A DNA stretch of 64,000 bases, taken from the NCBI GenBank assembly GCA_014380365.1, contig JACMJZ010000029.1:434001-498000 (forward strand), written 5' to 3'. This document shows positions 1 through 64,000 of this stretch, piece by piece. How positions within the stretch are numbered: the first letter of the stretch is position 1; the number at the start of each line of letters is the position of its first letter. Position numbers and translations under genes: made by a program. This DNA is from Pyrinomonadaceae bacterium (GTDB lineage Bacteria > Acidobacteriota > Blastocatellia > Pyrinomonadales > Pyrinomonadaceae). The notes below the pieces were generated by a model that was given only the letters and a program-made list of their open reading frames with translations, was not told where the DNA came from and did no database searches.

Positions 1-110
1 GCGGGCACCCTTCCTTCGTAAACCGTTAATTACGTAACTCGTGGGTGTAAGAACCGATCGTCGCTCTGTTCTCCCCCATCATTTATCAGTTTTCCTTTTG
101 GGTTCGGGAC

Positions 111-1484
111 TTGGCAAATTCAAGCAGCAAACGTTTAGAAACAACGAGACCGGTCGGGTACATCGAGTTACTCCGCGGCAATCGAAACTTTCGCATGCTC
201 TGGCTGGGACAAGTCGTCAGTCAACTCGGCGACTGGTTCAACACGATCGCCCTTTACACAATTATTCTTAACCTGACGGGTTCCGGCCGCGCCATTGGGT
301 TACTGATGGTGGCGCGCTTCGTGCCCAGTTTTGTGTTTGGCCCGATGTCAGGGGTGTTAGCAGACCGCTTCAGTCGGCGCACGATCATGATCGTCTCCGA
401 CCTGTTGCGGGCCCTCGTCGTGTTGGCCTTTCTATTCGTCCGGCGGGCCGATCAGTTATGGATCATTTACCTGCTCACGGTGCTACAACTTGCATTGTCG
501 ACATTCTTCGAACCAGCCAAGACAGCCGCCATTCCCTCGATCGTTTCCGACCGCGAGCTTGTGGCAGCCAACGCGATTTCCTCTGTTACCTGGTCGATAA
601 TGCTCACGATGGGGGCGGCTGTTGGCGGCGTAATCACCGGATGGTTTGGAACTGACGTCTCGTTTGTCCTTGATGCGTTGACGTACCTGCTCTCAGCTGC
701 ACTCATAGCCAGCGTGCGTCTTCCCAAACGCGCGCCCCGTGAAAAACGCAAGCTAACGTTTGCGCGGGCCGTGGGGATCACGGAGACAGTTGAAGGGGCG
801 CGTTACGTAAAACGGCGGCCTCGCGTGCTGGCCTTGCTGCTAGTGAAACCTGCGTGGGGATTGGGCGGAGGAATCCTGACGTTGTTGGCAGTTTTCGGCG
901 AACGGATTTTTCCGGTGCGCAACAACGCGGCTCTGGGAATCGGAATTCTTTTCGCCGCCCGAGGTATAGGCACTGCAGTAGGACCGATCGTCGCGCGCCG
1001 CATCTCCGGTGAAGGCAAGAAACGCATGCAGGTTTCGATTGGAATATCGTTTCTCATCGGAGGAGTGGGTTACATGGCGTTTGGCAGCGCTACTAACTTT
1101 GTTCTTGCGCTCATCGTTTTAGGAATTGCACACACGGGCGGCAGTATCCTCTGGGTCTTCTCCACCGTGCTGTTGCAACGCGATGTCGAGGACAATTTTC
1201 GCGGCCGGGTATTCGCCGCAGAGCTGGCGCTGCTTACTCTCACCATGGCCGTCTCAAATTATGCTACCGGAGAACTGCTGGACCGTTTTCGCTTATCGCC
1301 AAGAGTGGTTACGATTGGCATCGGCGTATTTTTTCTACTTCCCGGCGTAGCGTGGTTTTTGACGCAGAAATGGTGGGACCAGGGAACGCGGGAGCCGATT
1401 ACAGGCAGTGGTCAAGTTGATCAGTTTGTCGAAACGGAAACTGCGCTAAGGGCGCACTCAAGCAGTTCAGAGTTCAAGCTTTAG
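111..1484 (+). CDS. MFS transporter (DHA3/EntS-like exporter)
   Basis: This 457-residue protein is hydrophobic throughout and shows about 12 likely membrane segments, as expected for a major facilitator superfamily permease. A motif-A-like loop, GVLADRFSRR at residues 81-90, lies between helices 2 and 3. The N-terminal FRMLWLGQVVSQLGDW resembles the DHA3 group of drug or siderophore exporters, so proton-driven efflux is the likely role; the substrate cannot be read from sequence. The start is TTG at 111 with no strong ribosome-binding site, so the exact N-terminus is uncertain. The last codons and the stop lie inside one arm of a 28-nt inverted repeat, so the C-terminal tail HSSSSEFKL is partly repeat-encoded. 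Confidence 0.85.
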   Translation: MANSSSKRLETTRPVGYIELLRGNRNFRMLWLGQVVSQLGDWFNTIALYTIILNLTGSGRAIGLLMVARFVPSFVFGPMSGVLADRFSRRTIMIVSDLLRALVVLAFLFVRRADQLWIIYLLTVLQLALSTFFEPAKTAAIPSIVSDRELVAANAISSVTWSIMLTMGAAVGGVITGWFGTDVSFVLDALTYLLSAALIASVRLPKRAPREKRKLTFARAVGITETVEGARYVKRRPRVLALLLVKPAWGLGGGILTLLAVFGERIFPVRNNAALGIGILFAARGIGTAVGPIVARRISGEGKKRMQVSIGISFLIGGVGYMAFGSATNFVLALIVLGIAHTGGSILWVFSTVLLQRDVEDNFRGRVFAAELALLTLTMAVSNYATGELLDRFRLSPRVVTIGIGVFFLLPGVAWFLTQKWWDQGTREPITGSGQVDQFVETETALRAHSSSSEFKL

Positions 1485-1536
1485 CTAGTTGCGTCGCCAA
1501 ACCGCACACTAAAGTTTGAACTCTGAACTACTTGAG
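1457..1536. repeat. Long inverted repeat (GTTCAGAGT family), copy 1
   Basis: Arms 1457-1484 and 1509-1536 match at 26 of 28 positions as inverted repeats. The core GTTCAGAGTTCAA recurs in related form at 18430 and 51653. The left arm contains the stop codon of the MFS gene. The transcript would fold into a long hairpin, which could end or protect the mRNA. It is probably a non-autonomous palindromic element. Confidence 0.8.
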
Positions 1537-1602
1537 CGAATGCTAAGCTGATCGCTTCGCGGACTCGGCAGTTAGATACCGTCACATGAGAAAGAGGCAG
1601 AA

Positions 1603-2394
1603 ATGGATCTTGGAATAAAAACTCGCGTGGCGCTGGTGGCGGCCGCCAGCAAAGGAATTGGCTTTGCCGTTGCGCTTGAGCTGGCTCGCGAAGGCGCGCG
1701 GGTTTTTCTTTGTTCGCGTGATGAGAAGCGCGCCAGTGAAGCGGCGCAGAAGATTCACGACGAAACTGGCGCGACCGTCGCAGGTATCGGCGCCGACGTC
1801 ACCGACGATCAAGCGGTCGAACACTTTGTCAACGTCGCACGCGAACGCGCCGGGCGTATCGATATTCTGATCACAAACGCAGGCGGACCGCCAGCGTCGA
1901 GTTTTGCCGAGGCCAATCTGGAAGCGTTTCGTAGAGCGTTTGAACTGAATGCGCTCTCGGCAATTCGTTTGGCGAAACTGGTCCTGCCGGGCATGCGGGA
2001 ACAGAAATGGGGCCGCATTGTTAACATAACTTCAGTCTCTGCAAAACAGCCAATTGATGGCTTGCTCTACTCCAACACCGTGCGCGCGGCGCTAACGGGC
2101 TGGGCCAAAACCGTCTCAAACGAAGTGGCGGCGGATAATGTAACCGTGAACAACGTCGCGCCGGGTTACACCCTGACCGGACGCCAGGACGAACTTGCCG
2201 AGGCGCGCAGCCGGGCGCTGGGAAAGTCGAAAGAGGAAATCATCGCGTCATGGGCCACGCAGGGGCCGATGGGCCGAATTGGCCAACCCGAAGAGATCGC
2301 CGCAGCAGTGGCCTTTCTCGCGTCGGAACGGGCTTCTTACATCACCGGCGTTACGCTGCAGGTTGATGGCGGTTGGGTGCGCGGATTGCTCTGA
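1603..2394 (+). CDS. SDR family oxidoreductase (atypical active site)
   Basis: A short-chain dehydrogenase/reductase of 263 residues, the usual length for FabG-like enzymes. The nucleotide-binding turn AAASKGIG is at 13-20, an ADV motif at 64-66 and NAG at 92-94. The C-terminal end (SYITGVTLQVDGGW) is typical of the family. The catalytic YxxxK is not present in standard form. Where Tyr and Lys are expected after Ser144, the protein has Ser157 and Arg161 (context LLYSNTVRAALTGWAKT), with a Tyr one residue earlier. This variant occurs in a recognisable SDR subgroup, so the enzyme may use another mechanism or act mainly as a binding protein. The start is ATG with AGAAAGAGG upstream. The substrate is unknown. 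Confidence 0.88.
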   Translation: MDLGIKTRVALVAAASKGIGFAVALELAREGARVFLCSRDEKRASEAAQKIHDETGATVAGIGADVTDDQAVEHFVNVARERAGRIDILITNAGGPPASSFAEANLEAFRRAFELNALSAIRLAKLVLPGMREQKWGRIVNITSVSAKQPIDGLLYSNTVRAALTGWAKTVSNEVAADNVTVNNVAPGYTLTGRQDELAEARSRALGKSKEEIIASWATQGPMGRIGQPEEIAAAVAFLASERASYITGVTLQVDGGWVRGLL

Positions 2395-2439
2395 CAAAGA
2401 GCGCCTTCGAAAAGACGGCATAGCACAACGGCAAACTCA

Positions 2440-3084
2440 ATGACGAATCAACCGCCCGCTGAGATTGAAGCGCCCTGGATCGCTTCCGACATTCGTGCCA
2501 ACGATATCGAAAGCCCTCTCTGGCTCTCGGCGAATCCGGTCGCTGTAACACGCCAATGGTCAGGAGAAGTCGCTCCACCGTCGCGTCATGCTGAGGCGTG
2601 CATACTTTGGACGAACCAGGCATTGTGCGTCCGGTTCGTTTGCCGCCAAACCGAACCACTAATCATCAGTTCGAAACCTCTCCTCCACGAGAAGTCAATT
2701 GGACTCTGGAACCGAGACGTGTGCGAGATATTCATCGCGCCTGATCCAAGGACGCCTGAAGATTATTTTGAGTTTGAGGCGGCGCCAACGGGTGAGTGGA
2801 TCGATTTGGCAATCAGCTTCGAGGGAACGACTCGAAAAACTGACTTTGAGTTTGAGTCTGGCATGACAGTGTCTGCTTCCATAGTCGGTGAGCAGTTAAC
2901 AGTTGCGATGCGTATTCCGTGGTCCGACGTTATTCCTAAACCGGAAAAGGGGCAGAGGTGGCGCGTGAACCTGTTTCGGTGCGTGGGCACGGGCAACGAA
3001 CGCTACCTTGCATGGCAACCGACCTACACTGCGGAACCAAATTTCCATGTACCGGAAGTCTTCGGCTGGCTAAAGTTTGTTTAG
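2440..3084 (+). CDS. CBM9-like (DOMON-type) carbohydrate-binding protein
   Basis: A 214-residue protein whose layout matches the family 9-like carbohydrate-binding fold: an N-terminal strand, then LWNRDVCEIFIAPDP around residues 88-102, then EFEAAPTGEWID, and a C-terminal block WRVNLFRCVG with a closing WGWLKF-type ending (FGWLKFV). No signal peptide is visible, so it may be cytoplasmic or exported another way. It starts 45 bp after the SDR gene and may be co-transcribed with it. Proteins of this kind are often annotated only as carbohydrate-binding family 9-like; the ligand is unknown. Confidence 0.75.
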   Translation: MTNQPPAEIEAPWIASDIRANDIESPLWLSANPVAVTRQWSGEVAPPSRHAEACILWTNQALCVRFVCRQTEPLIISSKPLLHEKSIGLWNRDVCEIFIAPDPRTPEDYFEFEAAPTGEWIDLAISFEGTTRKTDFEFESGMTVSASIVGEQLTVAMRIPWSDVIPKPEKGQRWRVNLFRCVGTGNERYLAWQPTYTAEPNFHVPEVFGWLKFV

Positions 3085-3109
3085 GAATCCAGCGTTCCGG
3101 GCTCACAAG

Positions 3110-3544
3110 CTACCGCTTCCGCTCGATCAATTCGGAAACGTAGGCGGTAAACGTCGCGCGATCCTCTTCCGGCATAGCAGTGATCTTGACCCCGATGATA
3201 TAGCCCGACTGGCTCTCGTGCTCTTCAAAGGTTTCATAGCGAATCGGCGTGACTTGCATTTCAACTGCGCCAGAGGGCAGTTCCAGTTTCACGTTCAGAG
3301 TGCGATGCTCTCCCACCAGGTGCTGGTCACCGAGACGTATCGCGGGAACGATGAGTGCCAGACCGTTCGGGCTCAGATCCAACGTGTGACCGCCGAGACT
3401 CTGAATTCGTCGGGCGCCATTAAGGCCCTTCGCTGAAGAAGCCATGGAAAGTGAAAACGGCAGGCGGACTTTTTGCCGTTTCGCATGCCGGCGGTCGCCG
3501 ACATACTGACGCAGGCGAGACACGATTGAACGGGTGAGCTCCAT
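3110..3544 (-). CDS. PilZ domain protein
   Basis: A 144-residue protein with the two PilZ signatures that bind cyclic di-GMP: an arginine-rich RRHAKR at about residues 18-23 and DLSPNG at about 54-59. The rest forms the expected beta-barrel-like stretch. It therefore probably senses c-di-GMP in the cytoplasm and could control motility, surface polysaccharide or transcription through a partner. I chose ATG at 3544 because GGAAAAGC lies just before it. A longer frame opens at a TTG at 3625, adding 27 unlikely residues. The gene converges on the CBM9-like gene with a 25-bp gap. Confidence 0.82.
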   Translation of the reverse strand: MELTRSIVSRLRQYVGDRRHAKRQKVRLPFSLSMASSAKGLNGARRIQSLGGHTLDLSPNGLALIVPAIRLGDQHLVGEHRTLNVKLELPSGAVEMQVTPIRYETFEEHESQSGYIIGVKITAMPEEDRATFTAYVSELIERKR

Positions 3545-3814
3545 TGCTTTTCCGATTTCGTTGTCGGGCGGTCCTTGAGCTTCCGAGACGAAAGTCTCCG
3601 GGAATCGACACTTCGGCCTGGCCAAAGGTCCTTGGGTTACTTGAGGGAGGGGGCTTTAACAGGAAACTAGCCGGGAGAGATACCAAGCCATTCTAGTTAG
3701 CCTGGAGCGTGGGTGCAATAAAAAGTTTCAGGGGCAACGGACGGCGCTCGCATCTTGCGCGTGATTGAAGCGCCCAGGCAGGGACCTCGGTGCCCACGGT
3801 CGCGGATGATTAAC

Positions 3815-4630
3815 CTAATTCTTCGGGGGAGAAAGAGCCTTGCCGCCAACATCAGCGCTGCGAACACCTGCGGCATCCATATAAAACGAGAGCCGGCCCG
3901 AGCGGCCATACTGGGCTGGCTCCGCCGTAGCAGTCCACGACTTCCCGCCGGGGGCCACGGTGATGTTAAAGCGATAACCAGTGGACTCTGTGCCTTCGAG
4001 GTCTTTCGGAATCAAACCTGCGGCGATGAGGGTTTGCAGATTGGCAAACTGCCCATTGTGTTGTTGGCTGTAGAGCAGCAGGGCCAAAGAGATTCGGGTG
4101 AACATGTCCTGCACATCGGTGTGGTGTGCGTCGATTCGGGCGTTGAAGAAAAACTTCTTTCCGGCTTTCTTTACCAGCGCCTGGTTTTCACGGTCGCCGA
4201 CGATCCAAACTCCCTCGGCCTTGATCAAGCCAACAGGTTCGATCTTCGGCTTCCCGTCGCTGTCCATCATTCTCACAAACACATCTGCCGATTCGCTGCT
4301 GATTTGTTCTCCGGTGATCTCCAGGTTCTCAGGGATTCCTTCGCTGACAGCCACTGCTATCCGCTCGAAGTCTGGCTTTAAGTCGTCATACTCCTGCGCC
4401 TTCAACCCTTCCAGAGCCGGCCCGTAAATCGACAGTGCCCAAGCTTCCTTGAACCGCTTCTCGCGAAGGGCTTTGTAAAACTGGCGCACTGTTTCAGATG
4501 GCGTCCGCTGCGAACTTTGAGCCCTGGCTGAAACCAGGCTGCCCTGAAACAACAGTAGGTTCACCAGTACCAGCAAGAACAATCGGGGCAGGAGATTTGA
4601 GCTAAACATTAACTTCATTGTCCTTCTCAT
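3815..4630 (-). CDS. Secreted protein with pseudopilin-like C-terminal half
   Basis: A 271-residue protein that opens with a signal peptide (hydrophobic run about 13-34, probable cleavage near SARA/QSS). Residues about 45-150 look like a DUF4878/NTF2-like fold (SETVRQFYKALREKRFKEAW). The C-terminal part, from ISLALLLYSQQHNGQFANL onward, resembles the globular region of pseudopilins, including TGYRFNITV and an ending around GRLSFYMDAAG, but there is no N-terminal pilin helix. It is probably a periplasmic or outer-surface protein. The specific function is not recognised. It lies downstream of the OPT transporter on the same strand, 112 bp away and beyond a strong hairpin, so it is probably transcribed separately. 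Confidence 0.7.
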   Translation of the reverse strand: MRRTMKLMFSSNLLPRLFLLVLVNLLLFQGSLVSARAQSSQRTPSETVRQFYKALREKRFKEAWALSIYGPALEGLKAQEYDDLKPDFERIAVAVSEGIPENLEITGEQISSESADVFVRMMDSDGKPKIEPVGLIKAEGVWIVGDRENQALVKKAGKKFFFNARIDAHHTDVQDMFTRISLALLLYSQQHNGQFANLQTLIAAGLIPKDLEGTESTGYRFNITVAPGGKSWTATAEPAQYGRSGRLSFYMDAAGVRSADVGGKALSPPKN

Positions 4631-4648
4631 TGACTAGCGATGAAACAC

Positions 4649-4679
4649 GAGGCGCGCCCCTAGCTTAGCAGCGCGCCTC
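4649..4679 (-). terminator. Hairpin after the OPT transporter gene
   Basis: A 9-bp perfect stem, GAGGCGCGC with GCGCGCCTC, around a 13-nt loop lies between the OPT stop and the next gene. There is no clear T-tract, so it may be a weak or Rho-dependent terminator. Confidence 0.5.
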
Positions 4680-4742
4680 AAGAAGACAATTAAAAGTTAC
4701 ACGATTCGACTCTATAATTAAAGCCGAAACTCACCTCACCCC

Positions 4743-7127
4743 TTAGTCACTTCGGCTAGGAAACGGTTTGGCCTTCAAGAGCACCTCTCGGCCCACCAGA
4801 TACAACACCACGGCAATGATGGCAAACGGAATAAGTGCCAACATACCAGCATTTTCTCCCAGGTAGAATGCGTTATTCGCTTTCGACCAGTCTTCAAATC
4901 CGTTTAGTCTGGCAGTGATACCCTCGCTCAGATTTAGAAACGCGTAAGCAACTCCAGCGAGAGCTCCGCCGGCTATGTAACCCGAAGCCAGCAGCACGCC
5001 AGGGCTCTTATCTGTTTCGGCTACAAACTGCTCCTCCGTCATTTTCTGGCTGGCAAACTTGCGGCGCAAATATTTGTCCACCCCGAGACGAACCATACCG
5101 CCGACGAAGATCGGCGCGGACACAAAAACAGGCAGGTAGACGCCAACCGCAAAGGCCAGCGAAGGTATGCCTGCCAACTCCAGAACTATGGCGATAAACA
5201 CGCCTAATAACACCAGACCCCACGGAAGTTCGCGACTGAGAATGCCCTTAATGATGTAGGACATCAGCGTCGCTTTAGGAGCGTTGTACTTGACCACGCT
5301 ATGACCGTCGGGCGTAGTCGTGATGACTCCGTTTATTCCTGGATCTACAAGAAAGGCTGGCAGACCCTGGTCGTTGACCAGGTATCGACCGGTCGTGCCT
5401 AACTTTGTGTCTGTTTGATGACAGACGACGTAGCTGACGCCGGCACGATCTTCACGTTTGGGTTGACCACCGCTCTGTTCGCATTTAGTCAGATCAAAAC
5501 TGTAGCCGGCAGGAAGGGTAACGTTCTTGGCGTCAGCCGCCGGCACGTAAACGGTCGATGCCTGGTTAAGCCATAATAGAACGTAGCCCAGCACCAACGC
5601 TGAAGCCAAAGCGCCGATCAGGATGGCAATCTGTTGGTTCTTGGGCGTCGCGCCGACGATGAAACCCGTCTTCAAATCCTGCGACGTCGTTCCTCCGTTT
5701 GAAGCTGCGATACAAACAATGCCGCCGATCGAAAGCGCCGTTACAAAGTAAGGCGGCGTGGTCCAACCGATGATCAGAAACACCAAACACGTAAGCAGCA
5801 GCGTTGCTACCGTCATGCCGGAGATCGGATTCGATGAGGACCCCACCTCGCCCGTAAGACGCGAGGAGACCGTTACGAAGAGAAAACCAAAGGCGACAAT
5901 CAGGAGGGCGCCCAGAATGTTGAATCGCAGGCCGAGCTGAGGCGCCAGCATGATTGCAGCGAGCAGTACGATGATGCCGCCGATGACGAACCTCATCGAG
6001 AGATCCTGATCAGTGCGCGAAGCATTCGCCCTGGCGGCCTGACTGCCACGCAGATCCGCCAGCCCTCCTTTGAGACCACTCCAGATGATCGGCATGCTGC
6101 GGACCAGGCTGATGATGCCCCCGGCCGCAACCGCCCCGGCCCCGATGTAAAGGATATAGGTGCTTTGAATGCTGTCCTTACCATCGATCGCCATTTGCGA
6201 GATCGCTTTGGTACCGGGCGAAAGCGGACCGAGCAGCCCTTCGCCGAAATACTTGATCATGGGAATCAACACCAGGTAAGACAGCACGCCGCCGCCAAAC
6301 ATGATCGACGCGATCCGTGGGCCAATGATGTAGCCAACGCCCAGCAAAGCAGGGTTGTTCTCAATTGAAATAGAAGCCGCCTGAAAAGGAGAACCAAAAA
6401 CCTTCTGAGGAATTTCTTTCCAGGTCTTGAAAATCTGTTGTAGCGCGTAGAATCCAAAACCAATGCCGAATCCCGCAACGATTGTCTTACCTCCGATGGT
6501 CGCTTGATCGGCAACTTTCGCAGACAAAGGATCCTTGTGAGCTGCGTCCAGCGACTCCTTCGAGGCGCCGGCCTTTAATACTTCCGCGCAAGCCGTTCCT
6601 TCCGGGTACTTCAAAATTCCATGCTGCTGCACAATGAGTGCGCGTCGCAGCGGAATCATCATCAGAATGCCCAGTAGACCTCCGAGGACTGCCACCAGCA
6701 TTACGCGGGTAAGTTCGAGATCGAATCCCAGTATCAGGATTGCCGGCATGGTGACGCCGAGACCGAAGGCGATTGATTCACCCGCCGAGCCGGCAGTCTG
6801 AACTATGTTATTCTCGAGAATTGTGGCGTTGCGCACTCCAAACTTTGAAAGCACTCGGAAGAGAGTAATTGAGATAACGGCCACCGGGATTGACGCGCTA
6901 ACCGTAAGACCAACCTTTAACACCAGGTAAAGTGATGAGGCGCCGAAAACAATACCGAGAAGCGTGCCTACAATGACCGCGCGAAGTGTCAGCTCGGAGA
7001 TAACAACAGTGGGAGGAATGAACGGACGAAAATTCGTCAGGTAAGGATTGTCCGGCGTCCAGCCAGTTCGATCAGGAAACCCCTGCGCCCGCGCAGCCTC
7101 AGCAGAGTCGACACCTTCAGTGGACAT
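4743..7127 (-). CDS. OPT family oligopeptide transporter
   Basis: A 794-residue, highly hydrophobic polytopic membrane protein (about 14-16 segments) of the oligopeptide transporter superfamily. Characteristic blocks are NPYLTNFRPFIPP near the N-terminus, ENNIVQTAGSAGESIAFG around 105-122, and KYPEGTACAEVLKAG around 170-185. It probably imports small peptides, or metal-peptide complexes, with protons. A soluble insertion of about 80 residues, including a Cys pair (CEQSGG and VVCHQT), sits before the last membrane segments. The start is ATG with GGAGG seven bases upstream. The neighbouring divergent M14 carboxypeptidase makes a peptide-use role plausible. Confidence 0.92.
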   Translation of the reverse strand: MSTEGVDSAEAARAQGFPDRTGWTPDNPYLTNFRPFIPPTVVISELTLRAVIVGTLLGIVFGASSLYLVLKVGLTVSASIPVAVISITLFRVLSKFGVRNATILENNIVQTAGSAGESIAFGLGVTMPAILILGFDLELTRVMLVAVLGGLLGILMMIPLRRALIVQQHGILKYPEGTACAEVLKAGASKESLDAAHKDPLSAKVADQATIGGKTIVAGFGIGFGFYALQQIFKTWKEIPQKVFGSPFQAASISIENNPALLGVGYIIGPRIASIMFGGGVLSYLVLIPMIKYFGEGLLGPLSPGTKAISQMAIDGKDSIQSTYILYIGAGAVAAGGIISLVRSMPIIWSGLKGGLADLRGSQAARANASRTDQDLSMRFVIGGIIVLLAAIMLAPQLGLRFNILGALLIVAFGFLFVTVSSRLTGEVGSSSNPISGMTVATLLLTCLVFLIIGWTTPPYFVTALSIGGIVCIAASNGGTTSQDLKTGFIVGATPKNQQIAILIGALASALVLGYVLLWLNQASTVYVPAADAKNVTLPAGYSFDLTKCEQSGGQPKREDRAGVSYVVCHQTDTKLGTTGRYLVNDQGLPAFLVDPGINGVITTTPDGHSVVKYNAPKATLMSYIIKGILSRELPWGLVLLGVFIAIVLELAGIPSLAFAVGVYLPVFVSAPIFVGGMVRLGVDKYLRRKFASQKMTEEQFVAETDKSPGVLLASGYIAGGALAGVAYAFLNLSEGITARLNGFEDWSKANNAFYLGENAGMLALIPFAIIAVVLYLVGREVLLKAKPFPSRSD

Positions 7128-7366
7128 TCATGCACCTCCGAATAAATTGTTAGTTCTGGGAGATCTTAGGGGTTGAAACGCCGCTACTTTACACGCCCCA
7201 AGTGCATGAGAGCAAGCTATTAGTGGCCCAGACTATTAATGGTTACGAACCTGTAGTCCATGTAACCGAATAAAGTTTGCACTGCGAAGCCTGTGCCGTC
7301 CAGACGTTTTCAATTACACTCCTATTGTCTTTATATGTCTTCCGGCTAACAACTCCAGTCAACCCG

Positions 7367-9811
7367 ATGCGAACACGATTATTCAAACTCTTGCTTGCGC
7401 TCTCGATCTCCATGCCTTTCGTTTCGCTTGAATTAGCGAAGGCTCAACGACAACCCCCGCGCCCACAAATCACCCCAGCAGCAGAAGGCAGTATTCCAGC
7501 GCCGGTGGACCTTCTCGGTTTCAGTCCCGGCGACGATCGCAAGTTGGCGAGTTGGAATCAGGTGCTCAGTTACTTTGATAAACTCGACCGCGCCAGCCAC
7601 CGGGTGAAGTTTGAATCTCTTGGCAAGACGACGATGGGCGCTCCTTTTGTGATGGCCACTATCAGCGCGCCGGAAAACCTGGCCAGACTGGACGAATACA
7701 AACGTATCCAGGACTTGCTCGCCGATCCGAGAAAACTCGGTGCGCCCGGCGGACGAGATCGAAAAGCTGCGGGGCTGATGAAACGCGGGAAGACGATCGT
7801 GCTGATTACCTGCGGCATTCATTCCACCGAAGTGGGTTCCTATCTTTCGAGCATGCTGATCGCACATCGGCTCGCTTCGTCAAATGAGCCTCATATCCTG
7901 GAGATTTTGAAGAACACGATTATCCTGCTCGTGCCCTCTCTAAATCCTGATGGCGTTGATATCGTCAAAAACTGGTACGACAAAACCCTGGGCACGCCTT
8001 ACGAGGGCACCAGTCCGCCTGAGCTTTACCACAAGTATGTGGGCCACGATAACAACCGCGACTGGTATGCCTTTACCCAGGTTGAGACAAAGATCACCGT
8101 AGATAAAATTCATAACGTCTGGCATCCGCAGATTGTCCACGACATCCACCAGCAGGGCGAATACGGCGCGCGCTTGTTTCTGCCGCCCTACATGCCGCCC
8201 GTCGAGCCGAATGTGCCGAAGCAAATTGTGGAAGGTTACACAGAGCTCGGCAGCTTCATGGCGCGTGAGCTGCGCGCCAAAGGATTTGCAGGGATAACGA
8301 CCAATTCAACTTACGACGCGTGGACGCCGGCGCGCGCCTATTCGCATTACCACGGCGGCGTCCGCATCCTTTCCGAGACGGCCTCAGCCCGCATCGCATC
8401 TCCCATAAGTGTCAAGTTTGAGCAGTTGCGCGGGCAGGAGGGTGTCGATGCGAAAAAAGAGTCAGCTAACTTTGGCCCCCTGTGGCGCGGCGGCGCATGG
8501 CACCTGCGCGATATCACAAACTACATGACCACCGCGGCGTTCACGCTCCTCACGCATGCTTCGCAAAATCGTGAACGCTGGTTGAGCAGGTATTATGAAA
8601 TCGGCAAGGAAGCGGTCCACCCACGGAAGCCTGGGCAACTCTGGGGATTTGTGGTCATTCCGTCGGAAACGAACAATTATGATCAAGACCTCGTGAAAAT
8701 CCTGGAGCGCGGCGGTGTCGAAACGACTTACGCTCGTCGGCGTAGAGCTTTTGTAGCTAATGGCATGAAGTATCCGGCGTATGCTCGAATCATTCCTTTG
8801 AATCAGCCTTACGGTGGTTTTGCGAAAGCGCTACTCGAAAAACAGAACTACCCAAACCTCCGTGATGCTTCGGGTCGCCCAATCGCTCCATATGACGTAA
8901 CGGCGCATACGCTTCCCCTGCTGATGGACGTAAACGTTGAAGCGGTGCTCGCTCCCTTCAACTATCCAAAGCCGCGCAACGAAGGAGAAGATATTGGGAC
9001 CACCGGACAAGGCCCTGCAGCGGGAAACAAACCGCCACGAAATGGCTTGTACAAGTCCTCTTTTCCGTCAATGGATGAAGGTTGGACCCGTTGGATACTT
9101 GAACAAAGGCCGCTTCGGTTTTTTTCGTTATCCGACGAAGACATCCGCCCTAACGACCTGCGTGCCAGGTTCGATGCCATCATCATTCCCGATCAACCAC
9201 CGGCTACAATTCTTAATGGGTATCGTCCTGGAGCGATGCCGACTGAGTACACCGGCGGAATGGGCACGGCAGGAGTGAAAGCGTTGCGCGAGTTTGTTGA
9301 GCAAGGCGGCACGCTGGTTTGTTTGAATCGCGCTTCCAGCTTTGCGATTGAACAATTCAAGCTGCCGGTGCGCAACGTCGTCGCGGGCGTATCCGAAAAA
9401 GAGTTCTTTGTTCCGGGATCGATCCTGCGTATCGAGCTTGATACGTCACATCCCATTTCACGCGGAATGCCGAAAGAAACAATCGCGTGGGTTGAGGACT
9501 CCCCGGTGTTTGAAGTTTTAACCGCTGGGAGCGCAGGCATCCTGCCTGCAATGAGCGCGGAGCGCGAACCCGCAGACAGGATGTCTGCGCTCCCAGCGTC
9601 CAACGTCCGCATCATCGCGCGTTATTCGTCAGACAAGAATCCACTACTTTCAGGCTGGCTGCTTGGCGATAACCGCATCAGAGGAAAGGCCGCACTCGTT
9701 GAAGTCACCATGGGCAAAGGGCGAATCATTCTCTTCGGCTTCCGTCCGCAATACCGCGCGCAGTCGCTGGCAACTTATCCGCTATTCTTCAATGCAATCA
9801 GCGGCAGATAA
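7367..9811 (+). CDS. Secreted M14 family zinc carboxypeptidase with GATase-like C-terminus
   Basis: An 814-residue exported metallopeptidase. I place the start at ATG 7367, because a signal peptide follows directly (RTRLFKLLLALSISMPF to SLELAKAQ); the TTG at 7277 would add 30 residues before it. Zinc ligands are His and Glu in CGIHSTEVGS and the later His in HDIHQQGEYG. The catalytic Glu is likely in LSETASARI. Residues about 600-720 (FDAIIIPDQ, GGTLVCLNRASSFAI) resemble a class I glutamine amidotransferase-like fold seen in large bacterial M14 enzymes. Residues about 719-744 are encoded by an inserted palindromic repeat (see 9523-9598). It probably trims peptides in the periplasm or outside the cell. 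Confidence 0.88.
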   Translation: MRTRLFKLLLALSISMPFVSLELAKAQRQPPRPQITPAAEGSIPAPVDLLGFSPGDDRKLASWNQVLSYFDKLDRASHRVKFESLGKTTMGAPFVMATISAPENLARLDEYKRIQDLLADPRKLGAPGGRDRKAAGLMKRGKTIVLITCGIHSTEVGSYLSSMLIAHRLASSNEPHILEILKNTIILLVPSLNPDGVDIVKNWYDKTLGTPYEGTSPPELYHKYVGHDNNRDWYAFTQVETKITVDKIHNVWHPQIVHDIHQQGEYGARLFLPPYMPPVEPNVPKQIVEGYTELGSFMARELRAKGFAGITTNSTYDAWTPARAYSHYHGGVRILSETASARIASPISVKFEQLRGQEGVDAKKESANFGPLWRGGAWHLRDITNYMTTAAFTLLTHASQNRERWLSRYYEIGKEAVHPRKPGQLWGFVVIPSETNNYDQDLVKILERGGVETTYARRRRAFVANGMKYPAYARIIPLNQPYGGFAKALLEKQNYPNLRDASGRPIAPYDVTAHTLPLLMDVNVEAVLAPFNYPKPRNEGEDIGTTGQGPAAGNKPPRNGLYKSSFPSMDEGWTRWILEQRPLRFFSLSDEDIRPNDLRARFDAIIIPDQPPATILNGYRPGAMPTEYTGGMGTAGVKALREFVEQGGTLVCLNRASSFAIEQFKLPVRNVVAGVSEKEFFVPGSILRIELDTSHPISRGMPKETIAWVEDSPVFEVLTAGSAGILPAMSAEREPADRMSALPASNVRIIARYSSDKNPLLSGWLLGDNRIRGKAALVEVTMGKGRIILFGFRPQYRAQSLATYPLFFNAISGR
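9523..9598. repeat. Nested palindromic element inside the M14 gene (GCTGGGAGCGCAG family, copy 1)
   Basis: Arms 9523-9549 and 9572-9598 match at 25 of 27 positions as inverted repeats. Each arm contains its own smaller palindrome (GCAGGCA with TGCCTGC). A second copy lies at 58028-58103 in non-coding DNA. Here the element is read through in frame and encodes residues AGSAGILPAMSAER and following, without breaking the gene. Confidence 0.85.
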
Positions 9812-10172
9812 TGTTTCCGGACTGTCCCGACCGAAGCTGGCAGTGGCCGTGATCGCCAGTCTCTACTTCTTTTGGTGCGCCTACGTTCCTTCACAGTGGC
9901 ATCTGATTGACGGCGTGAATCTCGTCATTCACGAGGCGGGCCACCTGATCTTCAGTCCGCTCGGAGAATTCATGATGATTGCCGGGGGCTCACCCTTCCA
10001 GGTCATCATGCCGGCTCTCTTCGTCGGCTACTTTTGGTATCACAGCAAATACTATTCGGCGGCGCTTCATCATGGCCTCGGGTGGTGGCGGCGCCGGCGA
10101 CGGTGGTGGTGGAATTGGCAGGTTGCTTTTGCTAAACCTGTTCCGCAACCAAATGAACTTGCCAGGCGCTAA
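9792..10172 (+). CDS. Small membrane protein with HEAGH motif, C-terminally truncated
   Basis: A 126-residue frame starting at ATG 9792, overlapping the end of the M14 gene by 20 bp. It holds a membrane segment (LAVAVIASLYFFWCAYV), then WHLIDGVNLVIHEAGHLIF, with an HExxH zinc-binding-like motif, and a second hydrophobic stretch. Related bacterial membrane proteins known to me continue for about 80-100 further residues with a conserved GQ/NVSVY block. Here the frame runs instead into a low-complexity Trp/Arg-rich tail (WWRRRRRWWW) encoded by GGTGGC-rich DNA, and the missing part is not found in the other frames. It may be a decaying gene or a short variant. Function unknown. Confidence 0.5.
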   Translation: MQSAADNVSGLSRPKLAVAVIASLYFFWCAYVPSQWHLIDGVNLVIHEAGHLIFSPLGEFMMIAGGSPFQVIMPALFVGYFWYHSKYYSAALHHGLGWWRRRRRWWWNWQVAFAKPVPQPNELARR

Positions 10173-10244
10173 TGGCGAGAAAGGTAAATAGAACCAGCAG
10201 TGTTAAAGTTTTGCGACCCCACTCTATCAAAGGAAGGACAACTC

Positions 10245-10955
10245 ATGCCAAACCTAAGGTTAACCAGACTTGCCGCGGCTTTTCTTGTTATTGCCGCCAT
10301 GTCGCAGCAGTTGCCTGCGCAGCAGCCCGTGAAGAACTCGGCTGTGGACGTAGGTGCGTTCGTCAAAGAAATTATGGCCTTGGACTTAAAGGATGGCCGA
10401 ACCCATCTAGCAATGTGGCTGCCCTACGAATTCTTCGTCGCCGCCACATTGAGCGATGGGAAACTGCCAAAGGCGACAGTGGAAAAGAATCTGGAGTTTC
10501 TGATTCCCTATATCACTCTGTTCGTCCAGACCAGTATTAAACAACCCAGCGGCATTGATGTGTATGGGGATGAAAAGGAAGTGCGCGCTCGTGCGTTCTT
10601 ACGATTGTCGGATGGGAGTGAGATTTCCCCACTGGAGCAGGTGCCGCCATCGGTTACCGCGATGATGTCGGCCCTGAAAGTCCTCATCACTGCCGAAGGT
10701 GACGCGGGAAGCGCCAACATGCACATTCTTATCTTTCCAGCTACTGCTCGCGGTCAAAAGATTGTGGACACATCGCGAAAAGATCAGCTGACTCTTGTCT
10801 TGAAGGCTAACCCGAGATTTAAGGAGACGTCATTCACGTGGCGCACGCCATTTGACTCAACCGTGAGCGTTCCCGATTGTCCCCGTTGCAAAGCGGGAAT
10901 GTCAGCAAAGTGGTCACATTGCCCTTACTGCGGCCAGAAGCTTCCTCACCGATGA
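10245..10955 (+). CDS. Secreted protein with C-terminal zinc ribbon
   Basis: A 236-residue protein starting at ATG 10245 after AGGAAGGACAACTC. It has a clear signal peptide (LTRLAAAFLVIAAMSQQLPAQ). The central part carries no family I recognise. The last 30 residues hold two paired cysteine knuckles, CPRC and CPYC, spaced like a zinc ribbon. A zinc ribbon on an exported protein is unusual; the domain is common in cytoplasmic proteins. It ends 27 bp before the convergent UbiB-type kinase gene. Function unknown. Confidence 0.68.
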   Translation: MPNLRLTRLAAAFLVIAAMSQQLPAQQPVKNSAVDVGAFVKEIMALDLKDGRTHLAMWLPYEFFVAATLSDGKLPKATVEKNLEFLIPYITLFVQTSIKQPSGIDVYGDEKEVRARAFLRLSDGSEISPLEQVPPSVTAMMSALKVLITAEGDAGSANMHILIFPATARGQKIVDTSRKDQLTLVLKANPRFKETSFTWRTPFDSTVSVPDCPRCKAGMSAKWSHCPYCGQKLPHR

Positions 10956-10981
10956 TGGCGTCGCATTGAGCGGAGCGGGAC

Positions 10982-12715
10982 TCATTTTTCAAGGTACATC
11001 TGCGCGGCCATTTTGGTGAGTTTCCAAACGCGCGACCATTCGACACGGCCGTTGCCATTCTCCCGACCCGTTAACTTGTCGAAGAAGAGCTTGCGAAACA
11101 CTTTGCCTTCGCGGCGCAACATAAACTCTTTCGCGTAAGGCTTCGCGGTCTCAAAGAAACTGAAGCCTGGATCGGTGGCGATGCCGATGCCTTCGAGCGT
11201 CATCAGCGCGCGCATGACGTAAGTGAAGTTTGCCGGCAGACGGAAGGGATACTCATAAACCACTTCGGCGAGATCGTAAGTCAGTTCCTTAAACTTCACT
11301 TCGCCCAACTTGAGATTGAGATAGACCTTGAAGAGCCGTTCGACCAACGGGCGAATTATTTCAGGATCAACGCCGGGCTTGAGAAAGTTAAGGTTAATGA
11401 TGTCCTGGCCCAGGCCAGCCACGTCGCGGGAAACCACGTGGAAGAACGCATCGATCATGCGCGACTGCAATTGCGGAGTGATGCGCCCCACCATCCCAAA
11501 GTCAAAAAACGCCAGGTGGCCCGAATCCATGACCAACAGATTTCCCGGATGCGGATCGGCGTGGAAGAATCCATCTTCCAGGAGCTGTTTGAGATAAGTG
11601 CGAACCAGGAGGCGATTGACTTTAACTGCCGAGATCCGGCGCGCGGCCAACCCTTCGAGGTCGGTAACTTTGGTGCCGCGAATGAACTCGAGCGTCAGCA
11701 CCTTGCCGCTTGTGTGGCTCCAATAAATCTTCGGCACCCGAATCGCCCGCCAAGTTTGGAAGTTATAACGAAAGCGGTCCGCGTTTCGTCCTTCCTTCAC
11801 ATAGTCAGTCTCTTCGAAAACAGTGACGTGAAACTCACGCAGCATCCCTTCCCAGTCAGCATTCTCGTTCGCGCGCGGGAAGAAGCGATTCATCAGCTTC
11901 ACTATCTTGTAAAGTATGGCGACGTCGAAGCTGATAGTTTCGGCAAGACCCGGCCGCTGCACTTTGATCGCCACTTCTTCTCCGGACGACAAACGGGCAC
12001 GGTAGACCTGGCCCAATGAAGCCGCGGCGATTGGCTCGTAATCGATCTCCGGAAAACACTCGTGCAAAGGCCGACCAAGCTCTGATTCGATGCGCGCGTA
12101 GGCTTCAGCCGTGGGAAACGCGGGTACCTGGTCCTGCAGAGTTGCTAACTCTTTAACATAAGCAAGCGGCAGGAGGTCTGCACGAGTGCCGAGTGCCTGG
12201 CCGATCTTAATGAACGTTGGCCCGAGGTCGATCAAACTCCTCCGTAGCCACACCGCCTGTTTTGCGAGACGTTCGTCCTTCCTTTCAGAACCTTCAGCTC
12301 CACGAAAAACAACCAGGCGAAGTAATCGGATGCTGCTGTCAAGAGTGTGACTCACGAACTGGCGGTAACGCGCCTTAAGTCTCACCTTCCAACTTCCCGC
12401 TTTAGCCTCGTCACGAAGACGCTCGACCATCCGGCGGTTGAAACTAGCGCGGATATCGTAGGTATCGAGAAAAATATAAAGGGTGAAAAGGCCGAGCACG
12501 CGACCGACGCGCGCCGCACGCACCCATCCGCGCAGACCACGACCTTTGAGAATAGCAGCCACGGTCTCGTCGTTTAGTGGCTCGGGAGCAGCATTAGTGT
12601 TCGGAAGAGCCGCGTGGGTGCTTCTGTAAGTGGCGGCAGGTTTGCTCACGACGGTACCATTACCTTCGCCGGTTGCAATGTCTGCTAATGGAAGTAATGC
12701 TTGCTCGCTATTCAT
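10982..12715 (-). CDS. ABC1/UbiB (AarF) family atypical kinase
   Basis: A 577-residue ABC1-family protein, close to the usual length of UbiB. Family signatures are present in order: the KxGQ-type motif FIKIGQALGTRADLLP, the alanine-rich loop AAASLGQVYRA, the lysine strand VAIKVQRP, the catalytic-loop-like HADPHPGNLL, and the metal-binding FFDFGMVG. The C-terminal part has hydrophobic stretches typical of membrane association. Such proteins support isoprenoid quinone synthesis or lipid handling through ATPase activity. No quinone genes are next to it, so the precise pathway is inferred from the family only. Start at ATG 12715. Confidence 0.9.
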   Translation of the reverse strand: MNSEQALLPLADIATGEGNGTVVSKPAATYRSTHAALPNTNAAPEPLNDETVAAILKGRGLRGWVRAARVGRVLGLFTLYIFLDTYDIRASFNRRMVERLRDEAKAGSWKVRLKARYRQFVSHTLDSSIRLLRLVVFRGAEGSERKDERLAKQAVWLRRSLIDLGPTFIKIGQALGTRADLLPLAYVKELATLQDQVPAFPTAEAYARIESELGRPLHECFPEIDYEPIAAASLGQVYRARLSSGEEVAIKVQRPGLAETISFDVAILYKIVKLMNRFFPRANENADWEGMLREFHVTVFEETDYVKEGRNADRFRYNFQTWRAIRVPKIYWSHTSGKVLTLEFIRGTKVTDLEGLAARRISAVKVNRLLVRTYLKQLLEDGFFHADPHPGNLLVMDSGHLAFFDFGMVGRITPQLQSRMIDAFFHVVSRDVAGLGQDIINLNFLKPGVDPEIIRPLVERLFKVYLNLKLGEVKFKELTYDLAEVVYEYPFRLPANFTYVMRALMTLEGIGIATDPGFSFFETAKPYAKEFMLRREGKVFRKLFFDKLTGRENGNGRVEWSRVWKLTKMAAQMYLEK

Positions 12716-12901
12716 AAGAACTTAGAACCAACTAAACTGCTGCGGTAATGCGTTTGCCCGTTAGCCACCTAGCCCTTCCTGGAACTCCCGGCTCTCAGCG
12801 TCAAAGGCGCTGAGAAGGAAACCTTGACCCGGTCGCTACCGCTCCCGGTTCTGGATTTGTCGACCCACTATGCCGGCCTCTTGGCTTACTGACCGTGCGA
12901 G
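12716..12901. other. Intergenic region with strong hairpins upstream of the ABC1 kinase
   Basis: This 186-bp gap between ribF and the kinase gene has no credible reading frame. It contains a perfect 7-bp stem with 7-nt loop at 12794-12814 (CTCAGCG/CGCTGAG) and several complementary CCGGGAG/CTCCCGG blocks either side. It would be the 5' leader of the kinase transcript. I compared it by eye with the common riboswitch classes and found no convincing match. Confidence 0.4.
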
Positions 12902-13855
12902 TCAAACCATCGAGAGTCGGTGTCTTGCCGCATTGCGCTCGAAATAACTTTGCGCCCGGGCGACGTCTTTCTGAATTTGCGCTTTCAGCTCTGCGACTGA
13001 TCCAAACTTCTTTTCATCGCGGAGGCGATGCAGGAAACGCACGCGAACCACATCGCCATAAAGATCGCCCGCCCAGTCGATTACGAAAGTCTCGACCGAA
13101 GGTTCCGTGCCGGCTTCAAAAGTGGGCCGCAACCCTACATTTGTTACGCTCCGGCGCCATTGCCCATCAATCAGGGTCCCGGTCACATAAACGCCGTTGC
13201 GGGGTATGACGCGGTTCTTCGGATGCAGGTTGGCCGTGGGAAACCCCAGGGTCCGCCCTCGCTCGGCACCCCGTTCTACCAGGCCTTCCACCCCGTACGG
13301 GCGTCCCAGCAATCGTCGCGCAAGATTAACTTTGCCTTCCGCGAGAAGCCGACGCACTTTGCTGGAGCTGACGCGTTGATTGCGAAACCTCACCTCCGGC
13401 ACTTCGTCCGCAAGGAACCCAAGCTCCTGGCTGACGCGCCGCAACAGCGCGATATTCCCTTCGCGGTCGTGGCCAAAAGCGAAGCCGCAGCCTAGGTAAA
13501 CCTCCTTCGCGTGCAACCGGTCCTTGACCACATCGCGCAAAAACTCCTCCGCGCGGATTTGGGAGAACGCCTTGTTGAAGCGAACGACAATCGTTTGCTC
13601 GATGCCGAGCACGCCAAACCCTTCCACTTTCTGATCGAGCGTTTGCAGGAGTGGCGGCGCTGATTCGGGGTGCAGTACCGCGCGCGGGTGTGGGTCAAAA
13701 GTAATCACGGTGGGAACTGCGCCTGTCTCATGCGCCCTGTCCACGACGGTGCGCATGATCAGTTGATGACCAAGGTGGAGACCATCAAACACGCCGAGCG
13801 TCAGCACTGTCGGACGCTGAATCTCGGCATTGTCTGTTCCGTGAAAGAGTCGCAT
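12902..13855 (-). CDS. ribF: Bifunctional riboflavin kinase / FAD synthetase
   Basis: A 317-residue enzyme with both modules in the usual order. The N-terminal nucleotidylyltransferase has GVFDGLHLGHQ at about 23-33, FDPHPR, and the ISSSKVRxLL-type loop (here VSSSKVRRLL). The C-terminal flavokinase has GRPYGVEG, GRTLGFPTAN, NGVYV and the ETFVIDW segment. It turns riboflavin into FMN and then FAD in the cytoplasm. It is the last gene of a same-strand group with the MBL hydrolase and DUF1844 genes, separated from the MBL gene by heptameric repeat arrays. Confidence 0.97.
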   Translation of the reverse strand: MRLFHGTDNAEIQRPTVLTLGVFDGLHLGHQLIMRTVVDRAHETGAVPTVITFDPHPRAVLHPESAPPLLQTLDQKVEGFGVLGIEQTIVVRFNKAFSQIRAEEFLRDVVKDRLHAKEVYLGCGFAFGHDREGNIALLRRVSQELGFLADEVPEVRFRNQRVSSSKVRRLLAEGKVNLARRLLGRPYGVEGLVERGAERGRTLGFPTANLHPKNRVIPRNGVYVTGTLIDGQWRRSVTNVGLRPTFEAGTEPSVETFVIDWAGDLYGDVVRVRFLHRLRDEKKFGSVAELKAQIQKDVARAQSYFERNAARHRLSMV

Positions 13856-13861
13856 GTGCTA

Positions 13862-13984
13862 GTCCAAAGTCCAATGTCCAAAGTCCAAAGTCCAAAGTCA
13901 ACTTAGCAGGATTGAGTGTTAAGTCTTCAAGGGTGCTTGGTGTCGATTGACGCAAAGCAGACGTTGGACATTGGACTTTGGACT
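13862..13984. repeat. Inverted pair of heptameric arrays (GTCCAAA), ribF/MBL gap
   Basis: Five tandem 7-bp units of the GTCCAAA type run from 13862 to 13896. Three units in the opposite orientation (TTGGACT) lie at 13964-13984. Paired together they form a long interrupted hairpin with a loop of about 67 bp. The same unit recurs at 14769-14865 and 15589-15623. Confidence 0.85.
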
Positions 13985-13997
13985 GCCCTCTCAAGCC

Positions 13998-14762
13998 TTA
14001 TCCTTCTACTACCAATCCGTCGTAAGCCCACTCGACGCCCGGCGGGAGACGCGACGAGTCCCGCGCATGCTTCACGTCGTGCGCGATGTGGGTCAGGTAG
14101 GCTCGCTTTGGTTTGATCTGTTCGATGTACTCGAGCGCCTTGTCCAGCCAGAGATGCGTTGGGTGCTCTGTGAATCGCAGGCAGTCAAGCACCAGCACTT
14201 CGAGATCGCGCATCCGCTCCATCGTCTCCGGCGGAATCTCGCTAAGGTCAGTTGCATACGCAAAATCGTTAAAGCGGTAGGCCATCACCGGAAGCCGCCC
14301 GTGGATAACTTCAAGCGGCGTGACTGTCAAATGGCGCCCAAGGCAAAACGAAGCTCCCGGAATCACCGTGTGGGGTATCACCTGCGGCAGGCCGCCGCCA
14401 AAGTGAGAAGGCTCGAAGATGTATTTGAAGATGCGCTTGATGTCGACCCAGGCGCGGTCGTTGGCGTAGAGGCCGAGCGCCCCGTAGCGAAAGTTGAGCG
14501 GGCGAATGTCGTCGAGACCAAAAATATGATCGGCGTGGCAGTGTGTGATTAGGGCTGCGTCGAGATGCTTTAAACCAGTTCGCAGTGCCTGTTGACGAAA
14601 GTCGGAGGACGTATCGACCAGTACCGACTGACCCGCATGTTCAATGAGTACTGAAACGCGCAGACGCTTATCGCGAGGATCGTCTGAGACACACGTGTCG
14701 CATTCACAGCCGATGGAGGGCACTCCGGTGGAAGTTCCCGTGCCAAGAAAGGTCAGTTTCAT
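13998..14762 (-). CDS. MBL-fold metallo-hydrolase (PhnP-like)
   Basis: A 254-residue metallo-beta-lactamase fold protein. It has FLGTGTSTGVPSIGCECDTC at the N-terminus, a fold start that recalls PhnP and related phosphodiesterases, and the metal-binding THCHADHIFGLDD. A further Asp is in AYATDLSEIP and a final His in YLTHIAHDV. It probably hydrolyses a cyclic or linear phosphodiester in the cytoplasm. I chose ATG 14762. The frame also opens at 14795, but the extra MDFGRWTLDS is simply a translation of the adjacent GTCCAAA repeat array, so that start is unlikely. Confidence 0.88.
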   Translation of the reverse strand: MKLTFLGTGTSTGVPSIGCECDTCVSDDPRDKRLRVSVLIEHAGQSVLVDTSSDFRQQALRTGLKHLDAALITHCHADHIFGLDDIRPLNFRYGALGLYANDRAWVDIKRIFKYIFEPSHFGGGLPQVIPHTVIPGASFCLGRHLTVTPLEVIHGRLPVMAYRFNDFAYATDLSEIPPETMERMRDLEVLVLDCLRFTEHPTHLWLDKALEYIEQIKPKRAYLTHIAHDVKHARDSSRLPPGVEWAYDGLVVEG

Positions 14763-14768
14763 GATTGA

Positions 14769-14865
14769 GTCCAGTGTCCAACGTCCAAAGTCCAATGTCC
14801 GGGCCCAGCCAATGAGTCTGGATTCCGATTGACTTTGGACCTTGGACCTTAGACTTTGGACTTAT
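14769..14865. repeat. Inverted pair of heptameric arrays, MBL/DUF1844 gap
   Basis: Five units of GTCCAAA type at 14769-14803 face five units of GACTTTG type at 14831-14865, with 27 bp between. The right array overlaps the last codons and stop of the DUF1844 gene by a few bases. The left array creates a false upstream start for the MBL gene. Confidence 0.85.
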
Positions 14866-15440
14866 CTAGCTCCGGTGATATCGCTGCCGGTAAATTTGCG
14901 AGCCTTTGGCGGCGTAGCGTTGGTTAGCGAAACGAACTGCATGCGCAGGTCGGCGAGCAGTCCTTCGAGAACTTGCTGTTCCTGGGCCAAAAGATTTCCC
15001 CGCGTCTTTTGTTGGAGCATTCCCAGGATGTCGATCCAGTGCTTACCCAGTTCGAGATCTACTTCGCGTTTGCCAGTAACCGGATGTTCCATCATCCCCA
15101 GCGACGAAGCAGCATTCGAAGCAATCGACATCATGAAATTTGCGAAACTGGCAGGGTCGTCGGCACCAATTAACTCAGATTCCTCCGGCTCTTCGGCCGT
15201 AACCTGCGGCTGCGCTGGGTAGGGAGAGTGCAGCGGGACCTCCGCCTCGTTGCCGCCCTCCGGTTCGGCCGGAGATGATGTAATGGAGGGCTCAGGCGTC
15301 TGCGGTGCGGCCGGGATTTCAGCAGGCTTCACTTCCCGCGGCGCCTCGGGTTTCTCTTCGGGTGGGACATCACGCGCCGAGCCATCCGGATTAAAAAGTC
15401 GCCGATCTGTTACCTTGAAATTTGTTTGTTCCTCGCTCAT
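14862..15440 (-). CDS. DUF1844 domain protein
   Basis: A 192-residue protein. Residues about 1-90 are rich in Pro and Glu and look disordered. The C-terminal 90 residues match DUF1844: FANFMMSIASNAASSLG, then DLELGKHWIDILGMLQQKTRGNL, then LEGLLADLRMQFV. The biochemical function of this domain is not established. It is the first gene of the leftward group that continues to the MBL hydrolase and ribF, and it is divergent from mazG. Confidence 0.85.
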   Translation of the reverse strand: MSEEQTNFKVTDRRLFNPDGSARDVPPEEKPEAPREVKPAEIPAAPQTPEPSITSSPAEPEGGNEAEVPLHSPYPAQPQVTAEEPEESELIGADDPASFANFMMSIASNAASSLGMMEHPVTGKREVDLELGKHWIDILGMLQQKTRGNLLAQEQQVLEGLLADLRMQFVSLTNATPPKARKFTGSDITGAR

Positions 15441-15588
15441 TTCGCCTGCCTATATCCAATAAAGACCTAGTGAAACTCTTGCGGTCTCAGGAATTTTGTT
15501 GAAGTTTTGTAAGAGTCTGATGGTAGCACCCTCATCAGGCGCTCGCAAGACAGCCAAAAACCGCAAACTAACAGGCGCGCGTTACTTC

Positions 15589-15623
15589 GGACTTTGGACT
15601 TTAGACTTTGGACTTTAGACTAC
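15589..15623. repeat. Heptameric array (GGACTTT) before mazG
   Basis: Five 7-bp units (GGACTTT, GGACTTT, AGACTTT, GGACTTT, AGACTAC) end six bases before the mazG ATG. Part of the array is open in the mazG frame, giving a false upstream TTG start at 15608. Confidence 0.85.
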
Positions 15624-15628
15624 CCGTC

Positions 15629-16450
15629 ATGCCTGCAAACTTTAGAGACCTGATTGACCTAATGGACAAGCTGCGCTCACCCGATGGGTGTCCGTGGGAT
15701 CGTGAACAGACTTATGCCACGCTGGCGCCGATGCTCCTGGAAGAGGCCTATGAAGCCTTTGAGGCTGTGGAGGCAGCGCGCGACGGCCAGCCAAACGAGC
15801 TCCGTGACGAACTGGGCGATCTGCTTTTCCAAATTGTCTTCTACGCCCAAGTTGCGAAGGAGCGTGGCGAGTTCTCAATCGACGACGTGACCAGCGCCAT
15901 ACACGCCAAGATGGTGCGTCGGCACCCGCATGTTTTCGGCGATGTCGACGCTAACGATACCGCTACGGTGCTGCTGAATTGGGAAGCAATGAAAGCGGAA
16001 GAGCGTCGCGCTGCGGGGAACAGCGAGCGCGAAGGATCGCTCCTCGACGGGGTGTCATCAAAGGCGCCGGCGCTGATGGAAGCGCACCAGCTTTCAACGA
16101 AGGCCGCGCGGGTTGGGTTTGACTGGGAGAAGATTGAAGATATCTTCGCGAAGTTGGAAGAAGAACTTGGCGAACTCCGCGCAGCCATCCAGACGCATGC
16201 CAACTCGAAGAGCGAAGCCGATCACACAAAGGTTCGAGAAGAGATTGGAGACCTGCTGTTTGCGGCAACAAACATCGCCCGCCACTTACAGGTTGAGCCT
16301 GAGGCGGCCTTAAAACTGACTAACCGCAAATTCCGTCGGCGGTTCGGTCATATCGAAACTACGCTTACAGAACGCGGCCAGACATTTGACGAAACCACGA
16401 TCGATGGGATGGAAGAACTGTGGCAGGAGGCGAAGGAAAGCAAACAGTAG
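15629..16450 (+). CDS. mazG: Nucleoside triphosphate pyrophosphohydrolase MazG
   Basis: A 273-residue protein with two MazG domains. The first carries [17 protein letters not shown] and [13 protein letters not shown] with its metal-binding acidic residues. The second repeats the pattern in [10 protein letters not shown] and [17 protein letters not shown]. It hydrolyses noncanonical or excess NTPs to NMP and pyrophosphate, a housecleaning role also tied to stress survival. I place the start at ATG 15629; the upstream TTG frame is encoded by the heptameric array. A bidirectional terminator follows at 16542. Confidence 0.93.
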
Positions 16451-16541
16451 ACAGCCGCCGATGATTCTCGCTAACGATACCTGGCGCGCGCTTACTGGGA
16501 CCGCGGGCGCCAACGAACGTAGGTCTTGTCGCCAATTGCAG

Positions 16542-16568
16542 AAAGGCCCGCTTCAGAAGCGGGCCTTT
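16542..16568. terminator. Bidirectional terminator between mazG and the M48 gene
   Basis: A perfect 12-bp stem (AAAGGCCCGCTT with AAGCGGGCCTTT) with a 3-nt loop. The A- and T-rich ends let it work for both converging transcripts. Confidence 0.88.
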
Positions 16569-16592
16569 GGCTAGAACGCAGGACATGTAATC

Positions 16593-18026
16593 CTAGTCCC
16601 TCAACTGCACAGTACGAAGAATGTTACTAAAGGCAGTCTGGAAACTGCGCGTTTCATTCTGCGGCGCCACCGCAATCATGTAGAACAACTGGCCATTGCG
16701 TAGTTGAGTTGTAATGACAGTCACAACCTCCTGCTGACCGGTTGCTTCATTAACGTTCGTCAAACTGCTCGTCAACGCTGTACGCCCGGACAGCGTCGAT
16801 CGCTGGATGCCGGTGCGTTGGCGCATATTGCCACCGCTCTGGGTCAAACTATTCAAGAACTCCTGCGTGGCTTGCTGCAGGTTGCGGCTTTGGGTTGGCG
16901 CAACGCCAAAGTTCACACCATGCGTATAAACAACCTGGTGCTGATATTGACCGTAGGCGCCTTCAGGTGCAAACCAAACCTCGTTGCCGCTGGCGAGTTC
17001 TCGCCAGTTACTCGGTACGTTGACTCGCAGGGCGCCGCCAAGTTCTGAATAGCTCTGGTAACGAGTCGAAGGTGCGGCAACTCGACCGAGTGGCGCATTC
17101 GTTGGATAGTTTCCAGTGTTCTCGCCGCTGGGATAGCGTTGACCGTTGCGCGCGATTTCTTCCATCGAAGACGCTCGGCCCATTCCGCGTAGGCTGGCCT
17201 GGATCTGCTGGAACCGTCGCGAATCCTGACCGGCGTTGCCGTTCACCCTTAACATCGCGGCCTCTTGATTGATCCGCGCGTTTCGATCTGCGGGGCTGGG
17301 ATGACTGCTAAACCAGCCACCGCCGCCGCTTCCCCCCTGTTGCTGGATGGTTTGAAACATCCGCGCCAGGTCGCGTGGATCGTAGCCCGCTCGGGCCATG
17401 ATTTGCGCCCCCAGGATATCTGCCTGCGTCTCATATTTGCGGCTATACTTCAGGGCGCCTGCGCCAAAGCCAATTTGACTTCCAGTGCCGATAATCGCGC
17501 CTGGCACACCGCCAATGACTGCGCCTGCTATCTGCCCTATGACTGATCCTATCTGGAACTTCTGTGTCTCTGTCGCCTGCGCGGTAGCGTGGCGCAATGC
17601 AACGTGACTAATCTCGTGGGCCATCACACCCGCCATCTCACCTTCGCTCCTTGCAGCCTCGATCATGCCGCGGTTGACATACATCGGACCACCGGGCAGC
17701 GCAAAGGCGTTAATGTCACGCGCGTTGACGACGTCAAACGAGTAATTAAACTCTCGATGTTGGAATTCCTCTGGAATTGCTGCTACGAGGCGCCGCCCAA
17801 CCGATTCAACATAATTGTCGACAACGTTATCGCGCAGTATCGGCATTTGCTGTTCAACTTGCTGTGCTGCCTTCCGCCCGAGTTCGACGTCGTCCGACAC
17901 TTTGTATTTATTCTTGGGTGTTACCACCCTCGTCTGCGCAACGATCGAGAGCGGCGTCGCGAACATCGCGAAAATGGCCACTGCTGCCATCAGCCGCTGT
18001 ACTCCGTAGTAATTGTTTCTAATCAT
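16593..18026 (-). CDS. Secreted M48 family zinc metalloprotease
   Basis: A 477-residue peptidase. The start is ATG 18026, preceded by GGAGGAGAAAG; the frame opens 30 bp earlier but without a ribosome-binding site. A signal peptide covers about residues 1-31. The active-site motif HEISH is in AGVMAHEISHVALRHA, and the third zinc ligand Glu is in the ETQADILG segment. The C-terminal third is a separate region of unknown fold (NVPSNWRELASGN). M48 enzymes of this BepA/LoiP type act on misfolded outer-membrane or periplasmic proteins. Confidence 0.9.
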   Translation of the reverse strand: MIRNNYYGVQRLMAAVAIFAMFATPLSIVAQTRVVTPKNKYKVSDDVELGRKAAQQVEQQMPILRDNVVDNYVESVGRRLVAAIPEEFQHREFNYSFDVVNARDINAFALPGGPMYVNRGMIEAARSEGEMAGVMAHEISHVALRHATAQATETQKFQIGSVIGQIAGAVIGGVPGAIIGTGSQIGFGAGALKYSRKYETQADILGAQIMARAGYDPRDLARMFQTIQQQGGSGGGGWFSSHPSPADRNARINQEAAMLRVNGNAGQDSRRFQQIQASLRGMGRASSMEEIARNGQRYPSGENTGNYPTNAPLGRVAAPSTRYQSYSELGGALRVNVPSNWRELASGNEVWFAPEGAYGQYQHQVVYTHGVNFGVAPTQSRNLQQATQEFLNSLTQSGGNMRQRTGIQRSTLSGRTALTSSLTNVNEATGQQEVVTVITTQLRNGQLFYMIAVAPQNETRSFQTAFSNILRTVQLRD

Positions 18027-18230
18027 CTTTCTCCTCCGTGCTGCGTAGCCTGGCAATTGATGCCGATGAACTCCGCTCTTAATCCTGACTTCATCTATTC
18101 AACCTGCCTTGAACAACGAAAAGAATCATCAACCCTGGGAGAGCGGGTCGTCTATTTTTCATTTTCTCGCGTCCTCGCCGGGTACAATTCTTGTCTCCGT
18201 ATAAAAGCGGACCGGGAAGAGAGCTTTCGG

Positions 18231-18279
18231 CTGGTCTAGCGTTTGATTAGCTGGTCTAAGTTGGGGTTTGCCTGGTCTA
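18231..18279. repeat. Three CTGGTCTA direct repeats in the M48 upstream region
   Basis: CTGGTCTA occurs at 18231, 18251 and 18272, a spacing of 20 and 21 bp, or two turns of the helix. They lie 205-253 bp upstream of the M48 start, in the 490-bp gap before the DUF4870-like gene. They could be operator sites for a dimeric or oligomeric regulator; nothing else in the gap looks coding. Confidence 0.5.
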
Positions 18280-18429
18280 GGTTGCCAACAGGTTATAAAT
18301 CCAAAGCTGAAGCTGAACCAAAACGCAACATCTGCTGCGTCCTTAAGCACGATTTCAGTTCGAAAATTATTCAAGTTGACTCCCCTGTAAACCCTCCGTG
18401 GCTGTCACTGCAAGGTCAATGCCACAGGC

Positions 18430-18494
18430 GTTCAGAGTACAACCTTAAGGTTGCTTTTCACGTTACCAGGCAGGCTAAAGCTTGTATTCCAAAC
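18430..18494. repeat. GTTCAGAGT palindromic element, copy 2
   Basis: This copy starts with GTTCAGAGTACAACCTTAAG and ends in GGCTAAAGCTTG plus TATTCCAAAC. Aligned by eye it shares about three quarters of its bases with the reverse complement of 51653-51715. It lies in non-coding DNA. Confidence 0.7.
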
Positions 18495-18517
18495 GGCTAC
18501 ATTCATTCGCCTACCGG

Positions 18518-19204
18518 TCAGGATTTGTTTCGCGGCTTAATATGCTCGTTGAACCACTGAGTGAATTCATTGACAGGTGCGATATGGTGTGGCTCGCCCT
18601 TCCAAACGCGTCTCATCGATATCAGCAGAAATATGAAGGCGGCCAACCCGAAAAGTTTTCCTCCAATCGAGTTGTCAGTGATCGCTGCCACCACTCCGAA
18701 AAGTGTCTGCACCACCAGGATTGCAAGATGCAAGGCGAGTCCCTGCGAAGCGTGAAAACGCACTCTGACTTCCGAGCGCGGTACCAGGAACAACTCGATC
18801 AGGGAAATAACTACGCCAATGTAAAACGGCGCATAGGGCAAGATCATGGCCCACTTTTCCGGTAAGCCTAAGCCCACCACCGTTCTCGACGTGGGCTTTT
18901 GTTTGACCGGTAGATTTGGCGCGAGCGCCGGCTGATAGGGCGTGGGTGGCGAATAAGTGGGAGGAACAAAAACTGACGGGTAAGGCGATTCAATTTGAAG
19001 ATTGTCGTAACGCCGCGTGGGAGCTTCTGAATGAATGTTGCTACGAGCGCTTTCGTTTGCGGAGGAGCCGATTTCGCGCGTGGCCCTTGTTACCTCTTTC
19101 GTAGGCGGGCCGCCAGCGCCGGGGTGTCCCCACACCTCTTCGGTCTTTCTAACCTCGTTCTCATCGAGCGGATTAGTGTCGTATTTGCTCTTCTTGGTCT
19201 CCAT
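18518..19204 (-). CDS. Membrane protein with DUF4870/Tic20-like domain
   Basis: A 228-residue protein. The first 120 residues are hydrophilic and Pro-rich, without a recognised domain. The C-terminal 100 residues hold three to four membrane segments with the pattern ILPYAPFYIGVVISLIELFL, then RVRFHASQGLALHLAI, then a final helix, as in DUF4870/Tic20-like proteins. The function is unknown. It is downstream of the JAB gene on the same strand, with a 42-bp gap, so the two may form an operon. Confidence 0.7.
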   Translation of the reverse strand: METKKSKYDTNPLDENEVRKTEEVWGHPGAGGPPTKEVTRATREIGSSANESARSNIHSEAPTRRYDNLQIESPYPSVFVPPTYSPPTPYQPALAPNLPVKQKPTSRTVVGLGLPEKWAMILPYAPFYIGVVISLIELFLVPRSEVRVRFHASQGLALHLAILVVQTLFGVVAAITDNSIGGKLFGLAAFIFLLISMRRVWKGEPHHIAPVNEFTQWFNEHIKPRNKS

Positions 19205-19246
19205 CTTCAGGAGTTCCTACGCTAATGGTGTTTCTTTGGTTCAATC

Positions 19247-19663
19247 TTACTCGCCCGCAACACCATACTCAACCTGTTCCCATCGGTCGTCGCGCTCCGA
19301 AATACGAAAAGCGCGCATCACGGGCTGGACACCCGCTAAACCAATGATGAAATAGATGGCGCGGGGGTAATAGGCCAAACGCACATCGGTTGCAGAAGGC
19401 TCAGGTTCAACAGAGCGCGGATGGGAATGATAAATGCCGAGGAGGCTTTCGCCGCGTTCACGCATCTGTCTTTGAGCAGCGAAGAGATCCTCGGGAGCTG
19501 CCTCGTAGGAAACGATTTTGTCAGCGGCGACATTACGCAACGAATAAATGCTCCGCGCCCGTCCGTCGTCCTGGCCGCCTATCAAACCGCAACACTCGGC
19601 CGGTGCAGCTTCCTTCGCATATGCAAAAATCTCATCTAGTTGGGACGGAGACAGAGTAGTCAT
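19247..19663 (-). CDS. M67 family JAB/MPN metalloprotease
   Basis: A 138-residue protein with a complete JAMM zinc motif: Glu in AECCGLIGG near the N-terminus, then HSHP and the distal SATD (YHSHPRSVEPEPSATD). I chose ATG 19663; the longer frame to 19717 overlaps the divergent antitoxin region. Bacterial JAB proteins cleave the C-terminus of ubiquitin-like sulfur carriers such as ThiS or CysO relatives. No carrier, E1-like enzyme or cysteine synthase gene is next to it here, so its partner is unknown. Confidence 0.85.
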   Translation of the reverse strand: MTTLSPSQLDEIFAYAKEAAPAECCGLIGGQDDGRARSIYSLRNVAADKIVSYEAAPEDLFAAQRQMRERGESLLGIYHSHPRSVEPEPSATDVRLAYYPRAIYFIIGLAGVQPVMRAFRISERDDRWEQVEYGVAGE

Positions 19664-19704
19664 TTGGCTTGCCTGCGCGACCAGTTTTGCTAAGATTACT
19701 TTCG

Positions 19705-19938
19705 ATGTCAAAAGCATTTGAAGAAATTGCCCGAGAGGCTACCCAGCTTTCGCGCGAGCAAAGGAATCACCTCGCGAGCCTCTTGCTCGAATTGAACGAA
19801 GACTCCGCAGACACGGCGGTATCCGCTGAGTGGGAACGCGAGATTCTGGCGCGCATCAGAGCGGTTGATGAGGGCGAAACAGAAGGGGTTTCGTTCGAAG
19901 ACGTAATGCGCGAAGCTGAAGGCCGCCTCAGCTCATGA
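19705..19938 (+). CDS. Addiction module component (antitoxin)
   Basis: A 77-residue acidic protein of the putative addiction-module family. It has the usual helical N-terminus (FEEIAREATQLSREQRNHLA) and ends in EGVSFEDVMREAEGRL. It would bind and neutralise a RelE/ParE-type toxin. The start is ATG 19705, since the frame upstream overlaps the divergent JAB gene. Its stop overlaps the next ATG as ATGA, the standard coupling to the toxin gene, but that toxin is broken. Confidence 0.85.
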   Translation: MSKAFEEIAREATQLSREQRNHLASLLLELNEDSADTAVSAEWEREILARIRAVDEGETEGVSFEDVMREAEGRLSS

Positions 19939-20235
19939 GAATTAGATTTGTCGACGAGGCCGGGTTGAATTCCTCGATGGCATCTCATACTACGATAAGC
20001 AACAAAATAAGCTCAGTCGCCGCTTCAAAGTCGAGGTTGAGCAAACGCTACTTTGGCTGGCCCAGCATCCAGAAGTTTGCCGACTTAGACCGGGTGGTTA
20101 CCGAAGACTGAACCTGCGGATCTTCCTTATTATATTCCATACATTGTTAGGGGCTCGACCTTGTGGGTTCTTGCCATCGCTCACCAACGCCGCAGACCTG
20201 AGTATTGGATTCAACGAAAAGGAAAGGCCACTTGA
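19935..20235 (+). pseudogene. RelE/ParE-type toxin, inactivated by two frameshifts
   Basis: Reading the three frames in turn rebuilds a full toxin. Frame 1 gives MRIRFVDEAGL from 19935. Frame 2 from about 19967 gives EFLDGISYYDKQQ, then WLAQHPEVCRLRPGGYRRLN. Frame 3 from about 20128 gives YYIPYIVRGSTLWVLAIAH and ends WIQRKGKAT with a stop at 20233-20235. Each shift is explained by loss of one base, near 19962-19967 and near 20126-20129. These are the conserved blocks of the family that pairs with this antitoxin. Unless the reads are wrong twice, no toxin is made. Confidence 0.82.
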
Positions 20236-20285
20236 TGTGTTGCCGCGGCGGCAAGTTAACCAGCTCGATCCCGCGCCCGATCGTA

Positions 20286-22094
20286 TTACTCCTTCACAAC
20301 TTGAAGGTGCAGTTCTTCCAACTGTTTCGCATCAACCTCGCCGGGCGCGTCAATCATGAGGTCTGTCGCAGACGCTGTCTTGGGAAACGCCATCACGTCG
20401 CGAATGTTCTCGGTCGGCACGAGCACCATCAGCAGTCGCTCGATGCCTGGTGCGATCCCGCCGTGTGGCGGTGTGCCAAACTCCAGCGCGTCAAGAAAGA
20501 ACCCGAAGCGGGAACGCGCTTCTTCCGTAGTCATTCCGAGGGCCTTGAACACGAGCCGCTGCACGTCGCGCCGGTGAATACGAATCGATCCGCTGGCCAG
20601 CTCGACGCCATTGATAACCGGGTCGTAAGCTTTGGTGCGAATCTGGCCAAGCAAAGCGGTCTCACCACCGTCGACGGCGCGTTCGAGCAGTGTCAGATCT
20701 TCGTCAACCGGCGAAGTGAACGGATGATGCATTGCATAGTAGCGATCGTCCTCTTCGTGATACTCGAACATCGGAAACTCCGTGACCCACAAAGGCGCGT
20801 ACACATTCGCCGGGATCAACTTCTCACGCCGCGCCACTTCATTCCGCAACGCGCCCAAACTCGCTGCGACAGTTTTTGATTTTCCCGCAACGACCAAAAC
20901 CGCATCGCCTTTTTCCGCTTGCGCGGCTGCTGCAAGACGCGCCACCCCGTCCGTACCCAAAGCCTTCAGCAATGATGAAGTGGTTTCATCACCGAGTTTT
21001 ATCCACGCCAGCCCGGTGGCTCCATAGCGTTTGGCAAACTCCTGCAGTTCGTCCAGAGTTTTGCGGGAAATGCTCGCGCCTCCCCGAACAACCAGCCCCT
21101 TCACTTCTCCGCCGGCAGCCAGTGCGGAAGCGTAAGGCGCGAAATCTGTCCCTTCCAGCGCGGAGGACAGGTCCTGCAACTCCATTCCCGCGATTCGCAA
21201 ATCAGGCTTGTCCGAGCCCCAACGTTTCATCGCTTCAGCATAAGTGAAACGCGGAAACGGCAGCGCCAACTCAACCCGGATTAGTTTAAAGACGCGGGCG
21301 AAGAGTCCTTCAGTTATCGAATAGATCTGATCGAGCGTGGCGAAACTCATCTCCACGTCGAGCTGTGTAAATTCCGGCTGACGATCGGCACGCAGATCCT
21401 CGTCGCGGAAACACCGGGCGATCTGAAAATACCTGTCCAGTCCCGCAATCATGCAGAGCTGTTTGAACAACTGCGGAGACTGCGGCAACGCAAAAAACTT
21501 TCCGGGCTGAATACGCGACGGAACAATATAATCCCGCGCGCCTTCGGGTGTTGACTTGATGAGAATCGGAGTTTCAAGTTCCGTGAACCCCTGCTCATCC
21601 ATGTAACTCCGAATCTCACGCAGCACGCGATGGCGCAGACGCAGATTCGCCTGAAGCTGCGGGCGGCGCAGATCAAGATAGCGATACTTCAAACGCAGGT
21701 CTTCGCTGGCCAGCGAGTCGGTCGGCGCGTCCAATTGAAAAGGAAGCGTACGCGCATCGTTGAGCATCAACACCTCTGCGGCGCGCACTTCCACGTCGCC
21801 GGTGGGCAGCTTGGAGTTGCGCGAGGCTTCATCCCGCAGCAGTACTTTGCCGGTGACCGCGATTACATATTCGCCCCGAGCTTCCTTTGCCTTCGCGTGG
21901 GCCGCAGGCGCATCTTCCGAGTTGCAGACGACCTGGGTGATGCCGTCGCGATCGCGCATGTCGATAAACGTGAGCTCACCGAAGTCGCGGCGACGCGCCA
22001 CCCAGCCCATCAAGGTGACAGTTTTCCCGACGTGGTCGGTTCTTAAGGCGCCGCAGGAATGCGTGCGCTCGAGGTCTCCAAGGTTATCGAGCAT
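20286..22094 (-). CDS. aspS: Aspartyl-tRNA synthetase
   Basis: A 602-residue class II synthetase with bacterial architecture. The N-terminal OB-fold anticodon-binding domain contains GWVARRRDFG and FIDMRDRDG. The catalytic core has FRDEDLRADRQPEFTQLD (motif 2) and GGIAPGIERLLM (motif 3). Between them lies the bacterial GAD insertion at about 290-420. It charges tRNA-Asp, and in organisms lacking asparagine synthetase routes it can also charge tRNA-Asn; which applies here cannot be told. It is transcribed toward the broken toxin gene. Confidence 0.97.
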   Translation of the reverse strand: MLDNLGDLERTHSCGALRTDHVGKTVTLMGWVARRRDFGELTFIDMRDRDGITQVVCNSEDAPAAHAKAKEARGEYVIAVTGKVLLRDEASRNSKLPTGDVEVRAAEVLMLNDARTLPFQLDAPTDSLASEDLRLKYRYLDLRRPQLQANLRLRHRVLREIRSYMDEQGFTELETPILIKSTPEGARDYIVPSRIQPGKFFALPQSPQLFKQLCMIAGLDRYFQIARCFRDEDLRADRQPEFTQLDVEMSFATLDQIYSITEGLFARVFKLIRVELALPFPRFTYAEAMKRWGSDKPDLRIAGMELQDLSSALEGTDFAPYASALAAGGEVKGLVVRGGASISRKTLDELQEFAKRYGATGLAWIKLGDETTSSLLKALGTDGVARLAAAAQAEKGDAVLVVAGKSKTVAASLGALRNEVARREKLIPANVYAPLWVTEFPMFEYHEEDDRYYAMHHPFTSPVDEDLTLLERAVDGGETALLGQIRTKAYDPVINGVELASGSIRIHRRDVQRLVFKALGMTTEEARSRFGFFLDALEFGTPPHGGIAPGIERLLMVLVPTENIRDVMAFPKTASATDLMIDAPGEVDAKQLEELHLQVVKE

Positions 22095-22167
22095 GTTCTG
22101 AATATTAACCGCGTGAGGCTAACGAAGCCAACAGACTAAACTGCTGGTGCTGTCCTGTTTTGACCTA

Positions 22168-22217
22168 GTCTCTGTGCGTCCTCTGTGTTCTCTGTGTCTC
22201 GGAGGTTACACAGAGAA
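22168..22217. repeat. CTCTGTGT short repeats with inverted partner
   Basis: TCTCTGTG, CTCTGTGT and TCTCTGTGT occur in series and are followed by ACACAGAGAA in inverse orientation, between aspS and the VOC gene. No gene is visible in this gap. Confidence 0.6.
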
Positions 22218-22236
22218 AACTGAAATTGGGACATTG

Positions 22237-22614
22237 CTAAACTGCTTGCGCGAGCTCTATCAGATTGCCGCCGGGATCGCGCACATAAAACCGCGGCTTG
22301 CCTGGCATGGGCTGATCGTCGGGAATGATCTCAATACCGCCCGCACGCAGTTGCTCTTCCGCGAAAGCGACATGAGCAACCGTGTAACAAACATGCCCCT
22401 TGCGCGTTTGCCCATTAGCCGCGTCCGCTTTAGCCGAAAGGTGTAGCTGCAAGGCGCCGAGCTCGTACCAAGCGCCGCCCCGCCCCTGCAACTCCACTGG
22501 CTTCGGTATTTCTTTCAGGCCCAACACCGAACCATAGAAGCGCTTCGCCTCGTCCTCGAGAGATTTCGGCACGACGACGTTCACGTGATCGATTCGGATG
22601 ATTCCAATGGTCAT
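22237..22614 (-). CDS. VOC family protein (glyoxalase/dioxygenase fold)
   Basis: A 125-residue protein of the vicinal oxygen chelate superfamily. It begins IIRIDHVNVVVP, has FYGSVLGLKEIPKP, and ends FYVRDPGGNLIELAQ, where a metal-binding Glu is expected. The specific reaction is unknown. Its ATG at 22614 overlaps the stop of the DUF1572 gene (ATGA), which sets the start and indicates translational coupling. Confidence 0.85.
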   Translation of the reverse strand: MTIGIIRIDHVNVVVPKSLEDEAKRFYGSVLGLKEIPKPVELQGRGGAWYELGALQLHLSAKADAANGQTRKGHVCYTVAHVAFAEEQLRAGGIEIIPDDQPMPGKPRFYVRDPGGNLIELAQAV

Positions 22615-23162
22615 GGATTTCGTGGATCTCGTATGCTTTTCGGTGAGTTGAGGTTCACCGACTTGTTCCGCGGAATGCTCAAAGACTTCCACTCCGCCGA
22701 TCGGAAATGCTTCGCCAGGAAAATAATCTGGCCAATGTGATTGGCGTAATGCATCAACTGCCGATTAATCGCCTGAATCACCGTGTGCTCCTCGCCGCGA
22801 ATCATGACCTTCTTGCCCAAGTCGTCGGCGCGCAATGGCTCGAGGGCGTCGAAAACTTGCTGCCAACCTTTCTCCCAGTAGGCGAGCACATCTTCTTTGC
22901 CTGCCTTCGGTTCAATAACAAACTCTGTATCGCGATTGCGATCGGGCTTTTCGCCGTCGGTAGTTAGAAAGTCGGTCCAGCGCGAAAACATATTGCCGGC
23001 CATGTGCTTCATGATCACTGCAATGCTGTTTCCCTCTTCATCGAGCGTGATGAAAAACTCGTCCTCGTTGAGTTGATCAAGCGCTTTGTCAGCGAGCTTC
23101 TTGTAAGCGCGCAGACTCGCGATCGAGTCTTCAAGGTAGTGTGTTGCTAGTGATTCGTTCAT
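22611..23162 (-). CDS. DinB-like DUF1572 family protein
   Basis: A 183-residue four-helix-bundle type protein. It shows ALDQLNEDEFF, then SIAVIMKHMAGNMFSRWTDF, with later EHTVIQAINRQLMHYANHIGQI, the His-rich pattern of DinB/DUF1572 proteins that usually bind a metal. Its catalytic role, if any, is not known; related proteins handle thiols. The start is ATG 23162, about 30 bp after hisS. It sits in a hisS-DUF1572-VOC transcription unit. Confidence 0.82.
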   Translation of the reverse strand: MNESLATHYLEDSIASLRAYKKLADKALDQLNEDEFFITLDEEGNSIAVIMKHMAGNMFSRWTDFLTTDGEKPDRNRDTEFVIEPKAGKEDVLAYWEKGWQQVFDALEPLRADDLGKKVMIRGEEHTVIQAINRQLMHYANHIGQIIFLAKHFRSAEWKSLSIPRNKSVNLNSPKSIRDPRNP

Positions 23163-23191
23163 AACCCAATCATAGCCTGCGACGGTTGGCC

Positions 23192-24583
23192 TCATTTCAA
23201 CGCAGCGCGGACGGCGTCGGCAACGCTCTCGCGCTTCACTGTCCGCTGTTCTCCCGTTTTCATGTCTTTGATGGCAACTTCGCCCCGGAGTCTTTCTTCA
23301 TCACCGATAACGGCAACGAACGGAATTCCGCGAGCTGAAGCGTACTTAAACTGCTTTCCCAGCTTGTCTGCTTCAGGATAGAGGTCAACTCGAAGACCCT
23401 TGTTGCGCAACTCTTGCGCAATAGAGATTGAATCCGCGACCGATGCTTCATTCCAGATGCTTACCATCAGATCAGCCGGCGAACCGACGAGCTCTGCCGG
23501 AAACATCTCGCGCTCCGCCATAACTACGATGATTCGTTCAAGGCCTAACGAAAAACCACACGCCGGAACGTCCTGGCCTAGAAACATTCCTACGAGATTA
23601 TCGTACCGACCGCCACCACCCAAACTGCCTGGAAGGTCTTTGACGTTGATCTCCATGATCGCGCCGGTGTAATAGGACAGCCCGCGCGCCAGGCTTGGGT
23701 CGATCTGAATTTTCGCTCCAATACCTTCGGGTCCAGCAAACTCAATAATCGAGCGAAGTTCATCGACTCCTTTAGCGCCTAGCTCGTTGTCACCCACAAA
23801 CTCAACGAGCCGTCCGAGCACCGCTGCGTTTAATGCTCGGCGTTTCTGCGGCGCTTCTTCAGCCATCGCAATCTCGGCGGCATGGTCGAGCGAACTCAAT
23901 TCGGCGAAAAAGTCGAGCAGTCTACCTCCCGCAACAGCTTCAATACCTCGTTCGCTAAACTCTTTCTCGACTCCGTCTCGACCAATCTTGTCCAGCTTGT
24001 CGAGCGATATAAGTGCGGCATCATGTTTCTCAGCCGCTATTCCCGCTGTTTGAAGTACCCCGGTTAATGCATACCGGTGATTAATCCGGATCGCGAAATC
24101 GCGGAAACCAAGCTGCGTCAGAACGTCACTAGCCGCAGCGCAAATCTCAGCTTCAACCAGCATCGATCGCGAGCCCAGGATGTCGACGTCGCACTGGTAA
24201 AACTCACGAAACCGGCCGCGGGCTGGACGATCAGCGCGCCAGACGGGCTGAATCTGATAGCGCTTGAAAAACTTCGGTAGCTCGTTCTGATATTGGGCAA
24301 CAACGCGGGCGAGGGGAACCGTCAAGTCGTAACGCAGAGCGAGATCGGCTTCACCAGTTTTTTCATGTTCACCACGCTTGAGGATTTTGAAGATGAGTTG
24401 GTTCCCTTCCTCACCATACTTTCCCATCAGCGTTTCGATGTTCTCGACGGCTGGAGTCTCGAGGGGTTCGAAACCGTAGCGCTCGTACACTTCCTTAATG
24501 ACTCCGATGACGTAATCACGCCGCCGGACGTCGGCAGGAAGAAAATCACGCATGCCGCGCGCTGGTTGAGTCTTGGTTCCCAT
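23192..24583 (-). CDS. hisS: Histidyl-tRNA synthetase
   Basis: A 463-residue class II synthetase. Motif 1 is near GMRDFLPADVRRRDYV, motif 2 is FYQCDVDILG, the histidine-specific loops are GLSYYTGAIMEIN and GGGRYDNLVGMF, and motif 3 is ACGFSLGLERI. The C-terminal anticodon-binding domain covers about the last 95 residues (LRVDLYPEADKLGKQFKYA). It attaches histidine to tRNA-His in the cytoplasm. It is the first gene of the hisS-DUF1572-VOC group. Confidence 0.97.
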   Translation of the reverse strand: MGTKTQPARGMRDFLPADVRRRDYVIGVIKEVYERYGFEPLETPAVENIETLMGKYGEEGNQLIFKILKRGEHEKTGEADLALRYDLTVPLARVVAQYQNELPKFFKRYQIQPVWRADRPARGRFREFYQCDVDILGSRSMLVEAEICAAASDVLTQLGFRDFAIRINHRYALTGVLQTAGIAAEKHDAALISLDKLDKIGRDGVEKEFSERGIEAVAGGRLLDFFAELSSLDHAAEIAMAEEAPQKRRALNAAVLGRLVEFVGDNELGAKGVDELRSIIEFAGPEGIGAKIQIDPSLARGLSYYTGAIMEINVKDLPGSLGGGGRYDNLVGMFLGQDVPACGFSLGLERIIVVMAEREMFPAELVGSPADLMVSIWNEASVADSISIAQELRNKGLRVDLYPEADKLGKQFKYASARGIPFVAVIGDEERLRGEVAIKDMKTGEQRTVKRESVADAVRAALK

Positions 24584-24606
24584 CGGTGTTGGTTATGAAG
24601 CCTTCA

Positions 24607-24637
24607 CGCCCTCCCTAACGGTCGGGTTACTGCCCGC
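24607..24637. repeat. Partial copy of the CTCCCTGACGGTCGGG repeat
   Basis: CTCCCTAACGGTCGGG followed by TTACTGCCCGC matches one half of the longer elements at 28341 and 59634. It lies in the hisS/carbonic anhydrase gap. Confidence 0.5.
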
Positions 24638-24647
24638 TGCCCACTGC

Positions 24648-25160
24648 TTACCGCTCACTTTTATGAAGCGGGATGTATTCGACGTAGTTCTGCCAAAACG
24701 CATTTAGGCCCATGACTTCCTCATCGGTCAGCGGCCGCTTCACTCGCGCCGGGACTCCCATCACCAGTGAGCGAGGCGGAATGATCGTTCCCGGCGATAA
24801 CAAGGAACCGGCGGCAACGAGCGATTGCGCACCCACGCGTACGTCGTCAAGCACGATTGATCCGATCCCAATCAGCGCGCCGCGCTCGACATAGCAGCCG
24901 TGAAGAGTAACGCTGTGGCCCACCGTCACCTCGTCTTCCAGAATCGTCGGGTGTGAGCCGGTGCGAGTGTGAATCACGGAATTGTCCTGCACATTGGTGC
25001 GATCACCGATGCGAATGTAGTACATGTCGCCGCGCAGGGTGGCATTACACCAGATTGAAGACTGCTCGCCCATTTGAACGTCGCCGATCACCTGCGCGCT
25101 CACATCGACATAGGCACTCTTTGGAATCTGCGGATGAACACCGCGAAAAGGTCTAATCAT
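24648..25160 (-). CDS. Gamma-class carbonic anhydrase family protein
   Basis: A 170-residue left-handed beta-helix protein with hexapeptide repeats. Metal-binding histidines are visible in QDNSVIHT and in VGHSVTLHGC. The N-terminal part RPFRGVHPQIPKSAYVD and the ending LVMGVPARVKRPLTDEE fit the gamma carbonic anhydrase/YrdA-PaaY group. Many members bind zinc or iron, but activity on CO2 is proven for only some, so this is a family call. It lies upstream of hisS on the same strand. Confidence 0.88.
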   Translation of the reverse strand: MIRPFRGVHPQIPKSAYVDVSAQVIGDVQMGEQSSIWCNATLRGDMYYIRIGDRTNVQDNSVIHTRTGSHPTILEDEVTVGHSVTLHGCYVERGALIGIGSIVLDDVRVGAQSLVAAGSLLSPGTIIPPRSLVMGVPARVKRPLTDEEVMGLNAFWQNYVEYIPLHKSER

Positions 25161-25263
25161 ATTTTTGCGTCATAGTAGCATAAACAGCGGTCCGCATTTG
25201 GAGTGCGGCAGCAGCGGTTACGGCGCAGTTAGCGACCGGGGCCCATGGGATTCCTTCGCGGTC

Positions 25264-25334
25264 CTTTGCGAGTTCTTCGCGTCCTTTGCGTTTAAAAAAG
25301 CCGAAACCGCAAAGATCGCAAAGAACTCGCAAAG
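25264..25334. repeat. Inverted repeat CTTTGCGAGTTCTT
   Basis: The arm at 25264-25293 (CTTTGCGAGTTCTTCGCG and a further CCTTTGCG) is closely complementary to 25304-25334 (ending CGCAAAGAACTCGCAAAG), separated by about 10 bp of A-rich sequence. It occupies the 255-bp gap between the carbonic anhydrase gene and the next gene, which holds nothing else recognised. Confidence 0.75.
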
Positions 25335-25415
25335 TGCCGCAGAGACAAACTGCAACAGTAGCTGACATCGGCCGGGAGTCTGTGCTGGGCGCAACGCCTA
25401 TGCTAAATTGAGCGT

Positions 25416-26000
25416 ATGCTCGCGCGACAATTTACCTCAATGGTTCTATTGGCTATCGTGCTCTCGGCTGCTTCATGCGCCGGCTCGCTCTATAAAGTGA
25501 AGCCCGCGATTGAACTTCTGCCACTCCCGGAGAGTGCAAAAGGCGCGAGCGCGGGAGGCGTGACGATTCGGGCAGTACCTCTGCTGAGCGATGAAGAGAG
25601 CCAGGATCTCTTTGAAGCGAATCTACCTTTGAGCGGAATATTAGCGGTGCGAGTGGATTTGGTTTTCGAGAGCGGTCTAGCGGTTGAAATCAAACGCGCG
25701 CGCTTTCGCTTGCGCGACGCCGAAGGCAAAGAGTGGAAACTCGTCTCGGCAAAGGCAGCTATCTCGCAAGTTTTGAACGCGAATGAGGTTTACACCTACA
25801 ATCCAAATTCACGCAAACAATTCGAAAAGGAGTTTGCTGTCTACGCTGTCGATTTGAAGGAGCCCTTGTCCGACTCCGATCGTCGCCGCCAGGGTTTCCT
25901 CTTCTTTCAAACTCCTAAAAAGGAACCGGTAGCGAATCCGCAAGGCTTGGTCCTGAGCGTCGAAGGATTGCCGCAACGAGTAGAAATCCCTCTCAAATAG
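25416..26000 (+). CDS. Secreted hypothetical protein, possible lipoprotein
   Basis: A 194-residue protein with a signal sequence (MVLLAIVLSAASCAGS). A Cys follows the hydrophobic run, but the lipobox (SAASC) is poor, so lipid anchoring is uncertain. The body resembles a beta-sandwich (LAVRVDLVFESGLAVEIKRA). I know no family for it. It stands alone on the + strand, between two leftward gene groups. Confidence 0.65.
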   Translation: MLARQFTSMVLLAIVLSAASCAGSLYKVKPAIELLPLPESAKGASAGGVTIRAVPLLSDEESQDLFEANLPLSGILAVRVDLVFESGLAVEIKRARFRLRDAEGKEWKLVSAKAAISQVLNANEVYTYNPNSRKQFEKEFAVYAVDLKEPLSDSDRRRQGFLFFQTPKKEPVANPQGLVLSVEGLPQRVEIPLK

Positions 26001-26014
26001 CCTACAAAACATTG

Positions 26015-26110
26015 GCCACAGGTTTCACGGATTAACACAGATCCGGAAAACACTAATCTCGTTTTGGTTTAGCTTGTTCAGATCGGGTTTGATCCGTGTG
26101 AATCTGTGGC
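26015..26110. repeat. GCCACAG...CTGTGGC palindromic repeat
   Basis: GCCACAGGTTTCACGGATTA at 26015 pairs imperfectly with GATCCGTGTGAATCTGTGGC ending at 26110. It fills the convergent gap between the secreted protein gene and dut. Confidence 0.65.
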
Positions 26111-26114
26111 TGGT

Positions 26115-26582
26115 TTATCCGGTCGAGCCGAAACCACCGCTGCCTCTATCCGTCTCGGCGATCTCGTCGGCCCAGACAGGTGTGGGCGTAATAATCCTCT
26201 CGATTATCAACTGGCAGATCTTGCTTCCCGCCGGCAGGTGTATTGCCTCGCTTCCAGCGTTGTAAAGAAGGCATCCGATCTCGCCGCGATAGTCGGCATC
26301 AATCACACCTGCGAGAGTGTCGAGTCCATTTTTCGTAGCCAACCCTGAACGGGGCGCGACGCGGCCGTAGTAGCCTTCGGGGATCGCAACCGCAAGGCCT
26401 GTTCGCGCAAGCCGGCGCTCGCCTGGCGGAATAGTCAACTCTTCAATCGCATAGATATCCAAACCCGCAGCAGACGCACTCCCACGTGATGGCAGTATCG
26501 CGCGCGGATCCAATCGCTTGAAACTTAGAATGGCCGACTCTGCTCCCACTGAATTTTGGGATCGTTGAGGGGAAGAACTCAT
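26115..26582 (-). CDS. dut: dUTP diphosphatase
   Basis: A 155-residue trimer-type dUTPase with all five motifs in order: SASAAGLDIYA, PRSGLATKNG, GVIDADYRGEI, AGSKICQLII and RGSGGFGSTG. It converts dUTP to dUMP and pyrophosphate, which keeps uracil out of DNA and feeds thymidylate synthesis. The start is ATG 26582, five bases after the dcd stop; a longer frame exists inside dcd but is unlikely. The pairing with dcd makes a two-step dCTP to dUMP route. Confidence 0.95.
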   Translation of the reverse strand: MSSSPQRSQNSVGAESAILSFKRLDPRAILPSRGSASAAGLDIYAIEELTIPPGERRLARTGLAVAIPEGYYGRVAPRSGLATKNGLDTLAGVIDADYRGEIGCLLYNAGSEAIHLPAGSKICQLIIERIITPTPVWADEIAETDRGSGGFGSTG

Positions 26583-26587
26583 GCTGC

Positions 26588-27154
26588 TCACATTTTCGGC
26601 AGCGTCACGCCGCGTTGGCCTTGATACTTGCCGCCTCTGTCTTTGTAAGAGGTTTCGCAAACTTCATCCGACTCAAAAAACACTACCTGAGCAACGCCTT
26701 CATTCGCGTAAATCTTGGCCGGCAACGGCGTGGTATTAGAGAACTCCAGGGTCACATAACCTTCCCATTCGGGTTCAAACGGAGTGACGTTTACCAATAT
26801 CCCACACCTCGCATAAGTGCTTTTGCCGAGACAGATTGTCAGCACGTTTCTGGGGATGCGAAAGTATTCAACTGTACGCGCGAGCGCAAAGCTGTTGGGG
26901 GGAATCAGTACCGAGTCGCCCTTCACATCGACGAAGTTCTTCGCGTCAAACTCTTTGGGGTCCACAATCGTGCTGTTGATATTTGTGAACAACTTAAACT
27001 CGTCCGCACAGCGAATGTCATAACCATAGCTGGAAGTCCCGTATGAGACGATGCGTCGCCCGTCTATTTCCTTAACCTGGCCAGCTTCAAATGGCTCGAT
27101 CATTCCAAACTCGGTCGCCATCCTGCGGATCCATCTGTCTGATTTTATGCTCAT
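26588..27154 (-). CDS. dcd: dCTP deaminase
   Basis: A 188-residue member of the dCTP deaminase/dUTPase superfamily. Typical blocks are [46 protein letters not shown] and [16 protein letters not shown] with its catalytic Glu. It deaminates dCTP to dUTP. It directly precedes dut. Because a separate dUTPase is present, this is probably the monofunctional form, although the bifunctional form cannot be excluded from sequence alone. Confidence 0.95.
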
Positions 27155-27201
27155 GATAATGAGACGAGAGAATACCGGGGGAGCGGGTAAACAGCAAATA
27201 T

Positions 27202-27264
27202 CAGTCGGCAGTCGGCAGTCGGCAGTCGGCAGTCGGCAGTCGCCAGTCGGCAGTCGCCAGTCAT
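27202..27264. repeat. Heptameric array CAGTCGG
   Basis: Nine tandem 7-bp units: five CAGTCGG, then CAGTCGC, CAGTCGG, CAGTCGC and CAGTCAT. It lies between dcd and the DUF4097 genes. It has the same period as the GTCCAAA arrays but a different unit. Confidence 0.9.
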
Positions 27265-27366
27265 CCTCAGTCGACAGCCACTGCTGTTTGCTGAATCCTG
27301 ATTATTTTTTGCTGGCTGCTTCCGCGTTCCGCCCGCCGCGTGCCGGATGGGGACTGGTACGGGCGA

Positions 27367-28254
27367 CTATTGATTGCTGATTGCTGCTTTCTTGATATTA
27401 ATCGTCCCCGCACCGACGGTCAGTCGAAAAAAGGCGCCGCCAGCCCCGGCGCGCGCCTTCATCGTTCGCGGGGTCAGTCCGGGCTTTTCACGAGACTCCA
27501 ACCCAGGGTACGAATAGTTGATCTCGCCGGCCTGAAGGATCTCACCATCGAAGTCGGCGCTAAAGCCGGATGGGAGTTCGAGAGTTATATCTCCGGCCGC
27601 GACTCGAATATCTACCCCACCACGTCGCCAGCTTCTCACCGGAACGCTTAAATTCACCTTTCCTGCTGCTATCGTCACCGCCAAAGAGCCGGCCCCAAGA
27701 TTCAGGTTGGTCTCGCTTTCAGACGCAGTCAGCCGCACGTCTCCTTCAATGCCCGCGAGGCTAATCGGGCCGCGACCGGCGTTGATATCCAAATCCGTCG
27801 CGACTGGGACACGGATGCGGTAGTCAATCTTCCAGGGCAATCCCAGGAGCTCTTTGGGAAACTTTTTGGCCACGGTTCGCATGAAGGCTTTGTCGTGGGT
27901 TCCCACCGTCATCACGCTGATATGATTTGAATCATCGTCGAGCACGAAGTTGTTGAGCGCCGCTAACCGGTCCAGGTCCGCTTCGGTGTCCGCTCGGAGT
28001 TGAATCTCCGCGATTATGTCGATCTCATTGCGAGGCCAGCCCTCGATTCTGATTGAACCCGCCGGCGCCCCGATCACAGTGAGGGTTCCGCCATAACCAA
28101 ACCGCCGTACCTCGTGTCGAGTGGTGGTACGGACAAGCGGAGGCACGCGATTCGGATCGGGTAGCTTCTTCTGTTGTGCGATTACTGGTGGCGAGGTGGC
28201 TGTGAAAAGGAACACTGTAACCAAAGTGATTAAGCGAACTGAAGAATACTTCAT
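27367..28254 (-). CDS. Secreted DUF4097-like beta-helix protein (A)
   Basis: A 295-residue exported protein with signal peptide (SVRLITLVTVFLFTATSPPV). The body is made of repeating short beta strands (GPISLAGIEGDVRLTASES, LNLGAGSLAVTIAAG), the pattern of DUF4097 proteins, which are predicted beta-helices of unknown role. It is the last gene of the sigma/anti-sigma/DUF4097/DUF4097 cluster and shares the segment type RNEID(I/L) with its neighbour, so the two are paralogues. Envelope-stress output is a reasonable guess. Confidence 0.75.
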   Translation of the reverse strand: MKYSSVRLITLVTVFLFTATSPPVIAQQKKLPDPNRVPPLVRTTTRHEVRRFGYGGTLTVIGAPAGSIRIEGWPRNEIDIIAEIQLRADTEADLDRLAALNNFVLDDDSNHISVMTVGTHDKAFMRTVAKKFPKELLGLPWKIDYRIRVPVATDLDINAGRGPISLAGIEGDVRLTASESETNLNLGAGSLAVTIAAGKVNLSVPVRSWRRGGVDIRVAAGDITLELPSGFSADFDGEILQAGEINYSYPGLESREKPGLTPRTMKARAGAGGAFFRLTVGAGTINIKKAAISNQ

Positions 28255-28340
28255 GAGTTGTCTATAGTCGAACTGCGCGACATTAACTTCTGCTTTCTGT
28301 CAGTTGCCGATAGTAGCATCTGAACATGGTTCGCGCATGG

Positions 28341-28430
28341 CAGAAGCCCGCGCGTAAGCAAGGGCTTGGGCCGCCACTGTCTTAGTGAAGGAAGCCCTTG
28401 AGCTCTCCCTGACGGTCGGGTTTCTGCGCG
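28341..28430. repeat. AGCCCGCGCGTAAGCAAGGGC / CTCCCTGACGGTCGGG element, copy 1
   Basis: It begins with the AAGCCCGCGCGTAAGCAAGG block and ends with the CTCCCTGACGGTCGGG block. Both blocks recur together, in opposite orientation, at 59634-59692. It occupies the gap between the two DUF4097 genes. Confidence 0.75.
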
Positions 28431-28451
28431 GACTTGGACCGATAAGGACTA

Positions 28452-28484
28452 CGGACGCCCCAATCAAAATGATCGAGGCGTCCG
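28452..28484 (-). terminator. Hairpin after DUF4097 protein B
   Basis: An 8-bp stem (CGGACGCC with GGCGTCCG) around a 17-nt loop lies 28 bp after the stop of the upstream DUF4097 gene. There is no T-tract. It may attenuate transcription between the two paralogues. Confidence 0.4.
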
Positions 28485-28511
28485 CAATGAATCTTATGCT
28501 GAGCTGGATTC

Positions 28512-29294
28512 CTATCGACGCAGGAACGTGATGCTGCCGTTGAAATTTGTGACCATCACCTTCGAACGACCGTCAACCACTTCGCCCTCATACTTTCGGC
28601 CGTTGCCCAGATTCTTAAACCTATCATTCCAAAACTGGCCCAGGGCAATCTGTTTCGTTGGCGCTGCAGCGGTTAGGTGAAACGCTGATTCTGCCGGGAT
28701 GCGGATACTTATGTGCCCCTTGCCTGATTGAAACTGGTAAATACCCTTCCGTGCAAATTCTCCGTCAAAGTAAATATTTCCCGTCGTGTTTTGCGCATAT
28801 ACCTGCCCAGCGCTGATGTTGATCAAATCAATGTCACCTTCGAGGGAGACATGGGCCCGCACCAGGTCGCCACGAATATTGGTGACAGTAATCTGGCCGC
28901 GCTTTGTTTCCAAATCAACCGAAGAGTTAACTGGCACCTGAAGCTTGAAATTGACATCGCCAACATCGCTGCGCCCGGGGTTGTCGGCCATAACGTCAAT
29001 GGTCAAACCGGATCCTGTATGCCGAGGCGCCACATTGGCCCTTGGCAATTCAAGGATCGCGGTGAGCTTTATTTCATCGCGATTCCACGACTCGACGGTG
29101 ATGGTGCCGAAGATGTTCTTCAGCACGATACGGACATTCTTTGGAGCCGGATATCGCTTGGACATCTGCTGCTGGGCATGAGTGAGGCTTACGCTTGGCA
29201 CCCCAACCAACATGAGCAGGGCGAGCACTACAGGCTTTGAATAAAGACGGGCGCGGGAGGTTACAAATCGCGCGGACAAAAGTCGAGTTTTCAT
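28512..29294 (-). CDS. Secreted DUF4097-like beta-helix protein (B)
   Basis: A 260-residue exported protein. ATG 29294 gives MKTRLLSARF followed by a hydrophobic segment (PVVLALLMLVGVPSVSL); a TTG seven codons earlier is less likely. The C-terminal two thirds consist of short repeated beta strands (SVDLETKRGQITVTNIRGDL, GDIDLINISAGQVYAQNTTG), as in DUF4097. It lies about 60 bp downstream of the anti-sigma gene, so it is probably a target or partner of that regulatory pair. No enzyme motif is visible. Confidence 0.75.
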   Translation of the reverse strand: MKTRLLSARFVTSRARLYSKPVVLALLMLVGVPSVSLTHAQQQMSKRYPAPKNVRIVLKNIFGTITVESWNRDEIKLTAILELPRANVAPRHTGSGLTIDVMADNPGRSDVGDVNFKLQVPVNSSVDLETKRGQITVTNIRGDLVRAHVSLEGDIDLINISAGQVYAQNTTGNIYFDGEFARKGIYQFQSGKGHISIRIPAESAFHLTAAAPTKQIALGQFWNDRFKNLGNGRKYEGEVVDGRSKVMVTNFNGSITFLRR

Positions 29295-29353
29295 GGGCGT
29301 GGAACTGTTCAACAACTGGGATTTCCTGTATTCTCGTGGACTTCTCTTCGATG

Positions 29354-30052
29354 TCAGAGCGCGGCAAACTCTTTCAGTAATGATAGCTTTTCGTTAAGCG
29401 CGGCGTTCAATATTTCCTCGGACACTTCATCGTGAGGATCGAGGGTCAACGCGTCGAATGATTCGTTGACGGTCTGATCAATCACTTTCAAGTTACGATC
29501 AAAAGTCTCACGCATCTCGGGATTCCAGCGCGCCTTGTTGAATTCGACTCGTTGGTTCCAATAGGAAATCATCTGCTGTTGTTGCGATACGCGATCGCGC
29601 ACTTTGGCACCCGCAGCATTCAAGACCGCATCTCCTCCAGGACCATTAAACCGAGCGTCTCCGCTTTGCCAACGGCGCAATCCGACTACCGTCGAAAGCG
29701 AAACAATCAACACGATCGCCGCTGCGGAGGCAGCCAACTGCGGGAAGGAAAGTTCCCAACTGCGGCTGATCCAGTTGGACCAGGAGTTCTTTTGCGCCTG
29801 CGCAGGCGCCGGGTTACTCGCGCCGGCTTCAATCATATTGCGGATGCGCAGCCACAATGCCTTCTCGTTGGGAGGGGCGCTGTATTCGCCACGATTGGCG
29901 CGGCAAAAACCAACGATCGCCTGCAGATCGTTGCGTACATCCGCGCAGCCGAGACACTCTTCCAAGTGCAAACTAAGCTTCGCCTGATCTTCGTGACCGA
30001 GGGCGCCATCAAGAAAATCACCAATCAAGTCCTGACACTTTTCGCAGTTCAT
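29354..30052 (-). CDS. Zinc-finger anti-sigma factor
   Basis: A 232-residue protein. The N-terminus is a zf-HC2 domain (MNCEKCQDLIGDFLDGAL, then HLEECLGC) with the His-x3-Cys-x2-Cys pattern of ZAS anti-sigma factors. A single membrane helix follows at about 104-125 (LAASAAAIVLIVSLSTVVGL). The remaining part, probably outside the cytoplasmic membrane, is helical and Gln/Asn-rich. It would hold the sigma factor encoded just upstream at the membrane until a signal arrives. Confidence 0.88.
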   Translation of the reverse strand: MNCEKCQDLIGDFLDGALGHEDQAKLSLHLEECLGCADVRNDLQAIVGFCRANRGEYSAPPNEKALWLRIRNMIEAGASNPAPAQAQKNSWSNWISRSWELSFPQLAASAAAIVLIVSLSTVVGLRRWQSGDARFNGPGGDAVLNAAGAKVRDRVSQQQQMISYWNQRVEFNKARWNPEMRETFDRNLKVIDQTVNESFDALTLDPHDEVSEEILNAALNEKLSLLKEFAAL

Positions 30053-30238
30053 CGTCTTCGAACCTCTAACCTGCCACTCAATTCAAAGGCCTATTAACCA
30101 GCCGTAGCGGCTATTTCTCTTAAGCGATCAAGGGGAGACTGCGTTAAAAACCTGCATATGGCGGAACCATCGGGCGCAAACTTCCAACTTCGAGCTCGGG
30201 TTCAGGGAATGAACGCGGGCAAGCTCGTGTGTTGGAAG

Positions 30239-30835
30239 CTACTCTTTCATCTTCTGTTGCCTCAAAAGTCCGCGCAATTTCATCCGAGCTTTATGCAATT
30301 GGGATTTGGAAGTCCCAACCGAGCACCCCAGCATCCTGGCTATTTCTTCGTGTTCGTGTCCTTCAATATCGTGAAGGGTAAAGACCATCTTGTAGCCGGG
30401 AGGCAGTTGAACGATGGCTTTGTCGAGCGCAATGCGATCCACGACGGGCATCGCATTGGGATTCTCAGTGCCCTTAACTATCTGGATCGGCGTCTCACCA
30501 TCATCAGTCGTCTGCTCCATCTTGACGCCGCGTTTGCGAAAATGCATCAAGACCTGGTTCACCGTCAATCGGTGCAACCAGGTGGTGAAAGCCGACTCAC
30601 CACGAAAGCTACCAATTTTTCTAAAGAGCTGGATGAAGACTTCCTGTGAAAGGTCTTCGGCCTCTGAGACGTTGCCGGTCATTCTCAAACAGAGTGAATA
30701 AACTCGGCGATTATGCCGCTGGTAAAGTTGCTCAAAGCTCCCCATGTCGCCTTGAGCCGCTTTCTGAGCCAGCGCGTAATCTGTTTCCTGATGCGTCTCG
30801 GTTTCGGCTGCCGTCACGTGTTCGTATTGAGGCAA
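30239..30835 (-). CDS. ECF RNA polymerase sigma factor (RpoE-like)
   Basis: A 198-residue sigma-70 family protein with region 2 ([20 protein letters not shown], then [19 protein letters not shown]) and region 4 ([20 protein letters not shown], then [19 protein letters not shown]). The N-terminal extension is short. It would direct RNA polymerase to envelope-stress-type promoters. The anti-sigma gene follows after about 186 bp that hold no gene, and then come the two DUF4097 genes. Confidence 0.92.
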
Positions 30836-31064
30836 GCGACGAATAAGTTTTCGTCGTTTAGCGTTTGTTCGCCACCAGCATCACGAGCCCAGAGTTTTCA
30901 AAGGAGCGGCACCTCTTCCTCAGCGCGACCCTGCGGTTTTGCGAGGTAAGCGGGTTACCCTCATCGCGGGTGTGTGATGCAGCGCTTTGAGCGCGTCGTT
31001 GCCTTTCCGACCCAAAGATATTGAATTTCTCCAGCCACATCAACATTTAGAGCTTGGCCTCAGG

Positions 31065-31205
31065 ATCCAAAACTACAATCGAGTGAATGATACCCTGCCA
31101 CTTTGGCCCCATGAGCGGAGTCCCATCGACTCGGAACCCTCCAAGACCCGCAATTGTGCAGCTGGCCTTAAAGATACGGTCATACTGGCGCGCTGACAAG
31201 CGGAG
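31065..31205 (-). pseudogene. Remnant of a comM 3' end
   Basis: On the minus strand this stretch encodes LRLSARQYDRIFKASCTIAG, which lines up with [20 protein letters not shown] near the C-terminus of the intact comM at 36806-38371. At the DNA level the match continues, with gaps, to the codons of the conserved GYRSLDR ending. There is no open frame over the whole fragment and no upstream ATPase domain. It is a decayed partial duplicate or the scar of a rearrangement. The surrounding 30836-31289 holds no other gene. Confidence 0.72.
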
Positions 31206-31289
31206 CGTTATTGCCGAGTGGCTAGCCACTACCAGGCAATGCTTTTGACTTGGCTGGATTTCGCTTAAGATGCATCTCTTCTGAAAACA

Positions 31290-33074
31290 ATGCTGGATCA
31301 ACGGAAGCAGCAGCGCCTTCGCTCAGCTCTACCCCTCCTCCTGGCGGTTCTGCCTGCCATCTATATTGGGTTCGCGATTCCGCTATACGCGGTTGACACA
31401 CCGCTTTGGGACGAATGGCTGATCGGTGGTTACCTCGACAAATTCTCTCAGGGTACGCTGACTGTTCATGATCTGTTCGAGCAGCAAAACGAATACCGCC
31501 AATTTTTTCCCAACCTAATTTTTGTTGCCCTGGGCTGGTTGACCGAGTGGGACGTCCGTTCCTGGATGCTAACGAGCTGTCTTCTGGCGGGTTTGGTCTC
31601 TCTCGCTGTTTACCACCTTGGTAAATGGTCACTCAGTGAAACTCCGAGGCGAGCCGCCTGGTGCTGGTTCCTTGCAAACTTAATCATCTTTTCACCGGTG
31701 CAATATGAAAACTGGCTGCAGGGACAGCAGCTGGTTTATTTTCTCCCGATCGCTTGCTTCACTACGTCTTTGCTGGTGGCCTCAGCCGCCAACCTTCGCA
31801 CCGGCACCAGATTTTCGTTGTGCGCACTTGCCTCAGTCGTCAGTAGTTTTTCTTCGGCAAACGGAATGCTGTGCTGGATCTTGCTACTCCCAGTTCTCGC
31901 GTGGTCGTCCTCAAGCGCTGAACTCTGGCGCAAGAAGTGGTGGATCGCCGCTTGGTTGGCGGGCTTCGTGGGCACGGTAACACTCTACTTCCATGACTAT
32001 CACACGCCGCTTCATCACGATCCGCTTGCCTTGTGGCACACGAACCCTGCGAAGATCATCCTGTATTTTCTGTCGACACTTGGCAGACCGCTGGCGCCTG
32101 GACGAGTGATCTTCGCCGGATCGATTGGCTTTGTTTTGCTCACTTTGTTCGGCTGGTGCTGCTTGCGGATTTGGAAATTGCGAGCAATCTCAACGTCTGA
32201 AATGAGACGTCTTCTCGCGTGGCTGATGTTAGGAGCTTACTCCATTTTGACTGCCGTCTTAATAACCCTGGGAAGACTCGAACATGATTCAGGCCGCGAC
32301 CTGGCCCCAACCAGATACACAACCTACACGCTGTACCTGCCGGTCGCGCTCGTTTACCTGATTCCGATGATGCTGGGAAAAGATTCTCAGTCGTTTCGAC
32401 TTTTCACTTTTCGGTTTTCGAAGGCGCGCGTGTTGACTTCCCTTTGTGTTGCTCTAGTCGTCCTTCACCTGTTTATTTACGTGCTGGGAATTCGACAGAT
32501 GAGCGGCTTTCGTGTAGTCGCGCTGTATTCCAAGAGCTGTTCGATGTTTGTAAATGTCCTCGACGATAAATGCCTAACGGCACAGGTCTACCCAAACATC
32601 GACGTCTTAAAACGGACGATCAATCCGGCTGAGCGTTTAGGGTTTATTAGACCGGGATTGATTAAGAGCAATCGAGTTCAGGATATAGCCAGCGCGCAAA
32701 CGCCGGGGCCAAACAATAACGGAGTCTTTCAAAGCCTGGTGCGCGAGGACGATGGAGAATACGTTGCCTCTGGCTGGGCGAAACTCCCCGGCAGAGACGG
32801 GCCGGCAGACGCGGTCCTGCTGGCTTATGCCGTAGACGAAGGCCCACCAATCATCTTTGCGATTGCCCGTGTAAATAGCGAGCGCGACATTGTCTCCGCG
32901 CTTCTGCGGCGCGGCATTTACGGTGATTCTCGCTGGTCGAAGTCGTTTTCGCTGGGCTCGATCAATCCCGAACGGGCGAAAATTACCGCCTGGGGTTTTG
33001 ACGCGTACAGCGGAAAGGCTTATAAGCTAACCGGGGTACACGCTTTTTCCGACATTACCGCTCCTGAACAGTAG
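31290..33074 (+). CDS. Polytopic membrane protein, possible GT-C type glycosyltransferase
   Basis: A 594-residue protein with about 10-11 membrane segments in residues 15-420 and a soluble C-terminal domain of about 160 residues. An acidic DTPLWDEWLIGG motif lies in the first external loop after helix 1, where GT-C glycosyltransferases keep catalytic acidic residues. It heads a four-gene set with GT2, epimerase and aminotransferase genes, so a role in making or moving a surface glycan is likely. No named family can be assigned. The C-terminal part looks like a beta-sandwich. Confidence 0.65.
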   Translation: MLDQRKQQRLRSALPLLLAVLPAIYIGFAIPLYAVDTPLWDEWLIGGYLDKFSQGTLTVHDLFEQQNEYRQFFPNLIFVALGWLTEWDVRSWMLTSCLLAGLVSLAVYHLGKWSLSETPRRAAWCWFLANLIIFSPVQYENWLQGQQLVYFLPIACFTTSLLVASAANLRTGTRFSLCALASVVSSFSSANGMLCWILLLPVLAWSSSSAELWRKKWWIAAWLAGFVGTVTLYFHDYHTPLHHDPLALWHTNPAKIILYFLSTLGRPLAPGRVIFAGSIGFVLLTLFGWCCLRIWKLRAISTSEMRRLLAWLMLGAYSILTAVLITLGRLEHDSGRDLAPTRYTTYTLYLPVALVYLIPMMLGKDSQSFRLFTFRFSKARVLTSLCVALVVLHLFIYVLGIRQMSGFRVVALYSKSCSMFVNVLDDKCLTAQVYPNIDVLKRTINPAERLGFIRPGLIKSNRVQDIASAQTPGPNNNGVFQSLVREDDGEYVASGWAKLPGRDGPADAVLLAYAVDEGPPIIFAIARVNSERDIVSALLRRGIYGDSRWSKSFSLGSINPERAKITAWGFDAYSGKAYKLTGVHAFSDITAPEQ

Positions 33075-33083
33075 TAAACCAAC

Positions 33084-33866
33084 ATGCAAAAGTCCCAAAC
33101 TGATCCGGGGATCAGTGTCTTTTTCCCTGCCTTTAACGACGCGGGTTCCATTGGAGCTCTGGTTGAAGCGGCGCTGGAAATACTTCCCGCTCTGACAAAC
33201 GACTACGAAGTAATAGTCGTCAATGACGGCAGCACTGACGGCACGGCGGATGTCCTTGAGTGGATTGCGCGTCATAATTCTCATGTAAGAATTATCAATC
33301 ACGAACGTAATCTGGGTTACGGGGCGGCCCTGCAAACGGGCTTTCGACACGCCGAGAAAGAGTTGGTCTTTTACACTGACGGGGATGGTCAGTATGACGT
33401 GCGTGAGCTGCCGGCGCTGCGACGCTTGATGACGGATGGAGTAGATGTCGTCAACGGCTACAAAGTGAAACGCTCTGACGCGAGCAGTCGCAAAGTGTTG
33501 GGAGCGATTTATAACCAGACCGCGCGGCTCTTGTTTCGGCTGCCGATTCGCGACGTCGACTGCGACTTCAGACTATTGCGGAGAAGACGAGTTCAGGAAA
33601 TTGAGATCGGTTCATCAACCGGCGCTATCTGTGTCGAGTTGGTTTCCAAGTTACATCAAGCAGGATGCGTTTTCGCCGAAGTACCTGTTACCCACTACCC
33701 ACGGGTTCATGGTACTTCGCAATTTTTCACGTTTCGCCGAGTGTGGAATACCGCAGTTGATTTCTCACTACTGTGGTTGAGGACTATAGGCACCGCGCGT
33801 TTCAGCAAGATTAGATCTGATTCGACAGGTGAATTCCTGACAGTCTTTGCTATTTTCACATGCTAG
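33084..33866 (+). CDS. Glycosyltransferase family 2 protein
   Basis: A 260-residue GT-A fold enzyme. It has FFPAFNDAGSI, VIVVNDGSTDGT with the first acidic site, RNLGYGAALQTGF, and the nucleotide-sugar/metal motif YTDGDGQYD. The middle VDCDFRLLRR and HYPRVHGTSQF resemble dolichyl- or polyprenyl-phosphate sugar transferases. It probably loads a sugar onto a lipid carrier at the inner membrane. It starts 9 bp after the previous gene and overlaps the next by 7 bp. Confidence 0.9.
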   Translation: MQKSQTDPGISVFFPAFNDAGSIGALVEAALEILPALTNDYEVIVVNDGSTDGTADVLEWIARHNSHVRIINHERNLGYGAALQTGFRHAEKELVFYTDGDGQYDVRELPALRRLMTDGVDVVNGYKVKRSDASSRKVLGAIYNQTARLLFRLPIRDVDCDFRLLRRRRVQEIEIGSSTGAICVELVSKLHQAGCVFAEVPVTHYPRVHGTSQFFTFRRVWNTAVDFSLLWLRTIGTARFSKIRSDSTGEFLTVFAIFTC

Positions 33867-34891
33867 ATCTCTACAACGTCTATAAAGGCTGCTCAGTGCT
33901 GATTACGGGCGGCGCGGGTTTCATTGGCAGCAATTTGGCCCGCAGCCTGATTGCGCTCGGAGGCGTCAAGGTTTCGATTGTTGACTCGTTCATTCCGGAC
34001 CAGGGAGGTAGTCTTTTCAATCTCCAGGGTATTGAGCATCAGGTCGAACTGCACCGAGTCGATCTTCGAGATGCTCCGGCGATTAGCCATCTCGTGAGCG
34101 GCGTGGACTATGTTTTCAACCTGGCGGGAAATGTCAGCCATCTGGAATCGATGCTTAACCCGCAACTGGATTTGGAACTTAACTGTGTTGCACACCTCAC
34201 GCTCCTGGAGGCCATTCGCCAATACAACCCGCATGTGAAGATCGTCTTCACCAGCACGCGTCAGGTTTACGGCAAACCCCTATACCTGCCCGTGGATGAA
34301 CAGCATCGCCTCGCTCCCCTCGATGTCAACGGCATCAACAAGCTGGCTGCCGAACACTATCACCTTCTTTACCATCGAATTTACGGCACGCGCGCGGTGT
34401 GCCTGCGGCTAACCAACACGTACGGACCGCGACAGCTTCTCTGTCATGATCGGCAAGGCTTCATTCCCTGGTTCATTCGCGGGGCAATGGAAGGCAAGGT
34501 GCTGGAGCTGTTTGGTGACGGCAAGCAACGCCGGGATCTGAACTACGTGGACGACGTGGTGGAAGCTTTGTTATTGACGGGCGCGAGCGAAGCTACCGAC
34601 GGCGAGATCTACAATCTTGGCGCTCCGGATCCTATCAGCGTCGCCGAGTTGGCAGCAGAACTGATTTCACTAACTGGTCGTGGACAGATCCGCGCGGTGC
34701 CCTTTCCCCGTGAGCGGCAGTTAATCGACATCGGAAACTTCTATTCAAGTTACAGCAAGATTGAGAGTGCGATTGGGTGGCGCCCACACACATCCCTCCG
34801 CACCGGGCTGGCGCTGACTATCGACTACTATAAGAAACACGGACAGCATTACCTGGACCCCCATGCCCATCTCCTTTCTAGATCTAACTAG
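33860..34891 (+). CDS. NAD-dependent epimerase/dehydratase (catalytic Tyr replaced)
   Basis: A 343-residue extended SDR. The NAD-binding motif is ITGGAGFIGSNLARSL at about 14-29, and TSTRQVYGKP and RLTNTYGPRQ are typical of sugar-nucleotide epimerases. The usual YxxxK is NGINK here (VNGINKLAAEHYHLLY), so the tyrosine position is Asn. I recall this as a consistent variant in one epimerase subgroup, which suggests a modified activity rather than decay. It would act on a nucleotide sugar in the cytoplasm and feed the overlapping aminotransferase gene, which starts 29 bp before this gene ends. Confidence 0.88.
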   Translation: MLDLYNVYKGCSVLITGGAGFIGSNLARSLIALGGVKVSIVDSFIPDQGGSLFNLQGIEHQVELHRVDLRDAPAISHLVSGVDYVFNLAGNVSHLESMLNPQLDLELNCVAHLTLLEAIRQYNPHVKIVFTSTRQVYGKPLYLPVDEQHRLAPLDVNGINKLAAEHYHLLYHRIYGTRAVCLRLTNTYGPRQLLCHDRQGFIPWFIRGAMEGKVLELFGDGKQRRDLNYVDDVVEALLLTGASEATDGEIYNLGAPDPISVAELAAELISLTGRGQIRAVPFPRERQLIDIGNFYSSYSKIESAIGWRPHTSLRTGLALTIDYYKKHGQHYLDPHAHLLSRSN

Positions 34892-35972
34892 ACAAAACTC
34901 GGAAATTGAGGCGGAAACAAGCGTAGCTCTGGGGCGCGTCTACACGAGCGGTCAATATATTCTTGGGCCCGAGGTCGTAGCGTTTGAAGAAGCGTGGTCA
35001 CGTTTTTGTCAGGTTGATGGAGCTGTTGGTGTGGCCTCAGGCACGGATGCCCTGTCGCTGGCCCTCGTCGCCTCCGGCACCGTACGCAAAGGCGCAGGCG
35101 ATGAAGTTATCGTTCCCACCCTAACCGCGCCTTACACCGCGCTCGCAGTTCTCAACGCCGGCGGCGTGCCGGTTTTTGCCGATGTCGATCCAGCCACGTA
35201 CACCATCGATTGTAAATCGATTGAAATCTCGATTACGTCTCGCACGCGCGCTATCGTCCCCGTTCATCTCTACGGGCAGATGGCCGATATGCCCGCTGTC
35301 TGCGCGCTCGCCGACCAGCACGGACTCACGGTGATCGAGGATGCGGCCCAGGCTCACGGCGCACGCCTCAACAATCGTTCACCCGGCGCCTTCGGCCTTG
35401 CGGCCGCTTACAGTTTCTATCCAACCAAAAATCTTGGAGGGTTTGGCGATGGCGGAGCAGTGGTTTCCACTGACAAGGCGTTGATCGAGAGGATCAAGGT
35501 CTTACGACAAGGCGGGCACGCTGAGGCCTTGAAAGGGCAATTGGAGGGGCGTAATTCGCGTCTGGACGAACTTCAGGCGGCGCTGCTAGGCGTCAAACTA
35601 AAGTATCTCAATGATTGGAACCAGCGGCGCAGGAAGCTCGCTGCGCTTTACGACGAAATGCTGGCGCCGGTCGCAAAACTGCGCCGGCCAGATGTGCGAC
35701 AGTCAGACTCCCATGTGTTTCATCTCTACGTGGTCGCACACCCAAATCGCGAAGCGCTGCAGGCTCATCTCGCAACCCGTGGGATTGAAACAATGATTCA
35801 CTATCCGTACCTGCTTCACCAACAAAGCCTTTTCCGGCAAACTGGCCAACAGCCGCTACCTGTTGCCGAGAACCTCGCCGACTCGATCCTTTCACTTCCC
35901 CTCTATCCGCACCTTGGCGAAGGCGAAGTAAGCGAAGTAGCTCGCGCAATTGTCGAATTTGAACCCGCGTAG
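34863..35972 (+). CDS. DegT/DnrJ/EryC1/StrS sugar aminotransferase
   Basis: A 369-residue PLP enzyme of the DegT family. It has SGQYILGPEVVAFEEAWS, GVASGTDALSLAL for cofactor binding, VIEDAAQAHGA and the Schiff-base lysine in FYPTKNLGGFGDGGAV. It transfers an amino group to a keto-sugar nucleotide, so the cluster probably makes an amino-deoxy sugar. Translation starts within the end of the epimerase gene, which suggests coupling. It ends 31 bp before the convergent methyltransferase. Confidence 0.93.
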   Translation: MPISFLDLTRQNSEIEAETSVALGRVYTSGQYILGPEVVAFEEAWSRFCQVDGAVGVASGTDALSLALVASGTVRKGAGDEVIVPTLTAPYTALAVLNAGGVPVFADVDPATYTIDCKSIEISITSRTRAIVPVHLYGQMADMPAVCALADQHGLTVIEDAAQAHGARLNNRSPGAFGLAAAYSFYPTKNLGGFGDGGAVVSTDKALIERIKVLRQGGHAEALKGQLEGRNSRLDELQAALLGVKLKYLNDWNQRRRKLAALYDEMLAPVAKLRRPDVRQSDSHVFHLYVVAHPNREALQAHLATRGIETMIHYPYLLHQQSLFRQTGQQPLPVAENLADSILSLPLYPHLGEGEVSEVARAIVEFEPA

Positions 35973-36003
35973 ATCGTTGAGAGGATCGTGCTCTAAGTTT
36001 TGC

Positions 36004-36771
36004 TCAGATAGGTTTTTCGGCCACGCAGATTGCCGACAAGCCTGCGGGCAAGCGAGCTCCTGGGCGCGCGAGCCAGCGGCCTTCTACGGTCAGCGCGGCT
36101 TTGAGAAGTCCATCCAGCCATTGGAGTCCCGGGGGTAGAGGTTTCACGTCGGAACCTTTGCTGGTTAGCCCGAGCCGCTTGAAGACCAGCCGGTTCAAAG
36201 CCGCTAAAGGTAACAGGCTGAAATTGGCGTAGGTAGCACGCCGGATTTGAAATCCTGCTTGCTCCAGTTTCCCCTGCAAGGCAGGAAGGCTGTAACGTCG
36301 TTGCGTACCCAACGCTTCGTCGTGACCACTGCGCATCCATTCGTACGCGGCGACGCGAACAAAAGCGTAGCCGCCCGGCCGAAGCACACGATACATCTCC
36401 TGCACAGCGACTTCGTCTGCATGCTCGCCGGGCAATTGCACCAGGACATCAAAGCTGGTAACGAGGTCGAAACTGGAATCGGCAAACGGTAAGTGTGTAA
36501 CTGAAGCTTGCGCGAGGGACTGCGAGCCGTGTGTGTTGCAAAAACTGAGGGCGTCGGTGACCAGATCGATGCCGATCACTTTTCCCTTTCCCGCGTAAGC
36601 GCGTAGCCACTCGAGGTTCCCGCCCGTACCGCATCCTGCATCCAAAATCCTGCGATCATCGGAGCGCGGAAGCAAGGGATAGATAATCGCCGCGGTGACT
36701 TCGCGCATCCCAGCGAACCACCACAGGTTTGCTTCCAACGCATGTAGGCTTTCGTAGTCTTCCCTTTGCAT
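36004..36771 (-). CDS. Class I SAM-dependent methyltransferase
   Basis: A 255-residue protein with SAM-binding motif I (ILDAGCGTGGNLEW) at about 42-55, an acidic motif II (VIGIDLV), THLPFADSSFDLVTSFDVL and MYRVLRPGGYAFVRV. The N-terminal YESLHALEANLWWFAGMREV is typical of methyltransferases in glycan clusters. It may methylate a product of the facing glycan operon, but the substrate is unknown and it is on the opposite strand. Confidence 0.88.
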   Translation of the reverse strand: MQREDYESLHALEANLWWFAGMREVTAAIIYPLLPRSDDRRILDAGCGTGGNLEWLRAYAGKGKVIGIDLVTDALSFCNTHGSQSLAQASVTHLPFADSSFDLVTSFDVLVQLPGEHADEVAVQEMYRVLRPGGYAFVRVAAYEWMRSGHDEALGTQRRYSLPALQGKLEQAGFQIRRATYANFSLLPLAALNRLVFKRLGLTSKGSDVKPLPPGLQWLDGLLKAALTVEGRWLARPGARLPAGLSAICVAEKPI

Positions 36772-36805
36772 CGAAACGTCGGCGGCAGAGAACTGTGCGA
36801 GTTCG

Positions 36806-38371
36806 TTAGGTCCAGTAGGTGCGGTCGAGCGAACGATAGCCCACCGCTTCAGCTACATGGGCGGAACGGATGTCTGCGGAGCCCTCCAGATCGGCAATCG
36901 TGCGGCTGACCTTCAGGATACGGTCATACGCTCGGGCTGACAATCCGAGCCGAGTCATCGCCCGTTCCAGCATTTGCTCGCTGTCTGAGTCGATGCGGCA
37001 GTGTTCACGAATCATTCGCGGCGTCATCTCGGCGTTGGAAAAGATCTTCTCACCAGCCAGCCGCGTACACTGCCGTTCCCTGGCGCCGATAACTCGCTCG
37101 CGAATTGTTGCCGAGTCGTCAGTCTCCAGCGGTGTCTCGCCGGTCAGGTCGCGAAACTTGACGGCGGGCACGTCAATGTGAATGTCTATCCGGTCCAACA
37201 GCGGTCCCGATATTCGACCGACGTAGCGTTGAATCTGCAACGGCGTGCAGCGACATTCCCGGGTCGGGTCGTTCCAAAAACCACAGGGACACGGGTTCAT
37301 CGCGGCCGCCAACATGAATGAGGCGGGAAACGTCAACGACATCGCCGCGCGGCTGATAGTTACCTTTTGATCTTCGAGCGGCTGACGCAACACCTCGAGC
37401 ACGCTACGGTCAAACTCAGGCAACTCATCGAGAAATAAGACGCCCTTGTGGGCCAGCGAAACTTCGCCGGGACGCGGAACGGCGCCGCCGCCGATTAAGC
37501 CCGCATCGCTAATCGTGTGATGTGGGGAACGAAAGGGGCGCTCGGTAACGAGTCCAGACCGACCCGTAAGTCCCGCCACCGAATGGATTTTTGTTAGTTC
37601 CAGCGCCGCCTCGAATTCCAACGGCGGCAGGATGGTCGGCAGACGCTTCGCCAACATGGTCTTGCCGGAACCTGGTGGCCCGATAAGCAGGATGTTGTGA
37701 GAACCGGCGCTCGCAACTTCCAGCGCGCGCTTCACAGAGAGTTGGCCGCGTACCTCGCGAAAGTCCACCGCATACTTATCGGACCTCACCAGAATCTCTG
37801 CCGGGTCAACCTTGAGCGGCTGCGGCGGGTCCGGTGAGCGCAAGGCGGCTACCAATTCAACTGCACTACGAAGATTAGAGACGGGGTAGACGTTTACACC
37901 CGAAACTACCGCCGCTTCTTTTGCGTTTTCGTCCGGAAGAATGACGTGCTTGATCAGGGCGTCGCGCGCAAGTATCGCAATTGGGAGAGCGCCCTTAATA
38001 GGGCGCACGCGTCCGTCCAATGAAAGTTCTCCGACGCAAAGAACGTGGGTCAGGCTGTTTTCTTCTGCCAGATCTCCATTAGCCCCGAGGATACCCAGCG
38101 CAATCGGAAGATCGAAACTAGCTCCTTCCTTTCGCACGTCAGCCGGGGCCAAATTGATTGTGATTCTCTGAAACGGAAAAAAGAATCCGCAGTTGCTGAT
38201 CGCCGCGCGAATGCGCTCGCGCGACTCGCGCACGGCGGCATCAGGCAATCCGACAATGGTTACAGATTGAGGATTTTCTGCTTCACCGCGCACCGGCGTC
38301 AGATCAACTTCAATATCAACCAAGTCGGCGTTGATGCCGTAGACGGCGGCAGACAGCGTGCGAAAGAGCAT
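36806..38371 (-). CDS. comM: YifB/ComM family AAA+ ATPase (Mg-chelatase-like)
   Basis: A 521-residue protein with the ComM layout: an N-terminal ChlI-like/Lon-protease-like domain ([20 protein letters not shown] is typical), a Walker A motif [14 protein letters not shown], a Walker B region FLDELPEF and sensor residues near [13 protein letters not shown] cysteine cluster ([17 protein letters not shown]) probably binds zinc. The C-terminal block is [20 protein letters not shown]. In other bacteria ComM is a branch-migration helicase for natural transformation. A decayed copy of its 3' end lies at 31065-31205. Confidence 0.94.
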
Positions 38372-38430
38372 GGGAGGAGCCCCCTGTACGAAACGGGTGG
38401 AAGAACTGAAAGAGGATCTAAAAACAAATA

Positions 38431-38463
38431 GAGCGCGCTTACGATCGGATCGAAAGCGCGCTC
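38431..38463 (-). terminator. Terminator after the lytic transglycosylase gene
   Basis: A 9-bp stem (GAGCGCGCT with AGCGCGCTC) with a 15-nt loop is followed on the minus strand by TATTTGTTTTTA. This fits an intrinsic terminator 67 bp after the transglycosylase stop, and separates it from comM. Confidence 0.75.
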
Positions 38464-38529
38464 GACAGAGTTTCCACGTTCACCGGTTAGGAACGAGGCA
38501 GACGCGTTAAGATTTCAAACTAACAAAAC

Positions 38530-40260
38530 TTACCTGCGGCGCGAAGGGGTAGCGCCGGAAGTTGCGGGCAGCTTAACTTCCTGGCCGGCACGAAGCTCGA
38601 CCTGGGCAGTTACGCCATTCAATCGCGCCACTTCGGTGGCATCAAGATTACGGGCAGCGGCGATTCTGGCAATGGTGTCGCCTTTGCGGGCGCGAATCTT
38701 GGTCAAACCTGAGTTGGCGGGTTCAGCGGCACCCGGCTTGGCGCGACGCAAATTCATGCTCGCCAAACGAATTCCGCTATTGGGAACTACCAACTTGCTT
38801 GCGGATGAGAGATCCACTCCACTATTCATCGCTTGCAATTGAGCCAAACTCACTCCTGTGCGATTCGCCACGCTCTGCAGGTTCTCGCCCGGAGTCACGG
38901 TAATCACTCGGGCTGAATCGCGGCGTTCTGCTGGGATCCGCTTCAGGATAGCGTAAAACTGCTTTCCCTTTCCGCCCGGAACACGAACGTTGTAAGCTTC
39001 GCCTCGCGGAGTAACCTCGCGCTTGAGTTCGGGATTAAGACTGCGAATGTGATCGACGCTCGTATCGGTTGACTCGGCAACTAGCTGCAAACTGGTTGCA
39101 TTCGAGACCTGCACGACATCGTAAGCCAAAGGAGGTTCCGGCCGAATTCCTTTGAATCCGTACTTTTCCGGGTTCTTGGCAATCAATATCGTGGCCAGAA
39201 TGTTAGGTACGTAGTTGCGGGTTTCCTGAGCGATGAAGGGATAGATTGCCCAGAAGTTAGCCTTGCCTGCGCGCGATATCCCGCGGTCAATATTGCCCTG
39301 TCCGGTGTTGTAAGCGCCCATCGCGAGTTCCCAATCGCCGCGATAATGCGCGGCAAGTGCCTTAAGGTAACGGGCCGATGCGCGTGTGGATTGTTCGAAA
39401 CTATTCCGCTCATCAATCCAGGCCGTTTGCTTAAGGCCATACTGACGGCCAGTGCCGGGGATAAACTGCCACAGTCCCGATGCCGCAGCCCAGGACATCG
39501 CCTTTGGCTGCCATGCGCTTTCAACCTGACCCAGCCAGGTGATGTCGACGGGCACGCCCTCTTCCTTGAAAATCTGGCGGGCCAGCTTCATGTATCGACC
39601 CGACTTACGCAGTCCGGATTCCATGGTTGAGCGACCGCGGCCCTGGTAGTAATTGATGTATTGCTGGATCAGCGGATTGATGGTGAATCCAAAGTTTACA
39701 TTCTGCTTCGCCTGTTCGAGGGCCACCACATCGGCAGTGGAAACGTTTTTCTCGTCTTCCGTCAGAACCAGTTTGCTAAGCTCATCAAGCGGCGAGGGTT
39801 CGAATTTCTGATCACGAAATCCGATTTGAGGGGGGTCACTTTTCTGCGTTCCGGCTCCCGTGTTTTGCGCCACCAACTCCGATACGTTGGCTTGCACTGG
39901 AGCGCGCGAAAGCGGGACCTCTTCGCGATAAATGCGCTCGACTAGTTCCAAATAGAAACCCTGCAGTCGTTGACTCGCCCTGACATCGAGGCCCGACTCA
40001 AGGATGGTGTCCACGGCCTTGTCAAAGTCTGCGCGCGCCTGGTCGCGTTTGTTGTCTTCGAGATTCAGCTTGCCTTTGCGAAAATTGTCTTCAGCCGTGG
40101 CGATGACTTTCGTGACTTGTTCGTCAGCGCGTTGCACTGCCGTAGGTATGTCACGAGCCGACGAACCTTCCGGAATCTGCCCATAAACACCGATAGCCGG
40201 CACTGCGAGCACCGTGAAGAGCAATAACCTGGCTATTAGGGTCGGGCAACTCGTTGTCAT
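38530..40260 (-). CDS. Membrane-bound lytic transglycosylase with LysM domains (MltD-like)
   Basis: A 576-residue exported protein. After a signal peptide and a coiled Glu/Arg-rich region comes the SLT domain at about 215-345, with the catalytic Glu in GQVESAWQPKAMS and AAASGLWQFIPGTGRQYGL. Two LysM peptidoglycan-binding repeats follow, near VITVTPGENLQSVANRTGVS and IRARKGDTIARIAAARNLD. It would cleave the MurNAc-GlcNAc bond during wall growth or recycling. The N-terminal 150 residues are longer than in E. coli MltD and not assigned. Confidence 0.92.
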   Translation of the reverse strand: MTTSCPTLIARLLLFTVLAVPAIGVYGQIPEGSSARDIPTAVQRADEQVTKVIATAEDNFRKGKLNLEDNKRDQARADFDKAVDTILESGLDVRASQRLQGFYLELVERIYREEVPLSRAPVQANVSELVAQNTGAGTQKSDPPQIGFRDQKFEPSPLDELSKLVLTEDEKNVSTADVVALEQAKQNVNFGFTINPLIQQYINYYQGRGRSTMESGLRKSGRYMKLARQIFKEEGVPVDITWLGQVESAWQPKAMSWAAASGLWQFIPGTGRQYGLKQTAWIDERNSFEQSTRASARYLKALAAHYRGDWELAMGAYNTGQGNIDRGISRAGKANFWAIYPFIAQETRNYVPNILATILIAKNPEKYGFKGIRPEPPLAYDVVQVSNATSLQLVAESTDTSVDHIRSLNPELKREVTPRGEAYNVRVPGGKGKQFYAILKRIPAERRDSARVITVTPGENLQSVANRTGVSLAQLQAMNSGVDLSSASKLVVPNSGIRLASMNLRRAKPGAAEPANSGLTKIRARKGDTIARIAAARNLDATEVARLNGVTAQVELRAGQEVKLPATSGATPSRRR

Positions 40261-40666
40261 TAATCGTCGTTCTCCTTCGCGGGTATGATTACTAATTTTC
40301 AGATTGATTTCCTTCAGAAGCGCGTCAGCCGGCTTCCTTTTTGCGAGGTCTTTAAGGCTACCGATGGCATGAATAAACTAAATACTTCCCTAAAAGAAAG
40401 CCCCAAAGTCAGTCCGGAGGTTATCACACGCACTTCCGGGGAGTCAAACAAGTCTCAGTCAAATAAAGGTCAAATTCGTGAACTTTTCCACCATATCTAG
40501 GCCGGTAATAAAGATGCTGAAACCTCAAACTGGGTTGGGCGCGGAGCGGAAATCTTGCCCGAAAAAGGGGCACCTCCCGCCTCGTCGCCGGTTGGCTGAC
40601 AATATGAGAGGGAATCTGTTAGAAACCTTCGAGTGTGCGCACTTCTGGTAAGAAAAGGGATCTGTA
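40261..40666. other. Non-coding gap before the metallophosphoesterase gene
   Basis: This 406-bp divergent region must hold the promoters of the transglycosylase and the phosphoesterase. A short frame (about 43 codons from 40369) has low-complexity Ser/Lys composition and no good ribosome-binding site, so I do not call it. No repeat or known RNA was recognised. Confidence 0.5.
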
Positions 40667-41335
40667 ATGAGCCGAACCATGGTAGTAGGCGACATTCACG
40701 GTTGTTATGAGGAGCTTATCTCACTCCTCGATAAGGCAGATTTCAGAGCCGAAGATCGAGTAGTGGCGGTTGGCGACCTCATTGTGAAAGGCAGACGGAA
40801 TAGGGAGGTGTTGGATCTCTTCAGTGGCGACGCCCGTTTTTCGTCGGTATTAGGTAACCACGACCTAGCTATCCTCAACTTCTGGCTGGGGGAAACCTCA
40901 TCCCTGAAGGACTCCCAAAAAACTGCCTGTGCCGAACTGGAGGCCGAGAAGGAAAAGTATGTAACTTACCTGGCTTCTTTGCCTTTCATGATCGACTTAG
41001 GGACACACGCAGTGGTTCACGCGGGAGTGCGGCCGGGTGTTGAACTTAGCGAGCAGGCTCCTGGCGATCTAATCGAGTTGCGAACCCTGGGTTCCGATCG
41101 AACCAGCCGGGAAGGAACTCCATGGTACGAGGTTTACGATGGGGAAAAAATCATCCTGTTCGGTCACTGGCCCTCTCCCAAGCCCCGACTTGCCAAACGC
41201 GCAATCGGTCTCGATACGGGTTGTGTCTATGGCAACTGTCTTTCAGCCTACATTATTGAAACCCGGGAATTTTTCCAGGTCCCGGCCAAAGAAGTCTACG
41301 ACCACCCGCGCCCGGATTTCCTCAGAGACGTATAG
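40667..41335 (+). CDS. ApaH/PrpA-type metallophosphoesterase
   Basis: A 222-residue PPP-family phosphoesterase. Metal-site motifs are GDIHGC at about 8-13, GDLIVKG, GNHD, the His in VVHAGVRPG and GHWPSP. The second motif lacks the Asp-Arg of Ser/Thr phosphatases (GDxxDRG) and resembles the KG form of ApaH-like enzymes, so a diadenosine polyphosphate or other nucleotide is the more likely substrate than phosphoprotein. The start ATG follows AAGAAAAGGGA. It stands 220 bp before ppk1 on the same strand. Confidence 0.85.
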   Translation: MSRTMVVGDIHGCYEELISLLDKADFRAEDRVVAVGDLIVKGRRNREVLDLFSGDARFSSVLGNHDLAILNFWLGETSSLKDSQKTACAELEAEKEKYVTYLASLPFMIDLGTHAVVHAGVRPGVELSEQAPGDLIELRTLGSDRTSREGTPWYEVYDGEKIILFGHWPSPKPRLAKRAIGLDTGCVYGNCLSAYIIETREFFQVPAKEVYDHPRPDFLRDV

Positions 41336-41558
41336 TCGATTCGTGGGGGCACTCAGGATGGATTTCGTACAGTTCTGTGCTTATTTTGCGCTCTTAATGT
41401 TGAGAATAACCTCAGTGGCAAACTATTCGCCCGTCCATTGCTTCGTACCCGCGTTTGGAACACACCTTGCTGAGAGTCTCCCTGGATAACTCTCCATCGG
41501 GGTAAACTGTTACCTATTGGAGCCTGGATTTCCGCGGCGCCAAGTTCGAGAACAAAAA

Positions 41559-43706
41559 ATGTCTACCGCTCTTATAAAAGAATTGCCACCCGCAGGTCAG
41601 CAAGCGACTGCTCGACTCCCCAAGCTCCAGCCGACTGCAGAAAACGCCACGCGGCTTTTTTTCAATCGCGAGCTGAGCTTGCTCGAGTTTCATCGTCGCG
41701 TGCTTGACGAAGCACTTGACCAGTCTAATCCAGTGCTTGAAAGACTTAAGTTCCTCTCGATCTTCTCGTCTAACCTGGATGAGTTTTTCATGATTCGAGT
41801 CTCGGGACTCAAAGAGGAATTGGAGGAGAACGTTACCGACCTCTCCGCCGACGGCATGACGCCCGGTGAGCAGCTCATCGAAATCAGAAACCGCGTCCTG
41901 CCTATGATCTCAGCCGAGGCAAGATGTCTGCGCGATGTCATCCTTCCCGAGCTTGAGGCTTCGGGCATACATGTCGTGAACTACGAAACGCTCAGTAGCC
42001 AGGAACGGGAAACACTCCGTGGTTATTTTATGGAGAAAGTTTTTCCGATTCTCACCCCTCTTGCCGTCGATCAGAGTCATCCGTTTCCCTATATCTCTCC
42101 GCTTAGTCTGAATCTGGCCTTGATAGTTCAGGCCCCGGAAGGAAAATCGTCGGCCGATCCTCGACACCGGCATCAACCGCGATTTGTACGCATCAAGGTT
42201 CCGTCGGTAGTGCAGCGACTGGTTCAGGTCGGGGCGTTGGGGACGAGGTTCGTACTGCTCGAAGAACTGATCGAAGCAAACAGCGACACTCTTTTCCCGG
42301 GAATGATCGTCGGAAAATGTCATCGGTTTCGGGTGACTCGCGACGCCGACATCGAGATAAGGGAGGATGAAGCTGAGGATCTCTTGCGTGTGATTCAACA
42401 AGAGTTGCGCCGGCGACCGTTTGGGACGCCCGTGCGGCTGGAGGTTTCCGCCGGCATGCCGGAAGAACTGGTCACCTACCTGATCGATTCTCTCGATCTT
42501 TCAGCCGAAGACGTCTACGTCACTGACGGCCCTCTCGCGGTGCAGGACCTGATGTCACTTTATAAATTGAACCGCCCGGATTTGAAGGACGAACCATTCG
42601 TTGCCGCGCGGCCAGAGTGGAGCGGGAAGCGATCAATCTTCGACGTCTTGAAAGAGCGCGATGTCCTGCTGCATCACCCCTACGATGCCTACGATAGCGT
42701 GACAGACTTTATCAACGAAGCGGTAGATGACCCGGAAGTCGTGGCAATAAAGATCTGTCTTTATCGAACCGGGCCAGATTCCCCGATTCCTCCGGCGCTG
42801 ATTCGTGCCACGGAAAAGGGTAAACAGGTGACGGCGCTGATTGAACTGAAGGCCCGTTTTGATGAGGAAAGTAACATTGAATGGGCGAGAAAACTGGACG
42901 AAGCAGGCGTCCACGTGGTCTATGGAATCCTCGGGTTGAAAACGCATGGTAAGTTGACGCTCGTGGTGCGGCGCGAAGGCGATTCGTTGAAACGATACAT
43001 GCACATCGCTTCCGGTAACTACAATCCGACTACATCCTGCACCTATACCGATCTGGGCTTGTTCACCGCGGACGATGAAATCGGCGCGGACGCAACCGAG
43101 CTGTTCAACTATCTAACCGGCTGCTCCCGGCAAATGGAGTATCGCAAGATTCTTGTCGCCCCGGTAAACCTACGCGAGAAGATGGAGGCATTGATCGATC
43201 GCGAGATCAGTCATGCGGAGAGCGGCAAGCCGGCCCACATCATGGCCAAGATCAACCGGCTGGCCGACAAGCAAATGATCCAGAAGCTTTACGAGGCCGC
43301 TGCGGCAGGCGTGAAAATCGATCTGATGGTTCGCGGCATCTGCATGCTCCGGCCCGGCGTTCCCGATCTATCGGAAACCATCACTGTACGAAATGTCGTT
43401 GGCCGTTTTCTGGAACACAGTCGCGTCTTCTATTTCGCGAATGGTGGACAGGAAGAACTTTATCTCGGCAGTGCTGATTGGATGTCTCGGAATCTGAAAC
43501 ACCGAATCGAAGTAGTCACCCCGGTTTCGGATCCGGCCGCCAAAATCTACCTGAAAGACGAACTGTTGACTGCCTATCTTCGCGACAACGTGAAGGTTCG
43601 CATGCTGAAATCTGACGGCAGTTATGTCGAGGTGGAACGTGAACCCGCCGAAGAGGCATTCGATAGCCAGGCGTTTTTCATCGGCCGCGGAGCAGCTAAT
43701 CTGTAA
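41559..43706 (+). CDS. ppk1: Polyphosphate kinase 1
   Basis: A 715-residue enzyme with the four PPK1 domains in order. The N-terminal domain starts at FFNRELSLLEFHRRVLDEA and includes IFSSNLDEFFMIRVSG. The head domain follows, and then the two phospholipase D-like catalytic domains. The autophosphorylated His is expected in GLKTHGKLTLVVRR, with RYMHIASGNYNP nearby. It makes long-chain polyphosphate from ATP. I chose ATG 41559; the TTG at 41517 adds 14 residues that the family lacks. A DUF4956 membrane protein gene follows after 63 bp. Confidence 0.96.
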   Translation: MSTALIKELPPAGQQATARLPKLQPTAENATRLFFNRELSLLEFHRRVLDEALDQSNPVLERLKFLSIFSSNLDEFFMIRVSGLKEELEENVTDLSADGMTPGEQLIEIRNRVLPMISAEARCLRDVILPELEASGIHVVNYETLSSQERETLRGYFMEKVFPILTPLAVDQSHPFPYISPLSLNLALIVQAPEGKSSADPRHRHQPRFVRIKVPSVVQRLVQVGALGTRFVLLEELIEANSDTLFPGMIVGKCHRFRVTRDADIEIREDEAEDLLRVIQQELRRRPFGTPVRLEVSAGMPEELVTYLIDSLDLSAEDVYVTDGPLAVQDLMSLYKLNRPDLKDEPFVAARPEWSGKRSIFDVLKERDVLLHHPYDAYDSVTDFINEAVDDPEVVAIKICLYRTGPDSPIPPALIRATEKGKQVTALIELKARFDEESNIEWARKLDEAGVHVVYGILGLKTHGKLTLVVRREGDSLKRYMHIASGNYNPTTSCTYTDLGLFTADDEIGADATELFNYLTGCSRQMEYRKILVAPVNLREKMEALIDREISHAESGKPAHIMAKINRLADKQMIQKLYEAAAAGVKIDLMVRGICMLRPGVPDLSETITVRNVVGRFLEHSRVFYFANGGQEELYLGSADWMSRNLKHRIEVVTPVSDPAAKIYLKDELLTAYLRDNVKVRMLKSDGSYVEVEREPAEEAFDSQAFFIGRGAANL

Positions 43707-43769
43707 GTCAGCCACAACCACGTAGCTCGGGAGATCCCACCCGGATGCTACCGGGATTTTCAAAACACC

Positions 43770-44699
43770 ATGGTCCAACTTGATTCCAAAAAAAAGAAAG
43801 AAACGCTGACGCTCGTGATGGTCTTCGTGCTGGTTCTCGGCGTGAGCGCTTTGGTTGTCTATCTGGTGGCCGCGAAAAAGGCCCAGAACGAAGCTGCGAG
43901 ACCGGCGACACCGCCAGTTGCCGTCGCCACAACTCCAGAGGTCCGTCCTACGTCTCCACCCAGGTCAGATGGGTCGGTATTTGAAGAACTCTTTGGCGCC
44001 CCTGGAACTACAAGCAATGTCGTCCGCAATGAGAGTGTCGGTGAGGCAGCTGCTGCGATCACCGTCAGACTGTTCCTGGCGGCGCTATTAGGAGCGGCCC
44101 TGGCTTTTCGACCTCGCCGGCGTTTGCGGGCTCTTAAGCGCAATCCCTTCGTGGGTCAGACGCAAATCCTCCTGGCCGTGGTCGCCGCCGCGCTCATGAT
44201 TATCGTGGGCGACAATGCGGCGCGAGCCTTCGGCATTTTTGCGGCTGTATCCGTGGTGCGGTTCCGGACGAACATTCGCGATCCGAAGGAGGTCACGGTG
44301 CTGCTGATTAGTCTGGCAGCAGGGTTAGGCGCAGGTGTGGGTCGTTGGGAGCTATCGCTAATTCTGACGGCCTTCTCGCTCATCGTCCTTTGGATTCTGG
44401 AACATCGCGAGCCGGAACAGGTTGCGCGATCAATGGACCTGACGGTGACAACGAGAGACGTGGCCGCTACCCAAACAGTACTGAGGCAGATTTTTGACAG
44501 TCATAGCTTTGAGGCGGAAATTCGAGGCATCAATCGAGAGACTTCGGAGACGCCACTGGGAAGTTTGTGTTATTTGGTCGATGTAAGTCCGTTAGTTTCG
44601 ACCGACCAAATTAGCACGGAGATTCTGGGACTTGATTCGACTAATGTCGCTAGCGTCGAGTGGAAACAAAAGAAAAGCTTTTCTTACCTGTACCAGTAA
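43770..44699 (+). CDS. DUF4956 family membrane protein
   Basis: A 309-residue protein. It has an N-terminal membrane helix (TLVMVFVLVLGVSALVVYLV), a Pro/Thr-rich linker, three to four membrane segments at about 95-215 with LFLAALLGAALAFRPRRRLR and AFGIFAAVSVVRFRTNIRDP, and a soluble ferredoxin-like C-terminus. This matches DUF4956, whose core resembles MgtC. DUF4956 genes are often beside VTC-type polyphosphate polymerases; here the neighbour is ppk1. A link to polyphosphate or cation balance is therefore reasonable, but the biochemical function is unknown. Confidence 0.82.
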   Translation: MVQLDSKKKKETLTLVMVFVLVLGVSALVVYLVAAKKAQNEAARPATPPVAVATTPEVRPTSPPRSDGSVFEELFGAPGTTSNVVRNESVGEAAAAITVRLFLAALLGAALAFRPRRRLRALKRNPFVGQTQILLAVVAAALMIIVGDNAARAFGIFAAVSVVRFRTNIRDPKEVTVLLISLAAGLGAGVGRWELSLILTAFSLIVLWILEHREPEQVARSMDLTVTTRDVAATQTVLRQIFDSHSFEAEIRGINRETSETPLGSLCYLVDVSPLVSTDQISTEILGLDSTNVASVEWKQKKSFSYLYQ

Positions 44700-44786
44700 T
44701 TCGCCCTGCCCGATTGGTAGGATCGTGGTGTCGTTTGTTGAGGATGCTCCCACCGGCGTGCTCGGCAGGGTTTCGGCCGTATAGTC

Positions 44787-46286
44787 TTAACGCAGTTGCC
44801 GACTTTGCATTTCTTTCTTATGCGATCGGCGGCGGCGAACCGGTGAACGCTCTTTCAATAAATCCTTGTGCCGGCCCCCGATGATATATGCCAGAGCCTG
44901 ATAACTTAATGAGAGCAGCGAAGCAGCACGCGTGACGCTGCCATTTGCCTGGGCGAGCGCAAGTCTAATCAGGGTGCCTTCAAACTTCAAAACCTCTTCC
45001 TGGAAATTACATGGGGTAGAAATCACTCCTGCGGAGTCTTCGGGTATCTCTTCTCGATTCAACGAGGCGTACACCTTGTTGGCGGCGGCGTTGAATCTCA
45101 CAATCAGGTCGTGGTTTAAAGACTTCGCCAGCCCCTCGCTTGCCCGCTCAAAGGAAGATTGCAGCGTGGTACGCGACAAGTGGTCTAGTTCCTCGATCAT
45201 AGTCAGAGCTGCGAGCCCAGCTATGTTGGAGGCCCCAACTTGATTAGCGACTTCGATGGCCCGTTCAAAAGTATATTGAGCGCGCTCGTGTTGTTTGAGT
45301 CGAGCTAATGCGATGCCCTGCGTGATGAGGGCTTCGGCGAGAAGACCCTGCCGCCCACTTTTTTCGAAGGCCTGAATCGACTGGCGGATTACCGACTCCG
45401 CGTCTGTCAGCTTGTTTTCCGCGATGAAAATCTGCGCCTGAGTTTCCTCGAACTGAGCGACTCGTACTCTATCCTTCACCATCAGCCGTTGGGCTTCAAT
45501 AACGTACTTCTGCGCTTCATTAAAGCGGGATAGGTTGAAAAGAATTAGGGCAACGTTGTTTTTTACGGTGGCACGAAAGTCACTATTTTTAGCGAGCCCG
45601 AAATGATGATCGGCTTTCTCAAATTCCCCGAGTGCCTTTAGCAGGAGATCGTCTCGCCTTGAAGGCTCCGACCTGGACAGATTTCGGAGCACAATCGCGA
45701 GTTCATTGTGATAACTTCCCTTAAGGGAGTGGTTAGAAACGCTCTCAAAAAACACGGCGTTATCATGAAGGAGTCTCGAGGCAACGTCGAATTGTAAGGC
45801 GGAGGATTCGACGACAATCAAATGAAGCAGGGCCCTGGCCCTGGTATTACCCTGGGCGGGCAGTTCATCCAGAGCCTGGTGGAGCATGATTCGCGCTTCA
45901 TTTAATTCGCCGTCCCGCCAATAGCAATAAGCTATCTCTGATCGAGCACTACCAACCCTCTCTGTGTCACCCACTGATTCATAGTAGGTAATGCTCTCGG
46001 TGATGAGATTTTTTGCGACCTCCTGGGCTCCCTTGATCTTCGCTCGACCTCCCACCCATCTGGTTAGAATTCCAGTTGTGAGCAGTACGTCAGCAGCTAC
46101 GGACGGATGCAGCCCTTCAGTGTCCGGGCGTTCTCCCACGCGCCTCCAGAGACGGCGCATCGCTTTCTGAGCGCCTTCGACATCGGATTGATCCTTTAGT
46201 TCGAGCGCGGTCTCACACTTAAAAAGCGCTTCTTCATCAGCGGTAAGGTGCGAAGTGGCCTGCCTGGTTGGCGAGGTTGTTTTCAT
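44787..46286 (-). CDS. TPR protein with C-terminal Fis-type helix-turn-helix
   Basis: A 499-residue soluble protein. Residues about 20-420 are almost entirely paired helices of tetratricopeptide type (for example ARSEIAYCYWRDGELNEAR, VKNNVALILFNLSRFNEAQK, EALITQGIALARLKQHERAQ). Residues about 436-478 resemble the Fis DNA-binding fold (EGTLIRLALAQANGSVTRAA, then SLLSLSYQALAYIIGGRHK). A basic tail follows (RRRRSHKKE). There is no membrane helix or signal peptide. The design suggests a transcription regulator whose TPR superhelix binds a peptide or protein ligand. It is divergent from a small secreted peptide gene, with paired palindromes between them. Confidence 0.82.
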   Translation of the reverse strand: MKTTSPTRQATSHLTADEEALFKCETALELKDQSDVEGAQKAMRRLWRRVGERPDTEGLHPSVAADVLLTTGILTRWVGGRAKIKGAQEVAKNLITESITYYESVGDTERVGSARSEIAYCYWRDGELNEARIMLHQALDELPAQGNTRARALLHLIVVESSALQFDVASRLLHDNAVFFESVSNHSLKGSYHNELAIVLRNLSRSEPSRRDDLLLKALGEFEKADHHFGLAKNSDFRATVKNNVALILFNLSRFNEAQKYVIEAQRLMVKDRVRVAQFEETQAQIFIAENKLTDAESVIRQSIQAFEKSGRQGLLAEALITQGIALARLKQHERAQYTFERAIEVANQVGASNIAGLAALTMIEELDHLSRTTLQSSFERASEGLAKSLNHDLIVRFNAAANKVYASLNREEIPEDSAGVISTPCNFQEEVLKFEGTLIRLALAQANGSVTRAASLLSLSYQALAYIIGGRHKDLLKERSPVRRRRSHKKEMQSRQLR

Positions 46287-46312
46287 GAAAATGGAACCTT
46301 TTCGAAGTGAGA

Positions 46313-46411
46313 GTAAGAATTCTTAAAACACACAGATATTAAATGCCTGCCCAAAAACTTGCAAGAAATTCCGGATGTTGCTTTATTCTTTCCAATGTAA
46401 GAAATCTTGCA
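46313..46411. promoter_or_regulatory. Paired palindromic sites between the TPR-Fis gene and the secreted peptide gene
   Basis: GTAAGAATTCTTA at 46313-46325 contains a perfect 12-bp palindrome. GTAAGAAATCTTG at 46397-46409 matches it at 11 of 13 positions. A third related half-site, GCAAGAAATTCC, lies at 46361-46372, and TGCAAGA (46360-46366) is the inverse of TCTTGCA (46405-46411). The 152-bp gap must hold both divergent promoters, so these are candidate operator sites, perhaps for the adjacent Fis-type protein. Confidence 0.5.
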
Positions 46412-46438
46412 TCGTGAATTTTCAAAGGAGCAACTTTC

Positions 46439-46666
46439 ATGAAACGCCCTGTGATGACAATGGTTTTAACCTGCTTGCTTTCCATGTCGGTTCTGGCCGG
46501 TGACGTACACACCCCTGAGCTTCCGGCGCCTGCGCCCACACCGCACATAACTGCATCGCCGTCAGAAACACCCTTAGCGACCGGCGCTATGGCGACTGAT
46601 GATGTCTTGCGTCAAGCAACTGAGGCTGCACTTTCCGCTCTGCTGTCAGTGCTCAGTTTTGTCTAA
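46439..46666 (+). CDS. Small secreted peptide precursor (75 aa)
   Basis: The ATG follows AAAGGAGCAACTTTC, a good ribosome-binding site. Residues 1-20 form a signal peptide (MKRPVMTMVLTCLLSMSVLA), with a likely cleavage after VLA. The mature part is about 55 residues: a Pro/Thr/Ala-rich linker (ELPAPAPTPHITASPSET), an acidic-polar stretch, and a hydrophobic C-terminal helix (ATEAALSALLSVLSFV). No enzyme motif or cysteine is present in the mature part. It belongs to no family I can name. Its divergence from the TPR-Fis gene suggests a signal, or a secreted factor controlled by that regulator. Confidence 0.68.
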   Translation: MKRPVMTMVLTCLLSMSVLAGDVHTPELPAPAPTPHITASPSETPLATGAMATDDVLRQATEAALSALLSVLSFV

Positions 46667-46919
46667 GCCATCCGCCCGGTAACGCCTCGAGCCTAGTCGA
46701 CTTAAGCGATTTCTCTTCACCATTTAAGCCAGCTAATCTCAGGGCGAGGGTGTTGCTAGCGTCCGGTTAGGTCTAAACAATTAAATAAAAGCCGCTACGT
46801 GGCGGGCGGCGGACGTGTGCCTCCGTCAGGGTTAAGTTTCATTAAACGGCTAACACCTGACAGCTTCCGATCATCACCCTCAGGGAATACCTGACCGCAT
46901 CCCTGATCACCTGAGTTTG

Positions 46920-49370
46920 TCAGGCCGGCCTGGAACTTGCCGCCTGTGGCATTCTCTGCGGCCGCGTGCCTGACGTAACGGGGGGGACGACGCGATCCTT
47001 CAGCGCTTCTCGAAACACCTGCCGCATATTCTCAACGTAAACAAAGCGTATATCCTTAAACGGTTCTTTAGCAACCTCTTCTATGTCCCGCCGGTTCTGC
47101 TGCGGCAGGATGATCGTGGAAACACGAGCACGCCGTGCGGCCAGGACTTTCTCTTTGACTCCGCCAACCGGCAGCACGTTGCCGCGCAAAGTGATTTCGC
47201 CGGTCATCGCCACGTCTTTTCTAATCGCACGCCCCGAGAGCGCCGAGACCATCGCGGTTGCCAGCGTGATTCCGGCCGAAGGTCCGTCTTTGGGAATCGC
47301 TCCTTCTGGAATGTGAATATGGAGATCGTAAGTATTGAAGTCCTCTTCATTGATATCCAGATCCTTCGCTCTCGACTTGGCGTAGGAATAAGCAGCCTGC
47401 GCCGATTCACGCATGACCTCTCCCAACTGACCCGTCAGAACCAGATTACCCTTGCCTTTCATCTTGAGGGCTTCGATGAACAGAACGTCCCCGCCGACGG
47501 CGGTCCAAGCCAGTCCGGTCGCTACGCCAATCTGATCTTTCTTGAGCGCTTCCTCCGGAATGATCTTGGGAGCACCCAAAAACTCATGCAGGTTCTTTAG
47601 TGAAACTCTAATCGAGCCTTTGTTTCCCTCCGCGATGCGCCGCGCCACTTTTCGGCAGACACGTCCGATTTCGCGTTCCAACTGACGCAGCCCTGCTTCC
47701 TGCGTGTACTGTTGAATAATTGCCGTCACAGCGGTCCTGGAAATGTGCAGGTCCTTCGCGGTAATGCCGTTTTCTTCCGTCTGTTTTGACATCAGATGGC
47801 GTCGGGCAATTTCCAGCTTCTCTTCCTCGGTGTAGCCCGCCAGACGAATTACCTCCATGCGATCACGAAGCGGCGGTTGGATCGTGTCCAACACGTTGGC
47901 CGTGGTCATAAAGATGACGTTCGACAAATCAAAGGTGACGCCCAGATAGTTATCCCTGAACGAGTTGTTCTGTTCCGGGTCGAGTACTTCGAGCAAAGCT
48001 GACGATGGGTCTCCGCGGAAGTCGGCTCCGACCTTATCAATCTCATCAAGCATGATCAGCGGGTTGTTTGTGCCGATCTGTTGGATAGCTTGAATTACGC
48101 GGCCGGGCATGGCGCCAACATAGGTTCTGCGATGGCCGCGAATCTCGGCCTCGTCGTGGACTCCACCCAGCGACAATCGGACAAACTTTCGGTCCAGTGC
48201 CCGAGCAATGGAACGCCCCAGCGAGGTCTTGCCGACGCCTGGAGGGCCGACGAGACAAAGGATCGGGCCTTTTGGTTTCTCCTTGAGTTTACGCACCGCC
48301 AGCGCTTCAATAATTCGGTCCTTAACTTTCTCCAGACCATAGTGGTCCTCATTCAAAATGCGTTCGGCCTTCAACAAGTCCAGATTGTCAGTGGATGCTT
48401 TCGACCACGGAAGGTCGGTCATGATCTCCATCCAGTTTCTTAGCGTGGCAGTTTCGGCAGCATCCGGATGCATTCGCTCGAGCTTCTTCAGTTGCCGCAG
48501 CGCCTCATCTTCAGCGGCCTTCGGCATCCCAGCTGTTTCTATTTTTTCTCTAAACTGCGCCACTTCCTCGGCGAGCTCGTTGCCCTCACCCAACTCGCTT
48601 TGAATTGCCTTCATCTGTTGACGCAAATAAAACTCGCGCTGTGAACGATCGATGTCAGCCCGCGCCTGAGTGTTGATTTCCTGCTGAACCGTTAGCACCT
48701 CGATCTCTTTGTTGAGCAACTCATTCACACGTCGCAAACGCGTGGTGGTGTCAGCGATGTCCAGGACAGACTGCGCGTCCTCAACCTTAAGTTCGAGATT
48801 CGAGGCAGAAAGATCCGCGAGCCGTCCCGCATCGTCCAGATTCGCAATGATCGCCATCACCTCAGGCGAGATGTTCTTCCCGAGATTGATCGCCTTCTCC
48901 ATCGACGCGCGTACATTTCTGATCAGCGCCTCGACTTCAAGCGAACGCTCCGGAGGCAAGACTTCCTGCATAATCTCGACGCGCGCGCGAATGTAAGCGC
49001 CGCTGGTGTCCACAGATTCGATTTCAGCTCGAGCCAGGCCCTGAACCAGTATGCGGATGCGTCCATCAGGCAACTTCAGCATTCGCATGATCACGGCCGC
49101 AGTCCCTACCTTGTAGAGATCGGCGGCGGCCGGTTCTTCCTTGTCGAGGTCTCGCTGAGACGCGAGCAGGATCATGCGATTCTCGCCGAGCGCTTCATCC
49201 ACGGCCCGAATACTCTTTTCGCGCGACACGAAAAGCGGCACGATCATGAATGGGTAAATGACGATGTCGCGAAGCGGCAACACCGGGAGTTCATTCGGGA
49301 TTTGCAACTCCTGAGAGCTATCAGCGCCTTCGATGTCTTCAACCAGGTCTGCCTCTTTAATGATTGCCAT
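46920..49370 (-). CDS. lon: ATP-dependent endopeptidase Lon
   Basis: An 816-residue LonA protease. The N-terminal substrate-recognition domain begins [20 protein letters not shown]. The AAA+ module has Walker [16 protein letters not shown] and Walker [14 protein letters not shown]. The protease domain has the catalytic Ser698 in [10 protein letters not shown] and the Lys about 43 residues later in [12 protein letters not shown]. It degrades damaged and regulatory proteins in the cytoplasm. A gene for an Hsp20-type chaperone lies just upstream on the same strand, 54 bp away, so the two may be co-expressed. Confidence 0.97.
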
Positions 49371-49424
49371 AATGAATTACTTCTGTTTCCTGTTTAAATG
49401 TTCGACCTACATCACCGGCTAGAG

Positions 49425-49898
49425 TTACTCACTGCCTGCATCTTTGACCGGAATCTTGAACTCCACTCCGCGGCGGTCTTCGATCTTGGGAAGACTAATC
49501 GTCAGAATGCCATTAGCCAATTCCGCGATGGCATCCTGAACGCTGACTGTCCATCGAAGTGGAACGATGCGACTGAACCTGCCATAACTGCGCTCAGAGC
49601 AGAGATGCGACAGGATTCGATTTCGCGCCACGCGACGTTTTTTTTCTCCCCAAATCCTAAGTTGCGTGTTCGTCGCGCCAATTCTAACCTGCTCTGCCGT
49701 CAAACCCGGCAACTCCACCCGCAAAACAATCATGTCGGCAGTCTCGCAGAGATCAACGGGCGGGGCCCACGCCTCCGCAGCCAGCGGATCTTCCGCTACG
49801 GTCGCCTCCTGCAAGGCAGAAAACAAACGGCCAACGCGATCGCGAAGGCGCTGCAATTCTAGGCGTTCAAGCCCTGTTGCGCGGGCGGGTTTGATCAT
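49425..49898 (-). CDS. Hsp20/alpha-crystallin family small heat-shock protein
   Basis: A 157-residue protein with an alpha-crystallin domain at about 45-150. It has WAPPVDLCETADMIVLRVEL, the YGRFSRIVPL strand and a NGILTISLPK segment before the conserved C-terminal strand. It would hold unfolding proteins in the cytoplasm without ATP. Its position between nrdR and lon suggests a small protein-quality operon. Confidence 0.92.
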   Translation of the reverse strand: MIKPARATGLERLELQRLRDRVGRLFSALQEATVAEDPLAAEAWAPPVDLCETADMIVLRVELPGLTAEQVRIGATNTQLRIWGEKKRRVARNRILSHLCSERSYGRFSRIVPLRWTVSVQDAIAELANGILTISLPKIEDRRGVEFKIPVKDAGSE

Positions 49899-49907
49899 CA
49901 GTGAACT

Positions 49908-50390
49908 TTAACCCTTCTTCGCGCCCGTCGTCCCCGCACGTCTCTGCACGAGATGCTTTAGTTCGGTCATAAACTCCGAAACGTCTTCAAACTCGAGATA
50001 AACCGAAGCGAAACGAACATAAGCGACTTTGTCCATTTCCTTGAGCCGGCGCATGATCATTTCACCAATTTTGCTTGTAGGTCTTTCTCGCTCTGACGAT
50101 TCCTGCACATACTTCTCGATGGCGTTAACAATCGAGTCCAGCTTTGAAGACGGAACCGGGCGTTTTTCGCAGGCGCGCAGCAAACCGGCCATGATCTTGT
50201 TGCGATCGAACGGCTCCCGTCGCCCGTCCTTCTTGATCACCATGTAGGGAATCTCGTCGATGCGTTCATACGAAGTGAACCGTCGTTCGCACCGCAGGCA
50301 CTCCCGTCGCCGCCGAATCGCTTCGCCCTCGCGCGACTCGCGGGAATCAACCACTTTGTCCTCAAGGTAGCCGCAGAACGGACACTTCAT
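49908..50390 (-). CDS. nrdR: Transcriptional repressor NrdR
   Basis: A 160-residue protein with the N-terminal zinc ribbon (MKCPFCGYLEDKVVDSRES, then CLRCERRFTSYERIDE) and the ATP-cone domain (MVIKKDGRREPFDRNKIMAG). It represses ribonucleotide reductase genes in response to dATP/ATP. I chose ATG 50390, which starts directly at MKCPFC as in the family; the frame runs five codons further. It ends 9 bp before the Hsp20 gene. Confidence 0.96.
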   Translation of the reverse strand: MKCPFCGYLEDKVVDSRESREGEAIRRRRECLRCERRFTSYERIDEIPYMVIKKDGRREPFDRNKIMAGLLRACEKRPVPSSKLDSIVNAIEKYVQESSERERPTSKIGEMIMRRLKEMDKVAYVRFASVYLEFEDVSEFMTELKHLVQRRAGTTGAKKG

Positions 50391-50439
50391 AGAATTTGCC
50401 CTCAAATGCGGACCCGAGTCCGCGAAGTTTCAAACGATT

Positions 50440-51552
50440 TCAATCCCTGGCAGCCACTGCTTTCAGTTCGCTTACCACAAAGATTTCCTCAGACGCAATG
50501 GCTTCATCCTCGACGGCGTGCTCTACGGCTTCAGACGAAGTCGCTGAGCGCAATCGCGACAAATTGATATCTCCCTTTATCAAATAGATAAACCCGAAAA
50601 CTATTGCCGGGCTGAAATCGATCATGTGCAGCACGATGGCAACTGCCGCTGCAGTCTCAAGTGGGACGCCCAGGAAGATGAGCCCGGCTGCGGTCGCCGC
50701 GTGAAAGGCGCCTGCCGCACCGCCCGGAGTTGGCACGAGTGAACCAACCAGAGACCAGCCAAGCACAAAGATTGTTTCGCTCATGCCGAAAGGAAGGCCA
50801 AACGCCCGAAACACCAACATGCTGGCCACACCAATGCTCACCCATACCACCGCCGTCCAGCCCACTGTCATCGCAAGTTCACGAGCGTCAACCAACACCC
50901 TAAGCGCCCGGGCAAGTTGCTCAAGAACACTGATAACAGCTCGCGACAGTCTCTCCGGAATAAACCGACGTCCCTCGATCTTTTCCTTAAGCCAACAAAT
51001 CGCACGCGGAGATTTCTTTCTGAACTGCGTAAGACCAAAAACGCCGAGGAGCGTCGCCAGCAGCAGCACGATACCGGCCACCCTTACCCGGCCAAATTCG
51101 ATTAGGCCGTTTGCGGGTGGACGAAACCAAAGCAGGTTCCCCGCAAACAAAATAGCGACCGCGATCAGGTCGTAAATCCGTTCTACGAGGATCGTAACAA
51201 AGGATGCGCTGGCACGGATCTTTGGATCACGCATCGGCAAAACTGCGGGGCGCACCACTTCACCAGCGCGTCCAACCAGGAAGACCGCAGCGAATCCCAC
51301 CGTAGTGGCGATAAAAAGATTTTTGAGACTGGCCGGAGAGAGCGGGGCGAGCAGTGCGCCCCAACGCGCTGCGCGAAATAGGTAGCTCAGGCTGATTATC
51401 ACTGCGGCGAGGCCAAGCAAGTAAGGATTGGCGTGGCTGACCGCCTCCCGCACTTCGGCCCAGTTTAGCGTCCGACCAAACCACCAGAGGATGGCCACCG
51501 CGAGCAGGCAAAGCGCTCCAAACTCTACGTATTTGCGTGTATTAGACTTCAA
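50440..51552 (-). CDS. UPF0104/AglD-like flippase-type membrane protein
   Basis: A 370-residue membrane protein with about 8 segments. The blocks LYLFRAARWGALLAPL (here SYLFRAARWGALLAPL), GRAGEVVRPAVLP and the late GGAAGAFHAATAAGLI are typical of the lysylphosphatidylglycerol synthase-type transmembrane family. Members move or help make lipid-linked compounds. No soluble MprF-like synthase domain is attached. The lipid substrate cannot be told from the context. Confidence 0.85.
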   Translation of the reverse strand: MKSNTRKYVEFGALCLLAVAILWWFGRTLNWAEVREAVSHANPYLLGLAAVIISLSYLFRAARWGALLAPLSPASLKNLFIATTVGFAAVFLVGRAGEVVRPAVLPMRDPKIRASASFVTILVERIYDLIAVAILFAGNLLWFRPPANGLIEFGRVRVAGIVLLLATLLGVFGLTQFRKKSPRAICWLKEKIEGRRFIPERLSRAVISVLEQLARALRVLVDARELAMTVGWTAVVWVSIGVASMLVFRAFGLPFGMSETIFVLGWSLVGSLVPTPGGAAGAFHAATAAGLIFLGVPLETAAAVAIVLHMIDFSPAIVFGFIYLIKGDINLSRLRSATSSEAVEHAVEDEAIASEEIFVVSELKAVAARD

Positions 51553-51652
51553 GAATTTAGTAAGCCGCTTGACTTGCCACGAAAGCGAACCACAAGATAT
51601 TGGGCTGCGCGAAGGCTACTACAGTTCACTACATCGGGCAAGAAAGCGCGTG

Positions 51653-51715
51653 GTTCAGAGTCGAGGCTTTAGCTTGCCTATATCGAACCGGCAACCTAAA
51701 GGTTGTACTCTAAAC
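51653..51715. repeat. GTTCAGAGT palindromic element, copy 3
   Basis: It begins GTTCAGAGTCGAGGCTTTAG and ends AACCTAAAGGTTGTACTC. It is the inverted relative of the copy at 18430-18494. It lies in the gap between the UPF0104-type gene and the sigma factor gene. Confidence 0.7.
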
Positions 51716-51829
51716 GAGACGCCGGCCTTCGCCGGAACTTTCCCTTTCCGCGAAACGTAACTTGGGCTGAACGAACGGGGCGCCTGAAGGCAAGCTCCAG
51801 AGAAAACGGGCGGGCGGAGAGGCATATAA

Positions 51830-52429
51830 GTGGGGGCTGCAAGAGCTTTGGCTGCCAACGGAGCCGAATTAATTCGCAAGTGTCGAGCCGGGGACGGTGC
51901 GGCCTGGGAAGAGATTGTCCACAGCTATTCGCGTAGGATTTACAATTTGGCGTACCGGTTTACGTCGAGAGCGGACACGGCCGAGGATTTAACCCAGGAA
52001 GTTTTTATTCGAGTTTATAAGTCTTTGGATCAGTACGACGCGAAGCAGGGTGACCTGCAAAACTGGCTGATGAGGCTTGCTCGCAATCTGATTATCGATG
52101 ACTACCGGAAGCGACAGCGAACCCCGCACGACAATCAAGCCGACGATCTTGCGGATCACACTTATCATCTCCACACGTCGTCGCGTTCGGTCCAGCAGGA
52201 GATGGAGCGACATGAGTTAGGCGCCCAGGTGCAGGCCGGTATCGATAAACTTTCGCCAGACCTGCGCACCTGCGTGATACTGCGAGATATCGAAGAATTG
52301 AGCTACCAGGAGATTGTTGACCTCCTGAAAATACCGGAAGGCACAGTGAAGTCGCGAATCAATCGGGGGCGAATTGAACTCGCGAGGATTCTCAGGCGAA
52401 TGAAGGTGCTGGCGTTGAGTGAGGCGTAG
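51830..52429 (+). CDS. ECF RNA polymerase sigma factor
   Basis: A 199-residue sigma-70 family protein. Region 2 is at about 25-95 (WEEIVHSYSRRIYNLAYRFT, AEDLTQEVFIRVYKSL, LQNWLMRLARNLIIDDYRKR). Region 4 is near the end (LSPDLRTCVILRDIEELSYQ, then IPEGTVKSRINRGRIELAR). The frame starts with GTG at 51830 without a strong ribosome-binding site, so the start may differ by a few codons. An anti-sigma factor gene with two zinc fingers follows after 81 bp. Confidence 0.93.
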   Translation: MGAARALAANGAELIRKCRAGDGAAWEEIVHSYSRRIYNLAYRFTSRADTAEDLTQEVFIRVYKSLDQYDAKQGDLQNWLMRLARNLIIDDYRKRQRTPHDNQADDLADHTYHLHTSSRSVQQEMERHELGAQVQAGIDKLSPDLRTCVILRDIEELSYQEIVDLLKIPEGTVKSRINRGRIELARILRRMKVLALSEA

Positions 52430-52510
52430 TGTTTTACCGGCTGTTTCGCTCGCGCGGGGTGAGAATGGCCTGGATGGAAAAAGGGACGAGGGGCGGAAAG
52501 AAGAGAGTTA

Positions 52511-53341
52511 ATGCTTTGTAACGAATTTGAAGACAGATTGACGGATTACCTCGATGACGTGCTGCAGACTGACGTTCACCAGACGTTTGCTGAGCATGCT
52601 CTGCGCTGTCCGTTATGTAACGAAACCCTGAGCACCGTGAAAAGTACGATGCAGGCTTGTCAGGCTGCCGGCACCCTGGACGCTCCTCGGGATCTCGAGG
52701 CGCGGATACTATTAAGCACGATGCCCGAAACGGCGATGACCTGCGAGGATTTTGAAGAACGCCTGACAGATTACCTCGACGGCTTTCTCCCTGCGCCGCT
52801 CTATCACCGTTGGGAACGCCACTCTATTTTGTGCGCTTCCTGTACTGAACTTCCTGGCGAAGTAGTGCGTTCCATCGGCGCGTGCTACACCTACATTGGT
52901 GAAGAAAGACCAATACCCGCCGGGCTCAATGAAAGAATTCTGCTAGCCACGCTGGGCAGCCGTGTCCCTGAGGAGATTCGCGCGCCCTTTGGCTCAAGAG
53001 TCGCCTCGTGGCTCAGGCGTTGGCTGGATCCAATCATCTCGCCACAGCTTGCCACCGTCGCCACAATGCTGCTGGTCGCAGTCTTTGTGCTGACAAACAC
53101 AGTGTCGGCAGACGGTTCAATCAGCGGTGTCTACAGCGCCAGCCTGCGTTTAGCTGAACAGGGATATACCGCCGGTTCGACCGGCGGAATGAAGAAGATC
53201 ACGAAGGGTTTGAAGGAACTCGTCAACGGTCAACCCGCGACGCCGCCCGCTGCTCCCAAACAAGACTCGGGCAATGGGCAGCCAAAGCAGCCCGCAAAGC
53301 CGAACGGTGCTGCACAGGAAAATCGTCGGAACAGGTCGTAA
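52511..53341 (+). CDS. Anti-sigma factor with tandem zinc-finger domains
   Basis: A 276-residue protein. Two zf-HC2-type modules occur in tandem: CNEFEDRLTDYLDDVL with HALRCPLC, and CEDFEERLTDYLDGFL with HSILCASC. Each keeps a Cys...His-x3-Cys-x2-Cys pattern. One membrane helix follows at about residues 176-196 (LATVATMLLVAVFVLTN), and then a Pro/Gln/Lys-rich tail. The duplication of the sigma-binding module is unusual. It lies in the same operon as the sigma gene, so it most likely binds that factor. Confidence 0.87.
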   Translation: MLCNEFEDRLTDYLDDVLQTDVHQTFAEHALRCPLCNETLSTVKSTMQACQAAGTLDAPRDLEARILLSTMPETAMTCEDFEERLTDYLDGFLPAPLYHRWERHSILCASCTELPGEVVRSIGACYTYIGEERPIPAGLNERILLATLGSRVPEEIRAPFGSRVASWLRRWLDPIISPQLATVATMLLVAVFVLTNTVSADGSISGVYSASLRLAEQGYTAGSTGGMKKITKGLKELVNGQPATPPAAPKQDSGNGQPKQPAKPNGAAQENRRNRS

Positions 53342-53366
53342 CGATGCGGAGAAGCTGAGACCAGTA

Positions 53367-54119
53367 ATGTTGTTTTGCGCTTATCACCCCAAGAACCCTG
53401 CTGTCGTCCAGTGCAACCAATGCGCTCGGCGACTCTGTGCGGGCTGTGATCACCGCATTCGCGGGTTTCCCTTCTGCCAGGATTGCATCGTGGCCGGCGT
53501 AGAACTCCTACGTAATCAATCACAGTCTCCGGCCGCGCCGATAAGTTACCGCAAGAGTTCCCCATTCATAGCGACGCTCTTGTCATTCGTTCCCGGCTTG
53601 GGCGCTGCTTACAACGGCCAAACAGCCAAAGCTCTCGTACACTTTGCTGTATTCGCCAGTTTCTTTCAGATGGCGGTTCTCACTGGTGTCCACTTCTTCA
53701 TCCTCGGTGTGCTGGGCACGTGGCTCTTTGCCGCGGTTGATGCCTGCCGCACGGCCCAACTGATGCGCGCTGGATTTGCCCCGGACACGGAAGAGGATGT
53801 GATTACACGCCGTTTGTATGGGAATCCATTTGCCTGGGGCGCAACCCTGATCGTGATTGGCACTCTGTTCTTACTCCACACGCTACTTGGCGTACAGCTC
53901 CCGGTGCAGAAGCTGCTGCCTGTGGCTCTGGTCGTCCTCGGTGCTTACATGCTTTTTGACTACGCCCGCGGGCGCGGCACGTCCAATCGAGTGATTCGCT
54001 TCGACTCGCGCAAACCGCCGCCATCGGTGGTGGCCGAGGCGCCGCGGTTTAGCTCCGGCGAGACCACCCAATTTGGGCGAAAAGACTTGAATAGCATTCC
54101 CTTCAAGCGAAGTTCATGA
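53367..54119 (+). CDS. B-box-type zinc finger membrane protein
   Basis: A 250-residue protein. The N-terminus is a small zinc finger (CAYHPKNPAVVQCNQC, CAGCDHRI, CQDC) of the type found in bacterial B-box-like proteins. The middle and C-terminal part has about four hydrophobic segments (FIATLLSFVPGLGAAYNGQ, then ALVHFAVFASFFQMAVL). I chose ATG 53367, about 26 bp after the anti-sigma stop, since the upstream part of the frame overlaps that gene. It is probably co-transcribed with the sigma/anti-sigma pair; function unknown. Confidence 0.78.
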   Translation: MLFCAYHPKNPAVVQCNQCARRLCAGCDHRIRGFPFCQDCIVAGVELLRNQSQSPAAPISYRKSSPFIATLLSFVPGLGAAYNGQTAKALVHFAVFASFFQMAVLTGVHFFILGVLGTWLFAAVDACRTAQLMRAGFAPDTEEDVITRRLYGNPFAWGATLIVIGTLFLLHTLLGVQLPVQKLLPVALVVLGAYMLFDYARGRGTSNRVIRFDSRKPPPSVVAEAPRFSSGETTQFGRKDLNSIPFKRSS

Positions 54120-54156
54120 GTTCTATAGTGGGTTTGTAGTTAACAGGGACTGAATT

Positions 54157-54366
54157 ATGGCACTGATTCTCAAAGCACTTGCAGGTATCTCGGCGCTCAT
54201 CCTGCTCGCGATAACATTGTTCACTAGTTTGATCGCGCTGGGAGGCGTTCTGCTAACGGCGATCAAGTTCCTGGTCATCGCGGTATTCGTCGCCGTTATT
54301 GTGATGATTGTGTTTTCTATCGTACGCGACCGTTCTCGCCGTCGGCGCGAAGAGGCCAGCTTCTAA
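54157..54366 (+). CDS. Small two-helix membrane protein
   Basis: A 69-residue hydrophobic protein with two membrane helices and a basic tail (RDRSRRRREEASF). It has a short gap (37 bp) after the B-box gene and continues the same operon. No family is recognised. Confidence 0.6.
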   Translation: MALILKALAGISALILLAITLFTSLIALGGVLLTAIKFLVIAVFVAVIVMIVFSIVRDRSRRRREEASF

Positions 54367-54750
54367 GCACCGGCAGTAATCCCCTTGGTAAAGCTTCCAC
54401 AAAAGCCAGCTACAAGCTCAACTTCGAACCTGCATTTTGTTGCGGTTTCGTGATGTTTCGTAGTTTGCCGCTCGTTTTCCCCACTAACCCCAAGCAATCG
54501 GAATTTACCCCCTTTCCGTCGGTTGCAATGAATTTTCTCGTGTGGTAGGGTCAGCCCTTCTTGCAGCATGGCAGGGTGGGTATGCTTCAATAATCTTGAA
54601 GTTTTATTCATTCGCTGCAATCTTCAAGCGGGTCAAAACTAAACCTCGTAAAGCAGTATTCCGCACACAAACCTCTTTGTGGGGCTGTGCTTTTGTCACT
54701 TGCACCGGCGACGCTGTTTGTCTGCCCGGATGCAACCGGAGAAAGTTTAC
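54367..54750. other. Non-coding gap before the M23 gene
   Basis: This 384-bp stretch has no credible gene. An inverted repeat CTTGAAG/CTTCAAG (about 54595-54631, loop about 23 nt) lies in an AT-rich part, which could be the promoter region of the M23 gene. Confidence 0.4.
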
Positions 54751-55605
54751 ATGTCCAGAGACGACCGATTTTACGCTTTCATTATTGCCCACACCCCTCG
54801 TTCAAGTTCACGGATTCGCCGCTTTTGCGTTGAAAAAAGAGCGCTGAGAATCCTCGGCCTCGTCGCGGCCTTAGGGCTTTGTGCCTCGCTTTACGGCTTT
54901 TATGGCCTGACGCAGCAAGCTGCACACTTCCGCACAGAGATTGAGAATCAACGTCTACGGATCGAGAACGAGAAGCAGCGGTTGGAACTCGACCAGTTAA
55001 GCGACAGGGTTGAGGCTGTGGAAGACACTTCTCGAAAGCTGGCTGAGAAATCAGGGGTCACAAGTGAAGACGCAGTATCGCCAGGATCCGGTGGCCCTGC
55101 GGAGCCGCTTGATGCAGACAGTCTGGCAGCGCTCGATGACAAGATGAGTCAACTCGAACGGAAGATGAAGGCCTACGAGAGCGTCATGCGCGACCGCGGA
55201 TTTACGCCGACGGTCTGGCCGGTGGTGGGAAAACTTGAGAGCGGCTTTGGCGGGCGCAGCAATCCGTTTGGTGGCAGATCCTACGAGTTTCACTCCGGTC
55301 AGGACATTGACGCGGCGACGGGCGACCCGGTCGTTGCCGGCGCCAGTGGGAAAGTAACCTTCACTGGTTGGCAGAATGGCTATGGTCAACTCGTGGTCAT
55401 CGACCATGGCGGTGGTCTCACCACTCGTTACGGCCACCTGTCGCACATCGATGTGGCCCAGGGACAGAATGTCGCGCGCAGTGAATTCATTGGGCGCGTC
55501 GGTTCGACTGGCCGTTCGACCGGTCCCCACCTCCACTACGAAGTAAGAATCAACGATGAACCAGTGAACCCGCTCCAGTATTTGCTGACAAGTTCCGTTC
55601 GCTGA
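54751..55605 (+). CDS. M23 family peptidoglycan endopeptidase
   Basis: A 284-residue protein. It has a basic N-terminus, one membrane anchor (LGLVAALGLCASLYGFYGL), a coiled-coil at about 55-105 (ENQRLRIENEKQRLELDQL) and a C-terminal LytM/M23 domain. The zinc ligands His and Asp are in EFHSGQDID and the final ligand in HLHYEV. It would cut peptide cross-links in the wall, or act as an EnvC/NlpD-like activator, although the key ligands are all present. The start is ATG 54751, after GGAGAAAG; the GTG at 54679 is weaker. Confidence 0.92.
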   Translation: MSRDDRFYAFIIAHTPRSSSRIRRFCVEKRALRILGLVAALGLCASLYGFYGLTQQAAHFRTEIENQRLRIENEKQRLELDQLSDRVEAVEDTSRKLAEKSGVTSEDAVSPGSGGPAEPLDADSLAALDDKMSQLERKMKAYESVMRDRGFTPTVWPVVGKLESGFGGRSNPFGGRSYEFHSGQDIDAATGDPVVAGASGKVTFTGWQNGYGQLVVIDHGGGLTTRYGHLSHIDVAQGQNVARSEFIGRVGSTGRSTGPHLHYEVRINDEPVNPLQYLLTSSVR

Positions 55606-55632
55606 ATCCGGCGTAATTCCGAAGACAAGACC

Positions 55633-55664
55633 AAGGGCCCTGGACACGTTCAGGTGCCCTTTTG
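55633..55664 (+). terminator. Terminator after the M23 gene
   Basis: AAGGGCCCTG pairs with CAGGTGCCCTT (one bulge) around an 8-nt loop and is followed by TTTGTGTT. It lies 28 bp after the M23 stop. Confidence 0.75.
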
Positions 55665-55749
55665 TGTTGGGCGTTCGGGCAAATTGATTAGGTTCTGCTA
55701 ATATCCGACTCCAGTTTTCAATCCAACTAAATTGAAGGAATTCCAAAGT

Positions 55750-57978
55750 ATGCAGCCTCGACCCAATCGACACGTACGTTCAACCGCGCTCGCGATATCG
55801 CTTTTCATAGTCATCGGGTTCTTGCCTCTCCAGGTTTTCGGCGACGAGGGCATGTTGATGCCTGACAAGATTGCTCAACTGTCGTGGGATAAATTGAAGC
55901 GACGCGGCCTGAAGATTCCCTTCACCGACATTTACAATCCCGCCGGCGTGAGTCTTAAGGATGCTGTCGTTATTGTTGGTGGCGGAACCGGTGAGTTCGT
56001 GTCCGCTGAGGGTCTACTGCTGACGAATCATCACGTTGCCTTCGACGCCCTGGTTGCTGCGTCCAGCCAGGCAAACGACTACGGAACGCACGGCTTCACC
56101 GCAAAGGCTCGCGCTGAAGAGATGCCCGCCAGGGGCTACACAGTCACGATCACCCAGGATCTGAAGGACGTCACCGGGGAGATTCTAAGCGGGATCTCGG
56201 AAACCACGTCGCCAGCCGACCGAGTCCGCGTTATTCAAACCAAAATTCGTGAAATGGTGATAGGGGGAGCTAATGAGGCTGAGGGAATCAGCGTCAGCGT
56301 GCTGCCCATGAATGAGGGCCTCACCTATTACAAGTTTACCTACCAGGAGCTTTCTGATGTGCGCATCGTCTACGCGCCACCGAAGTCGATCGGCTACTTC
56401 GGAGGCGATCCTGACAATTTTGAATGGCCGCGTCATTGTGGCGACTTCGCCTTCATGCGCGCTTATGTCGGCGCTGACGGCAAGCCGGCCGACTACTCGA
56501 CGGCCAACGTTCCTTACAAGCCAAAGAAGTTCCTGGCGCTTTCCATGGGCGGCATAAAGGAAGGCGACTTCGCCATGGTCATGGGCTATCCCGGCTCGAC
56601 GCGCCGTTATCGCGAGAGCTATTCGGTTGCCTACAACCAGGACATTGCGATGCCCTTCAGCATAGACATCTATGATCGCCAGATTGAAGCGCTGGAGGAT
56701 GCAGGCAAGAAAGACGCGGCACTGCGGATAAAACTCCAGAGCACAATTTTCAGTCTCAGCAACGAACTTAAGAATCTCCGTGGTTCTGTCACGGCCATGC
56801 GACGCGCAAATATTGTTGAGAGGAAACGGGCAGAGGAAGCAGCGTTTACTACCTGGGTTAACGCCGATCCGGCACGCAAGGCAAAATACGGCGAAGTCTT
56901 GCCGGCACTCGACAAGGCGTACCAGGCATTAACGCCGACTGCTCCACACGACCTCCTGGTTCCCCAGTTGCTAAACTCCAGCGACCTGGTCGCGATTGCT
57001 TCTTTCGCCGGGCGCGTCGCGGCAGAGAAGGAAAAACCAGAGGGCGAGCGCAATCCAGCGCTCGGTGAGCGGGGCGTTTCGCGCGTGCGCGCTCAGATTC
57101 CCGGGATACTTGCCGGGCGCACTTTGACGCTCGAACGCGACCTGCTCACCTATTTGTTAAGGCGAGCCGACGAACTCCCCGCCAATCAGAAGATCGAAGC
57201 AGTAGAAAAGCGTTTTGGACATCTTAAAGACGAAGCGCGGAGCCGCGCCGAGGAGGACTTCGCGCGCGAGATAGTTGACAGCAAGCGTTACTCGTCAGCC
57301 GACACTCTCTCGGCCCTGCTTGATCTCTCGATTGCACAACAGCGCGACTTGCGCGAGCCCTTGCTCGAATTCGCAGCCGAACTTAGCGCCGAAGCCGCGC
57401 GTGCTCAACCACGACAGCAACTGTTCAATGCCACCGTCGCCCGGTGGCGGCCATTGCTCGTTCAGGCCATGAGCGAGATGCGCGGGGTGAAGCCTTATCC
57501 AGACGCCAATCGGACCCTGCGATTCACCTATGGCGAGGTTAAGGGCTACTTGCCACACGATGCTGCAGTTTACTTACCGTTCACTACGCTGACGGGAGTT
57601 GTTGACAAGGACACTGGCCGCGAGCCCTTCGACGTGCCTGAGAAACTCAAACAGCTTTATCGTGCGCGCGACTTTGGCCCATATGCCATGAACGGCGGCG
57701 CTGACGTCCCTGTCGATTTTCTTTCCACCACCGACATCATCGGCGGCAATTCCGGTTCGCCAATCATGAACGGGCGCGGCGAGCAGGTTGGAATTGTTTT
57801 TGACGGCAACTACGAAGGACTTGGCAACGACTTTTTCTACAATGAGCCAAAAGGGCGAACCATCTCGGTCGACATTCGCTACGTACTTTTTCTCCTGGAC
57901 AAGTTTGCAGGCGCCGGTTACCTCCTGAAGGAAATGGACATTAGGAACGCGCCCGCAGCTCTTCGCCGCGCCGCCTGA
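55750..57978 (+). CDS. S46 family dipeptidyl-peptidase (DPP7-like)
   Basis: A 742-residue exported serine peptidase. ATG 55750 follows GAAGGAATTCC; the TTG at 55732 is part of that site. A signal peptide precedes DEGMLMPDKIAQL. The triad is His95 in LLTNHHVAFDAL, Asp in PRHCGDFAFMRAYV and Ser in IIGGNSGSPIMN. In characterised S46 enzymes a Gly at the position after the FD pair (VFDGNYEG here) gives DPP7-type preference for hydrophobic or broad P1 residues, while Arg gives DPP11 specificity for Asp/Glu. This protein has Gly. It removes dipeptides from peptides in the periplasm. Confidence 0.93.
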   Translation: MQPRPNRHVRSTALAISLFIVIGFLPLQVFGDEGMLMPDKIAQLSWDKLKRRGLKIPFTDIYNPAGVSLKDAVVIVGGGTGEFVSAEGLLLTNHHVAFDALVAASSQANDYGTHGFTAKARAEEMPARGYTVTITQDLKDVTGEILSGISETTSPADRVRVIQTKIREMVIGGANEAEGISVSVLPMNEGLTYYKFTYQELSDVRIVYAPPKSIGYFGGDPDNFEWPRHCGDFAFMRAYVGADGKPADYSTANVPYKPKKFLALSMGGIKEGDFAMVMGYPGSTRRYRESYSVAYNQDIAMPFSIDIYDRQIEALEDAGKKDAALRIKLQSTIFSLSNELKNLRGSVTAMRRANIVERKRAEEAAFTTWVNADPARKAKYGEVLPALDKAYQALTPTAPHDLLVPQLLNSSDLVAIASFAGRVAAEKEKPEGERNPALGERGVSRVRAQIPGILAGRTLTLERDLLTYLLRRADELPANQKIEAVEKRFGHLKDEARSRAEEDFAREIVDSKRYSSADTLSALLDLSIAQQRDLREPLLEFAAELSAEAARAQPRQQLFNATVARWRPLLVQAMSEMRGVKPYPDANRTLRFTYGEVKGYLPHDAAVYLPFTTLTGVVDKDTGREPFDVPEKLKQLYRARDFGPYAMNGGADVPVDFLSTTDIIGGNSGSPIMNGRGEQVGIVFDGNYEGLGNDFFYNEPKGRTISVDIRYVLFLLDKFAGAGYLLKEMDIRNAPAALRRAA

Positions 57979-58027
57979 TCGAAGACGAACTGTGACAAGC
58001 CGACTTCGCCAGGAGAGGACGTGTAAG

Positions 58028-58103
58028 GCTGGGAGCGCAGACATCTTGTCTGCCCAACGTTCGAGTCCACGTAGGAGGCAGGCAAGATGCCTGCGCTCCC
58101 AGC
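58028..58103. repeat. GCTGGGAGCGCAG nested palindrome, copy 2
   Basis: Arms 58028-58053 and 58078-58103 match at 24 of 26 positions as inverted repeats, and each arm contains GCAGGCA/TGCCTGC or GCAGACA/TGTCTGC. It is the non-coding sister of the element in the M14 gene and lies 50 bp after the S46 stop. Confidence 0.85.
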
Positions 58104-58181
58104 TACAGGTCAAAGACTAAATTGGTCGCTGATTTATTAGAAAAAGTGCGAAATCTGTAGGAAAGTTGAAGTCTTTTCTTC

Positions 58182-58211
58182 TTGACACGTTCAGAGGCTT
58201 TCGCTTAGTAT
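58182..58211 (+). promoter_or_regulatory. Promoter for the cold-shock gene
   Basis: TTGACA at 58182-58187 and TAGTAT at 58206-58211 have an 18-bp spacer, close to the sigma-70 consensus. It lies about 310 bp before the cold-shock ATG, so the mRNA would have a long leader. Confidence 0.72.
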
Positions 58212-58498
58212 GCGCCCCGTTCCCAGGGTTTCCAGTTGGGCGCCCGCAAAGAATTTCCGTACTGCAAGCTTTACAGCAATGAGTTTCTTGGTTTCGCCCC
58301 CGTAAGTATGTGCATGATGAATCGCGCTCGGAGCGCTTTTCACCATGCATTTTTTGTTGGTTGTGTGTTTCCGAAAGCGCCTCCAAGAGCGCAGCCGGCT
58401 CACAAGCATTAACCTCAGGTCGGCGCAAAGTAGAACAAACTTCAGTTTGTGCAGCTAGTTCAAAGCACTAAAGTCGACGCTGCTCGCGCCCGTTTTAC

Positions 58499-58518
58499 CG
58501 AATCGTTAGGAGGATTCG
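58499..58518 (+). promoter_or_regulatory. Hairpin presenting the cold-shock ribosome-binding site
   Basis: CGAATC (58499-58504) pairs with GATTCG (58513-58518). The AGGAGG at 58508-58513 lies mostly in the 8-nt loop. This may modulate translation with temperature. Confidence 0.5.
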
Positions 58519-58523
58519 TTGTT

Positions 58524-58730
58524 ATGTCTAGAATAACCGGTAAGGTCAAGTGGTTCAACAATTCGAAGGGGTATGGCTTCATCGAGCAGCCTGGCTCCTC
58601 CGACATCTTCGTTCACTACAGCGCCATTCAGGGCGACGGCTTCAAGACCCTCGAAGAGGGCCAGGAAGTTGAGTTTGAAGTTACCCAGGGTCCGAAGGGG
58701 CCACAGGCAGAAGCGGTAACGAAGGTGTAG
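58524..58730 (+). CDS. Cold-shock domain protein (CspA family)
   Basis: A 68-residue single cold-shock domain. It has [15 protein letters not shown], with the RNP1 motif KGYGFIE, and RNP2 IFVHYS, then [18 protein letters not shown]. It binds single-stranded RNA or DNA and helps to melt RNA structure in the cold. ATG 58524 is set by AGGAGG and by the domain start; an upstream frame to 58449 is not needed. The leader of about 310 nt and the hairpin at the ribosome-binding site resemble the thermosensing leader of cspA genes. A terminator follows at 58797. Confidence 0.95.
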
Positions 58731-58796
58731 TCTCCCCGGCTTGCTTTCGCAATGCCACTGACCGCTTCCGGTCTTCCGGTCCGGTAAGCGCTAAAG

Positions 58797-58833
58797 AAAA
58801 AGGCAACCCCGACAAGTCGGAGTTGCCTTTTTT
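58797..58833. terminator. Terminator after the cold-shock gene
   Basis: AAAAAGGCAAC pairs with GTTGCCTTTTTT around an inner CGAC/GTCG stem. The T-rich end fits the rightward transcript; the A-rich start lets it work for the converging MXAN_5187-like gene too. Confidence 0.9.
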
Positions 58834-58854
58834 CTTTTTCATGTCCGCCGCACA

Positions 58855-59502
58855 TCAGTCGCGCTCGCCTTTGGCCTTGAAGCTAACGTGCCCACCTTCG
58901 ACGTCGATTGAAAAGGAAACTCGTTCGCAACCAAGCCGTTCTTTCAGTCCGTCTGCCTGCGACGCAATCAGCCGATGGAACCTCGGAAACGAGAAATCTT
59001 CGGTAGGTTCACCGCACGCTTTTTTGGCTTCCAGCAGTGTGGTGTAGAGGTTCTTCACCAGCTCTACATCTTTATGCGCGTCGTCACAGACAAAGTTAGT
59101 TTTCTTAAACGCCGCCACCGCTTCCTGCTTGGCGCTGGCACGCGCTGTCGCCCCTATGTCCCGGCCTTCCTCTCGTCCCTGCAGCGTGCGACGCCAGAGC
59201 TCGCGGAAGGCGTTGTAACGCGACGCCAGCGAGTTGTACCGATAGCGATGGGCAAAGCTTAGTGTACGGTCATCGCCCAATCTCTTAATTAAGGTTTCGA
59301 CGCGGCCTTTGGTATCGTAAGGCGGACGCTTCGTGGCGCCGTTGAAAAACTGGTCAAACTCAATTTTCAACCGGCGAATGTCTTCCTCGAGTCGGGTCAA
59401 CTGTTCGTCCGGCGTGGGCTCATACTCCCCCACCGCATACTTGTTCTTATTCTTGGCTCTTAACTGCGTGCGAAAAAGCTTATTGTTGTTACTTTGGGCC
59501 AC
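58855..59502 (-). CDS. MXAN_5187 C-terminal-like protein
   Basis: A 215-residue charged, mostly helical protein. GTG at 59502 is the likely start because AAGGAGAATCAGAGCA precedes it; the frame continues 16 codons upstream without a signal. It has the pattern YEPTPDEQLTRLEEDIRRLK, DQFFNGATKRPPYDTKGRVE, and LSFAHRYRYNSLASRYNAFR, which I recognise as the C-terminal region of MXAN_5187-type proteins. The function is not known. No membrane segment is visible. Confidence 0.75.
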   Translation of the reverse strand: MAQSNNNKLFRTQLRAKNKNKYAVGEYEPTPDEQLTRLEEDIRRLKIEFDQFFNGATKRPPYDTKGRVETLIKRLGDDRTLSFAHRYRYNSLASRYNAFRELWRRTLQGREEGRDIGATARASAKQEAVAAFKKTNFVCDDAHKDVELVKNLYTTLLEAKKACGEPTEDFSFPRFHRLIASQADGLKERLGCERVSFSIDVEGGHVSFKAKGERD

Positions 59503-59633
59503 TGCTCTGATTCTCCTTGGAGGCGGGAAGGGACGGGCGGGGCGCGTCACGCGGAAGCGGAACGCAGCTAAGCGAGTCTAGGGGTTTCAAAACCCCCGTG
59601 TCAACAACTACTTCTATAACGATTCGGGGCGGT

Positions 59634-59692
59634 GGCCCGACCGTCAGGGAGGGCGTGGCTGTTACGCCCTTGCTTACGCGCGGGCTACTGCC
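59634..59692. repeat. CTCCCTGACGGTCGGG element, copy 2 (inverted)
   Basis: On the minus strand it reads GGCAGTAGCCCGCGCGTAAG and then CTCCCTGACGGTCGGGCC, the same two blocks as at 28341-28430. The inner spacer is shorter here. It lies in the gap before selA. Confidence 0.75.
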
Positions 59693-59807
59693 CCGTGCTT
59701 GCTCCTGGAGAAATGTCATTAGCGGCGCCACAAAGGAGTTCGCCATCATAGAATTGGTTGCTCGCCAGCCTACACCCAGCTATCCTAGAAACTTGAAAAC
59801 AACCCCA

Positions 59808-61223
59808 ATGGCTAATCAGACAGCTGCCAAAACCGCAACTTTGCGGGCTATTCCTTCGGTCGACCAACTCCTGCGCACCGATGTCGCAGCGCGGCTTCGT
59901 AGCTCCATCGGGCTCCAACGCCTGACGGCAATTGCGCGCAATGTTACTGAGGAAATGCGTACGCATGCCCAATCGGACGGATTGATCGAAGATTCAAAGG
60001 ACGCGCTGTTAGCTGTCGCGGTCCAGAGGCTTGACGAAATTTGCCGCGGCGAAACGCTGGCTCGTCTTCGTCGGGTGATAAACGCCACTGGAGTGATCCT
60101 GCATACCAACCTGGGCCGCGCGCCACTGTCGGAAGCCGCGCGCAAAGCAGTGGCCCAGGAAGCTTCGGGCTATTGCACACTTGAATACGATCCCATTACC
60201 GGTTCTCGCGGCAAGCGCGGCGGCCATGTGGAAGAACTTCTTACTCAACTAACCGGTGCTGAAGCCGCCCTCGTCGTCAACAATTGCGCCTCAGCGGCGT
60301 TGTTGATTCTGACGGTGCTGGCGGGCGATGGTGAAACCGTTCTCTCGCGAGGCGAGCTGGTGGAAATTGGTGGAGACTTTCGTGTGCCTGATGTGATGGC
60401 AAACTCGGGCACGCTAATGGTTGAGGTCGGGACCACAAACAGAACCAGCCTTGAGGATTATCGCGGCGCCATAAACGACCGTACGCGCCTCGTCATGAAG
60501 GTCCATCCTTCAAACTACCGGATCATCGGATTCACAGCTACACCGGAACTGTCCAAACTTGCATCTCTTGCTCACGACGCTGGACTGCTCTTGTATGAAG
60601 ACGCCGGCTCGGGCGTACTCAACGACCTCTCTGACTACGGGATTAGCGACGAGCCGATAATCAGTCAGTCTGTTACTGCCGGAGCGGACGTAATCTCGTT
60701 CAGTGGGGACAAACTACTCGGCGCGACTCAGGCTGGATTGATTGTGGGACGTCGCGACATTATTGATCGACTGCGGAAGCATTCTCTCTATCGCGCGCTA
60801 CGCGTCGACAAGTTGTGCCTGGCGGCGCTCGAAGCCACGCTCGAAGCGCATCGACGCGGCGCTATCGATGAGATACCTACCTTGCGAATGCTTGCTCTAA
60901 CGAAAGATGCGATTGAAAAGCGAGCACGCGGCCTGATCGAGCAGTTTTCTCAGAGTAGTCAATCCCCTGGATTCTCGGCCACAATTGTTCCCGGTCAATC
61001 AGCCATCGGCGGAGGCTCGGGACCGAATGTCCATCCAACGTCCGCTCTCATCGCTTTGAAACACGAGACTCTGAACGCCGACGATATTGAACAGAAACTA
61101 CGCCTATTCTCCCCGCCTGTGATTGCCCGAATAGCTGAGGGACTGGTTCTGCTCGACCTTCGGACCGTGGAGGAAACGGAAGAAACCGAATTACTCGAAG
61201 CGTTAATGGCCCTGGAGCCCTAG
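59808..61223 (+). CDS. selA: L-seryl-tRNA(Sec) selenium transferase
   Basis: A 471-residue PLP enzyme, close to the normal SelA length. The N-terminal domain begins LRAIPSVDQLLRTDVAARL. The core has VINATGVILHTNLGRAPLS, the YDPITGSRGKRG loop, VNNCASAALLILTVLAGD and the Schiff-base Lys302 in FSGDKLLGATQAG. It converts Ser-tRNA(Sec) to Sec-tRNA(Sec) using selenophosphate. ATG 59808 matches the family; 97 codons of open frame upstream look non-coding. SelB, SelD and the tRNA are not in the window, so selenocysteine use is inferred. Confidence 0.95.
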   Translation: MANQTAAKTATLRAIPSVDQLLRTDVAARLRSSIGLQRLTAIARNVTEEMRTHAQSDGLIEDSKDALLAVAVQRLDEICRGETLARLRRVINATGVILHTNLGRAPLSEAARKAVAQEASGYCTLEYDPITGSRGKRGGHVEELLTQLTGAEAALVVNNCASAALLILTVLAGDGETVLSRGELVEIGGDFRVPDVMANSGTLMVEVGTTNRTSLEDYRGAINDRTRLVMKVHPSNYRIIGFTATPELSKLASLAHDAGLLLYEDAGSGVLNDLSDYGISDEPIISQSVTAGADVISFSGDKLLGATQAGLIVGRRDIIDRLRKHSLYRALRVDKLCLAALEATLEAHRRGAIDEIPTLRMLALTKDAIEKRARGLIEQFSQSSQSPGFSATIVPGQSAIGGGSGPNVHPTSALIALKHETLNADDIEQKLRLFSPPVIARIAEGLVLLDLRTVEETEETELLEALMALEP

Positions 61224-61249
61224 GCGGGCCGTGGCACGCGCAGCTTTGG

Positions 61250-61445
61250 CAACCCGGAGGGTTGGGCGAAAGTAGCCGGTGGTCGAAGCGCAGCGGAGAC
61301 CACCGGTAACCGATGAGTAACTAAACTCACCCTGGAGGGGTGCCAGGTCTTTCCTCTCGCACCCTTCCAGGGTGCAATCTTTTCCAACGCTCTCCGGTGG
61401 TCTACGCTAACGCTTCGACCACCGGCTACTATCTTGCAGCCTTCC
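61250..61445. repeat. Composite palindromic repeat cluster between selA and the histidine kinase
   Basis: CCGGTGGTC/GACCACCGG hairpins occur at 61276-61306 and again at 61394-61425 in inverted relation. Between them lie CACCCTGGAGGGGTG and CACCCTTCCAGGGTG. The cluster fills the 290-bp gap, which holds no gene. Confidence 0.75.
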
Positions 61446-61513
61446 AGGCTGCTGAGTTGTCTAGCACTTTGGAAAGATCCTGCAAATCTCTTAGTTTTCA
61501 GTAGATTAACGGT

Positions 61514-63637
61514 GTGGCCACAGTGTATAATCCCTCCTGTTCTTGTAATCCCAACAAGAGCAATCGAATAACCCGCCTGAAGGTTTTCCAACTTCCAATT
61601 CCAGTCCATTTCCCAGCTTTGACTCCTTTTCCCTATTTCAAATCGCTCTTAACGTCTGTCGTTGTGGCTTCCGCTGCGGCGCTGTTCAGCTCTGCCTTGT
61701 GGCTCCTGGGTCTTCTGGAGTCGCTTCAGAACGCGTTTATCGTGCTCCCGAAGAGCACTGATGTGTTGCTGGTGCGCCCGAGCTTTTGGCTGGGCACGCT
61801 GATGATTGGCGGCGTGTCTCTGGCGGTTTCGAGTGCGGTCGCAAGGTTTGGCGGCCGCGGCGCAGTCCAATATCTCGGTGGAGGTTTCCTGGGAATGGCC
61901 GCGCTGAGCCTTGCGGCATCCAGATTCTTCTTTGTCGATATCCTGTTCGTCCCCATGGCCCTCGCCGCATTGATGACCGCCGTGACGATGCAAATCAACC
62001 GGCTTCGCAACGAAGACATCGGACTAACCTACAAGTTGATGAAGTCCTCATCCAGAATGGAATCGCTTGCGGCGGACGATGCGGAACACCGACTACTCAG
62101 CGGATTAAGACTTCTCGATACCGTGCTCTCACCGGTCGAAGCAGTGGTCTTTCGTCGAGACAGCGTGGGACATCTCGTTTCATCGGCGCGGCTGCGTTCA
62201 CCCAATTCCAATTCGCCGGAGACTGGGCGCAATTCGGCCTGGCGCGACGGCGTTGGTTTGTGTGAGCGGTCGATGGCCGCGGGCGAAATCCTCGTAGAGA
62301 AAGTGGAGAGTGGCGATCTCGAACAGATTTCATCAAACATTGCGCTCCCTCTGCGCCATGAAGAACGCACGGTCGGTGCGTTGCTACTCCGGGTGACCAG
62401 AGAATTCGACGCGGACGACCGAGCGCTGCTGACAGCGGTCGGCGGACAGATGGCGCGCAATCTCCAACGAGAAGAGGTTCATACCTCAACCAGCAAGCTC
62501 AACCCATTCGCCTTCTTCTCTGCCCGGGCAGCGCGACAGAAACTGCAATCGCTTTACGTGCTCAATGGCGCCATGGTTGAGCAGAGCGTCGGCGTTAACG
62601 CTCTCTCCGAATTGGCCGACGGCGTGGCCCTCGCCTATCTGGACGGGCGGATTGCTCATGTGAACAAGCCGCTGTTGGCCCTTGCCGGACTGGCGGAAGA
62701 CAAAGCGTCGAGTATTAGTTTTCTTGAGCTGTTAGACCATTTTCGTACCGGTGTGTTCGACGAACCTGCTATCGCCGTGCGAAGAGTTTTGCAAACTGGT
62801 GAGACGTATGAACGCGAGCTTCCGCTGGGAGACCGAAACGAAACTTACAGCCTGCGCATCTCCCTCGTGAAGCAAACTAAAGAGGCTGGCGCAGCACAAC
62901 CACTTTGCCTGGCTTTGGTGGTTAAGGATCTCACGCAGCTCAAGGAGTATGAGCAGCTGAAGAGTGACATGATTTCCTTGATGTCGCACGAGCTGCGCAC
63001 GCCATTAACCAGCATTAACGGTTTCGCGGAATTGTTGGCGTCGGACGATGAGCTTCCGGAACAAACCAGGGAGTTTGTCACGATCATTGCGAACGAATCG
63101 CAACGCATGTCACGGATGATCAATACATTTCTCACGGTCACCAAACTACAGCGAAAAGACCGGCAGGAGGTTCTGAAGATTCCGCTACGGCTGGATGAGG
63201 TGGTGAAAGAAACGATTGCGGGTATGCAGCCGGTTGCCAAAAAAAGACGAATCCGACTGGTCGAACAACCAACGCAACGACTCCCGCCCGTGGCTGCCGA
63301 CAAGAGCATGATTACGCAAGCGATCAAGAATTTAGTTGGCAATGCCATCAAGTACAGCCCGGAGCGCACCACGGTTACGGTGTCCACAACGCTCGAGGCG
63401 GAGGCCGTAAGGCTTTGTGTAGAAGATCGAGGCTACGGTATTCCAGCCGAGTTGAAAGACCGCGTTTGGGAAAAGTTTTATCGCGTGGTGCGCGAAGGTG
63501 AAGATAAGGACGAAGAGTCTACCGGACTCGGACTTTCATTCGTGCGCGAAGTAGTAGAGCAACACGGCGGTTGCGTCGAGCTTGAAACGGAAGTCGGCCG
63601 CGGATCGAAGTTTAGTTTCACCTTGCCGAGACTCTAG
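61514..63637 (+). CDS. Sensor histidine kinase (GAF and PAS domains)
   Basis: A 707-residue membrane kinase. The first 175 residues carry three to four membrane segments. A GAF-like domain lies near 190-325 (LLDTVLSPVEAVVFRRDS), and a PAS-like domain near 355-470 (LADGVALAYLDGRIAHVNKP). His492 in the H-box MSHELRTPLTSINGF is the phosphorylation site. The ATPase domain has NLVGNAIKYSPE, DRGYGIP and TGLGLSF. The start is GTG at 61514 and somewhat uncertain. No response regulator is adjacent, so it is an orphan here. Its stop overlaps the end of the convergent SET gene by 20 bp. Confidence 0.9.
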   Translation: MATVYNPSCSCNPNKSNRITRLKVFQLPIPVHFPALTPFPYFKSLLTSVVVASAAALFSSALWLLGLLESLQNAFIVLPKSTDVLLVRPSFWLGTLMIGGVSLAVSSAVARFGGRGAVQYLGGGFLGMAALSLAASRFFFVDILFVPMALAALMTAVTMQINRLRNEDIGLTYKLMKSSSRMESLAADDAEHRLLSGLRLLDTVLSPVEAVVFRRDSVGHLVSSARLRSPNSNSPETGRNSAWRDGVGLCERSMAAGEILVEKVESGDLEQISSNIALPLRHEERTVGALLLRVTREFDADDRALLTAVGGQMARNLQREEVHTSTSKLNPFAFFSARAARQKLQSLYVLNGAMVEQSVGVNALSELADGVALAYLDGRIAHVNKPLLALAGLAEDKASSISFLELLDHFRTGVFDEPAIAVRRVLQTGETYERELPLGDRNETYSLRISLVKQTKEAGAAQPLCLALVVKDLTQLKEYEQLKSDMISLMSHELRTPLTSINGFAELLASDDELPEQTREFVTIIANESQRMSRMINTFLTVTKLQRKDRQEVLKIPLRLDEVVKETIAGMQPVAKKRRIRLVEQPTQRLPPVAADKSMITQAIKNLVGNAIKYSPERTTVTVSTTLEAEAVRLCVEDRGYGIPAELKDRVWEKFYRVVREGEDKDEESTGLGLSFVREVVEQHGGCVELETEVGRGSKFSFTLPRL

Positions 63638-64000
63638 GCTTTTTTCTCTTTTTGTTGATTGTGCCCCGGCAGCTGGGGGCTCCACAGATGCACCTCTTCT
63701 TGTTTGAGTGAAGCGTCGATTCGTAGTCGATGGTAATCTCCTCGCCCGGCTCGATGTCGCGTAAAGCGATGAAGAGGATGTGACCAGACGTAATCTTCAT
63801 GAAGGCGTTGGGCTCGCAGGAATGGTTGATGTAATGCGTACCGTTTCCGCCGCGACTGCCATCGAGGCTCCAACGATTATTGATCGCGCAGATGCGCAGC
63901 CTTTCGCGTCCTGCTCGGCGATTTGCTTCGGCATTTGAAATCTTCTCGCCAGCATACTCCGCAATCTTCCGGCGGCGTCTGAACGGGGTCTCGGCAAAAC
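63618..64000 (-). CDS. SET domain protein (partial, continues past window end)
   Basis: The minus strand encodes the C-terminal 126 residues of a SET-domain protein. The conserved blocks are GGNGTHYINHSCEPNAF, the ALRDIEPGEEITIDYEST segment and a post-SET cysteine motif (CICGAPSCRGTI). These hold the catalytic tyrosine and the zinc-binding cysteines of lysine methyltransferases. The frame runs in from the right edge, so the N-terminus is missing. The ATG at 63800 seen in the frame is internal. Bacterial SET proteins methylate lysine in host or self proteins; the target is unknown. Confidence 0.88.
   Translation of the reverse strand, partial: FAETPFRRRRKIAEYAGEKISNAEANRRAGRERLRICAINNRWSLDGSRGGNGTHYINHSCEPNAFMKITSGHILFIALRDIEPGEEITIDYESTLHSNKKRCICGAPSCRGTINKKRKKPRVSAR

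Follow-up and report, generated by a model that had tools for sequence, protein, structure and literature searches.

Within the window, a stretch of 64,000 nt of a Pyrinomonadaceae (Acidobacteriota) genome, two genes lie divergently with 152 nt between them, flanked by a gene at positions 43770 to 44699 and by lon (46920 to 49370). On the minus strand, an open reading frame (ORF) running from an ATG at 46286 down to 44787 encodes a 499-aa protein of TPR helices with a C-terminal Fis-type helix-turn-helix (HTH), a candidate peptide receptor and transcription regulator identified from the ORF, Pfam matches, an AlphaFold model, and its paralogues. On the plus strand, an ORF from an ATG at 46439 to 46666, with AGGAG, a good ribosome-binding site, 8 nt upstream, encodes a predicted secreted peptide precursor of 75 aa that has about 100 paired homologues. 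The initial annotation had described a TPR-Fis protein divergent from a small secreted precursor, and each gene lies exactly where it was placed. The host is a soil bacterium that carries many copies of this peptide/TPR-regulator cassette.

The TPR part of the 499-aa protein matches the Pfam model TPR_12 (E = 1e-11), and the HTH matches HTH_8/Fis at residues 435 to 467 with 22.1 bits, barely above the curated cut-off of 22; the AAA+ domain Sigma54_activat is absent from the protein according to Pfam. The AlphaFold model (pLDDT 88.9) consists of a solenoid at residues 16 to 410 (45057 to 46241, minus strand), a disordered linker at residues 413 to 425, a helical HTH at residues 428 to 479 (44850 to 45005, minus strand), which also matches the HTH of FleQ by sequence, and a disordered tail. 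Over residues 16 to 391, the model aligns with Rap and NprR at Z scores of 23 to 26; LGN, the best structural match (Z = 29), and other TPR proteins align alike. The best sequence match is kinesin light chain (KLC), and RapI matches at an E value of only 0.014. TPR folds are common, and such a fold says little about the ligand. The TPR domains of LGN/Pins and KLC bind peptides in the TPR groove; these are eukaryotic scaffold or adaptor proteins without a signaling output domain of the kind found here. The TPR part appears to be a solenoid of the peptide-binding type, and its output domains are interchangeable. None of the PADLOC defense models was matched by the window protein, and relatives match such models solely through shared AAA+/HTH/REC or TPR parts. 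Five paralogues in the same genome are 52 to 58% identical to the window protein.

The small ORF begins with a K/R N terminus and a hydrophobic core, followed by an A-G-D signal-peptidase-like site, a Pro-rich stretch, and a hydrophobic, amphipathic C terminus. By sequence pattern, residues 1 to 20 (...SMSVLA|GD; 46439 to 46498, plus strand) form a putative Sec-type signal sequence, and A20-G21-D22 is invariant among six precursors from the same genome. Across the family, the precursors span 50 to 94 aa and share the signal-like sequence, an A-G-[D/E] site, an acidic Pro/Gly-rich middle, and a conserved C-terminal stretch (consensus D-S-L-T-E-I-A-L-x-L-L-Q-S-V-L-S-L-F) that reaches the stop codon, with F or L favored as the last residue. 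By hydrophobic moment (0.33 versus 0.18 in shuffled sequences), this stretch is an amphipathic helix; in the window, it comprises the last 18 residues (46610 to 46663, plus strand). The initial annotation had proposed checking whether the peptide C termini are conserved, and across the homologues they are. Close homologues evolve under purifying selection (dN/dS of 0.30 to 0.40 in pairs that are not independent of one another), and because of this and the recurrence of such genes beside TPR genes, the small ORF is not a chance reading frame. The window peptide belongs to no Pfam or NCBIfam family, and three representative relatives matched none in NCBIfam.

Many precursors also contain a repeated unit immediately after the signal sequence. 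The first postsignal heptamer, GDVHTPE in the window (46499 to 46519, plus strand), where the repeat is degenerate, is found again within its own precursor (identity, ≥5/7) for 42 of 96 peptides, with a mean of 4.0 matches compared to 2.6 against other peptides (p = 4e-8); 92 different heptamers occur. Such precursors recall Rap propeptides, for which internal repeats and multiple pheromones have been described (PMC11343458). The mature peptides are acidic, with 6.1 D/E against 0.7 K/R residues. At some loci, two or three peptide genes stand in tandem; for example, three family peptides are divergent from one TPR-Fis gene in a genome of the same genus as the window (G009:C17:46400-47356, in L213).

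The pair recurs both within the genome and across the family. Six TPR-Fis genes of the host genome each have a divergent small peptide gene at 152 to 163 bp. A broader peptide profile detects eight strong family peptides there: the six just named, a seventh that consists of repeated GNITSRT units and is encoded 503 bp from a gene for a TPR-HisKA-HATPase-REC protein, and an orphan. The first seven are each divergent from one of the seven full-length TPR genes, and the orphan is not. In Pyrinomonadaceae, enough upstream sequence was available for 105 distinct TPR genes, and a heuristic search placed a small, signal-like ORF in divergent orientation no more than 600 bp from 103 of them; two of these matches (L151 and L163) were spurious by eye, leaving 101 with a real divergent family peptide at a median distance of 153 bp. 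The same heuristic fires in 24 to 36% of similar-sized control windows. In named metagenome-assembled genomes (MAGs) titled Pyrinomonadaceae, Blastocatellia, Chloracidobacterium, or Acidobacteria/Acidobacteriota, all 21 loci detected with the TPR profile have such a peptide. These conservation counts rest on MAGs, and the related sequences in them are not independent. At the thresholds used, 61 of the 162 genomes examined for the class have TPR genes of this type, every one of them from the single GTDB family Pyrinomonadaceae, and a 396-genome sample of the phylum contains none outside that family. Apart from orthologous synteny, no recurrent third gene was found beside the pairs, the peptide being the only recurring neighbor. 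A lack of conserved peptide genes beside TPR-Fis homologues, which by the initial annotation would have refuted the pairing, is not what is seen: the peptide is present at about 96% of the examined loci, in seven copies in the host genome, and with TPR proteins of different output, and it is the sole neighbor common to unrelated loci.

Two further arrangements were observed around family members. An orphan family peptide (L206:4548-4832) is divergent from a gene for a TPR-S plus patatin phospholipase protein (1548 to 4265); this combination was rejected as a further pair because, in relatives, no such peptide gene accompanies the orthologous patatin genes. A partial TPR fragment lies directly downstream of a full-length TPR-Fis gene (L209:8184-8888, in G000:C13; likewise in L019/L115) and seems to be what is left of a tandem duplicate.

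Five kinds of output are found behind the TPR module: Fis; Fis plus receiver; AAA+ sigma-54 activator plus Fis; histidine kinase plus receiver (hybrid kinase); and GGDEF-EAL. Where additional output domains are present, relatives are up to 871 aa long. The window protein has the Fis-type HTH in common with enhancer-binding proteins such as NtrC, PspF, and RtcR but lacks their AAA+ domain; TPR, Sigma54_activat, and Fis are kept together in some relatives (for example, L183 and L203). A sigma-54 promoter beside these AAA+ members was considered and rejected, the few weak matches being partly the palindrome described below. The peptide persists beside outputs that have no DNA-binding domain, namely, hybrid kinases (L207 and L225 to L227) and GGDEF-EAL (L229/L035); the HisKA-HATPase-REC output is found with a peptide in the host genome and in relatives, and the GGDEF-EAL output in one case. 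This persistence is the strongest argument that the peptide belongs to the TPR input and is not merely the target gene of the regulator.

The peptide C terminus also co-diverges with the TPR domain. Distances between C-terminal 18-mers correlate with TPR distances at a rho of 0.48, compared to 0.12 for the signal sequence and 0.12 for the postsignal part, although these are correlations only, joint inheritance contributes to them, and signal sequences saturate quickly. The correlation of the 18-mer holds within genomes (permutation p = 0.0005) and within output classes. The partial correlation of the C terminus is 0.38 with the TPR domain given the HTH and 0.15 with the HTH given the TPR domain, and TPR residues of about 191 to 300 and 1 to 40 carry most of the co-divergence. 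No such relation to the TPR domain is seen for the heptamer repeat, which is the other candidate for the ligand (rho = 0.04). In the genus of the window, two C-terminal types (ALSALL versus TVILTII) fall in different TPR clades; on the TPR tree of the genus, the type changes 3 times against 5.0 expected (p = 0.06), a count that is suggestive only.

The region between the two genes contains several operator-like sites. A predicted perfect palindromic operator, TGTAAGAAATCTTGCA (46396 to 46411), lies 28 nt upstream of the peptide ATG; a TPR-proximal operator-like site with two mismatches, AGTAAGAATTCTTAAA, is at 46312 to 46327; and a half operator, TGCAAGAAATTCCGGA (46360 to 46375), overlaps a conserved promoter-like pair, TTGCAA (46359 to 46364) and TTTATT (46382 to 46387), a region with no match to the standard sigma-70 consensus. 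The six intergenic regions of the host genome align and have copies of TGYAAG-N4-CTTRCA in common: one stands some tens of bases ahead of the peptide ORF, another close to the beginning of the TPR gene, and a half site overlaps the promoter-like pair. Nine bases, CTTGCAAGA, are invariant in all six. With one mismatch at most, 8 of the 27 genome-wide matches to this motif fall between the genes of the six pairs, in roughly 1 kb out of a genome of 5 Mb; genome-wide, the motif is not enriched over a reversed-pattern control (27 versus 45). Of 97 intergenic regions across the family, 33 contain perfect inverted repeats of 7 bp, compared to 6.1 ± 2.3 in shuffles. Because such sites and repeats concentrate between the paired genes, the pair probably regulates itself. 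An operator-based regulon was rejected: the sites examined outside pairs in the host genome were mostly intragenic or unrelated and formed no coherent regulon. Perfect operator-like palindromes were also observed at L281:3031 and L285:2757, the same intergenic region in two genomes, before a gene for a small secreted protein (MKKILSTILSL...) that is a possible regulon member.

Comparison with relatives points to mobility of the pair. In six genomes of the same genus, a gene matching 43770 to 44699 of the window is followed directly by lon, with no TPR or peptide gene. These empty sites in relatives mark the pair in the window as a mobile cassette. A TPR-Fis gene (36% identity) with a divergent, predicted secreted peptide of 76 aa is also present on a viral contig of 41 kb (IMGVR_UViG_3300048897_000119; L277:2613-4419), between the portal gene and methyltransferase/terminase genes. 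This is a single case, three further viral scans having given the same contig or nothing, and it is reminiscent of phage-borne arbitrium or Rap systems.

We interpret the pair as a signaling module of a peptide ligand and a TPR receptor that works in an RRNPP-like manner, with no claim of membership in that family, and assign this reading a probability of roughly 0.55. Under this proposal, Sec would export the precursor, with cleavage after ...A|GD, and the peptide, or a fragment bearing the C-terminal helix, would reach the cytoplasm by re-import, for example, through Opp. There, the helix-bearing peptide would lie in the concave TPR groove and thereby switch the Fis dimer at the C terminus into another state. 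For the pair in the window, this dimer would bind TGYAAG-N4-CTTRCA between the genes and control the expression of both peptide and receptor, so that feedback results; relatives would use the same input to drive a receiver, AAA+ ATPase, kinase, or c-di-GMP enzymes, and paralogous cassettes would serve as parallel channels. The host genome encodes three Opp-type binding proteins, through which re-import is possible in principle; in the searches made, no importer, protease, or target gene was found to be linked to the pairs, the Opp-type proteins included. Several observations count against a signaling module: the best-conserved part of the peptide, a hydrophobic helix, resembles a segment that acts on membranes or is anchored in them more than it does a short soluble pheromone, and one family peptide of the host genome has no homologous TPR partner; the lack of a coherent regulon outside the pairs and of any relation between heptamer and TPR distances points the same way. 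The sensing pair proposed by the initial annotation gains from the conservation, from the different outputs, and from the co-divergence of C terminus and TPR domain, which a sensing pair predicts; that the peptide is the signal, that it is bound, and that cells signal to one another through it, we infer.

The predicted operators shared between the genes, the conserved amphipathic C-terminal helix, and the failure to find a regulon beyond the pair are also compatible with a regulator and an exported effector, in which the peptide would be no more than a target gene of the TPR protein and act outside the cell while the TPR protein senses something else, such as stress or a protein partner. This alternative appears unlikely, given that the peptide keeps its place beside TPR genes with a histidine kinase or GGDEF-EAL output, neither of which can bind its promoter, and that the C terminus of the peptide follows the divergence of the TPR domain more closely than that of the HTH. 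Still less probable is a secreted antimicrobial or membrane-active peptide with a dedicated regulator, bacteriocin-like and possibly self-sensing: small predicted exported peptides with amphipathic, hydrophobic C termini, multiple divergent copies per genome, and tandem peptide genes would suit it, but the mature peptides are acidic, unlike most bacteriocins, which are cationic, and no immunity or dedicated exporter gene recurs beside them. A sensor of export status, in which Sec capacity is reported, without cell-cell signaling, through binding of the TPR protein to the C-terminal helix of precursor that has not been exported, would need no importer, as a cytoplasmic receptor could meet the precursor and its conserved helix before export, but is very improbable, since one housekeeping readout would hardly call for at least seven coexisting pairs that have diverged, for peptide genes in tandem, or for heptamer repeats.

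The signaling module that we favor invites comparison with RRNPP/RRNPPA systems (Rap-Phr, NprR-NprX, PlcR-PapR, Rgg-SHP, and AimR-AimP), with which the pair shares a small signal-sequence precursor beside a TPR protein, several pairs per genome, a TPR solenoid that aligns with Rap and NprR (as it does with LGN and other TPR proteins), and carriage of one pair on a phage contig, as is possible for Rap and AimR. Against the five criteria of PMC10075063 (propeptide size, Sec export, receptor length, peptide-binding TPRs, and adjacency), three features are found: a propeptide of 75 aa in the window (range, 10 to 100 aa), a receptor of 499 aa (about 250 to 500 aa), and direct neighbors (152 nt in the window; 101 of 105 loci). 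The other two are only supported: the signal-sequence pattern, a pattern-based indication of Sec export, is present and conserved, and TPRs are present, with the co-divergence of C terminus and TPR domain bearing only indirectly on binding. By the RRNPP(A) rule, a DNA-binding domain, where there is one, is an N-terminal HTH; the HTH in the window is Fis-type and C terminal. The contrast drawn in the initial annotation, namely, a C-terminal HTH, divergent genes, and a Gram-negative host, is correct, and the host belongs to Acidobacteriota. Furthermore, many relatives are longer than 500 aa, with a receiver, AAA+, kinase, or GGDEF-EAL part as their output, and what is conserved at the end of the precursor is a helix of some 18 residues, not a free 4- to 10-mer.

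Cytoplasmic TPR receptors for secreted peptides have so far been described as a matter of Firmicutes, and the published RRNPP surveys consulted cover Firmicutes only (PMC10075063, PMC9765709). A search of open-access literature yielded no papers on such pairs in Acidobacteriota. We tentatively suggest, at slightly less than an even chance, that Pyrinomonadaceae possess many private peptide channels, with one TPR receptor module coupled to five kinds of output, each encoded divergently from a secreted peptide of its own, mobile and phage carried, as a Gram-negative, independently assembled analogue of RRNPP/arbitrium. If so, a Gram-negative family in which each genome has many paralogous pairs, swappable outputs, and a phage-borne copy would imply that peptide/TPR logic arose or spread beyond Firmicutes, raising the question of how the peptide crosses two membranes and returns. 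Finally, at L220:1158-6758 (G023), two distant TPR proteins of 587 and 591 aa without a recognized output domain lie near two almost identical predicted secreted peptides ending in IEIFDYLKSLFG and IEIFDYLKNLLG, which suggests that the system is broader than the profile used here.
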